Source: Acidobacteriota bacterium
GTDB lineage: Bacteria; Acidobacteriota; Terriglobia; Acidiferrales; UBA7541
Length of the DNA: 64,000 nt
Assembly: GCA_003225315.1 (NCBI GenBank)
Contig: QHZD01000026.1
Coordinates: 1 to 64,000, forward strand
Direction of reading: 5' to 3'
Under the pieces are notes generated by a model. That model was not told the DNA's origin. It saw only the letters and a program-made list of their open reading frames with translations, and ran no database searches. The position numbers and the translations under genes are program-made. Each line of letters starts with the position of its first letter. Position 1 is the first letter of the stretch. This document shows, piece after piece, positions 1 through 64,000 of the stretch.

Positions 1-59
1 AAGAAAACCCTTCTTCGAATTTACACAAAACCCTTGACGCTACCGCTTACAAATATTTA

Positions 60-87
60 TTGACAAATAACGTCAATGTGCTATAAT
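60..87 (+). promoter_or_regulatory. Sigma70-type promoter with overlapping palindrome
   Basis: TTGACA at 60-65 and TATAAT at 82-87 match both consensus hexamers, with a 16-base spacer. An inverted repeat, TTGAC (60-64) and GTCAA (72-76), covers the -35 box and part of the spacer and could be a repressor site. Transcription would start near 94. What it drives is unclear: only a short ORF (137-304) lies downstream before the convergent glucanase gene, so it may serve a small RNA or a small protein. Confidence 0.6.
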
Positions 88-136
88 AGTGTTGCTTTTG
101 GCAGGGCTGACGGTCCTATTAGAGGCGCGGTTTCAA

Positions 137-304
137 ATGCGGGTTAGACTGAACACTCGCAAGGGCTCCAAGCGGCCGCCTCTAACTATCTTTAGAATCA
201 ACACTTATGCGGCGTCCGCAACTGTTGATTCTAAAGAGCTTGCAGAAACACTAAGTCGTTTAGATGCAACGCTTACAAAAAACACGGGGGAGGGGGGCCA
301 CTAG
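137..304 (+). CDS. Possible small protein, unrecognised
   Basis: A 55-codon frame runs from an ATG at 137 to a TAG at 302-304. It follows the strong promoter at 60-87, and an AGAGG lies about ten bases before the ATG. The frame also extends up to a GTG at 89, but that codon lies before the expected transcription start. The product is basic at the N-terminus (RVRLNTRKGSKR) and has no motif I recognise. It ends 12 bases before the convergent stop of the glucanase gene. It could be non-coding; the promoter and the open frame are the only support. Confidence 0.3.
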   Translation: MRVRLNTRKGSKRPPLTIFRINTYAASATVDSKELAETLSRLDATLTKNTGEGGH

Positions 305-316
305 AAAAATGCGCGG

Positions 317-1651
317 TTAGCCGCCGTGAAATCCAACTTTCTTCATCGCGGATTGCGCTTCGGGATTTTTCATGAAGGTGTTCCAAACGAAACCGCTTCG
401 ATGGTTTTCCGCCATCAGCATGGTGATGCCCAGATCGATACCCAGCACGTCCGCGTCGTACCAACCGGTCAGAGGATTGAAGGCGTCGACGAACCCGTAC
501 TTCTTCCACACGCGTTCCCGGTAAGGCCCGCGTAGATGGCGCAACACCCGGATGCAATCGTCGAAGAGAAACGGCAAAGAACCGCCGGTCGCGCAAGGCA
601 CGATGCTTCCATCGATCGGCCCAAGCGGCCCACCTTGAGCCGACGGCCCGCCCCACGCCGTGTAGCCCTTCACGTAATCGGAAGCGCTGATTCCCCAAAG
701 GTTTTCGCTGTAGTCGGGGAAACGGTCGCGCAACGAGAGGCAAAACAGTTTGTGAGCTTTGGTCGCCTTCACGGAATTCTCAAAATAATCCGCGTAGGCG
801 TCGCGCTTATTCCGAAAATCGAACCACGCATGCGAATACTGATGGGTGAAAATCGGATCGTTGCCGGAAATATATTCGATCCCCTGATATTTGATTTTCG
901 GGCGCGTCCACGCATCCCAAGAGCTCGCGGGCACTGGATGCGTCGACGAACCGATCGCCAAAAGATAGATCATCATCAATTCGCAGTAATGCTCCCAGCG
1001 AGCGTTCAAAAATCCCGATTCCGGATGCCAGCCCATGGAAAGAGTCGAACCGCCGTTCAGCATCCAAGGCCAGTCCACGCGTTCGTAAATTCTCGTGGCC
1101 AGATCTTTGATCTCTTGGTCGGCAAAATATTGCCGCGCGGTGAGAACGCCGCACAAGAGAATCGAAGTATCGATGGAGGAGAGCTCGCATTTTTCCCAGC
1201 GCTGCCCGGTATCCATGTGGATGAAGTGGTATAAGAAACCATGCTCGTTGGGCAAATCGTTGGCGAGAAATTTCAGCGTCTTGCGCACTCGTTCCAGGAT
1301 TTCCGGATTCTTCCTGTATTCGCGCTGATCGCCGATGCACAGGCTGGTCAGGCCAAATCCCGTGGCGGCGATGCTGGACATTTTTCTCGAATCGTTTCCA
1401 TTAGCCAGCGCGCGATCTTTTATCTGGCCCGTCTTTTCGCTCGCCTCGCCCCAGAAGAAATTGAACGCGGCGCGCTGAATCTGGTCGAGAAGCTGTTCGT
1501 CAGTTCCCTCGTAGGGTTTGCCTGCGGGCTCAACGAAAGAATTCGCAGCGCGCTGCCCGCAGGCAGACAAACTCGCCAACGGCGACGCAAGCACACTCAT
1601 CCCGCAAATTTTCATGACTTCTCTTCGGCTTAGGAGGTTTTTACTCGTCAT
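317..1651 (-). CDS. Glycoamylase-like lipoprotein, probable GH144 endo-beta-1,2-glucanase
   Basis: The 444-residue protein has a Tat-type start (SRREVMK, twin Arg 9-10) followed by a hydrophobic stretch and a lipobox LSAC with Cys31, so it is probably an exported lipoprotein. The rest matches the glycoamylase-like fold (Pfam glycoamylase family, GH144 in CAZy terms): an (alpha/alpha)6 barrel with conserved stretches NFFWGEAS, STLSMGWHPESGF, FTHQYSHAWFDFR and LWGISASDY-x6-WGGP. Characterised GH144 members are endo-beta-1,2-glucanases that release sophorooligosaccharides. It starts 12 bases after the stop of the GH3 beta-glucosidase on the same strand, so the two are probably one operon. Family membership is confident; substrate is inferred from family and neighbour. 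Confidence 0.85.
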   Translation of the reverse strand: MTSKNLLSRREVMKICGMSVLASPLASLSACGQRAANSFVEPAGKPYEGTDEQLLDQIQRAAFNFFWGEASEKTGQIKDRALANGNDSRKMSSIAATGFGLTSLCIGDQREYRKNPEILERVRKTLKFLANDLPNEHGFLYHFIHMDTGQRWEKCELSSIDTSILLCGVLTARQYFADQEIKDLATRIYERVDWPWMLNGGSTLSMGWHPESGFLNARWEHYCELMMIYLLAIGSSTHPVPASSWDAWTRPKIKYQGIEYISGNDPIFTHQYSHAWFDFRNKRDAYADYFENSVKATKAHKLFCLSLRDRFPDYSENLWGISASDYVKGYTAWGGPSAQGGPLGPIDGSIVPCATGGSLPFLFDDCIRVLRHLRGPYRERVWKKYGFVDAFNPLTGWYDADVLGIDLGITMLMAENHRSGFVWNTFMKNPEAQSAMKKVGFHGG

Positions 1652-1663
1652 GATGGTCCGGTT

Positions 1664-4039
1664 TTATGGCGTGATTTCGAGCGTCTTTCCCTCGCCCTGC
1701 GCGGAATCCGGGCTTATCCACACGGTGAGGCGCGCGGGCTCAACAGCAAATTTGTTTTGGTCGTTCCAGAACGCGAAGGTTTCGGGACCTAGTTCAAACG
1801 TCACTTCCTTCTTCTCGCCAGGCGCGAGAGAAATTCGTTGAAAACCGCTCAGCGCGCGCACCGGCAACGCAACGCTTGTTCCGCGCAATTGAATGTAAAG
1901 TTGGACCGTCTCCTCCCCTGCCCGTGTTCCCGTGTTCGTGATCTCCGCGCTCACGGTCAGCGCCCGGCTCGTCTGCGGATTGCTCGTGCGAAGCTGGGCA
2001 TTCAGCGCTCTCGCACTCAATTGCGGCGCGCCCGTGGCGAACGGGCTGCTCGCCTGAGTCGCTCCATAACGAAAAGTCGTGTACGCAAGCCCATAGCCGA
2101 ACGGAAATTGCGGAGTATTTTGCTCGTCGATATAGCGTGATACATATTTTTCATCACTATTCTTTGGCGGGCGAGTCAGGTCGATGTTACCCGCAGGCCG
2201 GCCCGTGTTCAGCGCGTCGTAGTACAAGGGTTCCTGGCCTACGCTGCGAGGCCAGCTCACCGGAAGTTTTCCAGTTGGACTTACGTCGCCGAATAACGTT
2301 CGAACCAGCGCTGGCCCCGCCTGAGTCCCAGGAAACCAAGCGGCCACAACCGCTGGTACGTGTTCGAACGCCCAAGGAAGCGTTAGCGGACGGCCACTGA
2401 AAAGCAGCAAAACGACCGGCTTCCCTGTTGCCACGACTTTTTCAAGCAGTTGCTGCTGGTATCCTGGCAGACCAAGATGCGCGCGCGACGCGGCTTCTCC
2501 GGTCATCTCCGGAGCATTTTCTCCCAGGGCGACGATCACAACGTCGGATTCTTCCGCGGTCTTTACTGCTTCTGCTAATTGCCCGTCCGATCCGCCGACA
2601 ATTTCAGTTCCTTTTGCATAGTGAACTCGATCCGCTCCAAGGCGCTGCGTGAGGGCTGTTCTCAGCGTAACGACATCTTCGGCTCGGCCTTGCCCGGCCC
2701 ACGAACCTAGCATGTCGTTCGGATCGTCGGCCAGCGGCCCCACCAAAGCAATGCGTTTCAGGTCGTTGGAGAGTGGCAAAACTGGCGCCCCACCCGAAAT
2801 GGCAGCATTTTTCAGCAACACAAAGGACCGTTCCGCAGCAGTGCGAGCCAGGGAAAGACTCTCTGGCCGAAGCATGGCGCCGGCCTCATTGTCTTCGTCG
2901 GCATAGGGATGTTCGAACAAACCAAGGGCAAATTTCACACGCAATACACGGCGGACGGATTCGTTCACTGCCGCTTCTGGAACTTGGCCGGAGCGCACCA
3001 ATTGCACTAAGTACTCGTGATAAAGGCTGCTCACCATGTCCATGTCCACACCGGCGAGAAACGCCTTACGCGCAGCAGTCGCACCATCGTTGGCGATGCC
3101 GTGTGCAATGAGTTCCCCAACGGAGGTGTAGTCGCTATCTACAATTCCCTGAAATCCCCACTCCCCCTTGAGGATCTGCTTCAGCGTGAACGGATTCGCG
3201 GAGGAAGGCACGCCATTCAACGAATTGAAGGAACTCATAAGCGTAGCGGCGCCCGCATCGATCGCGGCATGAAAAGGCGGCAAATAGAATTGCCGCAGAG
3301 TGTGTTCGGAGATTTCCACGGAATTGTAATCGCGGCCGCCTTCCGCCGCGCCGTAACCGACGAAGTGCTTAGGGCAGGCGGCGATGCTGTCGGGCGCGTC
3401 CAAATGCGCTCCTTGGTAGCCACGGACATAGGCGCGAGCGATCGCCGCTCCCAGAAAAGGATCTTCGCCGGAGCCTTCGGTCATTCTTCCCCAGCGCGCA
3501 TCCCTGGCAATATCCACCATGGGAGAGAAAGCCCAGCGAATGCCGCTAGCGGAAGTTTCACGAGCAGCGACGCGGGCGGTTTGTTCGATCAGATCCGGAT
3601 CCCAACTGGCGGCCAGCCCGAGTGGAACAGGGAATTCCGTTCGGAATCCATGAATCACGTCCAAGCCAAAAAGAATAGGTATGTGCAGCCGGGACTGTTC
3701 GACAGCAACGCGCTGGTAGGCATTGACCTGACGCGCCGTGGTGATGTTAAAGAGCGCCCCAACTTCCCCCTTCCGGATCATGTCGTCGTAATCCGTGCGG
3801 CCGGTTCCAGGGCCCGTTGGCTGTCCGGCGGAGTATTGGACCAGTTGGCCGACCTTTTCCTCCAGGGTCATCTTTTGCAGGAGCGCTCCCAGTTTTTTCT
3901 CGGAGCCTGGATTGCTCAAACTCGAGTGAACGGCGGCGCTAGGAGACACCACGGCAGGAGATTTGGTTTGCGCAAGGAGCGACTCGCAGCTCAACAAAAT
4001 GCAGGTCACAAACGCGGAACGAAGCACCAAGTTAATCAC
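1664..4039 (-). CDS. bglX: Glycoside hydrolase family 3 beta-glucosidase (BglX type)
   Basis: The 791-residue protein begins with a signal peptide (about residues 1-23, ending SLLAQ), so it is probably periplasmic. It has the GH3 N-terminal barrel with the KHFVGYGA stretch and the nucleophile motif IVDSDYTSV (Asp303), the GH3 C-terminal domain (about 420-640) and a C-terminal fibronectin-III-like domain (about 690-780). That order and length are typical of BglX enzymes, which remove terminal glucose from beta-gluco-oligosaccharides. It is the first gene of a two-gene operon with the GH144 enzyme and is divergent from a LacI regulator. Together they suggest that glucanase products are trimmed to glucose. 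Exact linkage specificity cannot be read from the sequence. Confidence 0.93.
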   Translation of the reverse strand: MINLVLRSAFVTCILLSCESLLAQTKSPAVVSPSAAVHSSLSNPGSEKKLGALLQKMTLEEKVGQLVQYSAGQPTGPGTGRTDYDDMIRKGEVGALFNITTARQVNAYQRVAVEQSRLHIPILFGLDVIHGFRTEFPVPLGLAASWDPDLIEQTARVAARETSASGIRWAFSPMVDIARDARWGRMTEGSGEDPFLGAAIARAYVRGYQGAHLDAPDSIAACPKHFVGYGAAEGGRDYNSVEISEHTLRQFYLPPFHAAIDAGAATLMSSFNSLNGVPSSANPFTLKQILKGEWGFQGIVDSDYTSVGELIAHGIANDGATAARKAFLAGVDMDMVSSLYHEYLVQLVRSGQVPEAAVNESVRRVLRVKFALGLFEHPYADEDNEAGAMLRPESLSLARTAAERSFVLLKNAAISGGAPVLPLSNDLKRIALVGPLADDPNDMLGSWAGQGRAEDVVTLRTALTQRLGADRVHYAKGTEIVGGSDGQLAEAVKTAEESDVVIVALGENAPEMTGEAASRAHLGLPGYQQQLLEKVVATGKPVVLLLFSGRPLTLPWAFEHVPAVVAAWFPGTQAGPALVRTLFGDVSPTGKLPVSWPRSVGQEPLYYDALNTGRPAGNIDLTRPPKNSDEKYVSRYIDEQNTPQFPFGYGLAYTTFRYGATQASSPFATGAPQLSARALNAQLRTSNPQTSRALTVSAEITNTGTRAGEETVQLYIQLRGTSVALPVRALSGFQRISLAPGEKKEVTFELGPETFAFWNDQNKFAVEPARLTVWISPDSAQGEGKTLEITP

Positions 4040-4120
4040 GATTTAGACGCTCCAAATGTGTCTTGCGAAACGCAGACAAGGCGCCTTGAGATGTCCGACG
4101 TCGACTTCGGCGGTAGCATA

Positions 4121-4134
4121 CTAAACCGATTTAG
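4121..4134. promoter_or_regulatory. LacI-family operator between GH3 gene and lacI-type regulator
   Basis: CTAAACCGATTTAG is a 14-base palindrome with a central CG and one mismatched pair. This is the usual shape of LacI/GalR/CcpA-family operators. It lies 82 bases upstream of the GH3 start and 108 bases upstream of the regulator start, in the only intergenic space they share, so the regulator probably controls both directions through it. Confidence 0.65.
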
Positions 4135-4241
4135 CCCGCATATCAAGGGAATGGACAGTTGCAAGCGCGTGTTGATGAGAACGCTCATGGGGCTTGTCGC
4201 GGTCCAATCCTTATGCGAAACTATCCGGCAAATACACCCCT

Positions 4242-5318
4242 ATGGCTCGTTCAAAACCCACCCTGGGCTCTAAGGCGCAAAAAAACGCCAGAGAAAGTAT
4301 CAGTCTGAAAACTCTCGCGGAACATCTGGGACTCTCGAAGACGGCTGTCTCCCTGGTGATCAATCGAGTTCCCGCCGCCAAGTCGATTCCGCACCGAACC
4401 CAGGAATTGATTCGTGCGGCAGCTCGAGAGCTGAATTACAGACCGAATCATCTTGCGCGATCCCTGAGGCAACAACGGAGCTACACGATCGGCGTGCTTG
4501 TTCCGGAGATCAGCGAAGGGTACGCGGCGCTGGTCATGTCGGGAATTGAAGATCATTTGCTCCAGGAAGGTTATTTCTATTTCGTGGTCAGCCACCGTCA
4601 TCGCAATGAGTTGATCGAAGAATATCCCCTCTTATTACAGCAGCGCGCGGTAGAAGGCCTGGTAGCCGTGGATACTGCTCTTTCCGAGGGAGTGCAGGTC
4701 CCGCTCGTGGCCGTCTCTGGCCACCGGGATTTGCCGGGCGTTACGAATATCGTTCTCAACCATGCACGAGGCGCAACGCTTGCGCTGGAACATCTTGCGA
4801 AACTCGGGCATCGTCAAATGGCCTTCATCAAAGGGCAGGAATTCAGCTCCGATACTGCTGTGCGTTGGGATTCCGTGCGCGGAGCTGCGACAGAACTCGG
4901 TATTGAGATCAAAGAGCGGCTGGTCGGACAACTGGAAGGCGAATCGTCCTCACCAGAATTGGGATACCAGGTTGCCCGCAAACTTCTCGCCTTAGGCGAT
5001 CCGTTCACGGCTCTGTTTGCGTTCAATGATATATCGGCGATTGGTGCCATTCAGGCCCTGCGTGAAGCAGGCCGGCGCATACCCGAGGACGTTTCCGTTG
5101 TCGGCTTCGACGACATTCAAAGCGCCGCGTTTCAGAACCCTGGCCTCACAACAGTCAAACAGCCGCTGCGCGAGATGGGCGTTCTGGCTGCTCAGACTGT
5201 TTTAGAGCGCATCAACGCTCCAGTGAAGCAACCCTACCCCAAGGAAATCATTGTCGAACCGGACTTCGTAGTGCGAGGGAGTACCGGGCCAGTCCCACGA
5301 AGCGCTCGGGAGAAGTAA
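4242..5318 (+). CDS. LacI family transcriptional regulator
   Basis: The 358-residue protein has an N-terminal LacI helix-turn-helix (about residues 19-70: ISLKTLAEHLGLSKTAVSLV, then hinge NYRPNHLARSLRQQRS) and a periplasmic-binding-like sugar domain (IGVLVPEISEGYAALVMSGIE, then FTALFAFNDISAIGAIQAL, VSVVGFDDIQ and a C-terminal PLREMG). The ATG at 4242 puts the HTH at the usual place; a GTG at 4194 would add 16 unlikely residues. It is transcribed away from the GH3/GH144 operon and probably represses it, and itself, until a gluco-oligosaccharide binds. Its 3' end overlaps the end of the convergent SDR gene by 85 bases. Confidence 0.92.
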   Translation: MARSKPTLGSKAQKNARESISLKTLAEHLGLSKTAVSLVINRVPAAKSIPHRTQELIRAAARELNYRPNHLARSLRQQRSYTIGVLVPEISEGYAALVMSGIEDHLLQEGYFYFVVSHRHRNELIEEYPLLLQQRAVEGLVAVDTALSEGVQVPLVAVSGHRDLPGVTNIVLNHARGATLALEHLAKLGHRQMAFIKGQEFSSDTAVRWDSVRGAATELGIEIKERLVGQLEGESSSPELGYQVARKLLALGDPFTALFAFNDISAIGAIQALREAGRRIPEDVSVVGFDDIQSAAFQNPGLTTVKQPLREMGVLAAQTVLERINAPVKQPYPKEIIVEPDFVVRGSTGPVPRSAREK

Positions 5319-6042
5319 CGCGTTTGCGCAAATTTTTTGCCCGCAGCCAAAGCCTGCAGTCCCGTGTGCGCGACCTTTTCAGCGGTTTCGGTCCTACGTC
5401 TGAATTTTTCCTGGCCGGAAACGACGTGAAACTCAGACTCGGTCGAGCCGGGGCAAAGCGCGCAAACACGGATTCCGTAAGGTTTCATCTCTTCCGCGAG
5501 GCCTTCGGCGAAAAGCAGGTCGAACGCTTTCGTGGCCGCGTAGGTGGAAATATACGAAACGGCCTGAAAAGAAGCGGTCGAAGCCAGGATCAGAATATCG
5601 CCACGGCGGCGCGCGACCATTCCCGGCAAATACAGTCGGGTCAGATGGACTACCGCGTGGCAATTCACCTGCAGCATGTCGAGCATTCGCTGCTTTTCAA
5701 TGGAATGGGATTCGCCGTATTGGCCAAAGCCAGCATTGTTGATCAGCAGCTCGATCTCAATTCCTTTTTCCTTGGTGAAGGCGAAAATATTTTCAGGGGC
5801 ATTCGAATCCGCCAAATCTGCCGGGAACACTCGGCGTGGACTTTATGAGCAGCGGTCAGCTTGCGAGCCAATTCCTCGAGGCGATTTTTCCGGCGGGCTG
5901 TCAGGACGAGGTTTGTTGCGCCCGATGCCAATTCTTCAGCGAGGGCCACACCAATCCCGGCACTGGCACCGGTGATGAGCGCCCATTTTCCGGACCAGTT
6001 TGCCGCTGCCCGCGACTTGGCATTTTGCAAAGCGCCCTCCAC
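5234..6042 (-). pseudogene. Short-chain dehydrogenase/reductase, frameshifted
   Basis: The N-terminal part (6042 down to about 5830) encodes the Rossmann start LITGASAGIGVALAEEL and ARRKNRLEELA. The remainder continues in another frame with FPADLAD, LINNAGFGQYG, the catalytic Tyr-x3-Lys in STYAATKAF, and ALCPGSTESEF. A single missing base near 5831 (GAGTG where GAGGTG would restore HAEVFPADLAD) explains the break. Rejoined, the protein would be about 268 residues, normal for the DltE/YqjQ-like SDR group, although the last 35 residues look unlike the family and run into the convergent lacI-type gene. NAD(P)-dependent oxidoreductase of unknown substrate; it is either a pseudogene or carries a sequencing error. 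Confidence 0.75.
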
Positions 6043-6084
6043 AAAACATGCATTCTGCTATTTTCCCGGTCGGGGATAGCGTTT

Positions 6085-6315
6085 TCATTTCTTGCTCGCC
6101 GCAAAGCGGTCAGCCAACCGCCCGCCTTCCCGCTTGAGACGGTCCATCAAGCGGCGCGCCCAGACAAATTCCGCAGCCAGCAAACCCAACCCAAGAAAAA
6201 TCACTAGCAATCCCGGTCCGGGAGTGACCAGCATAACGCCGCCCGCCAGCAGCAAGGTGAATCCGGCAATCATAAGGAAGACTCTGCGGACCTGCTCGAC
6301 CGTGCGGAGGATCAT
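6085..6315 (-). CDS. PGPGW-family small membrane protein
   Basis: This 76-residue protein has two hydrophobic segments (about 12-30 and 32-47) joined by VTPGPGLLVIFLGLGLLAAEF, the signature of the PGPGW/putative transmembrane family, and a basic C-terminal tail (ARRLMDRLKREGGR). In actinobacterial and proteobacterial relatives the motif ends with Trp; here it reads PGPGL. The family is inner-membrane and of unknown function. It follows the SDR gene on the same strand and is flanked on the other side by tRNA-Ser. Confidence 0.8.
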   Translation of the reverse strand: MILRTVEQVRRVFLMIAGFTLLLAGGVMLVTPGPGLLVIFLGLGLLAAEFVWARRLMDRLKREGGRLADRFAASKK

Positions 6316-6336
6316 GTACCCCTAGGGAATCGGCTT

Positions 6337-6428
<92 letters not shown>

Positions 6429-6577
6429 GACGATACAAACAACCGATCCAATTTAGCAGAATCCTTGGCCGCGCGCACGCGTCCGACTCAGCCAACGATT
6501 CATCCAATGACTCACCGGCCCTCCGAATGCAACTAATCAAAATCGCTCTTGTTGGGACGCCGGGCTGGAAATGATGA

Positions 6578-7852
6578 TCACTCGTAGCGCAGGGCTTCGA
6601 CGGGGTCGAGGCGGGCGGCCTTGATGGCGGGGTACATTCCGAAGACCAGGCCGACGCCCATGGAGACGCCCACGGCGAGCACAATGGACCAGAGTGGAAT
6701 GGAGGATGGCAGAGTGGGGACCGCAAGATTGATAAGCAGACTGATGGCGCCGCCAAGCAGCACGCCGATGACACCTCCCGCACCGGTGAGCACCATGGCT
6801 TCGGTGAGAAATTGCCAGATGACGTCACGGCGGCGCGCGCCGATGGCCTTGCGCACGCCGATCTCGCGGGTCCGCTGCGTGACGGACATCAGCATGATGT
6901 TCATGACGCCAACACCACCGACAAGAAGTCCAATGGAGCTGACGGCAAAAATCAGGGTTGCAACGGAAGCCGTAATCTGACGAAACTGGTCCGCGATTTG
7001 CTGGGCGCTGGAAATTCCAAAATTATCGGGCTTGCTGTATGGCACGTTTCTACGGCGGCGCAGCACGCCGCGGATCTGGTCCTCGGCTTCCGACATGCGT
7101 CCCGGGTAAGCGACCGCGCCGATCATGTTTTCGTCGTCCTGCGGAATGTGCTTATGATACGTACGATAAGGAACCATCACGGCTTTATCCGCGGATTGAT
7201 CCTTGACGAGTTGGCCCTTCCGCGGTTCCAGAACACCAATGACTTCGTAAGAAATTCCGCTGATGAGAATAGGTTTCCCGAGTGGTTCCATGTCGGGGTA
7301 GAGAGTCTTGGCAATGTCAGGGCCGATGACGGCAACGTCGGCACGATGCATATTCTCCGCATCGCTGAAGAACCGCCCTGTTCTGGGCCTGGAATTAAAA
7401 ACTTCTTCGTTGGAGGGAAGCGTCCCGTTGTAATCAATCCCCGAGACTTCCTTGCTGAGATAACGCGCCGTGACCGGGCCGGTGCCGGGCCCTTCATCCG
7501 TCCATCGCGGATAGACACTGGCAGTGACGGCCTTCACGGCGGGGCACAATTGCCCGATAGCCTCGGCGTCTTCCAAGGTCAGCGGTTTGCGCGCTCGTTC
7601 GTCCGGAGTGAGCCTGCCGGTGTGGATGCCAGGATCGAAACGGAAGATGAAAAGGGTTTCGGAACCGTAGTCTGACAGATAGGCGTTCACGTCTCCATCG
7701 ACACCGACAAGGATAGACACCACGGAAAGAACAGCGGTAATGCCGATGACTACGCCCAGAATGGTGAGAAACGAGCGCATCTTGTTCTCACGCAGGGTGG
7801 TAAGCGCCATTTGAGCGTTCTCGCCGATGTTCATGCGCACGGGAATATGCAT
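6578..7852 (-). CDS. ABC transporter permease, MacB/FtsX type (second of pair)
   Basis: The protein of about 424 residues has an N-terminal transmembrane helix (MRSFLTILGVVIGITAVLSVVSILVG), a large MacB_PCD-like periplasmic domain, and three C-terminal helices of the FtsX fold with the typical VTQRTREIGVRKAIGARRRDVIWQFL stretch. I favour the ATG at 7852 (AGGAAG about ten bases before); a GTG at 7861 overlaps the upstream stop. It overlaps or abuts the upstream permease, so the two are probably made together and form a heterodimer. No ATPase or membrane-fusion gene is next to them. The family moves peptides, lipoproteins or drugs across the envelope by mechanotransmission; the substrate is unknown. 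Confidence 0.88.
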   Translation of the reverse strand: MHIPVRMNIGENAQMALTTLRENKMRSFLTILGVVIGITAVLSVVSILVGVDGDVNAYLSDYGSETLFIFRFDPGIHTGRLTPDERARKPLTLEDAEAIGQLCPAVKAVTASVYPRWTDEGPGTGPVTARYLSKEVSGIDYNGTLPSNEEVFNSRPRTGRFFSDAENMHRADVAVIGPDIAKTLYPDMEPLGKPILISGISYEVIGVLEPRKGQLVKDQSADKAVMVPYRTYHKHIPQDDENMIGAVAYPGRMSEAEDQIRGVLRRRRNVPYSKPDNFGISSAQQIADQFRQITASVATLIFAVSSIGLLVGGVGVMNIMLMSVTQRTREIGVRKAIGARRRDVIWQFLTEAMVLTGAGGVIGVLLGGAISLLINLAVPTLPSSIPLWSIVLAVGVSMGVGLVFGMYPAIKAARLDPVEALRYE

Positions 7853-7857
7853 GGCCC

Positions 7858-9090
7858 TCACACTTCCTGGCGCAAGGCTTCGATGGGTTGCAGGCTTGCG
7901 GCACGGCGTGCCGGATAAACGCCGAAAAAAACGCCGACGGCAGCGGAGATCACTTCAGCAAGCAGAACGGCGGAAAGGGAAACGTTCATGGGGATGGACA
8001 TTGCGGTGGCAAGGGCTGCGATTCCATAGGCGACCACCACCCCAATAGCTCCACCGAAGGCAGCCATGACCGTGGCTTCGAGCAGGAATTGCAGGAGAAT
8101 GTCGTTGTGGCGGGCACCGAGAGCCTTACGGATGCCGATTTCGCGCGTCCGCTCCGTGACAGTAGCAAGCATCACGTTCATGATCACCACTCCGCCAATG
8201 ACCAGGAATACGGAAACGACGCCAACCATGGCCGTAGCGATCGCACCGGTCAAGTTTTTCCACAATTCCATCAGCGTTGCCTGGTCGAAAATGCCGAAGT
8301 TATCTTTTTCGTTGGGAGCGAGGTGGCGCCGCGCGCGCATCATCACTCGCGCCTCCTCCTGAGTCCGTTCCATCCACTCGGCGCCACGCGCCTGAATGTT
8401 GAGCCAAATGGTGTCGTTGGTTCCATACATCTTGAAATACGTCTGGATGGGGATATACGCAAAGTTATCCTGCGATTGGCCAAAGGCTGTTCCGACAGTC
8501 TTCGCAATGCCGACTACCAGGAAGGGCCGGCCTTCAACCATCAGTTCGTGCCCGATGGGATCAACGCCGGGAAAAAGCTGGGTGGCCAAGTCGTTGCCAA
8601 TCATGGTGACCTGGGCGCGACTCTGGTCGTCGCCCTCGGAGATGTAGCGGCCGTCTCGCGGCACGATGGGGTCAATGTCCGCCATGTTGGCTGTGACGCC
8701 GCGGATATTAGTGTCGTTAAGGCTGTGCGACCCGGCGCGGACTTTTGAATCGATACGCAGTTCCACGCCTACACGGAGAGGCAATTTCAGATTGTCGCGG
8801 AGAGCTTCGAAATCGTCCCACGTGACCTTCTTGTTGCGGCGGTTAGCCTTGACATATTCTTCGACGTCCGTAATGACGGGAAAGCGGGTGAGAAGAAAGA
8901 CGTTTGAGCCCATATTGGCGACACGGTCCGCAATGTAACGGTCTACTCCGGAAATCAGGGCAACGACCACGATAAGGGTGGAAACCGAAAGGATAATGCC
9001 CAGGAGCATCAGGAAAGAACGCATCTTGTGGGAGCGCAGAGTCTCCAAGGCCACGCCGATCGGTTCTCGGAGCAAAACCCGCCGCTTCAT
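7858..9090 (-). CDS. ABC transporter permease, MacB/FtsX type (first of pair)
   Basis: The protein has the same layout as its downstream neighbour: a first helix in KMRSFLMLLGIILSVSTLIVVVALISGV, a periplasmic domain of roughly 230 residues, and a C-terminal three-helix FtsX core with VTERTREIGIRKALGARHNDILLQFL, ending QPIEALRQEV. The ATG at 9090 has an AGGGG nine bases upstream; an in-frame ATG at 9111 lacks a ribosome site. Its stop overlaps the GTG codon of the next permease. The two proteins are clearly paralogous but diverged, which fits a heterodimeric permease. The cognate ATPase must be encoded elsewhere. Confidence 0.87.
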   Translation of the reverse strand: MKRRVLLREPIGVALETLRSHKMRSFLMLLGIILSVSTLIVVVALISGVDRYIADRVANMGSNVFLLTRFPVITDVEEYVKANRRNKKVTWDDFEALRDNLKLPLRVGVELRIDSKVRAGSHSLNDTNIRGVTANMADIDPIVPRDGRYISEGDDQSRAQVTMIGNDLATQLFPGVDPIGHELMVEGRPFLVVGIAKTVGTAFGQSQDNFAYIPIQTYFKMYGTNDTIWLNIQARGAEWMERTQEEARVMMRARRHLAPNEKDNFGIFDQATLMELWKNLTGAIATAMVGVVSVFLVIGGVVIMNVMLATVTERTREIGIRKALGARHNDILLQFLLEATVMAAFGGAIGVVVAYGIAALATAMSIPMNVSLSAVLLAEVISAAVGVFFGVYPARRAASLQPIEALRQEV

Positions 9091-9302
9091 GCGTGCGATT
9101 CCCCTGTCCATTCTACGCGCAAGAGATTGAAAAGGTTTCCAGATGCGCGGCCCGTTCCCGACACGCCGCAGTCCTGTTTAGAGACGTTATCACCTTCGCT
9201 GGTTGTCCGGGAATGGCGCGGAAAAATGGAGCCGCGCGCAAATTCGTGAATGGGCTGCTCTTGGGCGCATTTGCGCGCGTCTGCTACACTATTTGGACCG
9301 GT

Positions 9303-9377
9303 TCCGGGATCGTCTAATCGGTAGGACATCAGCCTTTGGAGCTGAGTATCGTGGTTCGAGTCCACGTCCCGGAACCA
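9303..9377 (+). tRNA. tRNA-Gln (anticodon TTG)
   Basis: Acceptor arms TCCGGGA (9303-9309) and TCCCGGA (9367-9373) pair fully. They are followed by discriminator A and an encoded CCA. The anticodon stem TCAGC/GCTGA holds loop CTTTGGA, giving TTG. D-arm GTCT/AGGAC and T-arm CGTGG-TTCGAGT-CCACG are normal. A weak TACACT at 9285-9290 could be its -10 box. Confidence 0.97.
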
Positions 9378-9421
9378 AATTTCCTCGCCCCAATTCCCTG
9401 CCTTGAGTTGAAATCGTCGAT

Positions 9422-11056
9422 TCACATTTCGCGGTAGTTCAGTAGGACAACGCCAATCAGAGCGATGCACAGCGGCCAGAGGCGAGCCATTACGCCGCGC
9501 GTTTGATTCTCTGAAGGAAGCCGCAGTTCCAGCCAACGCGACCACCCCGCGGTTACCGCGAAAATGGCGATGGGGATGTGGCTTAGCTCGGCGAGAACTT
9601 CCTCTTTGAGGTTCCCGAGGCTGTGGGAATGGGTGAGAAGCAATGCGCCTGAGACGGCGATGAGGACAGGGAAAATCAGCCGGCCACGGCCGGAAGCGAT
9701 GCGGCCGGTTTGCACGCGCCACTCAAATATCGCCAGAACGATAACCAGCACGGCAAAAAAGCGATGCAGCAAGACTTCGGGATCCGCGAGGGTCGCCCAG
9801 AATCCCACCGGTCCGAGCGGCCACGTCTCCGGGTCGCTGCGGAGAAAAAGAAACGCAGAGAGGCCGAAGAAGGCAAGCGGCCAATTGCGGGCCCAGGAGA
9901 TTTTTCCCGCCTGCGCGATGAATGCCAGAAGCCCCATCGCTAGAACGAGGATGCCCGCCCAGTGATGGTTGTACTCGGACCAGGCTTTCTCGGCGGGAGT
10001 GTTGGGGCGCGTTCCGGTTTGGCCGGGAACATAAGATTCGGTCGACAGCGGCCCAACTTCAAATGCTTTCTTCTGCGCCGCGTAAGCGTCTTCGGGAAGC
10101 TCTTGAACGGACGGGCTGCCCAATCTTGGCGGATGCGGAGACATGCGCGCAATGATTTCTGAACCGGTCACGCGGTCCTGAGCAAGATCCGCGGCGGGAG
10201 GAAGTGACGTCAGCGAAGCGGCGGTGAGGATCACGGTGATGCCTATTCCAATTTCAGCTTCGCCAAAGCGCTTCAGGCTGGCGAGAATGGAGCTGGCCAG
10301 TCCGCGACGCACGAGCTGAAAATTGAGCGCACCGAGAAACAAGAGAAGACCGAAGAGAACCACTTTGGTGGCGACCATCGCGCCGTAGGAAGTTCCATAG
10401 ACAGCCTTGAGCGAGCCCACGTAGGCCAAGCTCAACACGAAGCCAGCAGAAGCGAGCACGGCAACGCTGACGAGGGCGAGTTGTGAAAACCGGGCGCTGA
10501 GCCGCCGCGCGAACTCCGGGGATTGCGCTTGCCGGATGGCGATCAGCAGATACGGCAAGCCGCCAAGCCACGTCGCTGTCGCCGCTTGATGCAGGGCGGT
10601 GAACGCGACCAGCGGGGCACGATAATCCAGGCGAGCCATGGAATGGCTGGTCATGACGGACGAGGCGATGATGGCGGCTGCGGGGAGAAGCAGGTCGGCG
10701 TAGCTGGTGGAGCGCGTCGGAGCGGTCAGGACGATGATAGTAAAGGCCGCCGCGATGCCAATCGCACCAGCGAGAACAAAATTCGCGCCAAGGACGTGGC
10801 GAAGAGGCATGTCGGCGGATTGTCTAAGGATGATTGAGTTCGCAAGGATGTAGGAAATCTCCATAATGGCAAGCGCGAGCGCGGAGCGCCGAATCCAGCG
10901 CAGACAAGCTTGGCGGAGGGCCGCCGAATCCTCTGCGGCGCTGCGGACAACGAAAATCAGAAAAACAATCCCGCCAACCGCGAGCGATTGAAACGTCAAA
11001 GTCGCGCCGCGGAACAGTACCGAGAGGAAGCCGAAGACTTGGAGTAGTCGGGCCAT
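9422..11056 (-). CDS. copD: CopD-family copper resistance membrane protein
   Basis: The 544-residue protein is largely hydrophobic, with about a dozen predicted helices. The central part carries the CopD signature (FTALHQAATATWLGGLPYLL, then ARRLSARFSQLALVSVAVLASAGFVLSL and GALNFQLVRRG). An unusual loop (about 285-355, SPHPPRLGSPSVQELPED) and a second set of helices follow, so it is longer than many CopD proteins and may fuse a CopD domain to an extra membrane module. CopD proteins work with periplasmic CopC in copper uptake or homeostasis. Its start is nine bases after the copC stop, consistent with an operon. Confidence 0.85.
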   Translation of the reverse strand: MARLLQVFGFLSVLFRGATLTFQSLAVGGIVFLIFVVRSAAEDSAALRQACLRWIRRSALALAIMEISYILANSIILRQSADMPLRHVLGANFVLAGAIGIAAAFTIIVLTAPTRSTSYADLLLPAAAIIASSVMTSHSMARLDYRAPLVAFTALHQAATATWLGGLPYLLIAIRQAQSPEFARRLSARFSQLALVSVAVLASAGFVLSLAYVGSLKAVYGTSYGAMVATKVVLFGLLLFLGALNFQLVRRGLASSILASLKRFGEAEIGIGITVILTAASLTSLPPAADLAQDRVTGSEIIARMSPHPPRLGSPSVQELPEDAYAAQKKAFEVGPLSTESYVPGQTGTRPNTPAEKAWSEYNHHWAGILVLAMGLLAFIAQAGKISWARNWPLAFFGLSAFLFLRSDPETWPLGPVGFWATLADPEVLLHRFFAVLVIVLAIFEWRVQTGRIASGRGRLIFPVLIAVSGALLLTHSHSLGNLKEEVLAELSHIPIAIFAVTAGWSRWLELRLPSENQTRGVMARLWPLCIALIGVVLLNYREM

Positions 11057-11065
11057 GAATCTCGA

Positions 11066-11443
11066 TCAGGACGCAGTGACCGTGAAAGGGATTTCGCCGC
11101 GGGTGATGTGGCCGTCAGACGCCAACACTTGCCAGCGGAGGCGGTAGGCACCCGCAGCCAGGCCGGTGGCCTCGGCTGAGAGCGTGTCCGCGGGTGTCTG
11201 CTTGCTGATTTCGAGGGCTTGCGTCGATCCGTCTGGACGAATGAGCGTCAGGCGGGAACGGAGCGCGTCAATGCGCACGTTAAAGCGGAGCTTGACCGGA
11301 ACGTCTGGCCCGGGTACCGCGCTCTTCAGAGCGGGGCTCGATTCCAGCAGGACCGCATGCGCAGCAGCGGGAACGTCAATCAATAGAGCGGCGGCGGCTG
11401 CAAACAGAACGAGTGCGCAAAGATTTCGACGTCCAGGCTGCAT
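11066..11443 (-). CDS. copC: CopC-family periplasmic copper-binding protein
   Basis: This is a 125-residue protein with a signal peptide; cleavage after Ala28 (VPAAA) would place His29 at the mature N-terminus, the usual first copper ligand in CopC. The domain then shows LLESSPALKSAVP, KLRFNVRIDALRSRLTLIRPDG and the C-terminal YRLRWQVLASDGHITRGEIPFTV, whose DGH supplies the other conserved Cu(II) ligands. The length matches the single-domain CopC family. It heads a copC-copD operon and probably delivers periplasmic copper to CopD. Confidence 0.92.
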   Translation of the reverse strand: MQPGRRNLCALVLFAAAAALLIDVPAAAHAVLLESSPALKSAVPGPDVPVKLRFNVRIDALRSRLTLIRPDGSTQALEISKQTPADTLSAEATGLAAGAYRLRWQVLASDGHITRGEIPFTVTAS

Positions 11444-11630
11444 GACGCTTCTCTTACCGGGGGCGGTGAAGAGCTCCGTAAAAGTTGGGTTGACTGCTGA
11501 AGAAAATTATACAGAAGCCGGCGTGGATTGCTATTTCATTTGGGAGCTGGTGTGCAGACAGGGCTGCCTCCGCGCCCGGCGGAGAAGCCAAGAAAATCCG
11601 CCGGTGCAGCGCGGCAAAAGTCAGTCGAGA

Positions 11631-11813
11631 CTACTCCTGAGAATTGATCTCGTTGTTGTGGTTCCAATCAATCGTCGGGTCGGAAGCGGGATCGTAAGCA
11701 ACTTCAGTGGTGGTGGTCTTGTCGAGCTTGCGCTGTGCGCGCTTCTCTTCCTTCATTTTGCGCTTCTCGATGCGCTTCATTTCTTTCTGCCGTTTCTGAA
11801 ATGTTGTGGTCAT
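11631..11813 (-). CDS. Small highly charged protein, function unknown
   Basis: This is a 60-residue protein with a clear AAGGAG five bases before its ATG. Residues 1-32 are almost entirely charged (KRQKEMKRIEKRKMKEEKRAQRKL as two short pieces) and should form one long helix or coiled coil; the tail is acidic and polar (DPASDPTIDWNHNN). It lies 71 bases downstream of the RRM gene on the same strand, so the two may be cotranscribed. The charged helix next to an RNA-binding protein makes an RNA- or ribosome-associated role possible, but that is only inference. Confidence 0.65.
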   Translation of the reverse strand: MTTTFQKRQKEMKRIEKRKMKEEKRAQRKLDKTTTTEVAYDPASDPTIDWNHNNEINSQE

Positions 11814-11884
11814 AAGCTCTCCTTACAGCAGAGTGCGGCGAGGGCCCTGGCCCGTGCCGTCCAGCCTATCCATGAAAACGAAAA

Positions 11885-12271
11885 CTACCAGCGCGGTTCG
11901 CGTGGCTGCCGCGCCGACTCACGGTAATCTTCGTTTGAAAAACGGTCGCGTCCTCCGCCCTTGCCACGTCCGCCTCCACCGCCTGGGCCGCCAAAATTGC
12001 GCGGACCACGCGGCGGTCCGCCTTCGCCCTTCGGGCGCGCTTCATTCACTTTCAAGTTGCGCCCGCCCACTTCTTTTCCATCGAGGGCAGTCATGGCTGC
12101 AGCCGCTTCAGCGTCATTGGGCATTTCCACGAACGCGAAGCCGCGAGCGCGGCCGGTCTCCCGGTCCATGGCCATATGAACGCGCGTTACCTGGCCAAAC
12201 GGGGCAAACAGCTCGCGCAATTCGCCCTCCGAGGTCTGGAAGCTCATGTTGCCCACAAATAAACTCTTCAT
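11885..12271 (-). CDS. RRM-domain RNA-binding protein
   Basis: The 128-residue protein has one RNA recognition motif (residues 1-78) with RNP2 LFVGNM at 4-9 and RNP1 RGFAFVEM at about 43-50. A tail rich in Gly, Arg and Pro follows (GPGGGGGRGKGGGRDRF). This is the layout of the bacterial RRM proteins (Rbp type), which bind single-stranded RNA and are often cold-induced. A GGGAG ribosome site lies about eight bases before the ATG. The small charged protein at 11631-11813 follows on the same strand. Confidence 0.92.
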   Translation of the reverse strand: MKSLFVGNMSFQTSEGELRELFAPFGQVTRVHMAMDRETGRARGFAFVEMPNDAEAAAAMTALDGKEVGGRNLKVNEARPKGEGGPPRGPRNFGGPGGGGGRGKGGGRDRFSNEDYRESARQPREPRW

Positions 12272-12608
12272 CTTGAATCTCCCTGTACTCTTCGAAGCAC
12301 CACGAGCGCAGGATCTTGGTGAAGGGCCGCTTCCCAGACGCTACGAGCCGTTAGCCTGAAATTGGCTGAAATCAAGGGAGGGAGAACCGCAGAAAACACG
12401 CCCTTCCGGGAATCCAGACAACTCTACTTCGGGAGTCTACCTAACAACAGTAACACACTTCGGCGCGAATGGCCGCATGCTCGTTTTGAGGCCACGATTG
12501 CATAATGATCAGGAACAAACGATTTTGATGAGAAGAAGAGCTTGTTAGCCGCGCAGGAGTTCGCCAACGGCGCGCCAGGCCTAACCGAATGGCAAGCGCG
12601 CAGCCTGA
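12272..12608. other. Intergenic region, 337 bases
   Basis: This space separates the RRM gene from the convergent-direction membrane protein gene, both on the minus strand. The first 30 bases hold the ribosome site of the RRM gene. I see no open frame with a ribosome site, no strong terminator hairpin and no repeat. A long 5' leader for the RRM gene, as in cold-shock genes, would fit here but is not demonstrated. Confidence 0.5.
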
Positions 12609-13310
12609 TTATTTATAAATAGCCACAACTTCGCCGTTCTGGATCCGCAAGTCCGAAATCTCTGGAGGCAGCTTCAGCTTATCGCGGTTTTCAGGAGAGT
12701 TCATCATCCGCTGCACCGCCGATTCGAGCGCGGACTGCGGAATCGGCAGCGAGCCAATCTCCCCGCCAAGAGGTTCAAAGCGCAAATAGCCGTCTCGAGC
12801 GGCGAGCCGGCCTTCGAGTTGCAGCGTCATGTCTTTTCCGTGCACGTCGAAAACAACGTAGGCTTTTACGCGGTCGTCGATCAGCTGCACTTTGAAGTCC
12901 CGCACGTTCGAACGCATCTGTTCGACTTCCTGAGCCGTGGGAGCCGCACTGCTGGCAGCATCTTTTTCCCCTCCTGCGGGGGTAGGATTCGGCGCACTAT
13001 TCCCTTCCAAGGCTAGATGCGCGCCCAAATAGGAATTCAACTCCGTCTCGTCCATGCGCAGCGTTGCGGGTTGCCCGTTTGCGACGGCCTTTTCCACTTG
13101 CTCCAGCTTTTCTTCCGCTCGCGCGGCGGCCTGCGGGCTGGTTTCCACCAGCGGTGGCGGCGCTTTGTGGAACACCAGAACCAGCGTGACGATGGCAAGC
13201 GTGTAGGTTGTCCAGCGGATGATTCGGAAGATTCGCTTCCGCGGACTGATGCTAGTGGCATCGGAATGAGCAAACTCCATCGGTTCCGTCGGCCGAGCCA
13301 TTTGCGCCAT
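12609..13310 (-). CDS. Membrane-anchored protein of unknown function
   Basis: The protein of about 233 residues has one transmembrane helix near residues 37-53 (WTTYTLAIVTLVLVF). An Ala-rich helical stretch follows, then an extracytoplasmic domain (about 85-233) with LRMDETELNSYLGAHL, VQLIDDRVKAYVVFDVHGKDMTLQLEGRLAARDGYLRFEP and PPEISDLRIQNGEVVAIYK. The beta-rich repeating pattern resembles LppX/DUF2993-like lipid-binding folds, but I cannot name the family. The ATG at 13310 is chosen because AAGGAGG lies five bases upstream; an upstream in-frame start at 13361 is less likely. It stands alone on this strand. Confidence 0.7.
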   Translation of the reverse strand: MAQMARPTEPMEFAHSDATSISPRKRIFRIIRWTTYTLAIVTLVLVFHKAPPPLVETSPQAAARAEEKLEQVEKAVANGQPATLRMDETELNSYLGAHLALEGNSAPNPTPAGGEKDAASSAAPTAQEVEQMRSNVRDFKVQLIDDRVKAYVVFDVHGKDMTLQLEGRLAARDGYLRFEPLGGEIGSLPIPQSALESAVQRMMNSPENRDKLKLPPEISDLRIQNGEVVAIYK

Positions 13311-13553
13311 CATTCCCTCCTTCGAGGCTAAATCTTCCGTTAGCCAAACAACCGCGCGCATTCATCCTACAGAAACCCTAGCTCCCCTCCGCGCTTGGAA
13401 CAAGAGAACCGAAGCGCGACGGAGCCTATCGGACACCTGCCCCGGAAACATTCGAACGGCTGTAGCGTCTAGACTCTATGGCGTCTCACGACATATGCTT
13501 CGGGGCATTGATTTGGCCTCGACAATCACGGCGCCGGTGAAGGGAGAATTTTC

Positions 13554-14159
13554 ATGAAACGATTCCTCGCGGTGCTCGCGATTGCTTTGCTAGCTGGAGG
13601 CCTGCTCTTGCGCGCCAGCCGCAGCCAGCCGCTGGAAAACACAAATTCCGGCCCGCAGTACACCAGCGATGGAAAACTGGTGCGTCCGCAGGGTTATCGC
13701 CGCGGGGTATACGTCTCTTCCGGCTTCGGAATGAGTTACAACCCCGACGTGGGCGGAAACGGGCAGCCGGCGTTTACCAATGTTTTTGTGACTCCGTCGT
13801 CCTATGACTATTTCTTGGCCAACGGCAAATGGCCGGACAAAACCGTCTTCGTCCTCGAAGAGTACCGCTCCACTTCGCACGGCTCGATCAACCAGCATGG
13901 AAGTTATCAGGAAGCGTTCCTCGGACTGGACGTCGAAGTCAAAGACGAATCGCGCTTCCCGGAGAAGTGGGCCTACTTCGGATTCGACACGACCCAGCCG
14001 TCATCCAGCGCCATCAAACCGGCCAAGAACGGATGCTGGAATTGCCACGATCAGAGCGCAGCCGTCGAACATTCGTTCGCGCAGTTCTATCCGGAATTGC
14101 TGAAGGTTGCGAAAGAAAAAGGAACCATCAAGCCAACCGTGCACCTGGAAACCAAATAA
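13554..14159 (+). CDS. Cytochrome P460-family heme protein
   Basis: The 201-residue exported protein has a signal sequence at 1-23. The body matches the cytochrome P460 domain: YRRGVYVSSGFGMSY, FTNVFVTPSSYDYFLANGKWPD, and VFVLEEYRS near the middle. A single c-type heme motif CWNCH (Cys161-His165) lies near the C-terminus, as in P460 proteins. Characterised members oxidise hydroxylamine or bind NO using a heme cross-linked to lysine; here the substrate is unknown, and many non-nitrifiers carry such genes. The gene appears monocistronic. Confidence 0.87.
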   Translation: MKRFLAVLAIALLAGGLLLRASRSQPLENTNSGPQYTSDGKLVRPQGYRRGVYVSSGFGMSYNPDVGGNGQPAFTNVFVTPSSYDYFLANGKWPDKTVFVLEEYRSTSHGSINQHGSYQEAFLGLDVEVKDESRFPEKWAYFGFDTTQPSSSAIKPAKNGCWNCHDQSAAVEHSFAQFYPELLKVAKEKGTIKPTVHLETK

Positions 14160-14288
14160 GCCAAAGCGCACAGTGCCGATCAGAGTCTCCTGAAGCCTCT
14201 TTTTCGCGCTTGCTGGAATCTCTACGCTACGCCAAACTCGTAATCGATTTACGAATTGAACGATTTTGACGACCACGCGGAGGTCTGC

Positions 14289-16475
14289 ATGCGCCGAATT
14301 GTTTTCATTCTTTTTTTCCTTCTGTGGCCTGGCGCATCGCGCGCGCAGCAAAACGAGGCGCCACGCGTGCGCCCGAAAATCGGCGTGGCTCTGGAAGGCG
14401 GCGGCGCCATGGGCCTGGCGCACATCGGCGTGCTCAAGTGGTTCGAGGAACACCATATCCCCGTCGATTATGTTGCCGGGACCAGCATGGGCGGCCTGGT
14501 GGGCGGTTTTTACGCCACGGGCATGACTCCCGATGAATTGAAAACCCTCATAGAGGGCATGGACTGGCGCAAAATTCTGGGTGACCGCACTCCCTATGAA
14601 GACCTCTCCTTCCGCAGAAAAGAAGATCAGCGCGCCTATCCCAATTCACTTATTTTTGGTTTGCGCCACGGATTAACCTTGCCTGCGGGGCTCAACGCGG
14701 GGCATCAGATCGGCTTGATTATCGACCGCACGACTCTGCCGTACGACGAAGTGCCTTCATTCGACGCGCTCCCCACTCCCTTCCGTTGCGTTGCCACGGA
14801 TCTCGTTAGCGGGAAATCCCATACTTTCAAAGACGGCTCGCTGGCCGTAGCATTGCGCGCGACGATGTCCATTCCGGGAGCGTTTTCGCCCGTTCGCGAT
14901 GGAAAGGCCGTCTATGTAGACGGCGGCCTTCTGGATAACCTGCCGACGGACGTCGTGCGGGAGATGGGCGCGGAGATTGTCATTGCCGTGCACCTGGAAT
15001 CAGCGCCGGTCGACGCAAAAGACATTCAGTCCGTGTTCGGCGTGCTGAATCATTCCGTCCGCGTCGTACTGGAACAAAACGAGCTGCGCGGTTTGGCGCA
15101 GGCGGACGCCGTCGTTTCCGTGCCGCTCTCCGAATACAACACGGTGGATTACGCGAAGAGCGCGCAAATCATGAAGCGCGGTTACGAAGCCGCTAATGCG
15201 CGGGCGCCCTTGCTCGAAGCGTTTGCTCTCGACGATGCAAGCTGGCAAGAACATCAGCAAGTACGCGAAGCGCGGAAGCGCCGCGATGTTCCCACGCCGC
15301 AGTTCATCGAAGTCGAAGGTACCAACGCGCACGAAGCCACCGACGTCACTCGCTACGTCAAACGCTTCCAGGGCAAGCCGGTCAATCCTGAGAAGCTCGA
15401 CGAAGTGCTGACGCGGCTCACCGGAGTCGGGCGCTACGATTCCGCAGGCTATCGGCTCATCGAGAAAAACGGCCAAACAGGGCTGCTCGTTGATGTCGTG
15501 GAGAAAAATTACGCACCGCCCATGTTCCAGACGGCGTTTGAAGTGGACGGCTCACAGAGCGGCAACGTGGACTTCACCGCAGGAACACGCTTCACCTTCA
15601 TGGATGTGGCCGGCTTCCGCTCGGAATGGCGGACCGACGTGCTGCTTGGGAATACCTACGGCATCCAGACGGAATTGTTCCGGCCGTTTCGCGCGGAAAG
15701 CCGCTGGTTTTTTGCGCCGCACGCGGACGCCAGCGACACCACGTTTCCGATTTACGCGAAGAACGATCCGCTGGCGGACTACCGCATCTATCGCATCAAT
15801 GTTGGCGGCGATGTGGGGTACAGCTTCGGACGCTTCAGCGAATTGCGCGTTGGCTATGAAGTTGGCTCGCTGAACACCAAGCTGCGGCTTGGCTCGCCGG
15901 AAATTCCTTCCGTGGCAGGCCGCGTCGGACAGGCGCATCTTTACTACTTGCTGGACCACACCGATGATCCCGTGATTCCCCGCCGCGGCTTCAGCGCGGA
16001 AACCAATTTTCGCTGGTTCGACCAAAGCCCCGGTGCCAATGGTGCGTTTCCTTCGATGGACTTGAAATTGGGATTTTTTCAGCCCATTGCGCGGCGCGCA
16101 TCGCTTTTTCTTGAGAGCGAAGGCGGCACCACCTTCGGCAGCACGAGCACCGGAGTTCCCCAATTTTTCCTCGGCGGGCCGGTGCGGCTCAGCGCCTACG
16201 GCCAGAACGAGTTTCAGGGCAATCAGTATTATTTATTTCGTGGGGGGTTCTTGCGTGATTTGCTGATCCTTCCTCCATTTCTAGGCAAGAAGGTTTACGC
16301 CGTCGGAGCCTACGAAATCGGGAAAATGTACGGCCTGACCACCGGCAGCGACCTCCCCGACGATGTTGCCGCAGGCTTCCTGGCCGAAACAGCCATCGGC
16401 CCATTCTTTATCGGCGGCAGCGTCGGCGACTCCGGCCACCGCAAATGGTTCTTCCAGCTAGGCCGTGTGTTCTAG
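14289..16475 (+). CDS. Patatin-like phospholipase fused to POTRA and Omp85 barrel (PlpD type)
   Basis: The 728-residue protein starts at the ATG with GGAGG six bases upstream. A signal peptide (about 1-18) precedes a patatin domain with GGGAMG oxyanion motif, nucleophile GTSMGG (Ser66) and the catalytic Asp211 in YVDGG. Residues about 345-420 resemble a POTRA repeat (PQFIEVEGTNAHEATDVTRY). The C-terminal part is a BamA/Omp85-type beta barrel (VGQAHLYYLLDHTDDPVIPRRG, FLGGPVRLSAYGQNEFQGN). This order is that of type Vd autotransporters such as PlpD, which display or release a lipase at the cell surface. Both catalytic residues are present, so it should be active. Confidence 0.92.
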   Translation: MRRIVFILFFLLWPGASRAQQNEAPRVRPKIGVALEGGGAMGLAHIGVLKWFEEHHIPVDYVAGTSMGGLVGGFYATGMTPDELKTLIEGMDWRKILGDRTPYEDLSFRRKEDQRAYPNSLIFGLRHGLTLPAGLNAGHQIGLIIDRTTLPYDEVPSFDALPTPFRCVATDLVSGKSHTFKDGSLAVALRATMSIPGAFSPVRDGKAVYVDGGLLDNLPTDVVREMGAEIVIAVHLESAPVDAKDIQSVFGVLNHSVRVVLEQNELRGLAQADAVVSVPLSEYNTVDYAKSAQIMKRGYEAANARAPLLEAFALDDASWQEHQQVREARKRRDVPTPQFIEVEGTNAHEATDVTRYVKRFQGKPVNPEKLDEVLTRLTGVGRYDSAGYRLIEKNGQTGLLVDVVEKNYAPPMFQTAFEVDGSQSGNVDFTAGTRFTFMDVAGFRSEWRTDVLLGNTYGIQTELFRPFRAESRWFFAPHADASDTTFPIYAKNDPLADYRIYRINVGGDVGYSFGRFSELRVGYEVGSLNTKLRLGSPEIPSVAGRVGQAHLYYLLDHTDDPVIPRRGFSAETNFRWFDQSPGANGAFPSMDLKLGFFQPIARRASLFLESEGGTTFGSTSTGVPQFFLGGPVRLSAYGQNEFQGNQYYLFRGGFLRDLLILPPFLGKKVYAVGAYEIGKMYGLTTGSDLPDDVAAGFLAETAIGPFFIGGSVGDSGHRKWFFQLGRVF

Positions 16476-16588
16476 TTCACCGTGGAATCTACACGCTTAT
16501 ACTTTTCCTGGTTGTAATTAATTTTTTCTATTTTCTCTGGCACCCTTTCTATGGCATGTTCGCAATAGTCCTAAGGAGGACCACGACC

Positions 16589-16681
16589 ATGCAACGGTTG
16601 AAACATATAGGCCGTTTTGCGGCATTGCCGGAGCGAGATTATCGCGGCAGTGAATGGGCGTCGTCTGCGCTTTTCAGCTAG
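16589..16681 (+). CDS. Candidate 30-residue small protein
   Basis: A perfect AAGGAGGA (16573-16580) lies eight bases before an ATG that opens a 30-codon frame, MQRLKHIGRFAALPERDYRG and ten more residues, ending TAG at 16679-16681. The region upstream is AT-rich, unlike its surroundings, and could hold a promoter. The peptide is basic at the start and has no membrane segment. It lies between the patatin gene and the cysteine protein gene on the same strand. No family is recognised; the ribosome site is the main evidence. Confidence 0.45.
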   Translation: MQRLKHIGRFAALPERDYRGSEWASSALFS

Positions 16682-16862
16682 CCCACTTCTCTTCCGGCAA
16701 CATTTCTAAACTGTTCCAACGTTGAGCGGCCATTTGTGTGCCACATTGTCGCGCGAATTTTGCGATTCGTGCGAGTCACCGCTCTGAGTGTGCCCTCACG
16801 ATGTGTGTGCGCACCAGAGTACATCCCGAAGCGCTGAAGCGCTTCTTAGAAGAGAGAAAAGT

Positions 16863-17210
16863 ATGGTCACCATCAAAGTCAAGGACGGCACCCCGCAGGG
16901 CGCTGAAACCTTGTGTGTGACCTGTCGCTGGGCTCGTATCGTGAAGGGATTCAGTGCGTCACAAGAGGAGATTCACTGCGGTTGGCGCTGGCGCGACCGG
17001 CTGGTGCAATTTCCGGTGAGTCAATGCAGCACCTATGACGACAAACGCCTTCCGAGCAAATGCGACATGGAGAAGATCGCCTGGATCCTGCTGACCAAAC
17101 AGGCGGGCCGCACTATCGGCTTCGTCACGGTCAAGCAGTTCCGGGAGATCGAAGGGGATGATGCTGAAATCATCCCTGCAGCTTCAGTTGAACCGAAGAT
17201 GCAAGAGTAA
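16863..17210 (+). CDS. Cysteine-containing small protein, function unknown
   Basis: The 115-residue product starts MVTIKVKDGTPQGAETLCVT. Five cysteines (CVTC, then IHCGW, SQCSTYDD and SKCDMEK) fall in the first 75 residues, a spacing that could bind a metal or an iron-sulfur cluster. The C-terminal part (AWILLTKQAGRTIGFVTVKQF) has no membrane segment. The ATG at 16863 follows a purine-rich but weak ribosome site; an in-frame ATG at 16788 has none. A strong terminator follows directly. I recognise the pattern as a conserved acidobacterial hypothetical but cannot assign a function. Confidence 0.65.
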   Translation: MVTIKVKDGTPQGAETLCVTCRWARIVKGFSASQEEIHCGWRWRDRLVQFPVSQCSTYDDKRLPSKCDMEKIAWILLTKQAGRTIGFVTVKQFREIEGDDAEIIPAASVEPKMQE

Positions 17211-17218
17211 GCAGAAAA

Positions 17219-17244
17219 CCGCACCCTCTGAACGGAGGGTGCGG
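17219..17244 (+). terminator. Rho-independent terminator
   Basis: A perfect ten-pair stem CCGCACCCTC / GAGGGTGCGG closes a six-base loop (TGAACG) and is followed by CTTTCTGTTGT. It begins eight bases after the stop of the cysteine protein gene. Confidence 0.85.
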
Positions 17245-17282
17245 CTTTCTGTTGTGCCGAATTTTCAAATTCCTACTGGAGG

Positions 17283-17613
17283 TTGTCATGCGAAACGAAC
17301 ACTTCAACGAACAACATTGCTTTCGAGCGCAGCAGTAAGCGCCGCAAGGGCTATCCATCCGAAACCAAAGTGAAGCGCGGCGCGCGAGTGGTTCACGGCG
17401 AAAAAGAACTCGTCGAAAAACTCGGTCGTAACGACCTGTGCCCCTGTGGCTCCGGCCGCTGCTTTCAAGCGTTGTTGCCTCCACACCGGCAAATACGACG
17501 GCATCAACCGCCACTACTTTTTTCCGCGAGTAATAGTGTCCTTTCGCAGGAGATACAAACGCGAAATCGATCTTGACTTTCGCTTTTTATTCGCCTATAG
17601 TGCGGGGCGGTAG
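17283..17613 (+). pseudogene. SEC-C motif protein gene, frameshifted
   Basis: The frame contains [18 protein letters not shown], the start of a SEC-C zinc-binding motif, then loses it. Reading one base over after about 17467 restores [19 protein letters not shown], so a one-base insertion in the TTT at about 17463-17465 is likely. The best ribosome site (GGAGG 17278-17282) serves an ATG at 17288 in yet another frame, which stops at 17338, so a second shift near the start is also likely. Two breaks favour a decaying gene over a single read error. An intact version would be a small protein with a C-terminal SEC-C motif, as in SecA tails. Confidence 0.6.
17573..17601 (+). promoter_or_regulatory. 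Promoter of the dinB-dnaE2 region
   Basis: TTGACT at 17573-17578 and TATAGT at 17596-17601 are separated by 17 bases, a near-consensus sigma70 promoter. An inverted repeat GCGAAA (17561-17566) / TTTCGC (17578-17583) surrounds the -35 box and could be an operator. I do not find a classical CTGT-N8-ACAG or GAAC-N4-GTTC LexA box here. Confidence 0.7.
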
Positions 17614-17825
17614 AGGAAACGGGAAACGGGTGGCGCGCCGGCTCCATTGCCGATCAGGCTCTCACGAGTCGGCCGCCGCCCGTTGAAAGTTCCGAGCCGT
17701 AAGCGGGGTGAGGGGTCGACTTGCAAGACGATCCCTCGACTCCGGAAGCCGACCGCGTCGGCTCCTTCGCTCGGGTGACAGTATAGGCGTCCCGCTTCCC
17801 TGCTGCGACCGTTGTGCGGTCATAG
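17608..17825 (+). ncRNA. Structured leader RNA or small RNA before dinB
   Basis: Between the promoter and the dinB ribosome site, about 220 bases can fold into several helices. Helix I pairs 17625-17644 with 17666-17684 (about 17 pairs, one bulge). An enclosing helix pairs CCGAGC (17692-17697) with GCTCGG (17769-17774). Inside it lie helix II, 17710-17718 with 17729-17737, and helix III, AGCCGAC-cgc-GTCGGCT (17747-17763). A short hairpin GACCG-TTGTG-CGGTC (17807-17821) precedes the ribosome site. I do not recognise a known riboswitch. It may be a regulatory leader or an independent RNA. Confidence 0.45.
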
Positions 17826-17840
17826 TTACCAGGAGCCGTT

Positions 17841-19376
17841 ATGGAAGCCCTTATCGAGAACGTTGTCATTGCTCCACCCATTGAGGCCCTGCGGGAAGGC
17901 CTAGAAACTACCGAGGAGAGAAGCCTCGGGCCTGAAGGCCCGAGCTACAGTGACACAGGCGAAAAAGCTGTAGCTCAGGGCGGTGTGGCTCAGGGCGATG
18001 TAGCTCAGGGCTTTAGCCCTGAGGATTCTGCTGCTATTGCAGGTTCATCCGAAACGCCGCGAACGGAAACGCCGGCGGAGAAAAATCCGTGGTCCGCATG
18101 GGCCTGGCTGGGACTATGCAGAACTCGTGAAGCGAAAACCCTTGGGCCTGAAGGCCCGAGCCACAGCGTGCGCATTCCCAACATTGTTCACGTGGATGTG
18201 GACGCATTTTTTGCGTCGGTCGAACAAGTGCTCAATCCCAAGCTGCGCGGCAAGCCCGTGCTGGTGGGGCGCGGCTGTGTGGCTTCGGCCAGCTACGAAG
18301 CGAAATTCCTCGGCGTAAAAACGGCGATGGGCTTCCGCGAAGCCCTGCGCATCTGCCCGCAAGCCATCGTCGTGCCTGGGCAGTACGAGCACTACGCCGA
18401 CTTTGCCGAGCGCGTGCGCCGCATCCTCGAAACCTATACGCCGGCGGTGGAAACCGCCGCGCTGGACGACTTTTACCTCGACTTCGCCGGCACCGGGCGC
18501 CTCTATCCCGATTACCAAGCCACGCTGCACCGCTTGCAAGCCGAAATATTTGGCCGCACCGGCTTGAACGTTTCGATTGGCGCGGCGCGCACCAAAGTGG
18601 TCGCCTCCATCGCTTCGCGGCTCGAGCGTCCGCGCGGCTTCCGCATGATCGCGCCCGGCGATGAAGAAAATTTCCTGACGCCGCTGCCCGTGGAAAAACT
18701 TCACGGCATCGGCCACGTCCACGCCGGAGCGCTGGCCGAGCGCGGCATTGCCACCATCGGCCAACTCCGTCAAGTGCCCAAGCCCGCGCTGCAGGCCGCT
18801 TTCGGCGAAGTTATCGGCCTGCAAATCTGGGAGCGCGCCCACGGCCTCGACGGCCGCGAAGTGCTGTTGCCCTCCACGCCGAAATCCGTTTCTCGCGAAA
18901 CCACCATCGAAGGCGGGACCATCGACACGGAATTTCTCAGCGGCCTGATCGAGTATCTCAGCGAGCGCATCGGCTCAACCCTGCGCGAATACGGCAAGCA
19001 GGCGCGCACCATTGGACTGCGCATCCGCTATGTCGATCATTTTTCGGCCCACCAGACTGTGCGCCTCACCAAACCAACCAACGACGAGCGCGAACTGCTC
19101 GCCGCCGCAAATGATTTGTTCGGCAAATTATTCACGCGCCGCGTGGCCGTCCGCCTCGCCGGCGTCAGCGTGCACAACCTCGAAACTGACAAACGCCAGC
19201 ACGAACTTTTTGACACCAATGCCAATCGCCGCTGGTACTTGAACCGCGGCCTCGATTCCGTCCGCGGCCGCTACGGCTGGAACGCCGTCTTCTACGGCAA
19301 AGGCCTCGAGCTCCGCGAACATTACGCCACCAAGCCCAACGGCCTGGTCCTCTCGACGCCCTGCTTGTCGCGATGA
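17841..19376 (+). CDS. dinB: Y-family DNA polymerase (DinB/Pol IV type) with repeat-built N-terminal extension
   Basis: The start is fixed by AGGAG five bases before the ATG, giving 511 residues, of which about 113 precede the polymerase. That extension is made of repeat DNA (three VAQG copies, two palindromes encoding LGPEGPS). The catalytic core follows: HVDVDAFFASVE (Asp119, Asp121) and ALDDFYLDF (Asp209, Asp210; most Pol IV have Asp-Glu here), then helix-hairpin-helix GIGHVHAGALAERGI and a little-finger domain. QHELF near the C-terminus fits a beta-clamp motif. Intact carboxylates separate it from inactive ImuB. It performs translesion synthesis and lies 187 bases before dnaE2. Confidence 0.9.
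   Translation: MEALIENVVIAPPIEALREGLETTEERSLGPEGPSYSDTGEKAVAQGGVAQGDVAQGFSPEDSAAIAGSSETPRTETPAEKNPWSAWAWLGLCRTREAKTLGPEGPSHSVRIPNIVHVDVDAFFASVEQVLNPKLRGKPVLVGRGCVASASYEAKFLGVKTAMGFREALRICPQAIVVPGQYEHYADFAERVRRILETYTPAVETAALDDFYLDFAGTGRLYPDYQATLHRLQAEIFGRTGLNVSIGAARTKVVASIASRLERPRGFRMIAPGDEENFLTPLPVEKLHGIGHVHAGALAERGIATIGQLRQVPKPALQAAFGEVIGLQIWERAHGLDGREVLLPSTPKSVSRETTIEGGTIDTEFLSGLIEYLSERIGSTLREYGKQARTIGLRIRYVDHFSAHQTVRLTKPTNDERELLAAANDLFGKLFTRRVAVRLAGVSVHNLETDKRQHELFDTNANRRWYLNRGLDSVRGRYGWNAVFYGKGLELREHYATKPNGLVLSTPCLSR
17925..18023 (+). repeat. Palindromic repeat cluster inside dinB 5' end
   Basis: CTCGGGCC-TGAA-GGCCCGAG (17925-17944) is followed by three 15-base direct repeats ending in GCTCAGGGC (17968-18012). 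The last leads into the palindrome CTCAGGGC-TTTA-GCCCTGAG (18004-18023). All is read in frame by dinB. Confidence 0.85.
18141..18160 (+). repeat. Palindromic repeat inside dinB
   Basis: CTTGGGCC-TGAA-GGCCCGAG is a second copy of the element at 17925-17944 (one arm base changed), flanked by the same kind of GAGC(T/C)ACAG sequence. It encodes LGPEGPSHS just before the polymerase domain. Confidence 0.85.
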
Positions 19377-19387
19377 GGAGAAAAAGC

Positions 19388-19451
19388 CTCGGGTCTAAGA
19401 CCTGAGCTACAGCATTGTGCATGTAGGGGCGCAGCATGCTGCGCCCCTACA
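19388..19451. repeat. Two palindromic repeats between dinB and dnaE2
   Basis: CTCGGGTC-TAA-GACCTGAG (19388-19406), followed by CTACAG, is a further relative of the palindromes inside dinB. It is followed by a perfect 30-base palindrome at 19422-19451 centred on GCATGC, with arms beginning TGTAGGGGCGCAG. The latter has no T-tract, so it is probably a repeat rather than a terminator. Confidence 0.85.
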
Positions 19452-19563
19452 AAGAAAAACGAAATTGCTGAGTTTTCCTTCCCTTCCCCTACCTGATTTG
19501 AATTGAAAAGCATGCCTGCTGAGAAGCGGGCATGCTGTCTTTCCTTTCCAAGCTGGGGCAGCC

Positions 19564-22500
19564 GTGTTCGTACATTTACATTGTCATAGCCACTACTCGT
19601 TTCTGCGCGGCGTGGCGTCGCCGGAAGAAATTATCGCCGCCGCGGTCGAGCAGAAAATGCCCGCCGTGGCGCTGACGGATACGAACGGTTTGTATGCGGC
19701 GGTACAGTTTTACAAGTTGGCGCAGGAAGCGCGAATCAAGCCCATTGTCGGCGTAGCGCTGGATATTCAGTGGCGAGTGACGAGTGGCGAGTGGCGAGAA
19801 GGAATCGGAGAGATTCCTCACTGCACTCGAAATGACAGAAGAACACACTCCATGTCACTGGTGCTGCTAGCAGCTGACATGGAAGGCTACAGCAATTTAT
19901 GCCAACTCGTGACGCTGCGGCATCTTGGCACAACACAATTGTCACAAAACATGAATCCTGCTGAAACCGATGGCCGGCCGGTGACCATGCAGGAATTGGC
20001 GGAGCACAATCACGGGGTGATCGCGCTGTGCCCGTTGCCGGCACGATCGCGTGATACGAGCAACCGTAGGGGCACGATACATCGTGCCCCTGCCAACACA
20101 ACTCAGGCAGAAGCCGATTGCCACGAGCAAGGATGCTCGGTCACGAGTCGCGACTTACGAATCACCAATTATTTTTCACAGCTCAAGGAGATTTTCGGCG
20201 ACCGCTTATACATCGAAGTGCAGCGCCTCTTGCCGGGAGACGGGCGCACGTTGCGCGAAGCGGAACGTATCGGCCGCGAGCTGGGTGTGCCGTTGGTGGC
20301 GACAAACAATGTTCATTTTTTGCGGCCCGAGGAGCACCTGCATCACCGCGTCGTGAATGCGATTCGCACGGGCGGATTGCTGACCACGGTAGCGCCGCCG
20401 GAAATCACCACCGGCGAAGCATGGTTCAAGCCAGCGGCAGAAATGCAAAAACTTTTTCCCGATCATCCGGAATTGCTGCAGGCAACGCTGGAAATCGCCG
20501 ACCGCTGCAACTTGCAACTCGAACTCGGAAAGCTGATCTTTCCCGAGTGTACCGTTCCGGAAGGCGAAACTCCGGATTCCTATTTGGAAAAAGTAAGTTT
20601 CGAGGGCGCGCTAAAACGATATCACTTCGTAACACCAGAAGTGCGTTCGCGGTTGATGCGCGAGTTGGCAGTCATCAAGAAGTGGAGCCTGTCGCCGTAT
20701 TTCTTGCTGGTATTGGACATCGTGAACGAGGCACGGCGGCGCGGGATTCCCGCGGTGGCGCGCGGTTCAGCAGCAAGTTCGATGGTGACGTATGGCCTGG
20801 GAATTTCGCGCGTGTGCCCGTTGCGGTGGGGGCTCTACTTCGAACGCTTTTTGAACGAGCAGCGCGGCGATTGCCCGGACATTGACATTGATATTTGCGG
20901 CGCGCGCCGCGACGAGTTGCTCGATTACGTGTACGAACACTGGGGCGGAGAGCATGTCGCGATGATCGCAAGCTTTGTCACCATGCACGCGCGGCTCGCC
21001 GTGCGCGAAGTGGCAAAAGTGTTTGGCGTGCCGCCGGGTGAGGTGGACCGTTTTTCGAAGCGGTTGCCACACCGGCCGGTGCGTGAAATTTTGCAGGCCA
21101 TTCGCGCGCTCCCGGAATGCCGCGACTTGCCGATCGACGACGAACCCTGGAGAACGATCCTGCGAGTGGCGTTGCGTCTCGACGACGCACCGCGGCATCT
21201 CGGGATTCATCCTTGCGGCACGGTGATTTCCGCGCGTCCGCTGACGAGGTTGACACCGCTGGAGCGCGCAACGAAAGGAATTGTCGTTACGCAGTACGAC
21301 ATGAACGCCATCGAAGCGCTCGGCCTGATCAAAATGGATCTGCTTGGCCAGCGTGGATTCACAACGATGTCGCTAGCGCTGGACAACATCGAAAAAAGTA
21401 GGACAGGCATTCCTGCCTGTCTTGCCGTGCGCGAACCACAACCTAGAAAGCGGACAGACAGGGATGTCTGTCCCACCGCGCGCGAAATTGATTTTGACGC
21501 GATACCGGAAAACGATCCCGCGACGTGCGAGGTGATTGCGGCCGGGCGAACCATGGGAGTTTTCCAGATTGAGTCGCCGGCCATGCGCGGCATGCTTCGC
21601 ATGCTGAACGCGCGTACGCTCGAGGAAATGGCCATCGCCCTGGCGATCATCCGGCCGGGCGCAGCGGAGTACGGATCAAAAGAATTGTTTGTGAAGCGGC
21701 TGCGAAAAGAGGAAGAAATCACATTTGCGCACCCGGAACTCCAGAAAATTCTTGGCGACACGCTGGGCGTATGCATTTTCCAAGAACAGGTGATGCAAAT
21801 TTCGCAAACACTCGGGAGCATGTCGCTGGCGGAAGCCGATCTTGTGCGGCGGGCGTCCGCGAAATTCTCCGGCCGGAGCGACCGCGACCGGTTACGCGGG
21901 AAATTCCTGAAAGCCGCAGGAATGATGGGGCTGACCAGCCAGCAACGCGAAGAAACCTGGATGATGGTGGAAAAATTCGCGGGCTTCGGTTTTTGCAAAG
22001 CGCACGCCGCGACGTACGCGGACATTTCGTACCGCATGGCATATCTGAAAACGCATCACACGGCGGAGTTTCTGGCGGCGATGTGCAGCGCGGGCGCGGG
22101 ATTTTATCACGTATCGGCGTATGTCGAAGAAGCCAAGCGTTGGGGCATCGCGGTGCGGCTGCCTTCGGTGAATCATTCGCGGATGGAGTACACGGCAGAG
22201 GACGGCGGAGATGGAAAACGCGCGCTGCGCGTGGGCTTGATGCAAGTGCGAGGCCTGCGCATGGAAACGATCACGGCAATTTTGAGAGCGCGGGGAGAAG
22301 GCGGCGCGTTTCCATCGCTCGAAAATTTTCTGCGGCGCGTGCCGGTGGAAAGCGATGAGATCGAATCGCTGATCAAGTGCGGCGCCTTCGATGAAGTTTG
22401 TGACATGACGCGGCCGGAACTTCTGTGGCGCTGGAATTTTTTGCAAGCAGATAAATGTGCGCACGCAAAAACCTCTGTTTCAATGGGAGTAGGACAGGCA

Positions 22501-22929
22501 TTCCTGCCTGTCGTCTTTGCAACGGAAGAAAAAAACGAACAGACAAGAATGTCTGTCCCACAGTACACGCTGGAACAAAAGCTGCGCTACGAACGAGAAA
22601 TTCTGGAGGTCTGCGTGAGCGGCCACCCGCTCGATTTTTTGCCGCGCAACGGCGAAGCCTGGAGCGACGAGCTGACGGGGCTGCGCGGAAAGCGCGTGAC
22701 GCTGTGCGGCTGGGTGGTGACTTACCGCCACGTCGGCACAAAAAATTACCGCAACATGATGTTCGTCACGCTGGAGGACCAGCGCGGCATATATGAAGTG
22801 GTGCTTTTCCCCGATGCGTACGACCGCTTTGGCAACCTGGTGTATGAAACGCGCACGATGCGCGTCACCGGGCGCGTCGAGCAGGACGGGCAGATCAAGG
22901 GCGAAAAGTTGGAAGCATTGAGGAAGTAA
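19564..22929 (+). CDS. dnaE2: Error-prone DNA polymerase DnaE2
   Basis: The 1121-residue C-family polymerase has an N-terminal PHP domain (FVHLHCHSHYSFLRG), then the palm with ARGSAASSMVTYGLGIS and DCPDIDIDICGARRDELLDYVYEHWG, IHPCGTVIS, and a C-terminal OB domain (RVTLCGWVVTYRHVGTKNYRNMMFVTLED). It lacks the C-terminal clamp extension of DnaE1. The GTG start directly precedes the PHP motif. The protein is somewhat longer than usual DnaE2 because at least four repeat-derived stretches (around residues 69-97, 167-180, 611-637 and 975-1000) interrupt conserved blocks without breaking the frame. DnaE2 does SOS mutagenesis, normally with ImuA and ImuB, neither of which is adjacent; a catalytic DinB precedes it instead. 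Confidence 0.93.
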   Translation: MFVHLHCHSHYSFLRGVASPEEIIAAAVEQKMPAVALTDTNGLYAAVQFYKLAQEARIKPIVGVALDIQWRVTSGEWREGIGEIPHCTRNDRRTHSMSLVLLAADMEGYSNLCQLVTLRHLGTTQLSQNMNPAETDGRPVTMQELAEHNHGVIALCPLPARSRDTSNRRGTIHRAPANTTQAEADCHEQGCSVTSRDLRITNYFSQLKEIFGDRLYIEVQRLLPGDGRTLREAERIGRELGVPLVATNNVHFLRPEEHLHHRVVNAIRTGGLLTTVAPPEITTGEAWFKPAAEMQKLFPDHPELLQATLEIADRCNLQLELGKLIFPECTVPEGETPDSYLEKVSFEGALKRYHFVTPEVRSRLMRELAVIKKWSLSPYFLLVLDIVNEARRRGIPAVARGSAASSMVTYGLGISRVCPLRWGLYFERFLNEQRGDCPDIDIDICGARRDELLDYVYEHWGGEHVAMIASFVTMHARLAVREVAKVFGVPPGEVDRFSKRLPHRPVREILQAIRALPECRDLPIDDEPWRTILRVALRLDDAPRHLGIHPCGTVISARPLTRLTPLERATKGIVVTQYDMNAIEALGLIKMDLLGQRGFTTMSLALDNIEKSRTGIPACLAVREPQPRKRTDRDVCPTAREIDFDAIPENDPATCEVIAAGRTMGVFQIESPAMRGMLRMLNARTLEEMAIALAIIRPGAAEYGSKELFVKRLRKEEEITFAHPELQKILGDTLGVCIFQEQVMQISQTLGSMSLAEADLVRRASAKFSGRSDRDRLRGKFLKAAGMMGLTSQQREETWMMVEKFAGFGFCKAHAATYADISYRMAYLKTHHTAEFLAAMCSAGAGFYHVSAYVEEAKRWGIAVRLPSVNHSRMEYTAEDGGDGKRALRVGLMQVRGLRMETITAILRARGEGGAFPSLENFLRRVPVESDEIESLIKCGAFDEVCDMTRPELLWRWNFLQADKCAHAKTSVSMGVGQAFLPVVFATEEKNEQTRMSVPQYTLEQKLRYEREILEVCVSGHPLDFLPRNGEAWSDELTGLRGKRVTLCGWVVTYRHVGTKNYRNMMFVTLEDQRGIYEVVLFPDAYDRFGNLVYETRTMRVTGRVEQDGQIKGEKLEALRK
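19770..19838 (+). repeat. Dispersed repeat inside dnaE2
   Basis: Short direct repeats of GAGTGGC (about 19770-19797) lead into a 28-base segment (19811-19838), starting AGATTCCTC and ending CTCGAAATGACAG. It is identical at 25 of 28 positions to the reverse complement of 58541-58568. It encodes a non-conserved stretch between PHP motifs. Confidence 0.8.
20068..20091. repeat. Palindromic repeat inside dnaE2
   Basis: AGGGGCACGAT-AC-ATCGTGCCCCT is a perfect 11-base inverted repeat, preceded by GT and followed by GCC. It is similar in form to the palindromes at 19422-19451 and 60173-60194. It encodes RGTIHRAP in dnaE2. Confidence 0.85.
21398..21476. repeat. REPIN-like inverted repeat pair inside dnaE2, copy 1
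   Basis: A 24-base palindromic unit (21398-21421, core GACAGGCA-TTCC-TGCCTGTC) and an inverted related unit (21453-21476, core GACAGACA-GGGA-TGTCTGTC) flank 31 bases. This two-unit inverted layout is that of REPIN elements. It encodes SRTGIPACLAV to TDRDVCPT in dnaE2. Confidence 0.85.
22489..22561. repeat. REPIN-like inverted repeat pair inside dnaE2, copy 2
   Basis: The first unit (22489-22512) is identical over 24 bases to 21398-21421; the second (22538-22561) matches 21453-21476 at 21 of 24. The spacer (25 bases) is unrelated. Here it is read in a different frame, giving VGQAFLPV to QTRMSVPQ. Confidence 0.87.
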
Positions 22930-22932
22930 CCG

Positions 22933-23253
22933 ATGAACTTTATGATTCGCACAAAAGCACAAAACACAACGCCCGTGGCGGAGCCGGAGACGGGGCGGCC
23001 AGCCGGAACCGGCGAAGAGTGGCTGGGGCGAAACCGAAGCAGCAAGCGGCGGCTCTGGGAACGGCTCAATCCGATCAGTCGCAAACAGATCCGCGTCATC
23101 GCCGAAGCCCTGGCGCTGCAGCAAACTCACGCGCAACTACCGGAACCGTTGCGCGCGCGGCTGAGCGCGGCGGCCAGCGAAGTGGAACGGCTCGCGAACC
23201 GCTTGCGGGCGCTGCTGGCGGAGGTAGCACGCCGGACACCACCCCGTGCGTGA
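22933..23253 (+). CDS. Small basic helical protein, unknown function
   Basis: The 106-residue frame starts three bases after the dnaE2 stop, so it is probably translated from the same message. The middle (LGRNRSSKRRLWERLNPISRKQIRVIAEALALQQ) is strongly basic; the second half is Ala/Leu/Arg rich and should be helical. Codon use resembles its neighbours. No family is recognised. A competing overlapping frame continues into the next gene, but its own start is better placed at 23292. A role with the polymerases is possible from position only. Confidence 0.5.
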   Translation: MNFMIRTKAQNTTPVAEPETGRPAGTGEEWLGRNRSSKRRLWERLNPISRKQIRVIAEALALQQTHAQLPEPLRARLSAAASEVERLANRLRALLAEVARRTPPRA

Positions 23254-23291
23254 GGGTTGCGGCCCTCATTGGGCGGCGGGATACTTTCTTT

Positions 23292-24332
23292 ATGGCTGTC
23301 CCCAATGTGCGCGGCCCCCTATTTCTAGCGTCCCTTGCGCTGGCGTTCTGCGCCGTTGCGTTCCCGGCGCGGGCGGACGAAATTCGCTTGAAAGGCGGCA
23401 GGAAGCTGTACGGCGTGATCGTGGCCTATGAAGACAACATGTTCAAGATCAAGACCGATTTTGGATATGAGCTGATCGAAAAAGACAAAATCGAGTCCAT
23501 CATTCCGTCAACGCAGGCGGGAAAAACGGAAACGCCAGCGGGGGCAAAGAAAAATGCGACTCCGCCAAAATTTGAGGGTGGGGCACCCACGCCGCAGACG
23601 GAACCAGCGATCGCGAAGCCTGCCGATGCTGGCTCCGCAGCGACGAATGCCAGCGCAAGAACGGTAAATCCCGGCCCGGCAGGGAAGGTGGACAAAGCCC
23701 CGCCGAAAATAACGAACGCTGCCGCGAAGCCGGAAGTTCCAGCGAACACCACAGCCAGCAACGCCACAGCGCCGGCGATCAAAGGACCTCCAGCGGCGCC
23801 GGCGGGCGCACCGGCGGCTTCTTCTGCACCGCCTGCCCCACCGAAAGAGCCAGAAGTTCCTGCGAACCGCGAAGAGATTCAGGGCAATCTCTACACGAAC
23901 TATACTCACGGATTCCGCATGTACAAAGCGCCGAGCTGGAGCTTGATCGAAGAAGCGCGCGGGGCGCTTCCGAACGCGATCGTGGCAATGGGCACGTCCA
24001 ACGAATCCACGTTGATGGTGGTCGGCGAGGAGAAAACGAAAGAACCTCTGGACACGGCGGCCGCGGCGGTGGAAAAGCGGCTGCAAGACGTGTATGTCAA
24101 TTACCAGCGGCTGGCCCAGCGCAAGACGGCAATTGGCGGATTACCCGCCGTGGAGTATCAATACCGCGGAAAAGCCGACGAGCACGACTGGTCGGGCAAG
24201 CTGGTTGTTATTTCGCGGGGCAAGGACATGTTCACGGTGCTGGCCATGACCTACGCCGACAGCGACCTAATTCAAATTCAGGAAAATGTAATTTCCCGCG
24301 CCATTGCGAGCCTGGACTTCAGCGTCCGCTAG
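23292..24332 (+). CDS. Exported protein with Pro/Ala-rich linker, unknown function
   Basis: The ATG at 23292 gives 346 residues beginning with a clear signal peptide (RGPLFLASLALAFCAVAFPARA). A small domain with DEIRLKGGRKLYGVIVAYEDNMFKIKTDFGYELIEKDKIESI follows, similar to SH3-like repeats of acidobacterial exported proteins. Then comes a long low-complexity linker rich in Pro, Ala and Lys (about 80-195), and a C-terminal domain (about 205-346) with YTHGFRMYKAPSWSLIEEA and YQYRGKADEHDWSGKLVVISRGKDMFTVLAMT that resembles PsbP/DUF1795-type folds. Probably periplasmic. It follows the dnaE2 cluster on the same strand by 38 bases but need not be functionally linked. Confidence 0.75.
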   Translation: MAVPNVRGPLFLASLALAFCAVAFPARADEIRLKGGRKLYGVIVAYEDNMFKIKTDFGYELIEKDKIESIIPSTQAGKTETPAGAKKNATPPKFEGGAPTPQTEPAIAKPADAGSAATNASARTVNPGPAGKVDKAPPKITNAAAKPEVPANTTASNATAPAIKGPPAAPAGAPAASSAPPAPPKEPEVPANREEIQGNLYTNYTHGFRMYKAPSWSLIEEARGALPNAIVAMGTSNESTLMVVGEEKTKEPLDTAAAAVEKRLQDVYVNYQRLAQRKTAIGGLPAVEYQYRGKADEHDWSGKLVVISRGKDMFTVLAMTYADSDLIQIQENVISRAIASLDFSVR

Positions 24333-24760
24333 CCGCACGCCTCCATGTTCAAGAAATCAGTAAGGACAGAGCAAGGAACTCGCGCCCGGGCGTCGGCAGA
24401 GGGCTCGGGGGGGTATCCACCCCCCATTACATGGATGAATATCAAAACAAAGGGCTTACAAAATGGGCTCCATGTAAGTGATTGATTTTAAAGGGCCGCA
24501 AACTCCACGACCGGAGAAGCAACATGTTAACTTCATCAAAGGAAAACAGTTGGGCTTAAGAAGTCTAGTTATTGCTCAGTGAAACATGGATGGAGTTCCG
24601 ATTAGGACGGCGCAGGTATCTACAGGAATAAGTATAACACAGATTAAAGAAAAGTCAAACGAAAAGTACGAAGGGTGTCAAGCCCCTTTCAAAATGTCCC
24701 TTTCCCTCGCGACGCACGGATGATCCCCTTATCCAGATATCCGTGGCGCGGCCTTTGAGT
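24333..24760. other. Intergenic region, 428 bases
   Basis: It lies between convergent genes. It holds a hairpin GGGGGGT-ATCC-ACCCCCC (24408-24425) without a T-tract, and an inverted repeat TTACATGGA (24427-24435) / TCCATGTAA (24469-24477) around 33 bases. Base composition from 24430 to 24660 is more AT-rich than the flanks, which may mark remains of an insertion. I see no convincing gene. Confidence 0.5.
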
Positions 24761-26170
24761 CTAGTTTCCCTCACCGTCTCGGTCGTCGCCGCGCGCGCGC
24801 ATCGCGTGTCTCGACACATAATCAGCGACGGCTCTGCCGAGAGTATTTGCGCGTAAGCAGCTGGTTCGGAAGTGAATGCCGCCAAATACGCGCGCATCGA
24901 CAATTTCGGCAGTCGCGTCCGAGAAGCTAGAATACGCCCGAGTGCCCGGACGTGTTTCCGAGGTGAGGGTAAATGCTGTGTGCTCACCAAATGCAGCGGC
25001 AAGGATGAAAGCCGCTGCTCCACTCATCGAGGAATGAGCCGACGGATACTCCGGATGCGCAGGAGTGCCCGACGTAGAGTCCAGCCACGGCTCCCAAAGC
25101 GGGTCGGCATCCGCAGGGGTGAGACCCGCCCGGATTGCCGTGATCGGCCGCCAGAAAACGTAGCGGTACTTGCTATCCCAGCACGCGATCAGCGAGTCGG
25201 AAAGTGAGAGATTCAACAACGCAAATAAGTGTGCATTCTCTGTCAGAGTCAGCCCGCGCGCTGCCGAAATCTGAGCGGCAATGCGGTTCCAAGCAAGGGG
25301 TGTATTCAATGCCCAAAATAGCGCGAATTCCGATTGATCTGGAGTGCGCGCCGAGCCAGAGAGGGTGCCCATAACCTTTACTTCGTTGAGATCTACAGCG
25401 TACTCCGGGCTGTTGAGGGCCAGTGGCGGCGGCAAGCGGAACTGCGATGGCCGCCTGAGCACCCACGGGGTCATGGTGGCAATCTGCGGTGTTGCACCTG
25501 ATGCGTTAGCGGGCGGCGTGGGACGCCAGAAGCCCACGGCACCCGGTGTTCCGACGATGCCAAGCACACCGAGGAAAGGCGGCGGCGATGGCACGAACCC
25601 ATCGGTCAGGCGCGAGGCCCAAACGGCATCGGCGACCGTTTGGCCCCAACCGACGCCGGCGGCGATGGATTCGGCTTTTTCGGTTGACGCAAGCGCCGCG
25701 AGCGACGCATTCCGCTGAGTCGTGAGCGTCGTTTTCTGTGCCGGATACAGGTTCAAGAGGATCGCGTAGGCCGCTTGGATCGCCGCTGCGTTTTGCGATG
25801 CGCGATGCGGCGCGTCCAGTCTCACTTGCAACGGGCGGAAGCGCGGGTCGATGCCGTTGACGGCGTCGAATACCGAGGCCGATACCAATGCGGCTATGCG
25901 GCTGGTTACATTCGGGGCGGTTCCGGCGGTAAGCACCGTAGTGTTCATGACGCCGATCCACTCCAGCACCGGGTCAGCCGTGGCAGCTGACACTGGTGCG
26001 GAACCAACGACGAGCAAGGCCACAATCAACATCAGCATTGCGTTCCGAATCGTTGCCTCTGCGCCTCGCAAGTGCGGCAAGTGAACAAAACGCAGGCCGG
26101 GCCAAGTTAATTTGCGAAACATTTGCGCTGCTCCCAAGAAAGCTATTGTCGAAATTCGAGCTTTGGACAT
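24761..26170 (-). CDS. Vanadium-dependent haloperoxidase-like secreted phosphatase family protein
   Basis: The 469-residue protein starts at an ATG with GGAAGGA six bases upstream. A hydrophobic export segment lies unusually far in (about 45-65: MLMLIVALLVVGSAPVSAATA). The C-terminal half carries the vanadate/phosphate site of the PAP2/haloperoxidase superfamily: KYRYVFWRPITAIRAG (Lys, Arg-Pro), HPEYPSAHSSMSG (around residue 378) and ARVFGGIHFRTSC (Arg and His). These are the residues that hold vanadate in chloroperoxidases. Such proteins halogenate organics or act as acid phosphatases; which applies cannot be told. The gene is divergent from the HTH-TPR regulator at 26419. Confidence 0.85.
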   Translation of the reverse strand: MSKARISTIAFLGAAQMFRKLTWPGLRFVHLPHLRGAEATIRNAMLMLIVALLVVGSAPVSAATADPVLEWIGVMNTTVLTAGTAPNVTSRIAALVSASVFDAVNGIDPRFRPLQVRLDAPHRASQNAAAIQAAYAILLNLYPAQKTTLTTQRNASLAALASTEKAESIAAGVGWGQTVADAVWASRLTDGFVPSPPPFLGVLGIVGTPGAVGFWRPTPPANASGATPQIATMTPWVLRRPSQFRLPPPLALNSPEYAVDLNEVKVMGTLSGSARTPDQSEFALFWALNTPLAWNRIAAQISAARGLTLTENAHLFALLNLSLSDSLIACWDSKYRYVFWRPITAIRAGLTPADADPLWEPWLDSTSGTPAHPEYPSAHSSMSGAAAFILAAAFGEHTAFTLTSETRPGTRAYSSFSDATAEIVDARVFGGIHFRTSCLRANTLGRAVADYVSRHAMRARGDDRDGEGN

Positions 26171-26418
26171 GGTGGTCCTTCCTTGATAGTCGGTACTGAG
26201 CGCAAATCTGGGGGGAGAAGCACGGCGATGAACCTGCCGCGCCCCGAATTAATCCGCGCGTAGCGGGATGCTGCACCAGGCATACCCCCTTGCGCAACGC
26301 GCAATAAGAGGCAAAGTGGAGCAAAGAGCGGTACGGACGGCTTTTTTTAGCAGTTTAGGCAGTTGTCATAGAGGCGAACCGGTGTGATACTTCTACCATC
26401 AGCAGGAGCCCTCAGCCC

Positions 26419-28215
26419 ATGTCTGTCCAGATGACATCAGGCCCAAGTATCGGTGCGGATGCTCGGGGGCGGCGTCTGGAATCCTGGAAGGAAATTGCTG
26501 CCTATCTGGGGCGCGACGTCACGACGGTCCGCCGGTGGGAGAAGCGCGAGGGGCTACCGGTATACCGGCTGCTGCACAGCCGGCTCGGGTCGGTATACGC
26601 TTACACCGCAGAAATTGACGCATGGCGGGACAAGCGTGCGCCCGCGCCTTCGAGCGATGCCGTTGAGGTGGGTCCTGCTTCAGAGGTGGTCCGAAGCAAA
26701 ACCCATTTGCGTACAAAAGCCGCTCTCATGGCGCTAGCATTGGCGTTAGCCGGTAGTTTGTTCTGGCTTGTGCGCGAGCGGAGCGCCATCCCACCGGCGA
26801 GCGCCAGCGGGGGCATCCGGTCACTGGCCGTTCTTCCACTGCAAAACTTCTCCGGCAATCCCGAGCAAGACTACCTTTCCGACGGCATGACGGAGGCGCT
26901 GATTGCACGGCTTTCGTCAATTCACGCCCTGCGTGTGATCTCGCGCACTTCAGCGATGCAGTTCAAGGGCACACGGAAGTCCGTGCCTGCGATTGGGAAG
27001 GAACTAAACGTCGACGCGGTTATCGAAGGATCGGTGCTGCGATCGGGAGACAAGATTCGTGTCACTGTTCAGTTGATTCGGGCCGACACGGACGAGCACC
27101 TGTGGTCTGGTACGTATGATCGCGAACTGCAGGACGTGCTGGCGCTGCAGAGCGACGTGACCCAGGGCATTGCGGGTCATATTGAGAGCGCGGTTACCGG
27201 CACGAAGAGAGGCCCGGCGGTTGCGGCGCGTACGGTAGCGCCCTACGTCTACGAGGCGTACCTGAAGGGCCGTTTTGCGCTGCACAAGAGCAGCCGAGCC
27301 GGGCTCGAGGAGGCCCTTCTGCACTTCCAGGCTGCGGTCGATGCTGACGCCACGTTTGCTCCGGCCTACTCGGGTTTGGCGGCTACTTACTCTGCTCTCG
27401 GGCTCGTCTTTTATGGCAAACCTCCTGGCGAAACTCGCCCAAAAGTGATCGCCGCAGCGCGGAAAGCATTGGAGTTAGATCCCGAGCTTGCGGAGGCCCG
27501 CGTAACGCTTGCAAACGCGCTGCAGAAAGACTGGCACTGGGGGGAAGCGGAGGCCGAATACAGGCGTGCTATCGAAATGAGCCCCAACGATGCAGCCGCT
27601 CACTCAGGCTGGGCCGATTGGCTGCTGTGCCAGGGCCGGACTGAGGAAGCGCTGGCATCGGCGCGGCGGGCGCAGGAACTTGACCCGCAGGCATTTAACG
27701 GTGTGCAGGTCGGCTGGATCCTCTTTCAGGCTCGGCGATATGATGAGGCCAGTCGGGAATTGCGCACGGCGCTAACCATGGAACCAAATGATCCGATGGC
27801 CCAGTGGTTCCTTGGCTTTGCGCTGATCGGGGCCGAACATTTCGATGAAGCGGCCGCAACTCTGGAGAAAGCCGCTTCCCTGTCGGATCGCAGTTCGGCT
27901 GTGCTGGGCGTGCTTGTCCGGGCGTACGCTCGGGGCGGCCGCCGTGCCGAAGCGCTGCGGGTTCTCGACGAGCTTCACCGGCGCCGACAGAGGCGTTACG
28001 TCCCGGCGGCCGCATTCCTCCAAGCCTACCTGGGACTCGGTGACACGGAGGAAGCATTTGTATGGCTAGAGCGTGCCGCCGAGGAACGATCAAACATCGT
28101 TCAGTTCCTCAAAGTAGAGCCGTTCTTCGATTTGCTGCGCGGCGACCCACGGTTTGCAGAGTTTCTCCGCCGGGCGAACTTCTCACCTGAGGAAGTAGCG
28201 AAAGCACCCGCTTAG
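26419..28215 (+). CDS. HTH, TolB-like and TPR membrane regulator
   Basis: The 598-residue protein has an N-terminal MerR/excisionase-like helix-turn-helix (about 18-70: RLESWKEIAAYLGRDVTTVRRWEKREGLPVYRLLH), one transmembrane helix (about 95-113), a FlgO/TolB-N-like extracytoplasmic domain (SLAVLPLQNFSGNPEQDYLSDG and onward, about 130-250) and a set of tetratricopeptide repeats to the C-terminus. This one-component membrane regulator design, with DNA-binding head inside and sensing part outside, is very common in Acidobacteriota. It lies divergent from the haloperoxidase-like gene and might control it. Confidence 0.87.
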   Translation: MSVQMTSGPSIGADARGRRLESWKEIAAYLGRDVTTVRRWEKREGLPVYRLLHSRLGSVYAYTAEIDAWRDKRAPAPSSDAVEVGPASEVVRSKTHLRTKAALMALALALAGSLFWLVRERSAIPPASASGGIRSLAVLPLQNFSGNPEQDYLSDGMTEALIARLSSIHALRVISRTSAMQFKGTRKSVPAIGKELNVDAVIEGSVLRSGDKIRVTVQLIRADTDEHLWSGTYDRELQDVLALQSDVTQGIAGHIESAVTGTKRGPAVAARTVAPYVYEAYLKGRFALHKSSRAGLEEALLHFQAAVDADATFAPAYSGLAATYSALGLVFYGKPPGETRPKVIAAARKALELDPELAEARVTLANALQKDWHWGEAEAEYRRAIEMSPNDAAAHSGWADWLLCQGRTEEALASARRAQELDPQAFNGVQVGWILFQARRYDEASRELRTALTMEPNDPMAQWFLGFALIGAEHFDEAAATLEKAASLSDRSSAVLGVLVRAYARGGRRAEALRVLDELHRRRQRRYVPAAAFLQAYLGLGDTEEAFVWLERAAEERSNIVQFLKVEPFFDLLRGDPRFAEFLRRANFSPEEVAKAPA

Positions 28216-28283
28216 GCGATACAAATTGCGCTCCGCATCCCAGACGCCCGGTGACGCGAGAATCCTCCAACCGAGATAGCGGA

Positions 28284-29195
28284 CTAGCTGGCGGCGGCTT
28301 CGGCGGGTTCGGAGAGCTTGCGATGCTCGCGGATGATGCCGATGAGGGCTTGAGCGGCGCGGGGAAGGCTGCGGTCGCGGCGATAGATTAGTCCCAGTTC
28401 GCGCCAGAGGTCTACGCCTTCAACGGTAAGCAACTTCACTTCTCCGGCCTTCACATAGTCCTTTGCAAAACTCTCGCTGATAAACGAAACACCGGCGTCG
28501 GCGGCAACGAAGCGCTTGATCATGCCGATGCTGGGCAACTCCATGGTGACGTGAATGCGAGCGCGATAAGGCCGGAAAAGCTTGTCGAGCACCTGACGGG
28601 TGAAACCGGTGCGCGGGAAAATGAGCGGCTGTTCGGCAACTTCAGCAAGCGTGATTTTGGAGCGATGAGCAAGCGGGTTCTTGGTGCTAACCATGAAGCG
28701 GAGGCGATCTTTGTAGATGTGGTGCATCTTCAAATTGGGCGACTTGATGGGCAAGGTGACGATGCCGACATCGACGGAGCCATCTTCGACGCGCTGGAGA
28801 ATCTTGTGGCTGAAGTTGCGATAAATGCTGATGTGCACGAGCGGATAGCGGCGCTGAAACTCCGCAAAAATGTCAGGAAGAAGATAGAGGCAGGTCGCTT
28901 CGTTAGCGCCGAAGACGACGGGACCCTGAACGACGTTGCCGCGATCAGCGACAACCTGGATGGATTCGTCGCGCAAGCGAAGCAGCTTTTCAGCGTACTC
29001 GAAAAGAACTTCGCCGGCGGGAGTCAGCTCGACCGACTTGGCGGAGCGGTCGAGAAGCCTGGCTTTATAAGCTTGTTCGAGCTGGCGAATTTGGGCGCTG
29101 ACAGCGGATTGCGAGCGGAAAACTTTCTGGCCCGCGCGTGAGAAGCTCTTGAGTTTGGCGACAAAGACAAAAGTAGTGAGCTGGTCGAAGTCCAT
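28284..29195 (-). CDS. LysR family transcriptional regulator
   Basis: The 303-residue protein has an N-terminal winged HTH (residues 1-60: FSRAGQKVFRSQSAVSAQIRQLEQAYKARLLDR) and a periplasmic-binding-like effector domain (VVFGANEATCLYLLPDIFAEFQRRYPLVHISIY, IGMIKRFVAADAGVSFISESF). The length and pattern are those of CysB/CbbR/NAC-type LysR regulators. It lies downstream of gltB on the same strand, 90 bases apart. LysR proteins such as GltC control glutamate synthase in other bacteria, so a link to gltB is plausible but unproven; usually such regulators are divergent. Confidence 0.92.
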   Translation of the reverse strand: MDFDQLTTFVFVAKLKSFSRAGQKVFRSQSAVSAQIRQLEQAYKARLLDRSAKSVELTPAGEVLFEYAEKLLRLRDESIQVVADRGNVVQGPVVFGANEATCLYLLPDIFAEFQRRYPLVHISIYRNFSHKILQRVEDGSVDVGIVTLPIKSPNLKMHHIYKDRLRFMVSTKNPLAHRSKITLAEVAEQPLIFPRTGFTRQVLDKLFRPYRARIHVTMELPSIGMIKRFVAADAGVSFISESFAKDYVKAGEVKLLTVEGVDLWRELGLIYRRDRSLPRAAQALIGIIREHRKLSEPAEAAAS

Positions 29196-29285
29196 AGTCA
29201 GAACGCCCGGCAGGGATTATAGCGAATTCTGTTTGCCGGATGCGGAGTTAATGTCTTCCTTTCTCGGGCCTTTTCCAGGTCTCCT

Positions 29286-32200
29286 TCAGGCGTGAAAGGC
29301 CGCTTGTGAAATCGGCGCTGCAATTGGCGCCGGTAAAATCGTATGACGACGCGTGAGCTGGGCGAGAATGGGGGCCCAAGTGGCTTCCACCGTGCCCTGA
29401 AAATGCACCGGCTGCACGCGCATCAGCGGCAAAGCGCCGCGCCGCGAGAGCAAGCGAGCCGCGCGAGGACTTGACGTGAAGTAGACGTGTTCTTCCAGGG
29501 TGCGCCGCAACCAGCTTTCTTCGTCAGCGTCAATTTCGACGAGAGTCACGAAATCGCGGTGAAGCACATCCTCGGCTTCGGCACGCAGGACATACGCAAG
29601 CCCGCCGGTCATGCCGGAACCGAAATTCAGGCCGAGCGGCCCGAGAATGGCGGCGACGCCGCCGGTCATGTACTCGCAACCGTGCTGACCGACGCCTTCT
29701 ACCACGGCAAGCGCACCGCTGTTCCTGACAGCGAAGCGTTCCCCAGCGCGTCCGGCAATGAAGAGCTGGCCAGAGGTGGCACCGTAGAGCACAGTGTTGC
29801 CAGCCAGAACGTCCCCGCGCCTGGAAGCGGCGAGGCCCGCGGAGATCGCGATGATCCCGCCGGACAGTCCTTTTCCGACGTAGTCGTTGGCTTCACCCTT
29901 GAGCTTGAGTGTTACGCCCTCGGCAAGGAATGCGCCAAAGCTTTGGCCCGCCGCACCATGAAAATTCTGCCTAATCTCTTCATCGCCGGGCAGGCAGTTC
30001 TTGCGCTTGCGCATCAGTTCCCCGCTCAGACCCGTGCCAACGCTGCGATCCGAATTCTGAATCGGCTGAGACTCATTCTGGAGTCCGAGAGCCGTATAGA
30101 AATGAAGTGATTCTTCAAGCGCCCCGACATGGAGGGCAGGCTCCTGCTGAGGCGCGACGCGATTCGAGGGGGAGATTGGCACAACCAGAAACGGATCCAC
30201 TCCCGAGCGGGCACTGAGGCGGTCGTACCAGCCGGTGAGCTCGCTAAGTGAACGCACGCCAAGCTGCGCGAGCCGGTTGCGTACTTCTTCGGCGAGCGAA
30301 CGGAAATAGGCGATCACCATTTCGGGCTTGCCTTGGAATCTTGCGCGTAACTTTTCGTCTTGCGTGGCGATTCCCACAGGGCAGGTATTCAAATGGCATT
30401 GCCGCGCCATAACGCAACCGATGGCGAGGAGCGATGCAGTACCAAAGCCGAATTCATCCGCGCCGAGAATCGCGGCCAGAACGATGTCGCGCGCGAATTT
30501 CAGACCTCCGTCCACGCGGAGAGAGAGCCGTGAACGGAGGCCTGCGCGAACGAGAGTGTCATGCGTTTCGCGCAAACCAATTTCCCAAGGAAGACCGGTG
30601 TTCTTGATGGAAGTCAAAGGCGAAGAACCAGTGCCGCCGTTGTGGCCGCTGATGGTGATGACGTCCGCGCCCGCTTTGGCGACGCCGGCGGCGATGATGC
30701 CGACTCCAGCACCGGAAACGAGTTTCACGCCGATGCGCGCACGGGGATTCACGGCGCGCAGGTCGTAAATCAATTGCGCGAGGTCTTCGATGCTGTATAT
30801 GTCGTGGTGCGGCGGAGGCGAAATCAGCGGTGTGCCGGGGGTAGCGTGCCGGATGCGCGCAATGTATTCGCTGACTTTCTTCGCGGGCAATTGGCCGCCT
30901 TCGCCGGGCTTTGAGCCCTGCGCCATTTTGATTTCGAGTTCTTCGGCGTGAACGAGATAATCGGCGGTAACGCCAAAACGGCCCGAAGCGACTTGCTTGA
31001 TCTTGTTGGCAGCGGCCGGCTCAAAGCGATAGGTCTGAGGATCCTCGCCGCCTTCGCCGGTGTTGCTGCGGCCGCCAAGCTGATTCATGGCCATGGCCAA
31101 GGTGCGGTGCGCTTCCGGACTGAGCGAGCCGAGAGACATCGCCTGAGTACTGAAACGCTTTACGATGGACTCGAGTGGCTCGACGTCGTCGAGAGGAACG
31201 GCGGTGTCAGGAATGGTATCAAGCATATCGCGCAGAAAAACGGGGCCCTGGTGTTCGGCCAGCTCTTCAAACGCAGAGTAGGTCTTCGCGCCGGGCGCGC
31301 GGACGTGGGCGTGAAGCCTGCGAACGACTTCGGGAGAACTGGCGTGAAGTTCCGCGCCTTTCCGGAAACGGTAAAGACCGGAATCCGGGAGTTCATCGAA
31401 TTCGGCAGAGAATGCCGCTTTGTGCAAACGAAGATAATCGGAGAGCAAATCGTCGAGCGATTTCTGGCCGGGATAGTCGGCGGCATCTTCAAAGACTTCC
31501 GCGCAGAGATCCTCGGAGAGGCCAACGATTTCAAAAAGATGGCTGTTGCGATAGCTGGCAAGCGTAGAGACGCCCATGCGAGCGAGAACTTTTCGCAGAC
31601 CGGCGTTTATGGCGCCGCGAGCTTTCTCCATGCCGCCCGGTTCGAGAGATTCGGCAAACTCATCCGCGAGGTAAGGCAACACAGCGCTGGCGCCCGCGGC
31701 TACAAGCAGCGCGACATGATGGGTATCAAAAACCTGCGCCGATTCGACAAGCAGGGGCACATCCGACAGTCCTTCGCGCACCATCGCCTTCCACACCGCC
31801 GCCGTGGCAAGCAGCGCGGGCAGCGGTGCGCGTTCGGCGCTGATTGAGCGATCGGAAATGAGGAGGAGCCCCGGGCGCCCGCTGCTGCTCAGAGGGGTAG
31901 AAGAAAGCTGAGCAAAACTGCAGCGCGCCCCCGGAACTCCCGTGGCGGAAAGAAAAGTGATGTCGATGCGCTGCTCGGGGCCGAGAATGGCGGAAAGTTG
32001 CGAGAGCTGGCCGTCCGAGATTACGGGGCTTGGGAGCGTGATGCCGTCTTTCAAATGGACATCGAGAGACATTACGTGGGTTTCGCGCAACGGGTCGATC
32101 GGCGGGTTGGTGACCTGAGCAAAACGTTGCTTGCAGTAGTCCCACAAAGTTCTTGGGAGCGAGGATAGAAACGCGGGCGGCGCGTCGTCTCCCATACTCC

Positions 32201-33671
32201 AGTCCGCTTCCTTGCCGCGGGTCAGCGCGGAAAAGAGAATCTTGAATTGATCTTCGGTCCAGCCGGCAGCGGCAGCAACGCGTTTTGGTTCATTAACGGG
32301 AGTCGAAGGCGCAGTGACCGACGCGGCCAGCATCCTTTGCGGAATGGCATTACGCGCTTGCTGAATGGCGAGGCGCTTGAGAATGTCGCGCCAGCGCAAG
32401 AAAAGCCCGGTGACGGGATTGGCGAGGATCATTTCGCCCGGGCCAAGCCGCTGGCGCTCGGCGATTCGGGATTCGTCCAGATCGACCAGGCCCGTCTCGG
32501 AGCCGGCGATCAGCAAACCATCGTGCGTGAGCGTATAGCGCAGCGGGCGGAGGCCATTGCGATCCAGCTTCGCGCCGACAAACTGGCCATCTGAAAACAC
32601 TAAGGCTGCGGGGCCATCCCAAGGCTCGCTTTGCTGCGAAAGAGCGGTCAATGCGCTGCGGACGTCGCGCGAAAGCAAGGGATCTTTCTCAAAGGCCGGA
32701 GGAACCATGGCGAGCATAGCTTCCTCCGAAGAGAGCCCTTCGAGGAGGCGGAGCTCAAAAGCATTATCGAAACTCGCGGAATCGCTGACGTTTTCTTCGA
32801 GAAGAGGAAACCACGATCCCACGGTGAGGCGTGCGCGGAATTCGGCGGATTTGGCACGAAGCCAGCGGCGGTTCGAGACGATGGTATTGATCTCACCGTT
32901 GTGGGCGACATAGCGAAACGGCTGCGCGAGATGCCAGGAAGGCTGCGTGTTCGTGGAATAGCGCTGATGAAAAACGGCAAAAGTTGTGGCGAACGAGGGA
33001 TCGCGCAAGTCTTCGTAAAACTGGGGGAACTGCCAGGGCGTGAGCAGTCCCTTATACACGATGGTTTGCGAAGAGAGCGAACAGATGTAACAGCGCGGGG
33101 GCAAGAGCGATTCCGCGCGTTTTCTTAGGAGTGAAAGACGCCACTCGAAGCGAGCTGTTCCGCGCGCGGGATGGAATGGCTCGACGAAGAACTGCCAGAT
33201 TTCGGGCATCGTTTCCAAAGCGCGGCGGCCCAAAGAATTGGTATTCACGGGGACACGACGCCAGCCGATGACGCGCAGGCGCTCAGTGTCCGCGGCGACT
33301 TCGACGGCTGCGCGGGCTTCCTCCACGGCGGAAGGAGGAAGAAAGGCAAAACCGACCGCGAACATTTCGGGCAGATCAATTCCCTGCTCTTGAGCGCGGG
33401 CGCGGAAAAAGGCTTGCGGGAGCGAAGTAAGTAAACCGGCGCCGTCGCCGCTGGCTCCGTCAGCGTCGACGCCTCCGCGGTGGGTAAGGCGTTCTAATGC
33501 TGAGAGCGCAATCTGGACAATTTCGTAACTGGGAGCACCGCCGAGGCGGGCGATGAATCCCGTGCCGCAGGCGTCATGGTCCGGGTGACCCCAGTTGGGG
33601 TGACGATCCCGAGCAGAAGGTGGTCTCGCGTCGTGCTGACCGCCCTGGCCTCGACCATGCGGATAGGACAT
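29286..33671 (-). CDS. gltB: Glutamate synthase large subunit
   Basis: The 1461-residue protein has the class II glutaminase domain with nucleophile Cys35 in DACGTGFIARLGG. A 34-residue propeptide, rich in His, Arg and Gly, would be removed to expose it. The central and FMN-binding domains follow (LGSLSPEAHRTLAMAMNQLGGRSNTGEGGEDP, KPGEGGQLPAKKV), with 3Fe-4S cysteines in CVMARQCHLNTCPVGIATQ, and the C-terminal beta-helix domain (GGIIAISAG). It converts 2-oxoglutarate plus glutamine to two glutamates. No gltD small subunit lies nearby, so it uses a distant GltD or ferredoxin. Confidence 0.95.
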   Translation of the reverse strand: MSYPHGRGQGGQHDARPPSARDRHPNWGHPDHDACGTGFIARLGGAPSYEIVQIALSALERLTHRGGVDADGASGDGAGLLTSLPQAFFRARAQEQGIDLPEMFAVGFAFLPPSAVEEARAAVEVAADTERLRVIGWRRVPVNTNSLGRRALETMPEIWQFFVEPFHPARGTARFEWRLSLLRKRAESLLPPRCYICSLSSQTIVYKGLLTPWQFPQFYEDLRDPSFATTFAVFHQRYSTNTQPSWHLAQPFRYVAHNGEINTIVSNRRWLRAKSAEFRARLTVGSWFPLLEENVSDSASFDNAFELRLLEGLSSEEAMLAMVPPAFEKDPLLSRDVRSALTALSQQSEPWDGPAALVFSDGQFVGAKLDRNGLRPLRYTLTHDGLLIAGSETGLVDLDESRIAERQRLGPGEMILANPVTGLFLRWRDILKRLAIQQARNAIPQRMLAASVTAPSTPVNEPKRVAAAAGWTEDQFKILFSALTRGKEADWSMGDDAPPAFLSSLPRTLWDYCKQRFAQVTNPPIDPLRETHVMSLDVHLKDGITLPSPVISDGQLSQLSAILGPEQRIDITFLSATGVPGARCSFAQLSSTPLSSSGRPGLLLISDRSISAERAPLPALLATAAVWKAMVREGLSDVPLLVESAQVFDTHHVALLVAAGASAVLPYLADEFAESLEPGGMEKARGAINAGLRKVLARMGVSTLASYRNSHLFEIVGLSEDLCAEVFEDAADYPGQKSLDDLLSDYLRLHKAAFSAEFDELPDSGLYRFRKGAELHASSPEVVRRLHAHVRAPGAKTYSAFEELAEHQGPVFLRDMLDTIPDTAVPLDDVEPLESIVKRFSTQAMSLGSLSPEAHRTLAMAMNQLGGRSNTGEGGEDPQTYRFEPAAANKIKQVASGRFGVTADYLVHAEELEIKMAQGSKPGEGGQLPAKKVSEYIARIRHATPGTPLISPPPHHDIYSIEDLAQLIYDLRAVNPRARIGVKLVSGAGVGIIAAGVAKAGADVITISGHNGGTGSSPLTSIKNTGLPWEIGLRETHDTLVRAGLRSRLSLRVDGGLKFARDIVLAAILGADEFGFGTASLLAIGCVMARQCHLNTCPVGIATQDEKLRARFQGKPEMVIAYFRSLAEEVRNRLAQLGVRSLSELTGWYDRLSARSGVDPFLVVPISPSNRVAPQQEPALHVGALEESLHFYTALGLQNESQPIQNSDRSVGTGLSGELMRKRKNCLPGDEEIRQNFHGAAGQSFGAFLAEGVTLKLKGEANDYVGKGLSGGIIAISAGLAASRRGDVLAGNTVLYGATSGQLFIAGRAGERFAVRNSGALAVVEGVGQHGCEYMTGGVAAILGPLGLNFGSGMTGGLAYVLRAEAEDVLHRDFVTLVEIDADEESWLRRTLEEHVYFTSSPRAARLLSRRGALPLMRVQPVHFQGTVEATWAPILAQLTRRHTILPAPIAAPISQAAFHA

Positions 33672-33768
33672 ACCAGTTTATCGAACGGGAGGGGGGTGGT
33701 TGTACAACGCAGAATTTTGATTCTGTGAATTGATTTCTTGATAGGTGAGGGTTGAGAGGCCTGAATCG

Positions 33769-35160
33769 CTAAAATTTGGTCACTTCGGAGAAATGGAAGT
33801 TGCGAACCTTCATGGCGGGTACAACCATCTCAAAGGCTTCTTCGCCGGTGGCGCGGACAGCGGGCCCGAGCAATTCCACGTTTTTGAGCATTTCGATGAG
33901 CGACTGATTGAAACGAAAGTTGCGGACGCCACCAGTAACGTGCCCATTCTCAACGAGAAACAGGCCGTCGCGGGTCATGCCGGTCATTACCTTTTCGTAG
34001 GGATCGACTTCGCGAATGTACCAGAGGCGAGTGACAAGGAGGCCGCGTTCGGTGGAGGCGACCATCTTTTCTATCGATGAATCTCCGCCACCGAAGACCA
34101 GATTCATGGGCGCTTCGCCGTATTCGTTGGGAAGAGCGAACCCGTGCCCGGTGGGCTGCTTGTGCGCCGCTTTGGCGGCGGCCCGGGAATACACGAGATT
34201 CTTGGGGATGCCGCGGTCCACGAGCACGACGCGCTGACGTGGCACTCCTTCGCCATCGAATGGGGCGCCTTGCTGCAGCGAATGATAAACGTCATCGGTG
34301 ATGCTGATGTTTTGGCCGAAGAGCTGCTTGCCCATGCGTTCGTTCAGGCAGGAGCGCTTGTCCGCGAGTGCGGTGGCGGAGAAATCGTAAAAAAGAAAAC
34401 CGACAAGGTCGAGAACGGCAGCGGGTTCGAGGATGACAGTGTAACGACCGGGGGCAAGCTCGCGTGCGTTCACGGCGAGATGTGCCTTCTCGCCCGCTCG
34501 GGCGGTGAGCTTCTGCGGATCGAAGGCGCGAACGTCGGCGGAGTTGGCTTTGGCCCAGCTTGCGGCAGAACCTTCCTGCATGGTGATAGAAAACTCGGAG
34601 TGCGTTTCGCGATAGACGGCAAAAAGACCGCGAGAATTTGCCAAGGCGGACTGACTCTGGCCGTTCGAAAAGATTCCGGCGGCGACCTGGCCTTTCTTGA
34701 CGGCTAAGTCGCAGGCGCGGCGAACGGCGCGGGCCCGATCTTCGGCGGAGAGGGCGGCGGTGTGTTTGATGAAGCGGTTTACCCGGCGATAGCGCTGCTT
34801 GCCAGGTATCGGCAGGAGGTTGGGGATTTTCGGCTGGCTGTGCGCAAGGGAGAGAGAGGCTTCGACCGTGGAGCGGAGCGAGTCTTCGTCGAAGCGATTC
34901 GTCGTGGCGCGCGCCGTTCGCCCGTCGGTGACGGTGCGAATCGAAACCGTGAGGCCGTGCTCGGCGACGTTTTGGTGGATGGCGTTGTTGGCAAAACGGG
35001 TCAGCGCGTTGGCAACTTCGTCGACGTGGACTTCGGTTTCTTCGGCTGCCGTGAATTTCGCCAGACGAAGGACTGTGTCAGCGATGCGGCGAAGTTCGCG
35101 CTCAGGGAGAAGCTCGGAGGCGAACGCGCTCACCCTCTTTGACTTGGTGGCGGATTTCAT
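33769..35160 (-). CDS. tldE: TldE/PmbA-type metalloprotease partner
   Basis: The protein of about 463 residues belongs to the TldD/PmbA family, seen in ANALTRFANNAIHQNVAEHG, PGRYTVILEPAAVLDLVGFL and GEAPMNLVFGGGDSSIEKMV. It lacks the HExxxH zinc site carried by TldD, which identifies it as the TldE (PmbA) subunit. The ATG at 35160 overlaps the tldD stop (ATGA) and gives the expected length; the open frame upstream is not used. TldD and TldE form a heterodimer that degrades unfolded peptides and matures some RiPPs such as microcin B17. No RiPP precursor is visible nearby. Confidence 0.9.
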   Translation of the reverse strand: MKSATKSKRVSAFASELLPERELRRIADTVLRLAKFTAAEETEVHVDEVANALTRFANNAIHQNVAEHGLTVSIRTVTDGRTARATTNRFDEDSLRSTVEASLSLAHSQPKIPNLLPIPGKQRYRRVNRFIKHTAALSAEDRARAVRRACDLAVKKGQVAAGIFSNGQSQSALANSRGLFAVYRETHSEFSITMQEGSAASWAKANSADVRAFDPQKLTARAGEKAHLAVNARELAPGRYTVILEPAAVLDLVGFLFYDFSATALADKRSCLNERMGKQLFGQNISITDDVYHSLQQGAPFDGEGVPRQRVVLVDRGIPKNLVYSRAAAKAAHKQPTGHGFALPNEYGEAPMNLVFGGGDSSIEKMVASTERGLLVTRLWYIREVDPYEKVMTGMTRDGLFLVENGHVTGGVRNFRFNQSLIEMLKNVELLGPAVRATGEEAFEMVVPAMKVRNFHFSEVTKF

Positions 35161-36617
35161 TGGTTTGAAAAGGCCGTTCCAATGCGCACGTTGCGAAAAC
35201 GCGCCGGCGAGGCCCCGTGGCCTGTGCCCATGGTTTGCATGGGCTGGCCCTTTCCACAATTGGGCGTGCCCCAAAGCGTCCAGTGATCGAACTTGCAGAT
35301 GGCGTCACAGGAATTCCAGAACTCCGTGGTAATGCCGCTGTAGCTTGGATTCTTCAGCATGCGGACTTTCTTTCCGGCCTTAATCTCCCAACCAATCTCG
35401 GTCGAAAACTGAAATTGGTAGCGACGGTCGTCGATGGACCAGGAGCGATTCGTCTCCATCAGGATTCCATCGTTTGTGTCGGCGATGAGATCGTCGTAGT
35501 CCCATGTGCCCGGGAGCAGGCTGACGTTGGTCATGCGAATGATGGGCAGCCGGTTCCAGCTTTCGGTACGCATGGTTCCGGAAGAGCGGTCCAGGCCCAC
35601 AAGATGCGCGGTTTCGCGGTTGGATAGATAGCCGCGGAATTTTCCCGCTTTGATGATGTCGGTGCACTGCGCGGGAACCCCTTCGTCGTCGTAAGCAAAA
35701 GTGCCCAAGCCCTGGCCGTGATCAAGCCGCGCGTCAGCGACGACGTTCACGATGGTCGAGGCGTATTGAAGTTTGTTCAACTGATCGAGAGTCAGAAAGC
35801 TCGTGCCGGCGAAATTGGCTTCCTGGCCGAGGACACGGTCCAGCTCGATGGGGTGGCCAATCGATTCGTGAATCTGCAAGCCGAGCTGGCTGGCACCCAG
35901 GATAAGCGTGCCGATTTTTTCAGGGCATTGCGAGGCAGAATGGAGCGCGGCGGCTTCTTCGGCGATGATGGGAGCATTTCTCATCAAATCGAGCGAATCG
36001 ACAAGTTCATATCCTTGGAGAGCATGCTGGCCGCCAAAACTATTGGGATAAGAACGTTTTTGAATTTCCTGGCCTTGAAACGAAGTGGCGGCAATGCCGC
36101 AGCCGGAAATCACCTTGCGCTGATGAATACGCGAGCCGATGCTGGAAGCGAACCAGGAATCGATCTTACGGAATTGCATGTCCGTTTCCGTGAGGGTGAC
36201 GCCTTTAACGCGGCGCATTTCGGCGTCGGCAGCGAGCAGCAGGGCGAGTTGCGTTTCAAGAGGGATTTCGAATGGGTCTTTGCGGAACGGGCTCTGCCAA
36301 CTGTCCACGTAGGCTTGCTCTGGCGCAAGAACCACTTCGCCCCGTTTCGCGAGCGCCGAAGCTTTCGCTATGGAAACGGCGTGCGCCGCACAAGTGGCGA
36401 CGCCATCCTGCGTCAAGCGATCCGTGGAAGCAAAACCCCAGGCACCGTCGGCCAGCACGCGAATGCCGAGGCCAACCGATTCGCTTTGTGAAAGTGTGCC
36501 GACCTGTCCGTTTTTGGTTGTGAGGTCACGCTGGCGTAGATGCATGACGCGCACGTCACCGTAAGCAGCGCCGCGCAGCCTGGCCGTGTCAAGGGCGTTG
36601 GTGCAGAGATCCCACAT
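35157..36617 (-). CDS. tldD: TldD-type zinc metalloprotease
   Basis: The 486-residue protein carries the zinc motif HESIGH in LQIHESIGHPIELDRVLGQE and family blocks KNGQVGTLSQSESVGLGIRVLADGAWGFAST and LLPGTWDYDDLIADTNDGIL. It is the catalytic subunit of the TldD/TldE heterodimeric protease. The stop overlaps the tldE start by four bases, so synthesis of the two is coupled. It lies after ahcY, with a terminator hairpin between, on the same strand. Function is known for the family; cellular substrates here are unknown. Confidence 0.93.
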   Translation of the reverse strand: MWDLCTNALDTARLRGAAYGDVRVMHLRQRDLTTKNGQVGTLSQSESVGLGIRVLADGAWGFASTDRLTQDGVATCAAHAVSIAKASALAKRGEVVLAPEQAYVDSWQSPFRKDPFEIPLETQLALLLAADAEMRRVKGVTLTETDMQFRKIDSWFASSIGSRIHQRKVISGCGIAATSFQGQEIQKRSYPNSFGGQHALQGYELVDSLDLMRNAPIIAEEAAALHSASQCPEKIGTLILGASQLGLQIHESIGHPIELDRVLGQEANFAGTSFLTLDQLNKLQYASTIVNVVADARLDHGQGLGTFAYDDEGVPAQCTDIIKAGKFRGYLSNRETAHLVGLDRSSGTMRTESWNRLPIIRMTNVSLLPGTWDYDDLIADTNDGILMETNRSWSIDDRRYQFQFSTEIGWEIKAGKKVRMLKNPSYSGITTEFWNSCDAICKFDHWTLWGTPNCGKGQPMQTMGTGHGASPARFRNVRIGTAFSNQ

Positions 36618-36702
36618 GTGTTCGTCAAGCTGAAAAAGATATCAGGAAATGCGAATGGACGCAGTATCTGTTCCAACTTTGCCTGACGACGTCGCTGGGG
36701 GA

Positions 36703-36746
36703 AGGAAAAGCGGCGGCCCTTCGGGTAAGGGCAACAGAGCCGCCGC
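36703..36746 (-). terminator. Terminator after ahcY
   Basis: On the minus strand GCGGCGGC (36746-36739) pairs with GCCGCCGC (36717-36710), with an inner hairpin CCCTT/AAGGG, followed by TTTTCC. It sits just after the ahcY stop and before tldD, so tldD probably has its own promoter. Confidence 0.75.
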
Positions 36747-36754
36747 ACTCCAAA

Positions 36755-38077
<1,323 letters not shown>

Positions 38078-38131
38078 CTACTCGGGTGAAAGGCTGCTTG
38101 CTGCCGGTATTGTGCTGCTCTGATTTGAAAG

Positions 38132-39322
38132 TTAGACGCGTGCTCCGACTTCCGCAACCGCGGCTGCGCCGAGGCCCGCGGCTTTGCGGAGAGCATCCGC
38201 GCGGTCCGTACGTTCCCAGGTGAATCCGGGTCCGCTACGGCCGAAGTGGCCATAAGCGGCAGTGGCTTTGTAAATCGGACGGCGCAGGTCGAGCGTCTCA
38301 ATAATGGCCTTGGGTGTCAGTGCGAAGAATTCGCGGATCAGCGCCGTGATTTTTTCTTCCGGCACGGCGGCGGTACCGAAGGTTTCCGCCATAACGGAGA
38401 CAGGTTCGGCAACGCCAATAGCGTAAGCCAATTGAACTTCCGTCTTCCGCGCCAGGCCCGCAGCCACGATGTTCTTCGCGATGTAGCGCGCCATGTAGCA
38501 AGCCGAGCGGTCTACCTTTGAGGGATCCTTGCCGGAGAAAGCGCCGCCGCCGTGACGGCTGTAACCGCCGTATGTATCGACGATAATTTTGCGGCCCGTC
38601 AAACCCGCGTCGCCCATCGGACCGCCGATAACGAAGCGGCCGGTCGGGTTGATGTGATATTTCGTTTTCGAATCCAGCATGGATGCAGGAATAATCGGCT
38701 TGATCACGTGCTCGGTAATGGCGTCGCGAAGGTCCGTGTTGGACACCTTCTCGCTGTGCTGCGTGGAGATCACCACGCAATCGACGCGCACCGGGCGATC
38801 GTTGCTGTACTCAATCGTGACCTGAGACTTTCCGTCGGGCCGGAGAAAATCAACTTTGTTGGATTTGCGAATCTCGGAGAGGCGCTGCGTGAGGCGGTGG
38901 GCGAGCTGGATGGGCATGGGCATCAATTCTTCGGTTTCATCGCAAGCGAACCCGAACATCAAGCCCTGGTCGCCTGCCCCGCCGGTATCCACGCCCATGG
39001 CGATATCTGGCGACTGGCGCTTCACCGTGCACATGACGGCGCAAGTACCGGCATCATAGCCGTACTTGGCACGGTCGTAGCCGACACCGTGAATGGTACC
39101 GCGAACGAGTTCGTCGTAATCAACGTGCGCGGTGGTGGTGATTTCGCCGGCGATGACCGCCAGGCCTGTGGTAACGAGGGTCTCGCAGGCAACACGTCCC
39201 TTCGGGTCGTGCTTCATCACTTCATCGAGGACGGCGTCAGAAATCTGGTCAGCAATCTTGTCCGGATGGCCTTCGGTGACAGACTCCGACGTAAACAGGA
39301 AATTGCGTAGGGCTTGGCTCAA
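38132..39322 (-). CDS. metK: S-adenosylmethionine synthetase
   Basis: The 396-residue protein has the three-part MetK fold and motifs: [25 protein letters not shown] at the N-terminus, [12 protein letters not shown] for the ATP loop, [24 protein letters not shown] and [17 protein letters not shown]. It makes S-adenosylmethionine from methionine and ATP. The start is a TTG at 39322 with AAGGAG eight bases upstream. The ahcY gene downstream also starts with TTG. The 234-base space upstream holds no SAM riboswitch that I can recognise. Confidence 0.96.
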
Positions 39323-39556
39323 AACAAGTTCTCCTTGTCGGTTGCGTTGTTTGCGCTTTGTTGGCCTGCGTTTCGCGGCCTGTGTTTCATCAGAAGTACC
39401 GCAGCGGCTTCCCTAGTTCGAGGACTTCGTCTAGTCTTTACAAAACTACCATTCGGGGCGCAAAGAATCAACGCATTGATTTCAAAAAGCTTATTGGAGC
39501 ATTGAACGGTCGAAATCAGGCCCCGAACGGCTATTAGCCGCATTAAACGGTAAAGG

Positions 39557-40715
39557 TTAAGCCGCGTCCGCATCGTCGTCGGGCTGGATGTCGAGCCTTC
39601 CCTTCGTCTTCTTGGCCATCAAGTAGGAACGGATGAAGGGGTCCAGGTCACCGTCCATTACCCGGTCCACATCGCCTACTTCGAATTTAGTGCGGTGGTC
39701 CTTAATCAGGCGGTAAGGCTGCATAACGTAGGACCGGATTTGGCTGCCGAAGGAAATGTCCAATTTGCTTTCGTCGAGCTTGTCGGTGTGTGCCTGCCGT
39801 TTCTGGACTTCCAGATCGTAGAGGCGCGAGCGGAGCATCTTCATGGCCATCTCACGATTCTTGCCCTGACTGCGCTGCGCCTGACACGCAACGACGATGT
39901 TCGTGGGGATGTGCGTGATGCGCACCGCGGTCTCCACTTTGTTGACGTTCTGCCCGCCCTTGCCACCGGACCGAAACGTGTCCACGCGAAGATCCTCGGA
40001 CCTGATATTGATTTCGATGCGGTCGTCGATCTCGGGAATCACGAAGACGGACGCAAACGAAGTATGGCGGCGCGCGGCTTGATCGAAGGGCGAAATCCGC
40101 ACGAGACGATGAACGCCGGTTTCGCCCGCAAGGAGACCGTATGCATTTTCACCGGAAAATTGAATCGTTGCCGACTTGATGCCGGCTTCTTCTCCGGGAG
40201 TCTCATCAAGAATCTCGGCCGTCATTCCCCGGCGTTCCGCCCATCGCAAGTACATACGGAGAAGGATGGAAGCCCAATCCTGCGATTCCGTCCCGCCCGC
40301 GCCGGGCTTGATGGTCATGATGGCGTTGAGGTGATCGGTTTCTCCAGAAAGCAGCGTCCTGGTTTCCAGTTCGGAGATGTACGCATCCGCGGCGTTGAGT
40401 TCGCGATCCAGTTCTTTCAGCAGATCGTTCTTTTGCTCGACGTTGGTTTCTTCTTGGGCAAGATGGATGTACGTCTCAATGTCGCCGGAGATGGAGGTGA
40501 GTTTCGCGTCTGCGGCAATTTGTTCTTCGGCGCGCTTGCGCTCGCGGAGTACGCTTTGCGCGGTTTCCTGATTGTTCCAAAAATTGGGTTCGGCGATGCG
40601 CGCTTCGAGAGCTTTCAGGCGCTCGCGGTATTGCGGCGCGTCAAAGATAGCTCCGCACGAGCGTGATTCGCTGCTTGAGCCCTTCGTAGCGATGCTGGAG
40701 ATCCTCGAGGATCAT
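39557..40715 (-). CDS. prfB: Peptide chain release factor 2, made by +1 programmed frameshift
   Basis: The main frame contains the RF2 core ending with GGQ in RSGGKGGQNVNKVETAVRITH and opens without a good start near the N-terminus. Upstream, an ATG at 40715 begins MILEDLQHRYEGLKQRITLV and reaches an in-frame TGA as codon 25 (40643-40641). A +1 shift at CTTTGAC continues as DAPQYRERLKALEARIAEPNFW, the normal RF2 sequence. The total is about 385 residues. This is the classical autoregulation: scarce RF2 lets the ribosome shift at the TGA. RF2 releases at UGA and UAA. It lies downstream of lnt. Confidence 0.95.
40640..40655 (-). promoter_or_regulatory. prfB recoding site
   Basis: The slippery CTT, in-frame TGA and following C (40646-40640) are preceded by CGGAG-CTAT. 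The GGAG lies four bases upstream of CTT and acts as the internal Shine-Dalgarno that promotes the +1 shift. Confidence 0.92.
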
Positions 40716-40751
40716 GCTTGTTTTGTTGAGACGTCCGCCATGGAACGGCCG

Positions 40752-42344
40752 TTACTTTGCCTTTCGAAAAGTTCCAGCAACTAGAATAACGGAAACAAGC
40801 ACGCAGAGCCAAGCGAACCAATCGCCAAAACTTGTGTAAATCGTCTCATCGGCGCGAAAGTCATAGGGAAGATCAGCCACAGCGCGAATATCCGGAGGAA
40901 TTGGCTCGAAGACGCGGCCGTAGGGATCGACGGAAACGGTAAAGCCGTTGTTCGTTGCGCGCACCAGCCAGCGGCGGTTCTCTACTGCCCTCACTCGACC
41001 CATGCGCAGATGCTGTTCGGCCGCGGCGGAGCGCCCAAACCAGCCGTCATTCGAAATATTGATGAGCACCTGCGCGTCATTCGCCGCAAAGTGGCGCACT
41101 TCGCCGGGGAAAATAGCTTCGTAGCAGATGAAAACGCCGAATGTGTTCCCGCCAGGAAGCTGCCCCACGACGTACTTGTTTCCTTTGTGAAAGCCGCCCA
41201 CCTGTCCGGAGACGCTCGCCACCAGACGATGAATCAACGGAAACGGCTCGTATTCGCCGAATGGCACAAGATGGACCTTGTCGTACACGAAGACGCGCCG
41301 GCCTTGCGCATCAAAAAGTAGCGCGCTGTTGTACGGCAAGAGAGTCCCGCGAGGCGCCGCGTCCGATGCGTCCACCGGTGGTTTCCATTCGACGGCACCG
41401 GCGAGGAAAGGGTGGCCGAAACGAATCGCCACGGTTGAGGCAATCTTTGCGAATTGCGCATCTTGGTAGGAGAACGGGGCAGGCGCTTCAGGCCATACAA
41501 GAAGGTCGGGCTTGTCCACGGAAGGGGCCAGGCTGATGCGCACGATTTCCTCGAGGTCCGCGGCGTGCGCCTGAAACCAATCCGCCGGATACGATTCCAC
41601 CTCCGGAAAATTGAGCTGCACGGCGCGCGCGAAATGATGAGCTTGAGGCTTTGGCACCAGGCGGGGGCCGCCCAGCGCGGCGATCCACAAAACTGCCGTC
41701 GCGGCAGCGCCAAGTCCGATGCGCGCGCGCGTCGTCAGCATATTCGAGGCGCCCGTCCATACAAGGAGCGCGTTGAAACTCGCCGCAAGAAAAGAGAGCC
41801 CGTAGATTCCCGTGATGGTCGCGAGCTGAAGCAAGCCTAGATTTGCGGACGCGGGATAGCCGAGCAAATTCCAAGGAAAACCGATTTCAGGCAAATGCGC
41901 GCGCGCAAATTCGAATGTCACCCAGAGAAACGGCGCACCTAAACATGCGAGGTCGATACTTCGCAGGGACAGTCGGTGGACGGACCAGGCAAAACCGCCG
42001 GTAAGTATTCCCCAGGCAATGGCAATCAGCAGCAGGAGACTCCATCCGCCTGCCAGCGAGATGCCACCGTGGACGGCGAGAACGGTCGCAATCCACGGCA
42101 GCGCCGTTATGACGAAGAGTAATCCGTGAAGAAATCCGCACGCAAACGCCACGCGGGGACGCACGCCGAACAGCGAAAGGAGGAGAATCCCAACGCAAAC
42201 CCAGGAATAGATACTGAGGTAGAGACCAGTGTACGAGAGCGAAAGCGTAGCGCCGGAAACGGCGGCAACAATAAGACGAAAGCTCGCCGGGATTTCCGTA
42301 CCGGCTTGCGGGCGAAGATAGGTGAGCCAACCGCCCCGAGGCAT
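40752..42344 (-). CDS. lnt: Apolipoprotein N-acyltransferase
   Basis: The 530-residue protein has an N-terminal set of about eight transmembrane helices and a C-terminal nitrilase-like domain. The catalytic triad is visible: Glu in LLVWPEAPAPF, Lys in VYDKVHLVPFGEYEPF and Cys in FGVFICYEAIFPGEV; the following INISNDGWFG and RAVENRRWLVRATNNGF blocks are typical of Lnt. It adds the third acyl chain to the N-terminal Cys of lipoproteins in the inner membrane. Its ATG overlaps the stop of the SPOR gene by one base (TGATG). Confidence 0.94.
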   Translation of the reverse strand: MPRGGWLTYLRPQAGTEIPASFRLIVAAVSGATLSLSYTGLYLSIYSWVCVGILLLSLFGVRPRVAFACGFLHGLLFVITALPWIATVLAVHGGISLAGGWSLLLLIAIAWGILTGGFAWSVHRLSLRSIDLACLGAPFLWVTFEFARAHLPEIGFPWNLLGYPASANLGLLQLATITGIYGLSFLAASFNALLVWTGASNMLTTRARIGLGAAATAVLWIAALGGPRLVPKPQAHHFARAVQLNFPEVESYPADWFQAHAADLEEIVRISLAPSVDKPDLLVWPEAPAPFSYQDAQFAKIASTVAIRFGHPFLAGAVEWKPPVDASDAAPRGTLLPYNSALLFDAQGRRVFVYDKVHLVPFGEYEPFPLIHRLVASVSGQVGGFHKGNKYVVGQLPGGNTFGVFICYEAIFPGEVRHFAANDAQVLINISNDGWFGRSAAAEQHLRMGRVRAVENRRWLVRATNNGFTVSVDPYGRVFEPIPPDIRAVADLPYDFRADETIYTSFGDWFAWLCVLVSVILVAGTFRKAK

Positions 42345-43015
42345 CAGTGTTTCACGATGGCTTTAAAACCTGCGTCCTCGAGGCCTCTCCTGGCACCTTC
42401 GGCGGCCTTCGGATCAGCGTACGGGCCGACTTGCACGCGGTAATACTTGTCTCCTTGCGGAGAAAGAACGAACGCCGGGAATTTTTTCTTCTGTAAACGG
42501 CTGGCGAGTTCCATGGCATCCGCTTCCCTCGTTGTCGCCGCCACTTGCACAGTATATGAGCCACCTGGAATAAGCGGCGCATTGGGGCCTTTCGCTGAAC
42601 TTCCACTGTTTCTCAGTGGCGGGGAGGATCTCACAGCTACCGGCGAGCTCTTCTTTGCCGGGGCCGCGGGAACTGCAACGGGCTTCAAATGGTCTTCGGT
42701 TTTCTTACTGTCGCCGGCGTGATAAAACTCCCAATCCGAATTCGGTGGAGCGGGCGTATCCGTTGGCGCCGTGGCAGGAGCGGGATTGCTCGTCCGCTTC
42801 GGATTTACATCCGCTTTAGGAGGAACGGAAATCGATGGCTTCCTGAAAAAATCGGTCGCGGCGCGTACCGAGCCATCGTATTCATTGCGCCCCATGACGT
42901 AGCCAAGCGTAAAAAATACGCCCGAAAACAGCAGCATGAGCATGAACAGACCGATGACATGCCGGCTTTCGAGTACACGCTCTCCGGCGCCCCCTCGTTT
43001 TCCTCCAGAAGACAT
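42344..43015 (-). CDS. SPOR-domain membrane protein
   Basis: The 223-residue protein has a short cytoplasmic end and one transmembrane helix at about 21-39 (IGLFMLMLLFSGVFFTLGYV). A disordered Pro/Ser/Lys-rich region follows (45-145), then a C-terminal SPOR domain (about 148-223: GSYTVQVAATTREADAMELASRLQKK, YYRVQVGPYADPKAAEGARRGL). SPOR domains bind denuded glycan strands at the septum, so it is probably a division or cell-wall protein. It lies two bases after the slipin gene and overlaps lnt. Confidence 0.9.
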   Translation of the reverse strand: MSSGGKRGGAGERVLESRHVIGLFMLMLLFSGVFFTLGYVMGRNEYDGSVRAATDFFRKPSISVPPKADVNPKRTSNPAPATAPTDTPAPPNSDWEFYHAGDSKKTEDHLKPVAVPAAPAKKSSPVAVRSSPPLRNSGSSAKGPNAPLIPGGSYTVQVAATTREADAMELASRLQKKKFPAFVLSPQGDKYYRVQVGPYADPKAAEGARRGLEDAGFKAIVKH

Positions 43016-43017
43016 CC

Positions 43018-43785
43018 CTACTTTTGCGCTCCTAAATTCCTAGTCCACTGATTAATGATATCGATAGGCAGCGGAAACACAATCGTTGTGTTCTTCTCGA
43101 CACCTATCTCAGTCAGAGTTTGCAAGTAGCGGAGTTGGATCGCGGAGGGTTGCGTCTCCAGAACTTTTGCGGCGTCGGCGAGTTTCTGCGAGGCTTCGTA
43201 CTCTCCTTCAGCGTGAATGATCTTTGCGCGGCGTTCGCGTTCGGCCTCCGCCTGCTTGGCGATGGCGCGCTGCATCTGCTCGGGGATGTCCACCTGCTTT
43301 ACCTCGACTTTGGAAACTTTGATGCCCCAAGGCTCCGTGTCCGTGTCCAGAATGACCTGGAGCTTGGCATTGACCTTATCGCGTTGGGAGAGGATTTCAT
43401 CCAGCTCAAACTGGCCGACGACACTGCGGATGGTCGTCTGGGCAAGTTGCGAAGTCGCGTAGGTGTAGTTCTGCACTTGCGAAAGGGCCAGGTTGGCGTC
43501 CACCACGCGGAAATAACAAACGGCGTTTACTTTCACGGAGACGTTGTCGCGTGTGATGATGTCCTGCGGCGGAACGTCGAGCGTCTCAATCCGCATGTTG
43601 ATGCGGTATAATGTTTCTATCGGCCAAAAAACAAGATTTATGCCGGCGCTCTTTGCTTCCGGTATCAATCGGCCGAGCCGCAGCACGACGCCGCGCTCCC
43701 ACTCCTTGATGATGTACAGCGAATTCCAGAACCAGATGAGCCCCAGGCCGACGATCAACGCTATTCCGACAAAACCAATTTCCAT
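43018..43785 (-). CDS. Stomatin-like slipin (SPFH/band 7 protein)
   Basis: The protein of about 255 residues starts at the ATG with GGAGG six bases upstream. A single N-terminal membrane segment (IGFVGIALIVGLGLIWFW) is followed by the band 7 domain (YIIKEWERGVVLRLGRL, PPQDIITRDNVSVKVNAVCYFRV, QLAQTTIRSVVGQFELDEILSQRD) and a charged helix (AIAKQAEAERERRAKIIHAEGE). This is the slipin family, usually paired with NfeD, as here (25 bases after it). Slipins form ring-like membrane assemblies that organise lipid domains; the paired protease is thought to cleave slipin. Confidence 0.93.
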   Translation of the reverse strand: MEIGFVGIALIVGLGLIWFWNSLYIIKEWERGVVLRLGRLIPEAKSAGINLVFWPIETLYRINMRIETLDVPPQDIITRDNVSVKVNAVCYFRVVDANLALSQVQNYTYATSQLAQTTIRSVVGQFELDEILSQRDKVNAKLQVILDTDTEPWGIKVSKVEVKQVDIPEQMQRAIAKQAEAERERRAKIIHAEGEYEASQKLADAAKVLETQPSAIQLRYLQTLTEIGVEKNTTIVFPLPIDIINQWTRNLGAQK

Positions 43786-43810
43786 GTGTTCCTCCTGAAC
43801 GTGAGAATCC

Positions 43811-45208
43811 CTATTTTGCCGCGGCAACAGCCACATTGGCCGGCTCAACGTACAGCTTCAGTCCCTCGACACGCAAAATCCGGACGGCTTCGCCTTCCTG
43901 CACAGGTTTCGAAGATTCGGCGCGCCAGAGTTCGCCATGGACGCGGACCATGCCTTCAGCGCCTGCGCGGAGCCGCTCAACCGCGACGCCCTGTGACCCG
44001 ATCAGCTCTTCCTTCCCCGTTGCGGTTTTCCATTGGCGCGAGCGCAACACCAAACGCATTAAGACGACGGCAAGAACGGCAAACGGCAGCGTTCCCGCCA
44101 GCGCCACGCCGATGCTGACTCCACCGGAGGTGAGCGGCGAGCGTATCAGGAAGATCGCGCCCAAAAACATCGACACCACTCCGCCGAAGGCCAGCACTCC
44201 GTGGCTCGGCGCTTTTGCCTCCAATATGAAAAACGCAAGCGAAAGCCCGATCAGAAACAGGCCTGCAAGATTCACGGGCAGAAAATGCATGGCATAGAGC
44301 GCAAGAATCAGGCAGATTCCCCCGATGACTCCCGGAGCGATCACTCCCGGGTGCGTGAACTCGGTATAGAGGCCCAATACACCAAGAATCAGCAGCACGA
44401 AGAAAACATCCGGTTCGACAATCCGCGCTAGGAATCTTTGCCGGGCGGAGAGCTCGAAGGCCGCGCGCGAGGCGTTCTTCAGCGCCAGCGTCACTTGCGT
44501 CCCGTCAAAGCGAGTAATGGTCCTGCCATCCAACTGCCGAAGAAGATCCTCTGTGGAGTTCACGACCAGATCGATCATCTTCGCGTCCAGCGCTTCCTTT
44601 TCCGTAAACGCTCTGGATTCCGTGATCGCCTTTTCCGCGAGCTCGGGGTTGCGTTTGCGTTGCACCGTGAAACTTCGCAGAAACGCCATGGCGTCCTGGT
44701 TGATTTTCCTCCGAAATACCTCATCGATTTGCTGCGGAAATCCACCGATTGCGATGATGGGAGAAGCTGCGCCAGCATGCGTGCCGGGAGCCATCGCAGC
44801 GATATCGGCCGAAAGTAGAATATAGAAACCCGCGGAAGCGCCGCGCGCGCCCGTGGGTGAAACGTACACGGCCACGGGCACGGGGGAAGCAAGGATGTGC
44901 TGAATCATGTCCTTCATCGAATCGCTCAACCCGCCGGGCGTGTCCATGGTGATTAGCGCCAGCGCCGCGTGACGCCGCGCCGCGTCCGCCAGCCCCTCAT
45001 CTATATACGTAGCCAGGATGGGTTCCACTTCACCGTCCAGGCTCAATTCAAGGACGAATGGGCCGGCGGAGTGTTCGTCCGCGCGAACCGAAGGCAGCTG
45101 CCGGAGAATCGCGTCAGAGAGCAGCAGAAAAAGCGGGGAGAAGGCCAGCACGAACTTCCATTTCCTGAAAGATGGGAAGCGCCTGATCGGTCGGGACCAA
45201 TCGCTCAT
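43811..45208 (-). CDS. NfeD protein with ClpP-class membrane serine protease domain
   Basis: The 465-residue long-form NfeD has an N-terminal export or anchor segment and a ClpP-like protease domain (VLELSLDGEVEPILATYIDEGLADA, PGGLSDSMKDMIQHILASPVPVAVYVSPTGARGASAGFYILLSAD). The Ser in GASAGF is the likely nucleophile. Several transmembrane helices follow (about 280-380), then a C-terminal OB-fold NfeD domain. The partner slipin is immediately downstream, and the pair resembles the archaeal 1510-N/1511 system, where the protease cuts the stomatin. Its start overlaps the end of the upstream TPR gene by four bases. Confidence 0.92.
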   Translation of the reverse strand: MSDWSRPIRRFPSFRKWKFVLAFSPLFLLLSDAILRQLPSVRADEHSAGPFVLELSLDGEVEPILATYIDEGLADAARRHAALALITMDTPGGLSDSMKDMIQHILASPVPVAVYVSPTGARGASAGFYILLSADIAAMAPGTHAGAASPIIAIGGFPQQIDEVFRRKINQDAMAFLRSFTVQRKRNPELAEKAITESRAFTEKEALDAKMIDLVVNSTEDLLRQLDGRTITRFDGTQVTLALKNASRAAFELSARQRFLARIVEPDVFFVLLILGVLGLYTEFTHPGVIAPGVIGGICLILALYAMHFLPVNLAGLFLIGLSLAFFILEAKAPSHGVLAFGGVVSMFLGAIFLIRSPLTSGGVSIGVALAGTLPFAVLAVVLMRLVLRSRQWKTATGKEELIGSQGVAVERLRAGAEGMVRVHGELWRAESSKPVQEGEAVRILRVEGLKLYVEPANVAVAAAK

Positions 45209-46944
45209 GGCGCACCTCCTCCTGGCTTTTTCCCGGCGGGCTTGAAATTCTGCAAATGGTCGAGCAGTTGTTTGGCCTCGGCATAGTTCGGCGCCAGCTT
45301 CAGTGCTTTCTCGGCTTCCGCTCGCGCAAGATCGGGCTTCTTTTGCTCAAGGTAAATTCTTGCCAGCATCGTTCGAACAACCGCGGAATCCCGGGCTTGC
45401 AGAGATGCCTGCAATTCCTTCACGGCATCATCCAATTTGCCCTGGCGGTGGTCAATTTCGGCCAGCCCGCGGTGCGCAGCAGGACTCGTGGAATCAGCGG
45501 CGAGCACGGCGCGAAACTCCTTCTCCGCGGCTTCGGCGTTTCCGGCGGAGAGTTCCTGGCGGCCACGTCGAAGGTGTGCGACCGCCGCGTCAATCGAGGA
45601 AGCAGCGTCGCCGGCCGAAGTCCCTGCGGATTCGATCTCGGTGCGAAGAGCGGTTACGTCAAGCTCGGTCTTGACGCGATTCAGCTTCGCCAGGGTCTCG
45701 TTCTTCGCGTCGAGATGAATGGCCGGCAGCCCGTTCGGACCAAAAGTTTCAGTCGCGGTATCGCGCTCCTGGTCGGCTTCGGTTTTCTTATCCGCCTTTT
45801 CCAGGGACAGGATCAGCAGCGCCCGATCCTCCGCGTTATCCGGCGCACGTTCCGCAGCTTCGCGGAAATAATCCGCCGCTGCTGCGGGGTCATTATTCTG
45901 TAGTGCGAGCAGGCCCAGGTTGAATGGATAATCGTCTTCGTCGGGTTCCAGCTCGGCCGCACGGCGAAGATCTGCTTGTGCCGCGGCGGTTTTGCCTTGT
46001 CGCGCCCTCGCAACCGCCAGGTCATTTAGAATTTCTGGCAAGTCGCCTGCTGAAACCAAGTTGTTCTTGAGGGCTTCCTGCAACGACGTAAACACTTCCT
46101 CCGCATGGTCTGGCTGGCCCTGGAGAATCCGGCAAACACCCGTGGCGAAGACCGATTCCACATAGTGGTTGTGAGTTTTTGGCACTTGCGCGTACCAGGG
46201 AAGCGCGGACTCGCAGTCGCGACGCGCGAAATAGATTTCGCCCAGCGCGAAGGCCGGTTCCGGCCATTCTGGTTCGAGACGTGCCGCTTCCCGCAGCTCG
46301 CGCAAACGAGCGTCGTCTTCATTGGCCAGAAGCCCGCGAATGTAATGTTCAAAGGCGTCGAGGCGCAGCGGACGCTGGCGTTTCGAGAACTCCGCAAGGC
46401 TCTGGGAGTAGTTGTGATCGTTTCCGGAAAGCATCCGCCAGATCAGACGAGAATGCAAGTCCATGAGCGAATCCAGCGTGCCCGCTTCCCGCTGTGCCGG
46501 GAGCAGTCGCGCCGGACTCACCTTTAGGATTCGTGATTCAATGGTGAGCGAGTTCCCGCGAGCCGCAAACCGGCCAAAAACCACAAAATCCGCGTCGAGG
46601 TCTTCCCCGATGTGGAGCATGGTAGCGCGGCTGAGTTTCGATGAACGCAACAGTCCGTTCCGCTCGAGCTCGGCGAGCCGGCCGGCGTGCGAATACACCT
46701 GCTCCCCGGCAGCCGAAAGCCGCTGGATAGTCAGTTCCTCGAGACCTTCGCTGAGCCACTCCAATCTTGGCGACGCTGCTGCGTTTTCAAAGGGAAAAAC
46801 CAAGTAGATTCCCTGCTGATGAGCTGTGGCGGAACCCGCGCGGGGAGGTGGAGCAGATTGCGGGGAAGCAACCGAAACGGTTTCAAGAACGAAAAACGCG
46901 GAGAGCAAGAACAGATAACGCGCACTGAAGAAATGGCGCACCAT
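45205..46944 (-). CDS. Exported protein with FlgO/TolB-like domain and TPR repeats
   Basis: The 579-residue protein has a signal peptide (about 1-28) and an N-terminal domain with GIYLVFPFENAAASPRLEWLSEGLEELTIQRLSA and ADFVVFGRFAARGNSLTIESRILKV, like FlgO/TolB-N. At least eight TPR units follow from about 185 to 575, including EWPEPAFALGEIYFARRDCE and PDLARAEAEKALKLAPNYAEAKQLLDHL. Probably periplasmic and a scaffold for protein contacts. It is coupled to the NfeD gene by a four-base overlap, which suggests a shared role in envelope maintenance. Confidence 0.82.
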   Translation of the reverse strand: MVRHFFSARYLFLLSAFFVLETVSVASPQSAPPPRAGSATAHQQGIYLVFPFENAAASPRLEWLSEGLEELTIQRLSAAGEQVYSHAGRLAELERNGLLRSSKLSRATMLHIGEDLDADFVVFGRFAARGNSLTIESRILKVSPARLLPAQREAGTLDSLMDLHSRLIWRMLSGNDHNYSQSLAEFSKRQRPLRLDAFEHYIRGLLANEDDARLRELREAARLEPEWPEPAFALGEIYFARRDCESALPWYAQVPKTHNHYVESVFATGVCRILQGQPDHAEEVFTSLQEALKNNLVSAGDLPEILNDLAVARARQGKTAAAQADLRRAAELEPDEDDYPFNLGLLALQNNDPAAAADYFREAAERAPDNAEDRALLILSLEKADKKTEADQERDTATETFGPNGLPAIHLDAKNETLAKLNRVKTELDVTALRTEIESAGTSAGDAASSIDAAVAHLRRGRQELSAGNAEAAEKEFRAVLAADSTSPAAHRGLAEIDHRQGKLDDAVKELQASLQARDSAVVRTMLARIYLEQKKPDLARAEAEKALKLAPNYAEAKQLLDHLQNFKPAGKKPGGGAP

Positions 46945-47027
46945 GTCTGTTGCATTGTAACAGACGCACCAACTCGTTTCGCGCTGGACGTGCGGACCGA
47001 GTCTGAAATCGCCAAGCCGAAGCTGCT

Positions 47028-47867
47028 TCAGGGTTGCGGGCTGCTGGGAGGCCGCGGAGCAATAACCTCTTGTACGGCGGGATCCTTCAAAACCGCCGCA
47101 AAAGAGGGATCAGACTTCACGGCTGACAATTCCTTGTAGCCTTCGTCTTTAGCCTTTCGCAGATAAATCAAGCACCGCTCCAGGTTGCCTGCTTCTGCGA
47201 ACGACTTCGCGAGCAGGAAATAGAATCGCCCTCGGTCGCCCACGGAGCGATCCTGCAGAATCGACCCGTTCCTCGAACTGTTGTGCTCGAAGAGCTGCGG
47301 ATCCAACGCCAGCGCTTGCCGGAACGAGGAGATGGCCTCCTGGTACTTTTTGTCCCCAAAGTACGCATAGGCAAGATTGCTGTGAAGAACAGCCATGTCG
47401 CTGCGAATATTGATCGCTTTTTGGTACGCCTTGATGGCTTTGCCGAACTTCTTCCGCTGATACCAAATTGTTCCGATGTTGTTCTGCGCATCGGCATAAG
47501 TGGGATCAACCTTTGACGCCCGTTCGTAGTACTTCAACGCGGCGCTCAAAGCCGCCTGCTGGTGCAGGGCAATTCCGAGCTTATTCAGATACACCGGATT
47601 CTGGGGGTTCCCGTCGGCGAGCCGCTTATAGGACATAGCCGCCTCTCGGTACTCTTTGCGCGCCATGTACAGATCGGCAAGCTGCTCGTCGGTAAGGCCA
47701 GGCTTGACGACAATGACGGATGATTCCGCGGGCGATTGGGGCTGCGCCTGCTGTGTGCGCGGCACGACCGGAGCACTCGGGGTTTCAGTGAACGACTGAC
47801 CTGCGGAGGGAATCGAAAGACTGAAGAGGAGAACGACTGCTGGAAACGCCAATCTGACTCTGATCAT
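47028..47867 (-). CDS. Exported TPR protein
   Basis: The 279-residue protein has a signal peptide (about 1-24, VVLLFSLSIPSAGQS), a short Pro/Gln-rich linker, and four to five TPR units (LADLYMARKEYREAAMSYKRLAD, NKLGIALHQQAALSAALKYYERASKVDP, NNIGTIWYQRKKFGKAIKAYQKAI, SNLAYAYFGDKKYQEAISSFRQAL). Its ATG overlaps the stop of PBP1A by four bases, so the two are cotranslated; it may regulate or localise the synthase. No catalytic motif is present. Confidence 0.85.
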   Translation of the reverse strand: MIRVRLAFPAVVLLFSLSIPSAGQSFTETPSAPVVPRTQQAQPQSPAESSVIVVKPGLTDEQLADLYMARKEYREAAMSYKRLADGNPQNPVYLNKLGIALHQQAALSAALKYYERASKVDPTYADAQNNIGTIWYQRKKFGKAIKAYQKAINIRSDMAVLHSNLAYAYFGDKKYQEAISSFRQALALDPQLFEHNSSRNGSILQDRSVGDRGRFYFLLAKSFAEAGNLERCLIYLRKAKDEGYKELSAVKSDPSFAAVLKDPAVQEVIAPRPPSSPQP

Positions 47868-50458
47868 GGCGAATCTCCCTTCTCCGGCTTAGGCTTGGCC
47901 TTGTCCGGTTCCTTCTTCTTACCCCCAAAGATACCAAAAATCTTCGATAAAGGATTCTTTTTCTTTTCCCCGGATTCCGCTGAGGGGTCCGCAGGGCCCT
48001 GGCCGGTAGCATTGGGTGGCCGGTTCGGATCGTACGTTGTAATTGGCTGGCCATTTGCGTCCTTTTGCGGCGTCTTGGGATCGCCGCCAAAGACGCGTGA
48101 GAGGATGGAGCCCGTGGTGGTGAAAAGGTTGTGGCCTCCGTGGACCTCGCAGAATACGGTTGGCGCCGACCCTGCAACGTAAACCTCTTCACGTGTCGTA
48201 GGGCAGTTAGGAGTCGCAAGCTCCAGCGTGTCCGGATCGATGACCACGGACTGCACGCCATCCGGCATCGTAAAATCCTTTACGTCCCGATACTGCGCGA
48301 GGGATGTCGCGCGGGTCATGAAATCCGCCCAGATCGGCCCGGCCACCACACCACCGGTAAACCCCAGGTCGCGGTTATCGTCAAAGCCGATCCAGATGAC
48401 ACATAGCAAATTGGAAGTGAATCCCGCGAACCATCCATCGCGCGAGGTCCCGGTCTTTCCGGCGGCGGGCAGGGTGAAGCCGCGCGCGCGAACTCCCGCG
48501 CCAGTGCCCTTGTCTAGGACATCTTTCAGCAGGCTATCAACAAGAAATGCCACCCGCGGATCCAGCGCCGGATGCGTCTGCGGCGTGAACTTCTCCAGTG
48601 GCGTCCCATCGGCGTTGACAACGACGTGCAGAAACTGTGGCTCTGCGCGCGTGCCGATGGTGGCAAACGTCGTGTATGCGGCGGCGACATCGATTGGCGT
48701 CATCTCATACGCGCCAAGAGCAACTGCCGGTGTCGGCTGAATGTTCGTGCCGAGGCCCATTTTCCGCGCGACTTGCACGACCCGGCCGTAGCCGATGAGT
48801 TCCGCGACTTTGACGGTTGCGACGTTCAGGGAATTCGTAAGGGCATCCCGCACGGTGACGCGCCCCATGAATCTTTCTCCGTAGTTATTCGGTGTGTATT
48901 CCTTGCCGTCGAACTCAAACGTTGTCGGCTCGTCGTCGATAGTTGTGGCCGGCGTGACGATGGGTTGCACGCCATCAACGGCATTGTCGAGAGCCGCGGC
49001 GTACACAAATGGTTTGAATACCGAGCCTGGCTGGCGACGCGCCAGCGCATGATTGAGCTGGCTCTGCCCGTAGTCGCGTCCGCCAATGACGGCTTTGATC
49101 TCGCCGGTCCGCGGATCAAGCGCGACCAACGCGACTTGCGCCTGCGGGATAGCGTCGTTGCCGCCTTTCTTGGCCTGATCGCGTTTCCACTTTTCGTATT
49201 TCTTCGCCAGGAGCACGTCCACATTCTTCATCCCGGCATCGATGGCGGCCACGGCTGCGCGCTGCAAAGCGGGGTCGAGCGTCGTATACACGCGGAAATT
49301 CTCGCTCAGGAGCTCGCTCTCAGAGTATTTGTCGAGCAGGTGATCTTTCACCATGTCGACAAAATAAGGCGCTTCGCTCCCTGAAGTTGACGTCCGGATA
49401 ATCTTCAGCGGCGCGGTCTTCGCATCCTTGAGGTCTTCTTCGTTGATGTACTTGTTGTCGAGCATCTGCGTCAGCACGCGGTCGCGAGCCTGCACTCCGC
49501 GCTCCGGGTGACGGTCGGCCGACGAATAGTAATTCGGGGCACGAATGATTCCCGCCAGGTACGCGCATTCCTGCAGCGTCAGTTGCCTCAAGTCCTTTCC
49601 GAAATAGGCGACGCTGGCTTCCGAAAATCCGCGAATCCCAAAGCTCCCGCGGTTGCCCAGATAAACTTCGTTGGCGTATAGCTCGAAAATCTGCTGCTTG
49701 TTGAAGCGCTGTTCGAGCTCGACAGAAATCATGGCTTCGGCCACCTTCCGCCGCCAATTGCGCTCAGTCGAGAGAAAGAACGTGCGCGCCACCTGCATGG
49801 TAATTGTGCTCGCACCCTGGTAGTGCTGGCTGGTGTGACGCAAGTCGGCCCACGCTGCCCCCATGATGCGGATGAAGTCAAAGCCGCCGTGCTCGAAGAA
49901 ACGCTTGTCCTCGGCGGAGAGAATCGCGTCCACCAGCATTACCGGCAAATCCTCATAGCGCACCGGCCGCCGCTTCTCGCGCGCGCTGTCGAAAAGATTG
50001 GTAATGAGTTCCGGTTCGATTTCCGCGGTATCAAGGTCTGTGCCGCCGCTAAGCGGCTTGATGGATCGAATACTCTTTCCCCTGAATTGAACCGCCAAGG
50101 CATTGCTACCCGCAAAATAGGAAAGTTTGGAAGGCCGGATATCGACCGTATTCTCCCGCACGGTGAATTGACCGATGGCATTCTCGTCCTGGATGGGGCG
50201 GTATCCGACGCGGGTGAGATATCCGGTCAGATCCTCCGGCCCCCAGGCTTGACCTGCCGAGATATGTTCCGGCGCAGAGAAGATCTGCGTGGTGTTCTGC
50301 AAGACGTTGCCGGAGAGACGCGCATCAATCATGCGCGCGTACTTCATGTAGTAGTAGGTAAAGACTCCGCCCGCGACGAGAAAGAGCCCGAAGATAGTGC
50401 CCAGAAACGCTAGGCCAATCTTTGAAGTGAAGAATCCCTGTCGAATGCGAATGCGCAA
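47864..50458 (-). CDS. Penicillin-binding protein 1A, bifunctional peptidoglycan synthase
   Basis: The 864-residue protein has a cytoplasmic start, a membrane anchor (about 14-35), a UB2H-like linker, then the GT51 glycosyltransferase (ILSAEDKRFFEHGGFD with the catalytic Glu; STITMQVARTFFLS). The transpeptidase follows, with SxxK in PGSVFKPFVYAAAL, SxN in TNSLNVATVK and KTG in AAGKTGTSRDGWFAGF. The C-terminus is a Lys/Pro-rich tail (about 800-864). It polymerises and cross-links peptidoglycan at the outer face of the inner membrane. It heads the coupled envelope gene run that ends in lnt. Confidence 0.94.
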   Translation of the reverse strand: MRIRIRQGFFTSKIGLAFLGTIFGLFLVAGGVFTYYYMKYARMIDARLSGNVLQNTTQIFSAPEHISAGQAWGPEDLTGYLTRVGYRPIQDENAIGQFTVRENTVDIRPSKLSYFAGSNALAVQFRGKSIRSIKPLSGGTDLDTAEIEPELITNLFDSAREKRRPVRYEDLPVMLVDAILSAEDKRFFEHGGFDFIRIMGAAWADLRHTSQHYQGASTITMQVARTFFLSTERNWRRKVAEAMISVELEQRFNKQQIFELYANEVYLGNRGSFGIRGFSEASVAYFGKDLRQLTLQECAYLAGIIRAPNYYSSADRHPERGVQARDRVLTQMLDNKYINEEDLKDAKTAPLKIIRTSTSGSEAPYFVDMVKDHLLDKYSESELLSENFRVYTTLDPALQRAAVAAIDAGMKNVDVLLAKKYEKWKRDQAKKGGNDAIPQAQVALVALDPRTGEIKAVIGGRDYGQSQLNHALARRQPGSVFKPFVYAAALDNAVDGVQPIVTPATTIDDEPTTFEFDGKEYTPNNYGERFMGRVTVRDALTNSLNVATVKVAELIGYGRVVQVARKMGLGTNIQPTPAVALGAYEMTPIDVAAAYTTFATIGTRAEPQFLHVVVNADGTPLEKFTPQTHPALDPRVAFLVDSLLKDVLDKGTGAGVRARGFTLPAAGKTGTSRDGWFAGFTSNLLCVIWIGFDDNRDLGFTGGVVAGPIWADFMTRATSLAQYRDVKDFTMPDGVQSVVIDPDTLELATPNCPTTREEVYVAGSAPTVFCEVHGGHNLFTTTGSILSRVFGGDPKTPQKDANGQPITTYDPNRPPNATGQGPADPSAESGEKKKNPLSKIFGIFGGKKKEPDKAKPKPEKGDSP

Positions 50459-50580
50459 GTCTTAACTCCCGAGGGCTGGACTTCTATTGTCTCGCAAGAA
50501 CGCACTCTGTGAAAGACGGTGTTGCTCGATGCCCGGTTGCCAATCAAGCACCGGCCCCGAGCGACCTCAGCAACGGTACC

Positions 50581-50994
50581 TCAGATGAGGGCCTTATTCT
50601 CGCTGGACGGAGAAAAATGAAGGTCCATGTGATAGAAGAGCAGATCAACGGGAACTGTGTATTCCAAACTAATTCTAACTATGGAATTGGTTGATACCAC
50701 TTTGATAGATTCGCGCTTCGCCGGAATATCCAAATCCTGAATCACTTTGAGAATATTGTCCCGAATCTGATCCTCGGTGTAGCGATTCACTACTGCAAAA
50801 CGCGCCTGCTCCTGCATTTTGTCGGAAAGCTGATACTCGGACACATAAATTGGCACAATCTTTACCGCGGAATAGATAGCAAGCACAATGATCGCCAGGG
50901 TTATGACCGTCTTGAGCTTGCCCTCCCCTCGCTCGCAACGGCGGTGCGCTGGCGCGTGAAGTTCTTGGATGGCCTCAAGCTGCACTGGATTCAT
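50581..50994 (-). CDS. Small membrane protein, unknown function
   Basis: Up to 137 residues; one transmembrane helix (TVITLAIIVLAIYSAVKIVPIYV) is followed by a short extracytoplasmic domain (YQLSDKMQEQARFAVVNRYTEDQIRDNILKVIQDLDIPAKRESIKV, then RISLEYTVPVDLLFYHMDLHFSPS). The pattern is like DUF4845-type proteins. The start is uncertain: the ATG at 50994 has a GGGAG directly against it, and the conserved part begins about 26 residues later after GAGGGGAGGG. It lies 122 bases upstream of PBP1A on the same strand. Confidence 0.7.
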   Translation of the reverse strand: MNPVQLEAIQELHAPAHRRCERGEGKLKTVITLAIIVLAIYSAVKIVPIYVSEYQLSDKMQEQARFAVVNRYTEDQIRDNILKVIQDLDIPAKRESIKVVSTNSIVRISLEYTVPVDLLFYHMDLHFSPSSENKALI

Positions 50995-51124
50995 CTCCCA
51001 GACCGGTCGCGCCTCACTGCGGACGGAACGGCGATGTGTGATTTGCCGGCTTCTTTAAAGCTAGCACCCGCGTGGACGCGTGTCGAGAATTTGGCGCGGA
51101 AGATGTTCCTGGAAAGAAACGCGC

Positions 51125-52564
51125 CTAATAGGCCCGCGCGAAGATGGCCCGCGTAGTGGCAGGCTGACCGCAGTAAACACAAGTTCCGCTTCCACCCTCT
51201 TGCTCCACAGGGATGCAGCGCATGGTGGCGCGCGTTTCTTCTTTGATTTTGGCTTCGCAATCGGCGCTCCCGCACCAGAACGAGAGGGCAAAACCATTCT
51301 CTACGGCCTTCTTCAGCTCGTCGTAGGTTTTCGCGTCCTGCGTGTTGCTCTTGCGGAAAGCCAAGGCTTTGTCGTGAAGCGATTGCTGGATTTCCGCGAG
51401 CAACCGCTCAATGGTAGCGGGCAGGCCCGCTAGCGAAGCGCTGACCTTGCCTTCCCTGCCCGGGCGATCTCGGCGAGCGAGGACAGCAGCTTGCTTTGCG
51501 ACATCCTTGGGACCCAGTTCAACGCGCAGGGGGACTCCGCGCATCTCCCAATCGTTGAATTTCCAGCCGGGACTATTGCCTTCGCGTTCATCGAGAGTGA
51601 CACGGATGTTGGCTTTAACCAGGTCGGCCTTCAGCTTGTGCGCCGTGTCGTGGACCAACGCCTTTTCTTCGTCCGTCTTGAAGATGGGGACGACGACGAC
51701 CTGATACGGCGCAAGCTTCGGCGGCAGGACCAGCCCCTGATCGTCTCCGTGGACCATGATAATGGCGCCAATGACGCGCGTGGAAAGACCCCACGATGTC
51801 GTCCAGCAATGCTGCAATTGGCCGCTTTGGTCGAGATACTTAACCTCGAAGGCTTGGGCGAAGTTCTGCCCCAGGAAGTGTGACGTGCAGAACTGCAGCG
51901 CTTTGCAATCTCCCATCATTGCTTCGAGTGAATAAGTCGTGTCCGCGCCGGCAAATTTCTCGGCATCGGACTTTTTCCCAGGAATTACCGGAATTGCGGC
52001 ATCGTTGACGGCAAAGTCCGTATAAGTATCCAGCATCTGGCGCGTTTCCGCTTCGGCCTCTTCGCGAGTCGCGTGCGCGGTGTGCCCTTCCTGCCAGTAG
52101 AATTCGAGCGTTCTCAGGAAGAGTTTCGTGCGCAATTCCCAGCGCACCACGCTGTTCCACTGGTTCATCAGCACCGGCAGGTCGCGGTACGACTGAATCC
52201 ACTTGGACCACATGTGGCCGATAATCGTTTCCGAAGTAGGCCGGATGACCAGAGGCTCGGCGAGCTCCTCGCCGCCGCCAATGGTGACAACTGCAAGCTC
52301 GGGCGAAAATCCTTCCACGTGATGCTTTTCTTTGTCGATAAAGCTGCGGGGGATCAGCAACGGGAACGCCACGTTCTGATGACCGGTGGCCTTGAAGCGG
52401 CGGTCAAGCGCCTGTTGGATGTTCTCCCAAAGCGCCCACCCGTAAGGGCGCACGATCATGCAACCGCGCACCGGCGCGTAATCGGCAAGTTGCGCCTTAA
52501 CGACCAGTTGGTTGTACCACTCGGAAAAATCTTCTGCGCGGGTGGGAAGTTTTTCTTCGGCCAT
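51125..52564 (-). CDS. proS: Prolyl-tRNA synthetase, eukaryote/archaeal type
   Basis: The 479-residue class II synthetase has LPTRAEDFSEWYNQLVVKAQLADYAPVRGCMIVRPYGWALWENIQ, motif 2 (LVIRPTSETIIGHMWSKWIQSYRDLPVLMNQW, then VVRWE) and motif 3 (LGLSTRVIGAIIMVHGDDQGLVLPP). The anticodon-binding domain and a C-terminal zinc-type module (CGSADCEAKIKE, CVYCGQ) follow. It lacks the editing INS domain of the common bacterial ProRS, so it is the ProS type 3 found in archaea, eukaryotes and some bacteria. It charges tRNA-Pro. Confidence 0.95.
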   Translation of the reverse strand: MAEEKLPTRAEDFSEWYNQLVVKAQLADYAPVRGCMIVRPYGWALWENIQQALDRRFKATGHQNVAFPLLIPRSFIDKEKHHVEGFSPELAVVTIGGGEELAEPLVIRPTSETIIGHMWSKWIQSYRDLPVLMNQWNSVVRWELRTKLFLRTLEFYWQEGHTAHATREEAEAETRQMLDTYTDFAVNDAAIPVIPGKKSDAEKFAGADTTYSLEAMMGDCKALQFCTSHFLGQNFAQAFEVKYLDQSGQLQHCWTTSWGLSTRVIGAIIMVHGDDQGLVLPPKLAPYQVVVVPIFKTDEEKALVHDTAHKLKADLVKANIRVTLDEREGNSPGWKFNDWEMRGVPLRVELGPKDVAKQAAVLARRDRPGREGKVSASLAGLPATIERLLAEIQQSLHDKALAFRKSNTQDAKTYDELKKAVENGFALSFWCGSADCEAKIKEETRATMRCIPVEQEGGSGTCVYCGQPATTRAIFARAY

Positions 52565-52675
52565 TCGGCAGTTTGTCCATTCCTCTCAATAGCAACAACT
52601 CGGGCTAAGTAAACCAAAAAGCGTAGCGGACGCGCTCTGCAGTGTCAATGAAGCCGCATCCCAACCTGAGGATTC

Positions 52676-52890
52676 TTACACCTCGACGCGGCGATTTCGC
52701 ATATCGCTGGGGACAATGACCAGCTGATCGGGCTTTTGGTACGGCAGGGGACGCAGCAGCACAGCGTTGGTGACACAAAAATGGCCGTACTCGCACCTAC
52801 GCCCAAGGCGACGGTCAGTGCAGCGGTGAGTGCAAAGACGGGACTCTTTCGCAAAGTTCGCCCAGCAAAGGCCAAATCGCGGAATGGCAT
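52676..52890 (-). pseudogene. Relic of an acidobacterial ADOP-type ABC permease
   Basis: The minus strand reads MPFRDLAFAGRTLRKSPVFA and ALTVALGVGASTAIF, the N-terminus of the large duplicated-permease family common in Acidobacteriota (MacB-like). It then needs a one-base shift near 52785 to continue as VTNAVLLRPLPYQKPDQLVIVPSD, and stops at once. Only about 70 of the usual 800 residues remain, so it is a truncated and frameshifted relic. No ribosome site or promoter is evident. Confidence 0.75.
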
Positions 52891-53103
52891 CTTTCCACCT
52901 CATTCACCAGCTGTGGTCGCGCCGAGGATACTACGTCTGTTATCCAGTCCCGGCACCGAGATTCCTCGGAACCGGCCTTTGTCGAAGAAGCTTTCTTCTA
53001 CGCCTTGCGAGCCTTGCTAGGTGGCATTACAATGCCACTCGTTCTGCACGAACACTTTCTCGTTTACATCTGGCCCGCGAGGTCTCAGAGGAGAAACCAC
53101 GCC

Positions 53104-53895
53104 ATGAAACGTCTCATTTTGATCGCCGTGCTGATAGTTTGCGGAGCGTCAATCGCTTCAGCGCAGGACTGGGCCCGCGCGACGCTCGAAAAATCTCCAA
53201 GACATCGTGAGTGGGTCAGCGTGAAGCACGATGGCCGTTCGGTCGAAACGTTTGTCGTTTATCCCGAGTCGAAGAGCAAGACTCCCGTCGTGCTGGTCAT
53301 TCATGAAATCTTTGGCATGACGGATTGGGTGCAGGATCTTGCGGATCAAGTGGCCGCCGCAGGCTACATCGCGGCTGCGCCCGATCTTCTCTCCGGCATG
53401 GGCCCGAACGGCGGCCGTAGTAGCGATTTTGCAGAGGGCAAAACGATGGAAGCAGTGAGCCACCTGAATCCAGACCAGGTGACGGCGGATTTAAATGCCG
53501 CCGCGGACTACGCCCTTAAGATTCCTGCCTCGAATGGCAAGCTGTTCGTCGGCGGCTTTTGCTGGGGCGGCGGCCAGACCTTTCGCTTTGCCACGAATCG
53601 CTCGGATCTGGCAGGAGCCTTTGTTTTTTATGGCCCGCCGCCGGATAAGGATGCGATGGTACGTATCAAAGCTCCCGTCTACGGCTTCTATGCGGGTACC
53701 GACGCGCGCATCGGAGCCATGATCCCTGATGCCGTCGCGCAAATGAAGACTGCGGGCAAGGCGTACGACATCGTGACCTACGAAGGCGCTGGCCACGGTT
53801 TCATGCGCTCCGGCGAAGCTCCCGATGCAAAAGAGGCGGACAAGAAAGCGCGCACTGAGGCTTGGGTCCGTTGGAGGGCCTTGCTCTCCAAATAG
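53104..53895 (+). CDS. Secreted dienelactone hydrolase family protein
   Basis: The ATG at 53104 (GAGGAG about ten bases before) opens 263 residues with a signal peptide (about 1-20, ASIASAQ). The alpha/beta hydrolase of the dienelactone hydrolase family follows: VVLVIHEIFGMTDWVQDLADQVAAAGYIAAAPDLL, nucleophile Cys153 in GGFCWGGGQ, the Asp in YAGTDARI and the His in GAGHGFMR. The Cys nucleophile triad is intact. Family members hydrolyse lactones or esters; an exported form is common in soil bacteria, and the substrate is unknown. Confidence 0.92.
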   Translation: MKRLILIAVLIVCGASIASAQDWARATLEKSPRHREWVSVKHDGRSVETFVVYPESKSKTPVVLVIHEIFGMTDWVQDLADQVAAAGYIAAAPDLLSGMGPNGGRSSDFAEGKTMEAVSHLNPDQVTADLNAAADYALKIPASNGKLFVGGFCWGGGQTFRFATNRSDLAGAFVFYGPPPDKDAMVRIKAPVYGFYAGTDARIGAMIPDAVAQMKTAGKAYDIVTYEGAGHGFMRSGEAPDAKEADKKARTEAWVRWRALLSK

Positions 53896-53942
53896 AAGCG
53901 CGTGCAGTTTAGCTTCCATCGCGGTCATAGCGAGATTCATTC

Positions 53943-55106
53943 TTGATGCACAAGTTTGACGTTCTGGTTCTCGGCGCTGGCGCCGCGGGGCTCCTTTGTG
54001 CGATCGAGGCCGGCAAACGCGGGCGGCGTGTCGCCGTCTTGGAGCATGCCGATCGCATCGGCAAGAAAATCCTGATCTCTGGCGGCGGCCGCTGTAATTT
54101 CACCAATCTCTATTGCCGCCCGGAAAATTTCATTTCCGCGAACGAACATTTCGCGAAATCCGCCCTGGCCCGCTACACGCCTGCGGACTTCATCGTGCTG
54201 GTCGAAAATCATCGCATTCCCTATCACGAAAAAACGCTCGGGCAGCTCTTTTGTGACCGCTCCGCGCAAGACGTCATCGACTTACTCGAATCAGAGTGTC
54301 GGTCCGCGGGAGTAGAGATTTTTCTGCAAAGCCGCATCCTCGAAGTGCAGCGCACGACGGAATTCATAGTTCGCACCGAATCCGGCGAATTTCGCGCGCC
54401 GGCCGTAGTGGTCGCTACAGGGGGCCTTTCCATCCCCAAAATGGGCGCAACGCCGTTCGGCTACGAATTAGCTCGTCAATTCGGTTTGAAAATCGTGGAG
54501 ACCAGGCCCGCCCTTGTGCCCTTCGTCCTGGTCGGCAAAGATCGCAGCCGCTATTGCGACTTGGCGGGCGTTTCAGCGGAAGTGATCGCCAGGGCCAATC
54601 ATCACGCTTTCCGCGAAAAAATGCTGATCACGCATCACGGCTTGAGCGGTCCGGCTATCCTGCAAATCTCTTCTTATTGGAAAAAGGGGCAGCCGATCCA
54701 AATCGATCTCGCGCCGGATCGCGATATCGCACAATCAGTTCGCGAATCGAAGGTGCGCAACATCGCCACCGCGCAAAAGGCCTTTCAAGGGATTCTGCCA
54801 AAGCGATTCGCCGAACGCTGGTTGGAAAATCATGCCCCCGCAGCATGGAGCAATGGTGCGCTGTCAAATTGGGAAAAGCACGTACACGACTGGGTGATCA
54901 AGCCCGCCGACACCGCGGGCTACGAGAAGGCAGAAGTCACAGCAGGTGGCGTCGATACAGCCGAGTTGTCCAGCAAGACGATGGAGTGTCGGAAGGTCAG
55001 GGGATTATTTTTCATCGGCGAAGTCGTCGACGTCACCGGCCATCTCGGCGGATTCAATTTTCAGTGGGCGTGGGCCTCGGGCGCGGCAGCAGGACGTGCT
55101 CTATGA
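53943..55106 (+). CDS. HI0933-family flavoprotein (YhiN type)
   Basis: The 387-residue protein has an N-terminal FAD-binding motif (VLVLGAGAAGLLCAIEAGKRGRRVAVLEHADRIGKK), then ILISGGGRCNFTN, the hallmark of the HI0933/BaiN group, LSGPAILQISSYWKKGQ, and a C-terminal GLFFIGEVVDVTGHLGGFNFQWAWASG that closes the FAD site. Members are annotated as NAD(P)/FAD-dependent oxidoreductases; BaiN acts on bile-acid intermediates, but most have no proven substrate. Its 3' end overlaps the convergent ABC-F gene by six bases. Confidence 0.93.
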   Translation: MMHKFDVLVLGAGAAGLLCAIEAGKRGRRVAVLEHADRIGKKILISGGGRCNFTNLYCRPENFISANEHFAKSALARYTPADFIVLVENHRIPYHEKTLGQLFCDRSAQDVIDLLESECRSAGVEIFLQSRILEVQRTTEFIVRTESGEFRAPAVVVATGGLSIPKMGATPFGYELARQFGLKIVETRPALVPFVLVGKDRSRYCDLAGVSAEVIARANHHAFREKMLITHHGLSGPAILQISSYWKKGQPIQIDLAPDRDIAQSVRESKVRNIATAQKAFQGILPKRFAERWLENHAPAAWSNGALSNWEKHVHDWVIKPADTAGYEKAEVTAGGVDTAELSSKTMECRKVRGLFFIGEVVDVTGHLGGFNFQWAWASGAAAGRAL

Positions 55107-56783
55107 GGGAACCGAGGCGCGCCGTGCGCCACTAGTGCGTGCTGGGGCCGCCGGGCCTTGCGCCGCTTTCGCTTCTTCGTAGGCCACGAATTCTTCGTAC
55201 GTTCCCTTGAAGTCCTCGATCTTGCCGCCATGGAAATGCCAGATGCGCGTCGCGACTTCATCAATGACGTCGTGGTCGTGCGTCACCAATAGCACAGTCC
55301 CGTCGTATCGCTGCAGCGCGATGTTCAGGGCGTTGATCGATTCCAGGTCGAGGTGGTTCGTCGGCTCGTCGAGCACGAGAAAATTCGGTTTCTGCAGCAT
55401 CAGCCGGCAAAAAATCAGCCGCGCGGACTCGCCTCCGGAAAGCGCCCGCGTCGGCTTCAGCGCATCCTCGCCGCTGAAAAGCATCTGCCCCATCAAGCCG
55501 CGCAACTCCTGTTGCGAAGCAGCAGGATCGAATTGCCACAGCCAATCGATCGCCGTCATGCCTTTGGTGATGGATTCGCCGTGGTCCTGTGCGAAGTAGC
55601 CTACCGCCACTTCATGCCCCCATCTGACCTCGCCGCCATCGATCGGAAATTGCAGGTCTTTGTCCTCGATGAATCCCGGCGCGTTCCGAACCAGCGACTT
55701 CAGCATGGTCGTTTTGCCGGCGCCGTTCCGGCCCATCAGGGCGATTTTTTCACCGCGCACCACGCTTGCCGAGAACCGCGGAATCACCTTCAAGTCGTCG
55801 TACGATTTCTCGACGCTCCGGATTTCCAGCGGGTGCTTCCCCGAATTCCTCTTCATATCGAACTTGATGTACGGCCGCTGGATGTTGCTTCTCGCCAGCT
55901 CCGTCGTCTGCAATCGCTCGACTTCTTTCTTGCGCGAAGTCGCCTGCGCGGACCGCGTGCCCGCGGAAAACCGCGCGATAAACTCCTGCAATTGCGCGAT
56001 TTTTTTCTCGCGATTGGCATTGTCCGCTTCGATCCGCCCGCGAATCTGCGTCTTGGCCACCACCATGTCATCGTACCCCCCGACGTACATGATGATCGTC
56101 TCGTAGTCGATGTCCGCAGTGTACGTGCACACACTGTTCAAAAAGTGCCGGTCGTGCGAGATGACGATCAGCACCCCTTCATACTCGCAAAGATACCGTT
56201 GCAACCAGTGGACGGAATCCAAGTCCAGGTTGTTCGTCGGCTCGTCCAGCAGTAGCGCGGTGGGGTTTCCAAACAGCGCCTGCGCCAGCAGCACGCGCAC
56301 CTTCTGCCCGCCCTGCAACTCGCCCATCTTGCGCTCGTGCAGTTCGCCTTCTACGCCCAGGCCGTCGAGCAGTACGGCCGCGTCCGCCTCCGCCGTGTAC
56401 CCGCCCTCTTCCCCAACAATTCCCTCAAGTTCGCCCAGGCGCATTCCGTCCGTGTCCGTCAATTGTTCGTGCGGTTTGGCGTACAGCGCGTCTCGTTCCT
56501 CGAGGGCTTTCCACAGCGCGGCATTCCCCATAATGACCGTATCGATGACGCGGTATTCGTCAAATGCGAACTGATCCTGCCGCAGAACGCCCATCTTCTT
56601 CGGCCGCGTGACCGAGCCGCTGGTAGAATCGAGCTCGCCAGTCAAAATCTTCATAAATGTGGACTTACCGGCGCCGTTGGGCCCGGTGATGGCATAGCGT
56701 CGGCCGGCCATGAAGGTGCAGGTCACATTCTCGAACAGTACCCGCGGTCCAAACCGCATAGTGACGTTGTTGACGGATAGCAT
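55101..56783 (-). CDS. ybiT: ABC-F family ATPase, YbiT type
   Basis: The 560-residue protein has two ABC domains with no membrane segments: Walker A GPNGAGKST and GRNGAGKTT, signature motifs LQGGQKVR and LSGGESARL, Walker B ALLLDEPTNNLDLDS and FLVLDEPTNHLDLES. Its start MLSVNNVTMRFGPRVLFENV and GVLRQDQFAFDEYRVIDTVIMG match YbiT. A linker with basic residues (about 245-330) is the P-site interaction motif. ABC-F proteins bind the ribosomal E site and relieve stalls or confer antibiotic protection. The C-terminal tail (AAQGPAAPARTSGARRASVPS) is short and low in complexity. Confidence 0.92.
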   Translation of the reverse strand: MLSVNNVTMRFGPRVLFENVTCTFMAGRRYAITGPNGAGKSTFMKILTGELDSTSGSVTRPKKMGVLRQDQFAFDEYRVIDTVIMGNAALWKALEERDALYAKPHEQLTDTDGMRLGELEGIVGEEGGYTAEADAAVLLDGLGVEGELHERKMGELQGGQKVRVLLAQALFGNPTALLLDEPTNNLDLDSVHWLQRYLCEYEGVLIVISHDRHFLNSVCTYTADIDYETIIMYVGGYDDMVVAKTQIRGRIEADNANREKKIAQLQEFIARFSAGTRSAQATSRKKEVERLQTTELARSNIQRPYIKFDMKRNSGKHPLEIRSVEKSYDDLKVIPRFSASVVRGEKIALMGRNGAGKTTMLKSLVRNAPGFIEDKDLQFPIDGGEVRWGHEVAVGYFAQDHGESITKGMTAIDWLWQFDPAASQQELRGLMGQMLFSGEDALKPTRALSGGESARLIFCRLMLQKPNFLVLDEPTNHLDLESINALNIALQRYDGTVLLVTHDHDVIDEVATRIWHFHGGKIEDFKGTYEEFVAYEEAKAAQGPAAPARTSGARRASVPS

Positions 56784-56942
56784 AACCCTCCAATTATAGC
56801 GTGAATTTGCCGTTCGCGCTCGCCGTCATGTGCGGCCTAGTTGTCTAGTTTTTGAGAGGATTCCAAGGATGAGGATCTTGAACGCGCGTCTTGGCCTTAG
56901 TCGCACCAAAGAAGTTCGATCTGCGACTCCCAGACGGCCGCC

Positions 56943-58604
56943 TCATGGCAAACCAAACGCAAACAGCGCCGATCCCGCCGCAACAGCAACGTATTGTTTG
57001 CCGTCAATCGCAAAAGACATCGGCGATGCAAAAACCGAGGCGCCGCATTGGAAGTGCCACAGCACTTTCCCTGAAGCCGCTTCGAGCGCAATGAAGTTTC
57101 CTTCCGCGTCTCCCGTAAACACCAGCCCGCCTGCCGTGGAAAGCACTCCAGCCCACGCCGGCGAAGTATGCTTCCATTCCCACTTGAGCTTGCCCGTGGC
57201 GGGATCAAGCGCGCGCAAGGCTCCCCAGAACGGTTGCGTTTCATCGTTGGGAAAATAGGCCGAGCCGTAGTACGCGTGCCCCGCTTCATACGGTTGCGGT
57301 GCCGTCGAAAAGATGTCGCATTGCTCGCGCGCGGTCACATAAAAAAGTTTCGTCTGCGGATCGTACGTCGGCGACATCCAATTCGTCGCTCCAAGGGCTC
57401 CCGGGCAAACGCGGTTTCCGTCAGGTGCAGGCGCGCCGGCTTTGTCCGGCAAGGGCCGGCCCGTCGCGTCCTTTGAGGTGCTCCAGGAAACTTTCGCATA
57501 GCTGGTGGCAGAAATCAGTTTTCCGTTCGTTCGATCTACAATGTAAAAAAATCCGTTGCGGTTCGCTTGTGCGATCCATTTACGGTCCCCGTCATCGATC
57601 ATTACGGGGACCTGTGTCGCATCGTAGTCGTGTTCGTCGTGCTGCGTGAATTGGAAATGCCATTTCAGCTTGCCCGTGTCCGGATCGAGAGCGAGCAGAC
57701 TATTACTGTAGAGATTGTCGCCCGCGCGGCCTTCGCCGCGATTAGAAGGCGAAGGATTTCCCGTTGTCCAGAACGTCGTGTTGGTCGCGGGATCGTAAGT
57801 CCCCGTAATCCACGCTGGCGAGCCGCCGATTTTCCAAGAATCTCCTTCCCAGCTATCGTGCCCAGGCTCTCCCGGCGCGGGAATCGTGTAGAACCTCCAT
57901 TTGCGCGCGCCTGTCGCCGCGTCGTAGGCTTCGATGAATCCACGGATGCCGTATTCGCCGCCGGATACGCCCACAAGCACGAGGTTCTTGATCACAAGCG
58001 GAGCCAGTGTGAAGCTGTAGCCCTTGGCGTGTTCGGCCGCAGTTGCATCCCAAACAACATTTCCCGTCTTGCTGTCCAGCGCGATTACATGGGCGTCTAG
58101 AGTCGCCACAAAAACCTTGTCGCCGAGGATCGCAAGCCCGCGGTTGACTCGCCCACAGCACGGCCGAATGTCCGCCGGCAGCGTCTGCTGGTACTGCCAG
58201 ATAGGCCGCCCCGAGCGCGCATCCAGCGCGTAGACGCGATCGTCCTGTCCGGTACCGTACAGAATTCCGTCGACCACCAGCGGCGTCGCTTCGAATTTGC
58301 CGCCTGCCATCGTTTGATAAGCCCACTTGGGCACAAGCGTCACCGCGTTCGACACGTTGATTTGGTCCAGCGCGCTGAAGCGATGCCCCGCATAATCTCC
58401 TGAATACATCAGCCAGTTCTGCGGCTCCTTCGAAGAATTAAGCAGCCGCTCCGCAGTCACCTGCGCCGAAGCCTGCAGCGCCAAAAGACTCAACGCCGCC
58501 ACAAACGCTACAACTCCCCGCACTTTCGCCATACTCAAAACTGTCATTTCGAGCGCCGCGAGGAATCTGCTTTTGCTTCTAGCACTCATCGACCGAGTCT
58601 TCAT
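56943..58604 (-). CDS. PQQ-dependent alcohol/sugar dehydrogenase
   Basis: The 553-residue periplasmic protein has an eight-bladed quinoprotein propeller with repeated Trp-docking blocks (NWLMYSGDYAGHRFSALDQIN, YALDARSGRPIWQYQ, LALDPDTGKLKWHFQFTQHDEHDYDA). A Cys pair in DIRPCCGRVNRG matches the vicinal disulfide of PQQ methanol/ethanol dehydrogenases. The first ATG overlaps the stop of the cytochrome c gene. Between it and the signal peptide (MAKVRGVVAFVAALSLLALQASA, from 58532) lies a dispersed repeat encoding KSRFLAALEMTV, so the native start may be the ATG at 58532. It would oxidise alcohols or sugars and pass electrons to the upstream cytochrome. Confidence 0.9.
   Translation of the reverse strand: MKTRSMSARSKSRFLAALEMTVLSMAKVRGVVAFVAALSLLALQASAQVTAERLLNSSKEPQNWLMYSGDYAGHRFSALDQINVSNAVTLVPKWAYQTMAGGKFEATPLVVDGILYGTGQDDRVYALDARSGRPIWQYQQTLPADIRPCCGRVNRGLAILGDKVFVATLDAHVIALDSKTGNVVWDATAAEHAKGYSFTLAPLVIKNLVLVGVSGGEYGIRGFIEAYDAATGARKWRFYTIPAPGEPGHDSWEGDSWKIGGSPAWITGTYDPATNTTFWTTGNPSPSNRGEGRAGDNLYSNSLLALDPDTGKLKWHFQFTQHDEHDYDATQVPVMIDDGDRKWIAQANRNGFFYIVDRTNGKLISATSYAKVSWSTSKDATGRPLPDKAGAPAPDGNRVCPGALGATNWMSPTYDPQTKLFYVTAREQCDIFSTAPQPYEAGHAYYGSAYFPNDETQPFWGALRALDPATGKLKWEWKHTSPAWAGVLSTAGGLVFTGDAEGNFIALEAASGKVLWHFQCGASVFASPMSFAIDGKQYVAVAAGSALFAFGLP
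58541..58568 (-). repeat. Dispersed repeat at the 5' end of the PQQ dehydrogenase gene
   Basis: This 28-base segment is 25/28 identical to the reverse complement of 19811-19838 in dnaE2. Both are transcribed as AGATTCCTC...CTCGAAATGACAG in their host genes and both remain open. Confidence 0.8.
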
Positions 58605-59500
58605 TGCCCACCTCCCTTCTCGCTCGCCGCCAGCAAAAACGCGATAAGATCCTTCAGATCTTTGTCTGGAAGAGTCTTCACGTCATACGCTGGCATCAAC
58701 GACTCGCGCGTCTTTACGTACGATCGCAGCTTGACCTTCTCGAACGCGTGCAACTGTTCCCGCGTGTCCAGCATTTGCACGGTAAAACTGTCTTCGTTCA
58801 GCACGACGCCTTGTAGTTTCGTCCCGTCGGAAGTCACGACCGTCACAGTTTCGTATTCCTCCGAAAAATCCTTCAACGGCTCGGAGATTCCCTGCGCCAG
58901 CCGCTTGCTCGGATTGCGCAGCGACTCGGTGAGGTATTCAACGGACCGGGATGCTCCTGTGGAACTGAGGTCCGGCCCGAGTCGCCCGCCTTTGCCGTTC
59001 ATCATGTGGCAGGTCCCGCAACCCGTCGCGCCATAGAAAAGTTCCTTTCCATGAGCAGCGTCTCCAGTTTCGGCTGCGGAGGCTTTCTTTTCCACGCTGC
59101 GGATATAGGTAATCACCTGCCAGATTTCTTCGTCTGACATGCCTACTCCGATGCCTCCGTTCGTTGCCGCAGGCATCGCCGTTCCCGCGATTCCGTCGTG
59201 GATGTTGTGAAAAAGTTCGCCGTCCGTATTGCCGTGATGTTTCTGCGCACGCGTGAGGTCCGGGCCGCGTCCTCCGCCTCGCCCGCCCAGCCCGTGGCAA
59301 AAGGCGCAGTTGGAGCGGAACTGGTATTCGCCCAGCTTTGCCACTTTCGCGTCTCCTGCGTACGGATTTTTCTCTTGTGCTTCCAGCCTCAATCCTCCGG
59401 CAGAGAGAAGCGCCAGGACAATAACTCCGGCAGCAATCGCCGGCCTCTTCTGCCCTTCACGTCGGACCTTCGAAAAAGTATCGCGCCTCGATGCACACAT
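58601..59500 (-). CDS. Di-heme cytochrome c
   Basis: The protein of about 299 residues has an N-terminal signal anchor (about 22-38: IAAGVIVLALLSAGGLRLEA). A first cytochrome c domain has CAFCH and the Met ligand in GTAMPAAT; a second has CGTCH with MMNGKGGRLGPDLSSTG. A C-terminal DSFTVQMLDTREQLHAFEKVKL segment is typical of cytochromes fused to heme-binding domains of PVC/Acidobacteria. The ATG at 59500 gives a normal signal peptide; the open frame to 59704 is not needed. Its stop overlaps the PQQ dehydrogenase ATG, so the two are coupled and it is the likely electron acceptor. Confidence 0.88.
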   Translation of the reverse strand: MCASRRDTFSKVRREGQKRPAIAAGVIVLALLSAGGLRLEAQEKNPYAGDAKVAKLGEYQFRSNCAFCHGLGGRGGGRGPDLTRAQKHHGNTDGELFHNIHDGIAGTAMPAATNGGIGVGMSDEEIWQVITYIRSVEKKASAAETGDAAHGKELFYGATGCGTCHMMNGKGGRLGPDLSSTGASRSVEYLTESLRNPSKRLAQGISEPLKDFSEEYETVTVVTSDGTKLQGVVLNEDSFTVQMLDTREQLHAFEKVKLRSYVKTRESLMPAYDVKTLPDKDLKDLIAFLLAASEKGGGQ

Positions 59501-59669
59501 ATTCTTCGTGACGCTCCTTGCGCAAAAGATTTCGCACCTCACGGCAATTTCACGCCATGAACCGCCGGAACCATGGATTCCCGCAACTATACCACTCGCC
59601 GCCACCCACAAATCTCGCATACCGCTGCAACCGCGCGCCTCATCATATACAATCCCCGCGGAGAAACCG

Positions 59670-60161
59670 ATGACCGAGCTCCCGAAGAAACCGCGCATCG
59701 CCATTGGTTCCGATCACGCCGGATTCCTTGTCAAAGAAGCCATTCGAAAATATCTGGAAGCCACCGGGTACGCCGTCGACGACCAGGGAACCACCTCCGA
59801 AGAATCGGTGGACTATCCCGACTACGGCAAGGCCGTTGGCGAACGCGTCGCTTCAAAACAAGCCGATCTCGGGATCGCCGTGTGCGGCTCCGGCATAGGC
59901 ATTTCCATCGCCGCCAACAAAGTGCTTGGTATTCGCGCCGCCCTTGCTCACGATGTAACGACCGCGCGGCTCGCCCGCGAACACAATGACGCCAACGTTC
60001 TGGCCCTCGGTGGCCGCATCGTCACCGCTGAAGCCGCCGTCGAAATCGTGCAAACGTTCCTCACCACTGCCTATCTAGGCGGCCGCCATCAGCGCCGTCT
60101 CGACAAAATCACCCAAATCGAGCGCGACTCGCACGTGCCTGGATCTCGCGGGCCCTTGTAA
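59670..60161 (+). CDS. rpiB: Ribose 5-phosphate isomerase B
   Basis: The 163-residue protein of the RpiB/LacAB family has IAIGSDHAGFLVKEAIRKYL, the catalytic Cys72 in GIAVCGSGIGISIAANK, and AREHNDANVLALGGRIV. It interconverts ribose 5-phosphate and ribulose 5-phosphate in the pentose phosphate pathway. The start ATG has GGAG six bases upstream. The C-terminal tail (QIERDSHVPGSRGPL) is slightly longer than in E. coli. It lies before glyA, in a likely central metabolism group. Confidence 0.95.
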   Translation: MTELPKKPRIAIGSDHAGFLVKEAIRKYLEATGYAVDDQGTTSEESVDYPDYGKAVGERVASKQADLGIAVCGSGIGISIAANKVLGIRAALAHDVTTARLAREHNDANVLALGGRIVTAEAAVEIVQTFLTTAYLGGRHQRRLDKITQIERDSHVPGSRGPL

Positions 60162-60172
60162 GAGCCTATGTA

Positions 60173-60194
60173 GGGTCGTGCTTCGGCACGACCT
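60173..60194. repeat. Palindromic repeat after rpiB
   Basis: GGTCGTGC-TTCG-GCACGACC with flanking AG and T, preceded by GT and followed by GCC, has the same form as the repeats at 20068-20091 and 19422-19451. It starts 11 bases after the rpiB stop and, lacking a T-tract, is more likely a repeat than a terminator. Confidence 0.65.
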
Positions 60195-60348
60195 GCCATT
60201 GAATTTCCTGCGGCTTTTGAATCTCCGATAATCGATAAGCGCCCCGCCAAAGGGCAGTTCCCCACCAGGTAGATAGTCTCCACTATACTTCCAGACAAAA
60301 CCTTGGAAAGGGGGCGTCGGGCACTCCCGCGAGACCACCGCCCGCAAC

Positions 60349-61068
60349 ATGAAACATATAATTCTGCTGTTTGTTCTAAGCGTCCTCTTGCCGATGGTCT
60401 TCGGTCTCTTCCGCAATCCGACCAGGAGAGTGATACCGGTCATTGAGTACGCCCAGAAGAAGGGTTACCGCCTGTTGAATCCTGCCGCATCGCAAATTCC
60501 GGGCAGTTCTGTCCTGGAAATGTTGAAAAATCCGGCTCTGAGAAATCTTGTGGACGCGTCCTCCGACCTCGCCGATATCGACGGACTCGACCACGCAACC
60601 GGAGGTTGGCTCGCCTTCACCAGCAATCTGCGGTCGAAAGAGGTTACCATTTTCAATTGCAGCACCATCGGCTCGATAAATGCCAATAGCAGGCCTGTCT
60701 CCTACAAGGTTGCAAAGATAAATGCTCAGGGTCTGCCACGGTTTTCCTTGGGAAGAAATTCCATCGTCCATACCGTTCAAGATGTCGTGGGCAAGATGGT
60801 AGGGGAACCGAAGCTGGCGATCAACGTGGACCAGCGGCTGTGCCCAGATTTCTCGGCGCACTATTGGATTAGAGGGTCGGACGCCGCCGCCGTTTCCGCG
60901 TTCTTATCCCCTGAAAAACTGAGATTCATTGAAACCGCAAAGCTGCCGGGCATCCTGGCCACCAACGCAAATTATCTTGTGTATTTTGAAGATGGTACCC
61001 TCCGCACCGAACCGGATTTCGACTCTTTCATTGCCACAGTCGAGAAACTCACCGCCGCCCTATTGTGA
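60349..61068 (+). CDS. Membrane-anchored protein, unknown function
   Basis: The 239-residue protein has one N-terminal hydrophobic segment (MKHIILLFVLSVLLPMVFGLF) and a soluble remainder with YAQKKGYRLLNPAASQIPGSS, RSKEVTIFNCSTIGSINANSRPVSYKVAKIN and the C-terminal GILATNANYLVYFEDGTLRTEPDFDSFIATVEKLTAAL. The pattern resembles small exported or anchored acidobacterial hypotheticals. No catalytic motif is seen. It lies between rpiB and glyA on the same strand. Confidence 0.7.
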   Translation: MKHIILLFVLSVLLPMVFGLFRNPTRRVIPVIEYAQKKGYRLLNPAASQIPGSSVLEMLKNPALRNLVDASSDLADIDGLDHATGGWLAFTSNLRSKEVTIFNCSTIGSINANSRPVSYKVAKINAQGLPRFSLGRNSIVHTVQDVVGKMVGEPKLAINVDQRLCPDFSAHYWIRGSDAAAVSAFLSPEKLRFIETAKLPGILATNANYLVYFEDGTLRTEPDFDSFIATVEKLTAALL

Positions 61069-61242
61069 TGTATCTATCGCTTCCGCCACCGTCGGATAGA
61101 CATGCTGGCCATCAACTTTCAACTGTCGACTATCAACCTCTTCTCACGAATCAGGTCATTGGCTTTCCTCCGCTCCATCCGATAAAATCGCCTCGCTGCG
61201 CACACTTTGCCGGCAAATGGACCGGGCAATCGAGGAATCACA

Positions 61243-62556
61243 ATGAGCAAGACCACAGACGCCAATGATCGCATGAACCGCCCTCTTGATGCCGTCGATC
61301 CGCAAATCGCCGGTTTCCTTCGCGACGAAGCCCGGCGCCAAGCCACTGGGCTTGAACTCATCCCGTCAGAGAACCTCGTCTCCGAAGCGGTCCTCGAAGC
61401 CATGGGCTCCATCTTCACCAACAAATACGCCGAGGGCTACGCGGGCAAGCGTTACTACGGCGGTTGCGAACACGCCGACAAAGTTGAGCAACTGGCTATC
61501 GACCGCGCCAACGAACTCTTCGGCGCCGAGCACGCCAACGTGCAAGCGCATTCCGGCACATCTGCCAACGTCGCCGTTTACATGTCCACTCTGCAAAAAG
61601 ACGACGTCGTTCTCGGAATGAACCTTTCGCATGGCGGCCACCTCACGCACGGGCATCCGCTGAATTTCTCCGGCCGCATGTACAGATTCGTGGCTTATGG
61701 CGTGAAAAAAGAAGACGAACGTATCGACTACGACGAAATCGAAAGGCTCGCCGCCGAACACAAGCCCAAGATGATCGTCGCCGGCGCCAGCGCCTATTCG
61801 CGCATCATCGATTTCGAGCGCATCGGCAAAGCCGCAAAATCCGTTGGCGCGCTCTTTTTTGTGGACATGGCGCACATTGCGGGACTTGTCGCTGCGGGCG
61901 TCCATCCTAGCCCCGTGCCGCACGCGGACATCGTCTCCACTACCACACACAAAACGCTGCGCGGTCCGCGCGGCGGCCTCGTCTTGTGCAAAGCGGCTTT
62001 TGCCAAAGAACTGGACAAATTGACGTTCCCCGGTACGCAAGGCGGCCCGCTGGTGCACACCATCGCGGCTAAAGCAGTCTGCCTGAAGGAGGCCATGGAG
62101 CCGTCCTTCAAGGAATACCAGAAGCAAGTTGTGGCCAACACCAAAGCCATGGCTGCGGCGGTCGCCAAGCACGGCTTCCGCATCGTCACCGGCGGCACGG
62201 ACAACCACCTATTCCTGATCGAAGTCCACTCCCGCGGCATCACTGGAACGGACGCCGAAAAAGCTCTCGACCGCGCCGGCATCACTGTAAACAAAAACTC
62301 GATTCCCTTCGATCCTCTGCCCCCCATGAAGGGTGGCGGAATCCGCCTGGGCAGTCCTTCCGTCACCACACGTGGCATGCGCGAACCGGAGATGGAGCAA
62401 GTCGGCATCTGGATCGCCGAGATTCTATCCAACATTGGCAACGCCGAAGTCGAGCAGCGCGTTCGCAAACAGGTTGCTGAGCTCGCCGCCAAATTCCCCA
62501 TTTATGAATCCCGTCTCCGCGGCGGTCCGGCGCGCATCGAACACGCCCACGTTTAG
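61243..62556 (+). CDS. glyA: Serine hydroxymethyltransferase
   Basis: The protein of 437 residues starts at the ATG with GAGGA upstream. The family blocks are [90 protein letters not shown] and the PLP lysine in [14 protein letters not shown]. It interconverts serine and glycine and loads one-carbon units onto tetrahydrofolate, feeding the methyl cycle that metK and ahcY run. Length and residues are normal. Confidence 0.96.
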
Positions 62557-62641
62557 CCCGGCGAACTCCGGCACATTCAGCATGAACGGCGAACTCGCTT
62601 CTTTGCCCAAAGAAAGGGATGAAGCGCGGCTTCTCTAAGAC

Positions 62642-62821
62642 ATGGGGTGGGAAACCGCGAACATACACTTCGGAAGCCCCGCTGCGATTGCCAGAGTGAA
62701 AAAAGACCTGGCCTCTCGCAAGGGCCGCTGGCTGCACAAGGCCGCGAAATCGATGCACAAAGCCACTCTAAGGGATTGGGAACACTGGCGCGACGATTGG
62801 AAGCGCTCCGCGCGGCATTAG
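62642..62821 (+). CDS. Short ORF, possible gene fragment
   Basis: A 59-residue frame from the ATG at 62642 reads MGWETANIHFGSPAAIARVK, then basic and Trp-rich sequence with SRKGRWLHKAAKSMHKATLRDWEHWRDDWKRSARH. An in-frame TAA two codons upstream closes it. The composition looks like the real C-terminal end of a longer protein, but I cannot name the family and see no ribosome site. It may be a remnant of an ancestral gene or a small protein. Confidence 0.35.
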   Translation: MGWETANIHFGSPAAIARVKKDLASRKGRWLHKAAKSMHKATLRDWEHWRDDWKRSARH

Positions 62822-63130
62822 GTGCCAGCGGAGCACCTGTCCTCCTTCTGGCCCTCTAACTCCAGTGCCGCTGAACCAAGACTGTCCTCCGGGTCAGTAG
62901 ATTCTGAATAAAACTGCGCGTAGCTTCAACAAGCACTGGGATGGAAAGTTTACTCGCGACCGTGTTGCTCGCTGTTCTGCTCACCGCCTGGCTGAGCAGG
63001 ACAATTCGTCTGGATGCTCCGAAAATGAAGTTGGCGCGATCCTCGAACGCGCCGCGCGGGTTCTTCCCAACCTCCCGGAATTCCAATTCTCCTGCAACCC
63101 CGATGTGGTCGGGGTGGACGAGGTGAGCCG
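62822..63130. other. Intergenic region with possible decayed coding sequence
   Basis: From about 63030 one frame reads GAILERAARVLPNLPEFQFS and on to VDEVSRCW without a stop, and a second frame holds a short hydrophobic stretch (LLATVLLAVLLTAWLS). Neither has a start that fits. The last bases carry the ribosome site of the TPR gene (GAGGTGA). I read it as degenerate rather than active. Confidence 0.35.
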
Positions 63131-63598
63131 ATGCTGGATACGGAAGCCTTCCGTGAATTCAAGACTGGACTGACTCTGTTGCGGGACAATTATGCAATGA
63201 AAGCATTGCCGCACATGCGGCGTGCAGTGGACCTCGATAAAAACAATCCCTATTACATGTCTTACCTCGGAGTGGTGCTGGCGCGCTCGGAACGCAAATG
63301 GGGCGAAGCGGAGCGGCTGTGCGACTCCGCCGTTCGAATGAAGCGGAACCAGGCGCAGCTGTATTTGAATCTCGCCGAAGTTTACGCCGCCGCTGGACGC
63401 CGCGACGACGCCGTTGACGCCCTGCAAACAGGGCTGAAATACGCCCGCCGCGATATCCGGCTGACGATTGCGATGAACAAACTCACGCCGCGGCGGTCTC
63501 CTGTGCTCGGCTTCCTTGGCCGCAGGAACGCGCTCAACCGGCAGCTAGGAATCCTAAGACATCGCGCGATGCGCCTGTTCGGGCAGGCGGCGTCTTAA
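63131..63598 (+). CDS. TPR protein
   Basis: The 155-residue protein has three TPR-like units: FKTGLTLLRDNYAMKALPHMRRAVDLDKNNPYYMSYLGVVLARSERKWGEAERLCDSAVRMKRNQAQLYLNLAEVYAAAGRRDDAVDALQTGLKYA in sequence. A basic, non-repeat C-terminus follows (RRNALNRQLGILRHRAMRLFGQ). The ATG has GAGGTGA five bases before it. No signal peptide is present, so it is probably cytoplasmic. A strong terminator follows. Confidence 0.85.
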   Translation: MLDTEAFREFKTGLTLLRDNYAMKALPHMRRAVDLDKNNPYYMSYLGVVLARSERKWGEAERLCDSAVRMKRNQAQLYLNLAEVYAAAGRRDDAVDALQTGLKYARRDIRLTIAMNKLTPRRSPVLGFLGRRNALNRQLGILRHRAMRLFGQAAS

Positions 63599-63623
63599 AC
63601 AGTTCTCTCCACCCCCAAACACA

Positions 63624-63663
63624 AGAACGGGCGCCCCAATCTTCTGGGGCGCCCGTTCTTGCT
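63624..63663 (+). terminator. Bidirectional terminator between convergent genes
   Basis: A perfect 17-pair stem (63624-63640 with 63647-63663) around loop ATCTTC ends in CTTTTATC on the plus strand. On the minus strand it is followed by TGTTTGG. It separates the TPR gene from the convergent PilZ gene. Confidence 0.9.
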
Positions 63664-63702
63664 TTTATCGAATGGTTCGAATGGCCTGGGATTACGCGTT
63701 AA

Positions 63703-64000
63703 CTAGCGCGACTGACCGGGGCCAAAGTGATAAGTGTGCTGGATTCCCATTTCCATGAGGATCTTGATCCCGATGCCGAACATGCCGGTCGGGAGAACGT
63801 CCCTTCGAACGACTTCGGCGAGGTACTCACGGGCCATGGAAGCGGGGTCTTTCGAATAGGGCATGGTTACGAAGAGCCGCATGCCCACTTCATAGCCAGA
63901 TTCGCTGGACTGGAAAAAGACACCGGAGCGGGAAACACTTACGGAACCCCGCAAGTCTTCAAAGTGATCCTTCTTCGGGTCGGAAGGACGGATGCGCATG
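63703..64000 (-). CDS. PilZ-domain protein, 5' end beyond the window
   Basis: The 98 visible residues read MRIRPSDPKKDHFEDLRGSV and on to VSRSGVFFQSSESGYEVGMRLFVTMPY and REYLAEVVRRDVLPTGMFGIGIKIL. The D/NxSxxG block (here VSRSG) and the (I/V)xxG core match PilZ domains, which bind cyclic di-GMP through an RxxxR plus this block. Residues upstream, where the RxxxR would lie, may be outside the window or in the first residues (MRIRPS). It probably links cyclic di-GMP levels to a motility or envelope function. Confidence 0.75.
   Translation of the reverse strand, partial: MRIRPSDPKKDHFEDLRGSVSVSRSGVFFQSSESGYEVGMRLFVTMPYSKDPASMAREYLAEVVRRDVLPTGMFGIGIKILMEMGIQHTYHFGPGQSR

Follow-up and report, generated by a model that had tools for sequence, protein, structure and literature searches.

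Translated REPs have been described before, and the closest counterpart is found in the work of Di Nocera et al. (2013; PMC3733652), in whose available text GTAG REPs are reported from within ORFs of several species, with many DNA repair genes, and DnaE2 by name, among the hosts; an intragenic REP in DnaE2 is therefore of a known kind. Acidobacteria are featured there in connection with TIR-flanked transposases. The elements described below resemble these intragenic GTAG REPs in having a GTAG/GTGG tag and a short palindrome, in occurring as singles and dimers, and in lying in frame inside genes, many of which, in that paper, serve replication and repair. They differ in that, as far as the available text goes, REPs at the same site are noted there only for recB of two Xanthomonas, whereas here, in a set of 32 genes, several REPs have refilled four loops of one and the same gene, and the position of a clamp-binding motif is occupied by one of the inserts. 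The REPINs of Pseudomonas fluorescens (Bertels and Rainey 2011; PMC3116915) share the inverted REP doublet, the variable spacer, and the RAYT link; according to the accessible part of that paper they are nearly all extragenic, with 14 16-mers overlapping genes, whereas the present elements are intragenic. The preliminary description of this locus had drawn a parallel with the palindromic elements of Rickettsia (RPEs), and the likeness holds insofar as these are also palindromic repeats in frame in many unrelated proteins (PMC10969869, PMC3733652). In the descriptions available, however, RPEs are about 150 bp long, or CGTC-tagged short types, and have neither a GTAG tag nor a RAYT link, which sets them apart, and the intragenic GTAG REPs, DnaE2 included, are the closer parallel.

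What appears to us to be new is that different REPs have recolonized the same loops, that the distribution of the elements conflicts with the gene tree, and that a REPIN lies at a clamp-motif position; no precedent for loop recolonization or a clamp-site REPIN was found in the literature searched, whose coverage mostly left out subscription journals. With 32 orthologues, this is a well-sampled case of mobile palindromes that became protein sequence, the same loops being repeatedly refilled by different families.

Two in-frame REPINs in a dnaE2-like gene

The DNA analyzed (the window) is a stretch of 64,000 nucleotides from an Acidobacteriota gp2 genome of 4.98 Mb (57 contigs, 97.6% complete); all genomes compared are draft or metagenome assemblies. 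In the following, WIN is the window's gene, G000 is its genome, L numbers denote loci, and G numbers denote genomes of the genus. WIN (positions 19564 to 22929, forward strand) encodes a C-family polymerase of 1,121 amino acids with Pfam PHP, DNA_pol3_alpha, finger, HHH_6, and OB domains, and its ORF runs without interruption over the full length. As in DnaE2/ImuC systems, it is a second dnaE beside a replicative DnaE (G000:C1:392586-395261, 37% identical to its product). A Y-family polymerase gene (17841 to 19376, forward strand) adjoins it. The protein scores 667 bits with the curated model PRK05672 (cutoff, 939) and 834 bits with PRK05673 (DnaE; cutoff, 1,002) and does not reach the NCBIfam cutoff for error-prone polymerases; by resemblance and context, it is a putative DnaE2 and putative SOS polymerase.

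Element 1 consists of a left REP unit, GTAGGACAGGCATTCCTGCCTGTC (21398 to 21421, forward strand), read as RTGIPAC; a spacer of 31 nucleotides (21422 to 21452); and a right inverted unit (21453 to 21476, reverse strand), read as TDRDVCPT. The left unit of element 2 (22489 to 22512, forward strand; read as VGQAFLPV) stands at the clamp-binding-motif position and is followed by a spacer of 25 nucleotides (22513 to 22537), which contains the nearly invariant F985, and by a right inverted unit (22538 to 22561, reverse strand; read as QTRMSVP). The two left units, both GTAGGACAGGCATTCCTGCCTGTC, are identical at 24/24 positions, the right units of both elements have the inverted GTGGGACAGAC form, and the outer ends are GTRG on both sides of each element, GTAG on the left and GTGG on the right. 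The spacers are unlike in length and sequence, as had been reported; the value of 21 of 24 given earlier for the inverted pairing is true of the right-hand units compared with each other, left and right units within an element sharing 20/24 and 19/24 positions. The left units fall in differing phases of the ORF (1 and 0), the unit is free of stop codons in 5 of 6 frames (GTAG form) or in all 6 (GTGG form), and the chance expectation of the unit pattern in the window is 0.00 (100 shuffles). The presence of two in-frame REPINs, accepted in two frames inside the dnaE2-like ORF, is thus confirmed; the interpretation that accompanied the first observation is, as a whole, partly supported.

The search for further copies of the 24-base unit, suggested with that observation, gave 59 matches in the 4.98-Mb genome (33 forward and 26 reverse; at most three mismatches), with 0 + 0 for the reversed control. 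The genome stretches read contain 40 clusters, comprising 12 inverted doublets, 3 direct doublets, and 25 single units; five single places and a group at C1:436 kb lie outside this set and were inspected separately. Spacers vary between the genomic copies of the doublet, and among the matches listed, other copies resemble elements 1 and 2 in the units only, a like spacer for element 1 being confined to the corresponding site in G002 and G010. Across the genus, the unit occurs in 29 of 36 genomes (at most two mismatches), with 39 matches in G000 and G001, 37 in G010, and none in seven genomes. A GTAG-type tag at the outer end of a palindrome of 20 to 40 nucleotides, many copies, and inverted doublets with a spacer all agree with GTAG REPs and REPINs. 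The extragenic position usual for that class is not shared, as elements 1 and 2 sit inside an ORF; this was not counted as excluding them, because intragenic members are documented (PMC3733652, available text).

We consider it probable, at roughly 0.8, that the elements are RAYT-copied REPINs translated by way of stop-poor units in tolerant disordered loops of DnaE2, with linker lost or the loop swapped. Pairs of GTAG/GTGG-tagged palindromes would have been copied as single-stranded hairpins by a RAYT and would have landed in disordered loops that tolerate any open insert; neighboring dispensable linker would afterwards have been lost, or the whole loop swapped, so that a given loop would come to hold one REP in some dnaE2 genes of the genus, a different REP or another kind of repeat in others, and neither in the rest. 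That the elements are read as protein would be due to two things, a unit stop-free in 5 or 6 of 6 frames and a landing site in tolerant loops. Transfer between lineages and neutrality of the inserts are presumed in this reading, as is the order of events.

Disordered loops and their contents in relatives

The AlphaFold model of the window's DnaE2 (mean pLDDT, 82.8) resembles Pol III alpha structures, and its pLDDT drops below 50 in only four segments, residues 75 to 91, 162 to 193, 616 to 642, and 969 to 993, which are the variable loops A, B, 1, and 2. Mapped on this predicted fold, elements 1 and 2 fall within two of the four segments, in keeping with the loop placement first proposed for them, and the segments are predicted to be disordered. 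Loop A contains two dispersed repeats (19768 to 19838, forward strand; a tandem type at 19768 to 19800 and a second repeat at 19811 to 19838) with 17 further matches in the genome, and loop B contains a third, different REP in frame, GTAGGGGCACGATACATCGTGCCCCT (20066 to 20091, forward strand), with 42 further matches, some of them the same place on both strands. In a scan of 32 dnaE2 genes for GTRG palindromes (stem of at least 8, one mismatch allowed), the loops gave 40 matches in 12,741 bases (3.1/kb) versus 13 in 92,031 bases of core (0.14/kb), and shuffled loops gave 0.65; because perfect palindromes count on both strands, the 40 loop matches do not equal 40 elements. A loop match is found in 20 of the 32 genes (that of L135 looks like chance), and 12 have none. 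Other REPs occupy the same loops, namely, a GTAGCACAGGC pair in L052 and the GTAGGGGCGGGGC or GTAGGGGCCCAGC type in L124, L128, L127, and L122. By eye, decayed GTGGCACAGCC/GGC units also seem to be present in loop 2 of L048/L133, L131, and L130, outside the count of the GTRG scan.

The genome scan gave 62 loci, the genus search, in which both DnaE copies count, gave 34 of 36 genomes, and 32 different proteins were aligned. Among these, element 1 is carried only by WIN, L125 (G002), and L116 (G010), and element 2 only by WIN, L119 (G023), and L118 (G020), the left unit being decayed in the last; spacers are alike among the carriers of each element. In noncarriers, loop 1 is filled by KEVKEV runs together with APDGVTPCPK or else by other REPs, and remote relatives have nothing there (IERSTGRKIDF). 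Loop 2 of most relatives has an EKTETLFAEAN-like sequence. The clean in-frame gains of whole codons anticipated in the preliminary description are not seen: at both sites, close relatives have a different sequence in a loop of comparable length, and in many cases it is another REP. No aligned relative offers a clean empty site for either element, and for this reason we infer the insertion itself. Loop lengths are nearly equal (42 amino acids versus 43 in L117/L119, and 47 versus 57 in the sister L125), and since they stay about the same with and without the element, the net effect was that the elements replaced linker.

In a core-codon tree (19 rows, loops excluded; letter makeup deviates in 6 of the 19), monophyly of each carrier set is rejected, with AU P values of 0.00017 and 0.00054 from a test that assumes groups named before the tree, the present groups having been named from the alignment. 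The distribution of the elements conflicts with the gene tree, and carriers that the tree keeps apart have homologous spacers. Each shared element could go back to one old insertion lost many times instead of to transfer of a loop segment, which we regard as a possible but minority explanation. In element 1, the spacer has diverged to about the same extent as the flanks, as a single old insertion would have it (92% identity to L125, with flanks at 93 and 97%; 88% to L116, with flanks at 86 and 81%), so that no fresh transfer tract is visible, and the identity profile has no recombination tract around the elements. Where carriers have the element, however, noncarriers show the outgroup sequence APDGVTPCPK, and mere loss of an insert would not bring that back; the AU tests speak against either carrier set being a clade.

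The clamp-binding-motif position

The phmmer alignment places GQAFLPVVFATE of the window's DnaE2 on GQLDLFGVLAEE of Escherichia coli Pol III alpha (chain 5fku_A), and QxxLF occurs at this position in 6 of 10 distant DnaE rows (QMGLF, QIGLF, QVSLF, QIALF, QHSLF, and QNNLF). Within the family, where 34 genomes had a match and 30 gave loci, L-F without Q is kept in 27 of 27 listed noncarriers; the three carriers have VVF, VAF, and VLF, with an upstream Q, and read VF, AF, and LF after GQAFLPV or KQGFIPV; F985 is nearly invariant. In the DNA of L118 the left palindrome is no longer there, but the protein still has Q, F, P, V, and F, with L changed to I and A to G. At the clamp-motif position, a REPIN thus has GQAFLPVxF where the clade has x-L-F; for clamp binding, a putative role, these comparisons are suggestive and do not amount to evidence. 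F985 was also considered as a relic of the native motif in a long host-derived element 2 spacer, which is indistinguishable from a spacer brought by the element.

The clamp motif has a hexamer form, Qxx[LM]x[FLV]. Retention of element 2 for a working peptide, GQAFLPVxF having taken over the internal β-clamp-binding motif, would account for the alignment with E. coli Pol III alpha, for QxxLF in distant DnaE, for the endings of carriers and noncarriers, for the near invariance of F985, and for peptide residues that outlast the palindrome in L118. It is nevertheless unlikely in our judgment: the Q-to-F spacing in carriers differs from that of QxxLF and fits the hexamer form loosely, six genomes have the identical octapeptide in a loop of a cysteine desulfurase, for which a clamp role is not expected, and with just three carriers selection cannot be shown. 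The mycobacterial clamp contact, moreover, is made via ImuB, according to the available text of PMC10421592. Slightly more speculative still is the idea that REPIN 2, having replaced x-L-F by GQAFLPVxF, binds the clamp and alters the access of a mutagenic polymerase to the fork, in which case the dnaE2 loops would be a landing pad where unrelated REPs repeatedly remodel such contacts. If functional, the clamp-site element would be a bacterial example of a short protein interaction motif contributed by a transposable element.

Transposases and other host genes

Copying of REPINs by a RAYT, as in the reading we prefer, raises the question of its source, for which a place elsewhere in the same genome had been suggested. 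Pfam Y1_Tnp finds three genes there, L031, L032, and L033. L031 is an IS200-type TnpA and was ruled out as the partner; L032 and L033 are RAYT-type, at 108 and 75 bits over and under the NCBIfam RAYT cutoff of 80 bits, and both were ruled out, being flanked by other REPs (GTAG palindromes CTCACCCC and GTAGGCTCAGGCC at L032 and GTGGGCACAGCC/GGC palindromes at L033). RAYT genes are thus present in the genome as supposed, but neither of the two RAYT-family matches inspected is flanked by the REP of elements 1 and 2; the RAYT bracketed by this REP is L174 of the congener G020, which has GTAGGACAG units on both sides. RAYT presence does not track REP copy number across the genus, G010 having 37 REP matches and no RAYT match at 1e-8, and G004 and G034 having 11 and 17 RAYT matches and zero REP matches. 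A copy in another genome may serve, or once have served, as the partner, which would since have been lost. L033 itself (G000:C1:436630-437075), a RAYT ORF of 211 amino acids, has an in-frame REP of its own flanking family near the N terminus (RTGRNACAT).

Acceptance of the REP in frame is not peculiar to the DnaE2-like polymerase, as five other enzyme genes carry the same REP. Spanning ORFs of at least 180 amino acids from the 40 clusters amounted to 40 distinct ORFs, 36 of which were in the Pfam scan; the four outside it come from L108, L110, and L111. In-frame units lie inside Pfam-supported genes at seven sites, two in dnaE2 and the others in ArgS, a cysteine desulfurase (class-V aminotransferase), UbiD, CT_A_B (a PxpC-like carboxyltransferase), and a MiaB-like radical SAM enzyme, and in these five enzymes they are placed between or within matched domains. 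Compared with solved structures, the net insert at the unit is about 9 amino acids in the desulfurase, 16 to 20 in CT_A_B, 36 in UbiD, and 17 in the MiaB-like enzyme, and ArgS has no net insert there relative to 2zue. The desulfurase unit is common to G000, G001, G002, G018, G023, and G010, decayed to differing degrees, and a stretch resembling GTGGCACAGCC occupies the site in G017. In UbiD (L004), in-frame tandem repeats of the part-unit GGCAGACAGGCAGGAGAA adjoin a complete unit near 1411-1521 (G000:C23). Seven further Pfam genes (KARI, E1_dh, argininosuccinate lyase, 3-keto-disaccharide hydrolase, ribosomal L25, PrmC, and HhH-GPD) have the unit ahead of the first domain, where it is likely upstream of the start, and they were hence left uncounted. 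The five extra single places, the C1:436 kb group, and 16 more spanning ORFs gave no in-frame case within a Pfam domain region except the L033 RAYT, with its own kind of REP. Annotators and modelers should be warned that sequences like VGQAFLPV, RTGIPAC, and DRQECLSY in loops of Acidobacteriota proteins can be translated REPs.

An origin of the loops as low-complexity DNA, lengthened and shortened through slippage and through recombination between chance repeats, with the palindromes as a by-product, could appeal to the KEVKEV runs and tandem arrays that fill loop 1 in many relatives and to the short part-unit array in UbiD, but it is already hard to hold and highly improbable for units matching a GTRG-ended family dispersed in the genome (59 matches; control, 0) and for loops with 40 matches against 0.65 after shuffling.

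Other REPs are found around the gene. The Y-family neighbor has a variable N-terminal extension that holds two in-frame REPs of the L032-RAYT type (17925 to 17948 and 18000 to 18023). Between the two polymerase genes, a perfect palindrome, GTAGGGGCGCAGCATGCTGCGCCCCT, lies at 19423 to 19450; relatives have palindromes of this type in loop 1 or loop B. A solitary GTAG palindrome, GTAGGGTCGTGCTTCGGCACGACC, is located at positions 60170 to 60193 of the window.
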